Source of the DNA: a bacterium
GTDB taxonomy: Bacteria > CAIJMQ01 > JAADFP01
Assembly (NCBI GenBank): GCA_027021085.1
Contig: JALUVB010000262.1
Location: 1 to 6,208 of the forward strand
Reading direction: 5' to 3'
Length of the DNA stretch: 6,208 nt
This document shows positions 1 to 6,208 of the stretch, piece by piece. A program made the translations under genes and the position numbers. Numbering within the stretch: the first letter of the stretch is position 1; the number at the start of each line of letters is the position of its first letter. A model generated the notes under the pieces. That model searched no databases and was not told the origin of the DNA. It saw only the letters and a list, made by a program, of their open reading frames with translations.

Positions 1-23
1 TATGGTCTCAAGTCTAACATCAC
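1..23. repeat. Edge of a 7-bp (NNGTCTA) repeat array
   Basis: Two clear heptads, TGGTCTC (3-9) and AAGTCTA (10-16), are followed by a decayed ACATCAC (17-23). The TA at positions 1-2 would be the end of a further unit, so the array probably continues outside the window. The same units occur in the arrays at 4020-4054 and 4194-4228: TGGTCTA at 4215 and AAGTCTA at 4034. The decayed unit covers the yebC stop codon, whose complement is TCA at 20-22. With so little visible, the assignment rests on the match to the two better arrays. Confidence 0.6.
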
Positions 24-769
24 TTGTTTACTTCGGTTAGTAGTTCTTCGGGTATGTCAAAGTTTGTGTAGACGTTCTGAACATCCGGATGTTCATCTAA
101 TATATTTACCAGTGTAAGCACCTGTTCAGCTTTTTTGCCTTCCACTTTTATCGTTGAATCCGGAATTCTGGTTATCTGGGCAAAGGCAAGGGGAACGCCT
201 TTTTTACCCAGTTCCTCTTTTATGCGCACAAATTCTTCCGGTGAAGTTACAATTGAATAATATTCATCCTCTTCTTCTACATCTTCTGCCCCTACCTCAA
301 GGGCAATTTCAAGAAGTGCATCTCCGTCAACCTTGTTTTTTTCTACTTGAATCAATCCCTTGAGCTGGAATTGCCAGGATACGCACCCATGCGACCCCAG
401 ATGTCCCCCATGTTTGCTGAAGATATGTTTAATTTCTCCCGTGGTCCTGTTTTTATTATCTGTGAGTGCTTCTATTATTATGGCTACTCCTCCCGGACCG
501 TAGCCTTCAAAGGTAATTTCTTCGTAGTGGACACCAGGCAGTTCTCCTGTGCCCTTTTTTATTGCCCGGTCGATATTATCCCAGGGCATATTTGCATCTT
601 TTGCTGCCTGGACCGCACTGCGTAAGCGTGCGTTAGCTTCTATGTTTCCTCCGCCCTGCCGGGCTGCTACCATAATTTCCCGGATTAATTTTGTAAATAA
701 TCTGCCGCGCTGTGCGTCTACTCTGGCTTTTTTATGTTTTATCTGTGACCATTTTGAATGTCCGCTCAT
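20..769 (-). CDS. yebC: YebC/PmpR family protein (TACO1-like)
   Basis: This is a full-length YebC/PmpR/TACO1 family protein of 249 residues, the usual size. The family hallmark opens the protein (MSGHSKWSQIKHKK, residues 1-14). It is followed by a basic helical N-terminal domain, the GYGPGG loop (89-94), TDNKNRT (103-109), GCVSWQF (128-134) and a C-terminal DVQNVYTNFD (229-238). The family was long annotated as a DNA-binding transcriptional regulator. Human TACO1 is a mitochondrial translation activator, and bacterial YebC proteins have more recently been tied to relief of ribosome stalling, so a cytoplasmic ribosome-associated role is at least as likely. The ATG is preceded by AGGGGGA about 6 nt upstream. 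The gene follows the EF-G-like gene by 16 nt with no room for a promoter of its own, implying co-transcription. The ruvC gene that often follows yebC is not visible before the window ends. Confidence 0.96.
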   Translation of the reverse strand: MSGHSKWSQIKHKKARVDAQRGRLFTKLIREIMVAARQGGGNIEANARLRSAVQAAKDANMPWDNIDRAIKKGTGELPGVHYEEITFEGYGPGGVAIIIEALTDNKNRTTGEIKHIFSKHGGHLGSHGCVSWQFQLKGLIQVEKNKVDGDALLEIALEVGAEDVEEEDEYYSIVTSPEEFVRIKEELGKKGVPLAFAQITRIPDSTIKVEGKKAEQVLTLVNILDEHPDVQNVYTNFDIPEELLTEVNK

Positions 770-770
770 T

Positions 771-780
771 TATTCCCCCT
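771..780 (-). promoter_or_regulatory. Ribosome binding site of yebC
   Basis: The 16-nt gap between the EF-G-like stop and the yebC ATG reads AGGGGGAATAA just before the start on the minus strand. This purine run fits a Shine-Dalgarno site and supports independent initiation of yebC within the shared transcript. Confidence 0.7.
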
Positions 781-785
781 ATGTC

Positions 786-2777
786 TTACTTTTTCTCTTT
801 CTGTGCCTCCTCAATTATTTTTGTCTGAATATGGGCAGGTACTTCTTCGTAATGAGAGAATTCCATGCTGAATGTACCTCTTCCCTGCGTCATGGATTTC
901 AGGTCTATGGCATACCTCTTTAACTCTGCCCAGGGTGCCAGTACTTTGACTACTTTTTTTCTGCCTTCTGCATCAATGGAAATAATCTTACCCCTTCTGG
1001 CATTTAAGTCTCCTGTGATGTCACCCAGGTATTCTTCAGGAATTTTTATCTCAGCTTTCATTATGGGCTCTAATAGAATAGGACTTGCATTGGGGTAAGC
1101 ATTTTTGAAAGCCATGGAGCCTGCTATCTGGAAGGCTATATCAGAAGAATCAACCGGATGGAAGCTGCCGTCGTAACAGGTTACCTGGATATCGATTACG
1201 GGATAGCCAGCGAGTGGCCCTTTAGTCATAGCCTCTCGTACACCCTTTTCCACGGAGGGAATGTAGCGGGAAGGAATTGCGCCTCCCACAATCTTATTGA
1301 GAAACTGGAAGCCTTCTCCTCTTCCCAGGGGGGACAATTCCAGCCAGCAGTCTCCATACTGGCCTCTTCCCCCGGTTTGCTTCTTGTATTTGCCCTGGGC
1401 CTTTGCAGTGCTCTTGATGGTTTCCCGGTAAGGTATTTTGGGCTCTTCTACTACCACGTTTACTCCGTAGCGGGATAGTTTGGCAAGGTTCATGTTGAGT
1501 TGCAGTTCACCCAGGCCGGAGAGTATGGTTTGACTAAATTCGTGGCTCACTTCGACTTTTAGCGTGGGGTCCTCCTGGCATATCTTGTTCAGTGCATAAC
1601 TTATTTTTTCTTCATCTTTTCGTTCTTTCGGCTTAATAGCGATGGAAAAGATAGGGGTGGGGAATTTGATTGGCTCCAGGATAACAGGTGCATCAGGAGA
1701 GGTAAGAGTGTCCGAAGTATGGGTGTTTTTTAGTTTCAGAAGGCCGATTATTTCTCCTGCAGATGCCGAGGTTATTTCCTTGCGATTTTTCCCTATAAGT
1801 TGCTGTATCTGGCCGATTTTTTCTGTTTCTTCTCGCGAGGCATTGAGGATGTTGTCTCCTGAGGAGATTTTCCCCCTGAATATTCTTACCAGGCTCATAT
1901 CACCCAGGTGGGGTTCAAAGGTGGATTTAAATACCTGTCCCACAAAGCTTCCCTTTTCCTCAGAAAGAATTTCTTCTCCTTCTGCTGTTTTCAGGGTTCT
2001 TCCTTCCGGGGAAGAAAAGATGTCTGTAAATAATGAAATAAGTTCCTTTATCCCTATTCCTTCCCAGGCAGAGCCAGGAATTATGAAATTGATATTTCTC
2101 TTTTTTACCTGGTCTCTTATTCCCTGTGTGATTTCTTCCTTGCTTAAACTTCCTTCTTCCAGGTACTTTTCAGTCAATTCGTCGGTGGATTCTGCTGCTC
2201 TTTCTATGATTTTCTCTCTGATTTCTTCTATCTCCTGCTTAATACTTTCCGGGGGAGAGGCTTCTTCCAGGACGGAAATTAGTTTTTTCTCGTAAGGAAG
2301 ATAGAGAGGGAAAAATTCTGCCTCTAATTTCTCTTCCAATTCGTTCCATAACTTCTTGAAGTCTGCTTCAGGTCTATCTATTTTGTTGACAAAAACTACA
2401 CACGGCAGGTTCTTCTCTTTTATCCATTCCCATACTCTTTCTGTCTGTACTTCTATGCTACCGGTGGCATCAGCTACTATAACTACGTTCTCTGCCGCAT
2501 GTATTGCACCAATTACCTCTCCGGAAAAGTCTGGATAACCGGGAGTATCCAGCATGTTTATAAGATGCTCTTTGTATGTGACAGTGAAAACTTTACTTAT
2601 GATGGTAAACCCTCTGTCTGTTTCTTCCGGAGCGTAGTCACATGCTTTGAATAGCTCTTCTTTACGGGGTAACTTGGCCAGGGCATTCATTTTGTTTAAC
2701 AGGGAAGCGATGAGAGAACTTTTTCCTGTACCACCTTGAGAAGCAAATACGATGTTTCTGATATGGCTCATTTGCAT
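786..2777 (-). CDS. Elongation factor G-like GTPase (FusA2/EF-G-2 type)
   Basis: A 663-residue translational GTPase with the complete EF-G domain order, slightly shorter than canonical EF-G (about 690-700). The G domain shows a P-loop SQGGTGKS (13-20), switch I DRGFT (54-58), G3 DTPGY (77-81), G4 NKID (131-134) and a G5-like GSA (235-237). Domain II covers roughly 274-355 and domain III 370-445. Domain IV is at 446-570, with GGRGQYGD near 469-476 and HPVDSSDIAF at 540-549. Domain V is at 570-655. G3 has Tyr81 where EF-G and EF-Tu carry the GTPase His; this, with the GGTGK P-loop, marks the EF-G paralogue group rather than housekeeping fusA. The exact role of these paralogues is unsettled (translocation under special conditions, or rescue). 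The start at 2777 is chosen because GGAGG lies 6 nt upstream; an internal Met at codon 3 is the alternative. It leads an apparent operon with yebC. Confidence 0.93.
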   Translation of the reverse strand: MQMSHIRNIVFASQGGTGKSSLIASLLNKMNALAKLPRKEELFKACDYAPEETDRGFTIISKVFTVTYKEHLINMLDTPGYPDFSGEVIGAIHAAENVVIVADATGSIEVQTERVWEWIKEKNLPCVVFVNKIDRPEADFKKLWNELEEKLEAEFFPLYLPYEKKLISVLEEASPPESIKQEIEEIREKIIERAAESTDELTEKYLEEGSLSKEEITQGIRDQVKKRNINFIIPGSAWEGIGIKELISLFTDIFSSPEGRTLKTAEGEEILSEEKGSFVGQVFKSTFEPHLGDMSLVRIFRGKISSGDNILNASREETEKIGQIQQLIGKNRKEITSASAGEIIGLLKLKNTHTSDTLTSPDAPVILEPIKFPTPIFSIAIKPKERKDEEKISYALNKICQEDPTLKVEVSHEFSQTILSGLGELQLNMNLAKLSRYGVNVVVEEPKIPYRETIKSTAKAQGKYKKQTGGRGQYGDCWLELSPLGRGEGFQFLNKIVGGAIPSRYIPSVEKGVREAMTKGPLAGYPVIDIQVTCYDGSFHPVDSSDIAFQIAGSMAFKNAYPNASPILLEPIMKAEIKIPEEYLGDITGDLNARRGKIISIDAEGRKKVVKVLAPWAELKRYAIDLKSMTQGRGTFSMEFSHYEEVPAHIQTKIIEEAQKEKK

Positions 2778-2783
2778 TATTTC

Positions 2784-2788
2784 CCTCC
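2784..2788 (-). promoter_or_regulatory. Strong Shine-Dalgarno of the EF-G-like gene
   Basis: CCTCC on the plus strand reads GGAGG on the minus strand, 6 nt before the ATG at 2777. It favours Met1 over the nearby Met3 (2771), for which the spacing would be 12 nt. Confidence 0.8.
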
Positions 2789-2841
2789 CTTTTCTTCAAA
2801 TGCAGGAATATTCAGCCTTTTTTCTTTCACAAGCCTGGAAA

Positions 2842-2850
2842 AATATATCA
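2842..2850 (-). promoter_or_regulatory. Candidate extended -10 promoter of the EF-G-like/yebC operon
   Basis: The minus strand reads TGATATATT, that is TGn followed by TATATT (5 of 6 to the sigma-70 -10 consensus). A 17-bp spacer would give only a poor -35 (TTTAAT). Predicted transcription would start near 2835 and leave a leader of about 58 nt. The motif closely resembles the extended -10 elements upstream of the genes at 2946 and 4327, which strengthens an otherwise weak call. Confidence 0.45.
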
Positions 2851-2891
2851 TAGTTAAGAAAGAAATTAAAGCGCCTTTTGCCAATTAGGTA

Positions 2892-2900
2892 TGATAGAAT
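2892..2900 (+). promoter_or_regulatory. Candidate extended -10 promoter of the radical SAM gene
   Basis: TGATAGAAT fits TGn plus a -10 hexamer (TAGAAT, 5 of 6). No convincing -35 is placed 16-18 bp upstream, as is usual for extended -10 promoters. Transcription would begin near 2907, about 39 nt before the ATG. It is divergent from, and roughly 40 bp from, the candidate minus-strand promoter. Confidence 0.5.
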
Positions 2901-2930
2901 TTACCTGGTGCTGGGTTGTCTTAGGGTGAT

Positions 2931-2936
2931 AAGGAG
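2931..2936 (+). promoter_or_regulatory. Shine-Dalgarno of the radical SAM gene
   Basis: AAGGAG is a near-perfect Shine-Dalgarno, 9 nt before the ATG at 2946, and fixes that start codon. Confidence 0.8.
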
Positions 2937-2945
2937 TTATAAATA

Positions 2946-3824
2946 ATGGGGCGTGTAACTTTTCCCACTCATATCATGCTACAAACTACTTCACGTTGTA
3001 ATTCTTCCTGTTCTTTCTGCCCCTATTCTGAAGTGAGCGATAAGTTGTCCCAGGGAGAAATGGAAGAGACAATTTTTTCGAAAATTATAGAGGAAGCAGC
3101 TGCTCAACCCGGAGTAAAAAGAGTAATGCCTTATTTAATGAACGAGCCGTTATGCGATTCACAGATAGCAGAGAAAATCTGCCGTATAAAAGAAAAAGTG
3201 CCTCATGCCTCGGTACATATTTTAACCAATGGAATAAACCTGACAGAGAAATTGGGAGATAGAATTATTAATTCACCCCTTGATTGGATAGGGATTTCTA
3301 TTCATGCGATACGGGAAGATACCTACCGGAGATTTACCGGAAGGGGGGATTTTCGGGATATCCTTTTGAAAATCACGCTTTTCGTGGAGAAGGCGCTGAA
3401 AAAAAGGGGGAAAAATTTTGTAATGATAAATATTACTCATGCCCCGGGTTACTTGACAGAAAAAGAGAAGGAAGAGGCATTAAGTTATTGGGAAAATCTG
3501 GGAGTAGAGAGAATTAAGTATTGCGCTTCTCCTATAAGCAGGGGAGGAAACATTAAATGGTTACCTCCTGTAAAACATAACCGGATTAAGGGGTGTGGCT
3601 CTGTCTGGAGAAACGAGATGGTACATATTTTATTTAACGGGGATGTTGTGCTCTGCTGTATGGATTGGCAAAGAGAGGTTATTGTAGGGAATGTAAGAAA
3701 AAATAGCATAGAAGAGGTCTGGAACTCTCCTTATTACCTGGAAATAGAGGATTATATAGGAGGCAGGATTTCTCCCCCCGAGGATTTTATCTGCCTGAGG
3801 TGCGAAGAGGCTGAGGTTTGGTAG
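2946..3824 (+). CDS. Radical SAM protein with SPASM-like C-terminal cluster domain
   Basis: A 292-residue radical SAM enzyme of unknown substrate. The SAM-cluster motif CNSSCSFC supplies Cys18, Cys22 and Cys25. NEP (66-68) sits at the SAM-contact position usually occupied by GGEP, and TNG (94-96) and GISIH (117-121) fit the TIM-barrel strands. A C-terminal SPASM/twitch-like region has Cys217, Cys237, Cys238, Cys283 and Cys286, together with NGDVVLCC (231-238), GNV (248-250) and EEVW (256-259), typical of auxiliary Fe-S cluster domains. Family members reductively cleave S-adenosylmethionine to start radical chemistry, often on peptides or on enzymes. No short precursor peptide or partner gene is visible beside it, so the substrate cannot be named. 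It is monocistronic: the upstream gene is divergent and 502 bp of repeats follow. It could also act in cofactor or cell-surface metabolism. Confidence 0.9.
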   Translation: MGRVTFPTHIMLQTTSRCNSSCSFCPYSEVSDKLSQGEMEETIFSKIIEEAAAQPGVKRVMPYLMNEPLCDSQIAEKICRIKEKVPHASVHILTNGINLTEKLGDRIINSPLDWIGISIHAIREDTYRRFTGRGDFRDILLKITLFVEKALKKRGKNFVMINITHAPGYLTEKEKEEALSYWENLGVERIKYCASPISRGGNIKWLPPVKHNRIKGCGSVWRNEMVHILFNGDVVLCCMDWQREVIVGNVRKNSIEEVWNSPYYLEIEDYIGGRISPPEDFICLRCEEAEVW

Positions 3825-3901
3825 CCTGCCACGAGATGAATAAGGCTGAGTAAGGCTCTTAAGTTTAAGTTATCCCCCCGGATACCGGTTTGCATCTTGT
3901 C

Positions 3902-3974
3902 CCGATGTCTATCGGTCCCGACGTATGTCGGGGAGTCCTGAGTTACCCAGTTCCCTGTCTCGGCGCATGCCGGG
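3902..3974. repeat. Three tetraloop palindromes of one family
   Basis: Hairpin 1 (3902-3915) has stem CCGAT/ATCGG with loop GTCT. Hairpin 2 (3917-3932) has stem CCCGAC/GTCGGG with loop GTAT. Hairpin 3 (3959-3974) has CTCGGC/GCCGGG with loop GCAT and one T-G wobble. All align to CYCGRY-GYMT-RYCGGG. The two loop-proximal pairs change in a compensatory way between copies (T-A to C-G; A-T to G-C), which points to selection or copying of a foldable unit rather than chance. No T-run follows, so these are not ordinary terminators. Confidence 0.7.
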
Positions 3975-4019
3975 GCATCTATTTCCCCACCTGTGTTTTG
4001 CATTCTGTATCCCCTTTCC

Positions 4020-4054
4020 TCATCTAAAGTCTCAAGTCTATAGTCTAAGGTCTT
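4020..4054. repeat. 7-bp repeat array, five units
   Basis: The units are TCATCTA, AAGTCTC, AAGTCTA, TAGTCTA and AGGTCTT in strict 7-bp phase, consensus NNGTCTA (TAGACNN on the other strand). Only the first two bases vary freely. The array abuts the first REP-like hairpin. Confidence 0.8.
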
Positions 4055-4060
4055 GCCTGG

Positions 4061-4083
4061 ATACCTGCTTTTGCAGGCATGAC
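4061..4083 (-). repeat. REP-like hairpin element, copy A
   Basis: Read on the minus strand this is GTCAT, then an 8-bp stem GCCTGC-type arm with an AAAA loop, then GCAGGTAT. One stem pair is a G-T wobble in this orientation but an A-C mismatch in the other. It matches copy B (4125-4147) at 19 of 23 positions in inverted orientation. A short conserved head plus stem-loop is the layout of bacterial REP sequences. No associated REP transposase is present in the window. Confidence 0.7.
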
Positions 4084-4124
4084 AGGTGAGGAAGATGTTT
4101 TGTATTGTGCGTTTATCCGGCTCC

Positions 4125-4147
4125 GTCATTCCTGCGCAAGCAGGAAT
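4125..4147 (+). repeat. REP-like hairpin element, copy B
   Basis: GTC precedes a perfect 8-bp stem ATTCCTGC/GCAGGAAT closed by GCAA, a GNRA tetraloop. It lies 41 nt from copy A in inverted orientation, so the pair could also form one long cruciform. Similar GTCATTCC-type hairpins recur in many bacterial genomes; whether this one is abundant here cannot be seen from the window. Confidence 0.75.
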
Positions 4148-4164
4148 CTATCCCCCCTTCACTA

Positions 4165-4180
4165 CTAACTACTCGCTACT
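4165..4180. repeat. 16-bp direct repeat, copy 1
   Basis: CTAACTACTCGCTACT matches copy 2 at 4239-4254 at 15 of 16 positions. It sits in a wider ACTA-rich stretch (4161-4190) with partial internal repeats. Confidence 0.65.
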
Positions 4181-4193
4181 GTTCACTATCTCC

Positions 4194-4228
4194 CAGTCTA
4201 ACGTCTATAGTCTATGGTCTAAGGTCTA
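4194..4228. repeat. 7-bp repeat array, five units
   Basis: CAGTCTA, ACGTCTA, TAGTCTA, TGGTCTA and AGGTCTA follow one another with no slip in the 7-bp phase. GTCTA is invariant in all five, and the first two bases differ in every unit. This is the cleanest copy of the family in the window and lies between the two 16-bp repeats. Confidence 0.85.
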
Positions 4229-4238
4229 AAATGTTCCC

Positions 4239-4254
4239 CTAACTACCCGCTACT
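4239..4254. repeat. 16-bp direct repeat, copy 2
   Basis: CTAACTACCCGCTACT is 74 bp downstream of copy 1 with one T-to-C change. A further ACTAAC follows (4252-4257), so the repeat is itself partly periodic. It ends about 25 bp before the promoter of the next gene. Confidence 0.65.
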
Positions 4255-4278
4255 AACTACACAGGCCGTGAAATTTTG

Positions 4279-4287
4279 TGATATAAT
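4279..4287 (+). promoter_or_regulatory. Consensus extended -10 promoter
   Basis: TGATATAAT is a perfect extended -10 (TGn plus TATAAT). No good -35 is found 16-18 bp upstream. Transcription should start near 4294 and give a short leader of about 33 nt before the gene at 4327. It is the best promoter match in the window. Confidence 0.65.
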
Positions 4288-4316
4288 ACGGGCGGTAGGG
4301 ATTAGTATTGTAATCT

Positions 4317-4321
4317 GAGGT
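4317..4321 (+). promoter_or_regulatory. Shine-Dalgarno of the repeat-protein gene
   Basis: GAGGT lies 5 nt before the ATG at 4327 and supports that start. Confidence 0.7.
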
Positions 4322-4326
4322 AAAAA

Positions 4327-5133
4327 ATGAGAAAACATTGGTCAAGAGAGGGTATTATAAATTTTATCCTCTACCTGGAGGCAAAAGGATATGACCTTTC
4401 TTCTTCCCATGTGCAGAGAGAACATGGGGACCTTCACAGGGTGGCTTTCAGGTACTTTGGCAACTGGGAGAATGCCATCAGGGCTGCAGGGCTTGACTAC
4501 GAAAAAATAAGAAAGTATAAATCCTGGACAAAGGGAAAAATCCTCAAGGAAATCCGAAAGCTTTACGAAAAGGGAGAAGACCTTTCCTGGAGAAATATTT
4601 CCCTGGGGGAGAATTCTTCTCTCGCGCATGCGGCTATAAAAAAGTATCGCTTTGGCTCCTGGGAGAATGCTCTCAGGGCAGTGGGAATAGACTACAGCAA
4701 GGTACGAAGGTACAAAGAATGGAATAAGGAGAAGATAAAAGCAGAGATATTGCGTCTGTATCGAGAGGGGATACCTGTAAACTCAAAGAGTGTTCAGATG
4801 GTTTACCCTGCACTTTACCATGCTTCCAGGAAAAGGTTTGCTTCCTGGAAAGAGGCTGTTGAATATGCCGGGTTGTATTACGACAAGGTTGCCTTGAGAA
4901 AAGGAAGGAAGCCCGGAGAAATACTGGAAGAAATAAAAAAGATAAAGGAAAGGGGAGAACCTCTTTCTGATACCCACGTGAGAAGAAATTATCCTGCAAT
5001 TCATGCGGGTGCCTGTCGGGCTTTTGGTTGTTGGAGTAAAGCAAGAGAATTGATAGGAGATTTTACCAATTACAGAAAGAAAACTCTTGCTTTTCCGGGG
5101 GAAGATTTTGTGGGTGAAGAAGCCGCTGTTTAA
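4327..5133 (+). CDS. Tandem homing-endonuclease-associated repeat protein, no nuclease domain
   Basis: The 268 residues are almost wholly four tandem repeats of about 60-65 residues: 4-65, 66-130, 131-192 and 193-252. A short acidic tail (253-268) follows. Each repeat has an opening basic/aromatic position (W5, W67, W132, lost as R194 in the last), an amphipathic helix, a turn of the GEDLS type, a second helix, and F-G/A-x-W (44-47, 109-112, 171-174, 233-236) leading to AG-(I/L)-x-Y. This pattern fits the 'homing endonuclease associated repeat' (Pfam HNH_repeat), thought to bind DNA and often fused to HNH nucleases. No HNH, GIY-YIG or LAGLIDADG motif is visible. Lys and Arg are abundant. I infer a DNA-binding role, target unknown. 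It has its own promoter after a repeat-rich gap and overlaps the ribE stop codon by 4 nt. It could be a nuclease remnant or a stand-alone regulator. Confidence 0.82.
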   Translation: MRKHWSREGIINFILYLEAKGYDLSSSHVQREHGDLHRVAFRYFGNWENAIRAAGLDYEKIRKYKSWTKGKILKEIRKLYEKGEDLSWRNISLGENSSLAHAAIKKYRFGSWENALRAVGIDYSKVRRYKEWNKEKIKAEILRLYREGIPVNSKSVQMVYPALYHASRKRFASWKEAVEYAGLYYDKVALRKGRKPGEILEEIKKIKERGEPLSDTHVRRNYPAIHAGACRAFGCWSKARELIGDFTNYRKKTLAFPGEDFVGEEAAV

Positions 5134-5771
5134 GGGGACAAGAAGCCCGCTCTATCAAGAAGTGTGCGAAAATCAGTTTTACCTTTCTTTTCTTCCCACC
5201 ATTTGTGGAATATCTTGACCAGGAAGTCAAATTCCAGGTTTACTTCGTCTCCCACTTTTTTCTTGCTTAGAGTGGTATTGGTGGAGGTATGAGAAATCAG
5301 GTAAGTGTGAAAAAAGTTTTCTTCTACTTCTTGAACGGTGAGGCTTATTCCGTCCACTGCTATCGAACCTTTTTTTATAAGATAACGGGAAAAGGAAGGC
5401 GGGTATGAAATCTTAATACCGAATTCTTTTCCCGCTTCTTTCTCTACTATTTTTCCTTTCCCATCCACATGGCCGGTGATTATGTGTCCTCCCAACCTGC
5501 CAGCCAGGGTTAGGGGCCTCTCCAGGTTCACTTCTTTCCCTGTTTTCAAGGAGGAAAACGTGGTGCTTTTTAGAGTTTCCTTTCCCACTTCTACCTGGAA
5601 GTTCTCGCTGCCTTTTTCTACAACGGTTAAGCATACTCCATCCACAGCAATGCTGTCGCCTGCTTTCATATCTTCCAGCACCCCGCATGCTTCTATACTT
5701 AGAAGCATGCCATCTCTTTTTCTTTGAACTTTTTCTACTTTCCCTATCTCTTCAATTATTCCGGTGAACAT
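5130..5771 (-). CDS. ribE: Riboflavin synthase, alpha chain
   Basis: A 213-residue riboflavin synthase, which dismutates two 6,7-dimethyl-8-ribityllumazine molecules into riboflavin and a pyrimidinedione in the last step of riboflavin biosynthesis. It has the diagnostic N-terminus MFTGIIEEIG and two homologous lumazine-binding halves (about 1-97 and 98-190), each with an (S)IAVDG-(V/I)-(C/S)-LTV segment (40-50 and 136-146). GHIITGHVDG (95-104) opens the second half, and FDFL (181-184) carries the conserved acidic position. The usual length is 200-215 residues. The upstream sequence holds only a weak purine-rich Shine-Dalgarno (AGAGAAAG). The gene lies 43 nt after a TPR gene on the same strand. 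No other rib gene and no FMN riboswitch is visible in that short gap, so it appears separated from the classical rib operon. The symbol ribE follows E. coli-type naming (ribC there historically, ribB in Bacillus). Confidence 0.96.
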   Translation of the reverse strand: MFTGIIEEIGKVEKVQRKRDGMLLSIEACGVLEDMKAGDSIAVDGVCLTVVEKGSENFQVEVGKETLKSTTFSSLKTGKEVNLERPLTLAGRLGGHIITGHVDGKGKIVEKEAGKEFGIKISYPPSFSRYLIKKGSIAVDGISLTVQEVEENFFHTYLISHTSTNTTLSKKKVGDEVNLEFDFLVKIFHKWWEEKKGKTDFRTLLDRAGFLSP

Positions 5772-5814
5772 TTCTAAAATCTTTCTCTTACTATAACTTT
5801 ATCATAAATTTATA

Positions 5815-6208
5815 CTATTGGCGCCCTTTATCTCCGGACCTCAATTTATTTAATATCTCTTCTTTTTCCTTTTTTAACCTGGGATGAGAGGGATAGCAGA
5901 AAAGTGCACGGTCTATATATTGTAGAGCTTTTTTGTAGTTATTTTTTAGAGCATACAGAAGGGATAGTCTTTCCCAGTAGAAAAATCGGTACGGGTCAAG
6001 TCTTGTGGCGTGCCGAAGTTCTATGATTGCTTTGTTTAAATCCTCTGCATTTTTCCCCTCTCTCAGGTACAATTCGCCCAGACGGAAATGGTAGTTTATC
6101 CGGGAAATATCCTCTCCCCAGGGATAAATTTGGATGCTTTTACGAAGAGAATATTCTGCCTTTTTCAGGTTTCCCTTGTTCATCTCGTAGAGAGTTTCTT
6201 TATAGTAG
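5815..6208 (-). CDS. TPR-repeat protein, C-terminal part (5' end outside window)
   Basis: About 130 residues made of tetratricopeptide repeats. One repeat spans the KGNLKKAEYSLRKSIQIYP region, one contains YHFRLGELYLREGKN and AIIELRHATRLDP with a slightly longer turn, and one is WERLSLLYALKNNYKKALQYIDRALFCYP. A charged lysine-rich tail ends in GDKGRQ. An ATG occurs at 6183, but the frame stays open to the window edge and the preceding codons (YYKETLYE) continue a TPR helix, with no Shine-Dalgarno. I therefore treat the gene as truncated by the window. TPRs are protein-interaction scaffolds; such C-termini occur on many proteins, including O-antigen ligase-like membrane proteins, and the missing part would decide. 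No signal or membrane segment is visible in this fragment. It is probably transcribed together with ribE, 43 nt downstream. Confidence 0.8.
   Translation of the reverse strand, partial: YYKETLYEMNKGNLKKAEYSLRKSIQIYPWGEDISRINYHFRLGELYLREGKNAEDLNKAIIELRHATRLDPYRFFYWERLSLLYALKNNYKKALQYIDRALFCYPSHPRLKKEKEEILNKLRSGDKGRQ

Follow-up and report, generated by a model that had tools for sequence, protein, structure and literature searches.

The window analysed here is a whole contig of 6.2 kb (6,208 nucleotides) from a 1.93-Mb draft genome. It carries yebC-like, EF-G-like, radical SAM/SPASM, riboflavin synthase-like and TPR genes in addition to the gene under study, a stand-alone array of HNH_repeat units (PF18780). 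The array gene is located on the forward strand at 4327-5133 and encodes 268 aa with four repeats and without a nuclease domain. It is placed between the radical SAM/SPASM gene (2946-3824, forward strand, assigned with Pfam) and the riboflavin synthase-like gene (5130-5771, reverse strand, with two lumazine-binding domains); the latter is convergent with the array gene, and the stop codons of the two overlap by 4 nt. An ORF check confirmed the reading frame, strand and coordinates given in a preliminary description of this DNA, which had also claimed a good ribosome binding site, no frameshift and a strong promoter. By direct reading, an in-frame TAA is present at 4321-4323, 6 nt 5' of the array-gene ATG, and the ATG at 4327 is therefore the only likely start. 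A ribosome binding site, GAGGT, is found at 4317-4321 on the forward strand, 5 nt 5' of this ATG, and the ORF that follows is intact, so both of these claims stand. The promoter is less certain; the top-scoring site in a promoter scan of the window is a possible sigma-70 promoter on the forward strand at 4258-4287 (TACACA-18-TATAAT, with TG before the -10), which makes the claim plausible, but the window contains 9 promoter sites where 9.6 are expected by chance.

Beside the array gene, approximately 440 bp of the window (3825-4260) is non-coding, and contains the repeated words GTCTAAGGTCT and CTACTAACTAC as well as inverted repeats (GATACCTGCTTTTGCAGGCATGAC / GTCATTCCTGCGCAAGCAGGAATC). These are likely to be small dispersed repeats, and similar words are present in the corresponding intergenic region of the congener G001. 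No integrase or transposase was detected within the window.

The same neighbours are retained in G001 and act as synteny anchors, with 85% amino acid identity for the radical SAM/SPASM protein and 79% for the riboflavin synthase-like protein, but the gap between them is 344 bp, compared to about 1.3 kb in the window. Local alignment showed that 75 bp of this gap correspond to the 3' end of the gene (window 5059-5133, forward strand). The match scores 79, whereas none of 300 shuffles exceeded 30, and it is frameshifted by small indels. The surviving 3' relic suggests that the array gene was most likely already present in the genus ancestor, and that G001 has since lost the greater part of it by deletion. 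The gene is absent from the other five genomes of the window's phylum. Judged by gene content, it is dispensable in this genus and phylum, because it appears to have been lost from G001 and the other five genomes are without it. Mobility of the homing endonuclease kind is not indicated, as the site in G001 is a relic of the gene and not an uninterrupted site.

The window protein has a pI of 9.8 and consists of four repeats of ~62 aa followed by a 15-aa tail. PF18780 was the sole Pfam match (62 bits against a gathering score of 26, E 6.7e-17), and no HNH model matched the protein. An HMM iterated from the four repeats of the protein itself placed the copies at residues 6-59, 68-123, 133-186 and 198-244 (E 2e-20 to 9e-16). 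Combining the HMM with an AlphaFold prediction, repeat 1 was assigned to residues 4-65 (4336-4521, forward strand, as are the others), with its predicted third helix at residues 34-44 (4426-4458); repeat 2 to residues 66-130 (4522-4716), third helix at 97-106 (4615-4644); repeat 3 to residues 131-193 (4717-4905), third helix at 161-170 (4807-4836); and repeat 4, the most diverged, to residues 194-253 (4906-5085), third helix at 223-233 (4993-5025). The family is characterised by tandem copies of about 54 aa that contain an FG-S-W...AAGLDY core, as do the four copies here, which share with PF18780 a W at the start of helix H1, FG-S-W before H4, and AAGLDY. The repeat in the window is of a longer form, W..KI...I..L...G..L followed by DY..IR.YK with a basic linker, unlike the short 'ELGRTP' form, which is found in a haloarchaeal HNH protein and in large arrays on Bacillus plasmids. 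Two of these large arrays, on Bacillus subtilis plasmids (L008:1759-4377 and L011:2122-4596), are 800-900-aa proteins of 14-15 short-type units that are annotated as hypothetical and located near a site-specific integrase gene. Within the window's genome there is no second PF18780 gene, and a single HNH gene (PF01844; C44, 225 aa), which sits on another contig (contig 44) and does not contain the repeat. Searches with PADLOC defence models gave chance-level matches only (E 0.01 or worse), and no match was found in Rfam.

The preliminary description had implied that arrays of this repeat without a nuclease are rare, and this was wrong, as lack of a nuclease is common in the PF18780 family among the genomes sampled. 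The family was found in 28 of 386 sampled genomes; HNH was absent from L005, L013, L018, L019, L022, L030, L033, L034, L035 and L037, which have 2 to 8 repeats, and present in L012, L016, L017 and L021, these calls being made by reading the proteins (with four loci left out) and scanning a subset against Pfam. The nearest relatives of the window protein are nuclease-free at 2, 3, 4 and 8 repeats, and are syntenic within genera. Single-copy genes for nuclease-free arrays of related repeats are present in phyla other than that of the window. In genus g19, from a phylum of three genomes, a single-copy 4-repeat array precedes rpmE in 3/3 species, with NG86 dN/dS values of 0.067, 0.076 and 0.081. 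A profile search found an array in 104 of 397 genomes around G297, mostly one per genome and mostly with three repeats. All 29 that were examined over their full length contain three repeats and no additional domain that could be recognised, as checked by Pfam on three representatives, and in this clade the median dN/dS was 0.03 and the maximum 0.136 over 30 pairs. Strong purifying selection therefore acts on nuclease-free arrays (dN/dS 0.03-0.14), the values coming from the arrays of relatives and not from the window's own copy. All six arrays for which pI was computed are basic (pI 9.4-10.4), and a partial relative was present in one Lentisphaeria genome.

The best match of repeat 2 of the window protein is repeat 2 of the widespread 3-repeat arrays (54%, compared to 41% and 38%), and both have a 2-residue extension before FGSW. 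The homology of the whole arrays is therefore supported; repeats 1 and 3 of the window protein do not discriminate among the repeats of the 3-repeat arrays.

The repeat also occurs with other domains. It is fused to HNH in haloarchaeal and bacterial proteins, and the phage protein L058, which has HNH_3, carries one N-terminal repeat that belongs to the window protein's sub-type. In such HNH homing endonucleases (for example L058 and the Halomicrobium urmianum plasmid protein L010) the catalytic HNH or HNH_3 domain is C-terminal to the repeats, and is lacking in the window protein; the repeat is probably the DNA-binding part of these enzymes, and likewise of the window protein. Two proteins from Bacillota plasmids, L007 (WP_173600033.1) and L009 (WP_021298697.1), have four long-type repeats like the window protein and are annotated as transcriptional regulators, but carry an added Cro/C1-type HTH (HTH_3) that the window protein does not have. 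In L022 the repeat is accompanied by a ROS_MUCR-like segment just under the cut-off, and in L024 it is part of a large protein that starts with recombinase-like sequence. Several phage proteins of ~106 aa (L060:3933-4253, L061:4995-5315, L062:3999-4319, L066 and L068) contain one repeat and a conserved CxxxxC..HHxxxxCxxH, and L059 also belongs with these small phage proteins that combine one repeat with a Cys/His module. The viral scan gave no loci with a single protein as the query and five with an alignment, and tblastn against phages gave no match at E 0.01; an alignment of single repeats was too diverse to be used as a query for the collection scan. The fusions to HNH, HTH, Ros/MucR-like and Cys/His modules point to a DNA-binding module that has been re-used with or without catalysis.

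The AlphaFold prediction of the full array is all alpha (pLDDT 83.2), and its pTM of 0.41 means that the relative placement of the repeats is uncertain. Repeat 1 alone, predicted from a 13-row alignment, is likewise all alpha (pLDDT 88.7), and the predicted helices per repeat are H1 (7-19), H2 (26-32), H3 (34-44), H4 (47-53) and a linker helix (58-66). The helices were compared using one array per genus from 16 genera in five families, at the columns that differ between the repeats of one protein. Mean entropy was 0.30 bits in H3 columns, whereas columns of the first loop and H1 reached 1.53 bits (Mann-Whitney p=0.002), and H3 also differed from all other segments across the 16 genera (p=0.0009). 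As the segments were chosen after the columns had been viewed, the frozen H3 is support and not proof. In g19, a comparison of H1 with H2-H3 gave p=0.049, and in a second genus pair (L034/L038) it ran in the same direction but was not significant (p=0.24). The positions that are repeat-specific and fixed are 26 (Y/W/A), 37 (L/A/I), 38 (R/A/T), 41 (T/T/R), 42 (R/K/R) and 43 (Y/H/R), and in the 3-repeat relatives residues 37, 38, 41 and 42 fall on one face of H3. A segment that differs between repeats and is near-invariant across orthologues is as expected of a recognition helix, and this pattern supports H3 as the candidate.

No match to the protein was found in the PDB by sequence. Foldseek against the PDB gave no significant match for one repeat (the best was the core-binding region of Cre, E 0.69) or for the full array (E 1.3), none of the Foldseek candidates exceeded Z 3.6 in VIA-align, and the one weak viral match in BFVD (E 6.7e-3) superposed poorly.

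The reading that we prefer draws on features that were computed directly, which are the repeats, the absence of a nuclease, the purifying selection seen in relatives, the predicted fold and an H3 that is repeat-specific and frozen. It is that the product of the window gene is probably a working protein that binds nucleic acid, most likely DNA, in a sequence-specific manner and is built only from four tandem helical repeats. Each repeat would fold as H1-H2-H3-H4, with the basic linker helix (DYxxIRxYK) joining it to the next, and H3 with the start of H2 would form the recognition surface. The composite site that the four repeats could read together would span a few tens of base pairs. Lacking a catalytic domain, the array would work by occupying its site, either in transcriptional regulation or in DNA architecture. 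We infer DNA over RNA, regulation over architecture, and the identity of the target. The preliminary suggestion of a modular DNA-binding protein, in which each repeat contacts a short DNA segment, is in agreement with the basic charge, the helical fold, the fusion partners and the frozen H3, whereas the binding itself and the correspondence of one repeat to one segment are what we infer from these.

A TALE repeat is about 33 aa long and has two helices. The arrays described here have ~62 aa and four helices per repeat, and their repeat-specific residues are not hypervariable but fixed among orthologues. By analogy, however, they are like TALE and BurrH/BuD proteins (PMC4089491, PMC4066763) in that helical repeats follow one another in tandem and keep a constant scaffold while certain residues are specific to each repeat, an arrangement that was found in the 3-repeat relatives. 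No homology to TALE or BurrH/BuD was found, and a modular code is proposed here by analogy. It is possible, but on balance doubtful, that these proteins form an undescribed class, encoded on bacterial chromosomes and broadly conserved, in which a repeat of the homing-endonuclease type is on its own a modular DNA reader, with one helix per repeat that could be decoded and re-assorted as in TALE.

The main rival is that the array binds structured RNA (rRNA, SRP RNA or an mRNA leader) and not DNA, the frozen third helices reflecting an invariant RNA target. It ranks first among the rivals on account of a target that seems to be invariant, the recognition face being near-invariant over five families, and of neighbours that include translation or secretion genes, with arrays adjoining rpmE and ffh. 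The weak structural list also includes ribosomal proteins, but these are mixed with Cre and TetR-type regulators and all are insignificant. As the fusion partners are DNA-acting (HTH_3, HNH) and the neighbours differ between families, RNA binding is considered unlikely.

Neighbours also bear on whether the array is the DNA-binding subunit of a split system, with a partner enzyme such as an HNH protein, recombinase or polymerase encoded elsewhere. The first 4 nt of polA lie within a 3-repeat array gene in two congeneric species, the window's genome has its one free HNH gene, and the recombinase-like start of the L024 protein would also fit. However, the neighbours differ by lineage (rpmE, polA, ffh, or radical SAM and riboflavin synthase) and no partner is common to them, and the HNH gene is on a different contig from the array and without the repeat, making this quite improbable.

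Sequence-specific binding by a working protein is also preferred over decay of a homing endonuclease, in which the array would be a leftover repeat region after deletion of HNH. The occurrence of the repeat with HNH in haloarchaeal and bacterial proteins and with HNH_3 in a phage is compatible with such decay, and G001 shows that gene loss is possible. Nevertheless, this explanation is largely refuted by the purifying selection on the nuclease-free relatives, which recur as single-copy, syntenic genes at several repeat numbers, and the window ORF, which has a ribosome binding site of its own, is intact; the preliminary view that the gene is not a decayed nuclease is thus upheld, and decay is very unlikely. 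Least credible is a mobile or newly acquired cargo gene in transit and without a cellular role, for although the gene is missing from most of its phylum, adjoins 440 bp of repetitive non-coding DNA and has relatives on plasmids and viral contigs, the relic in the same place in G001 puts it in the genus ancestor, a large clade retains a chromosomal array under strong constraint, and the window has neither integrase nor transposase.

In the open-access literature searched, PF18780 is mentioned in a single paper, which lists it in a table on repeat modelling (PMC8078820). Neither the phrase 'homing endonuclease associated repeat' nor a paper on nuclease-free arrays was found. The conserved single-copy chromosomal family of nuclease-free arrays therefore seems to be undescribed within the literature searched. 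A repeat named for homing endonucleases is, in the sampled lineages, often nuclease-free and present as a conserved chromosomal protein. The residues that vary between repeats yet are fixed between orthologues are candidate DNA-reading positions, which makes a modular code directly testable. If true, the helical-repeat scaffolds for DNA recognition would gain one more member, and the likely regulators a group that has so far gone unrecognised.

The surroundings of the arrays in other lineages were also examined. In L034:1258-3140 and L038:2-1878, the N-terminal half of the product of the overlapped gene is the 5'-3' exonuclease of DNA polymerase I, and the 4-nt overlap suggests coupled expression. 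In genus g349 (L088, L090, L091, L092, L096, L100 and L106) the 3-repeat array is upstream of ffh (SRP54) in the same direction, and in L035:1051-2075 it lies 15 bp 3' of a response-regulator receiver-like ORF, also in the same direction. No operator common to all lineages was found, the upstream regions showing promoter-like elements within genera only. In g19 (L005 at about 1256-1315, and the equivalents in L025 and L031) a strongly conserved block, TGCTGTTGCTTAAG..CCGGTATTTGTTTGACA followed by AGATGATAATAT, is found upstream of the array. Its TGCTGTTGCTTAAG..CCGGTATTTGTTTGACA part overlaps the array's own promoter while the surrounding upstream DNA has diverged, and each of the three g19 genomes contains a single copy of its 28-bp core. 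The block is a possible operator plus promoter, and it might be guessed that the array regulates itself through it. Eight loci (L088, L090, L091, L092, L096, L097, L100 and L106) have a conserved TTGCAAAA..TGCAA promoter region upstream of the array, and between this promoter and the start codon all eight have a hairpin such as GGCGTTTCC..GGAACGTCGC with a T-rich run after it, which is attenuator-like.
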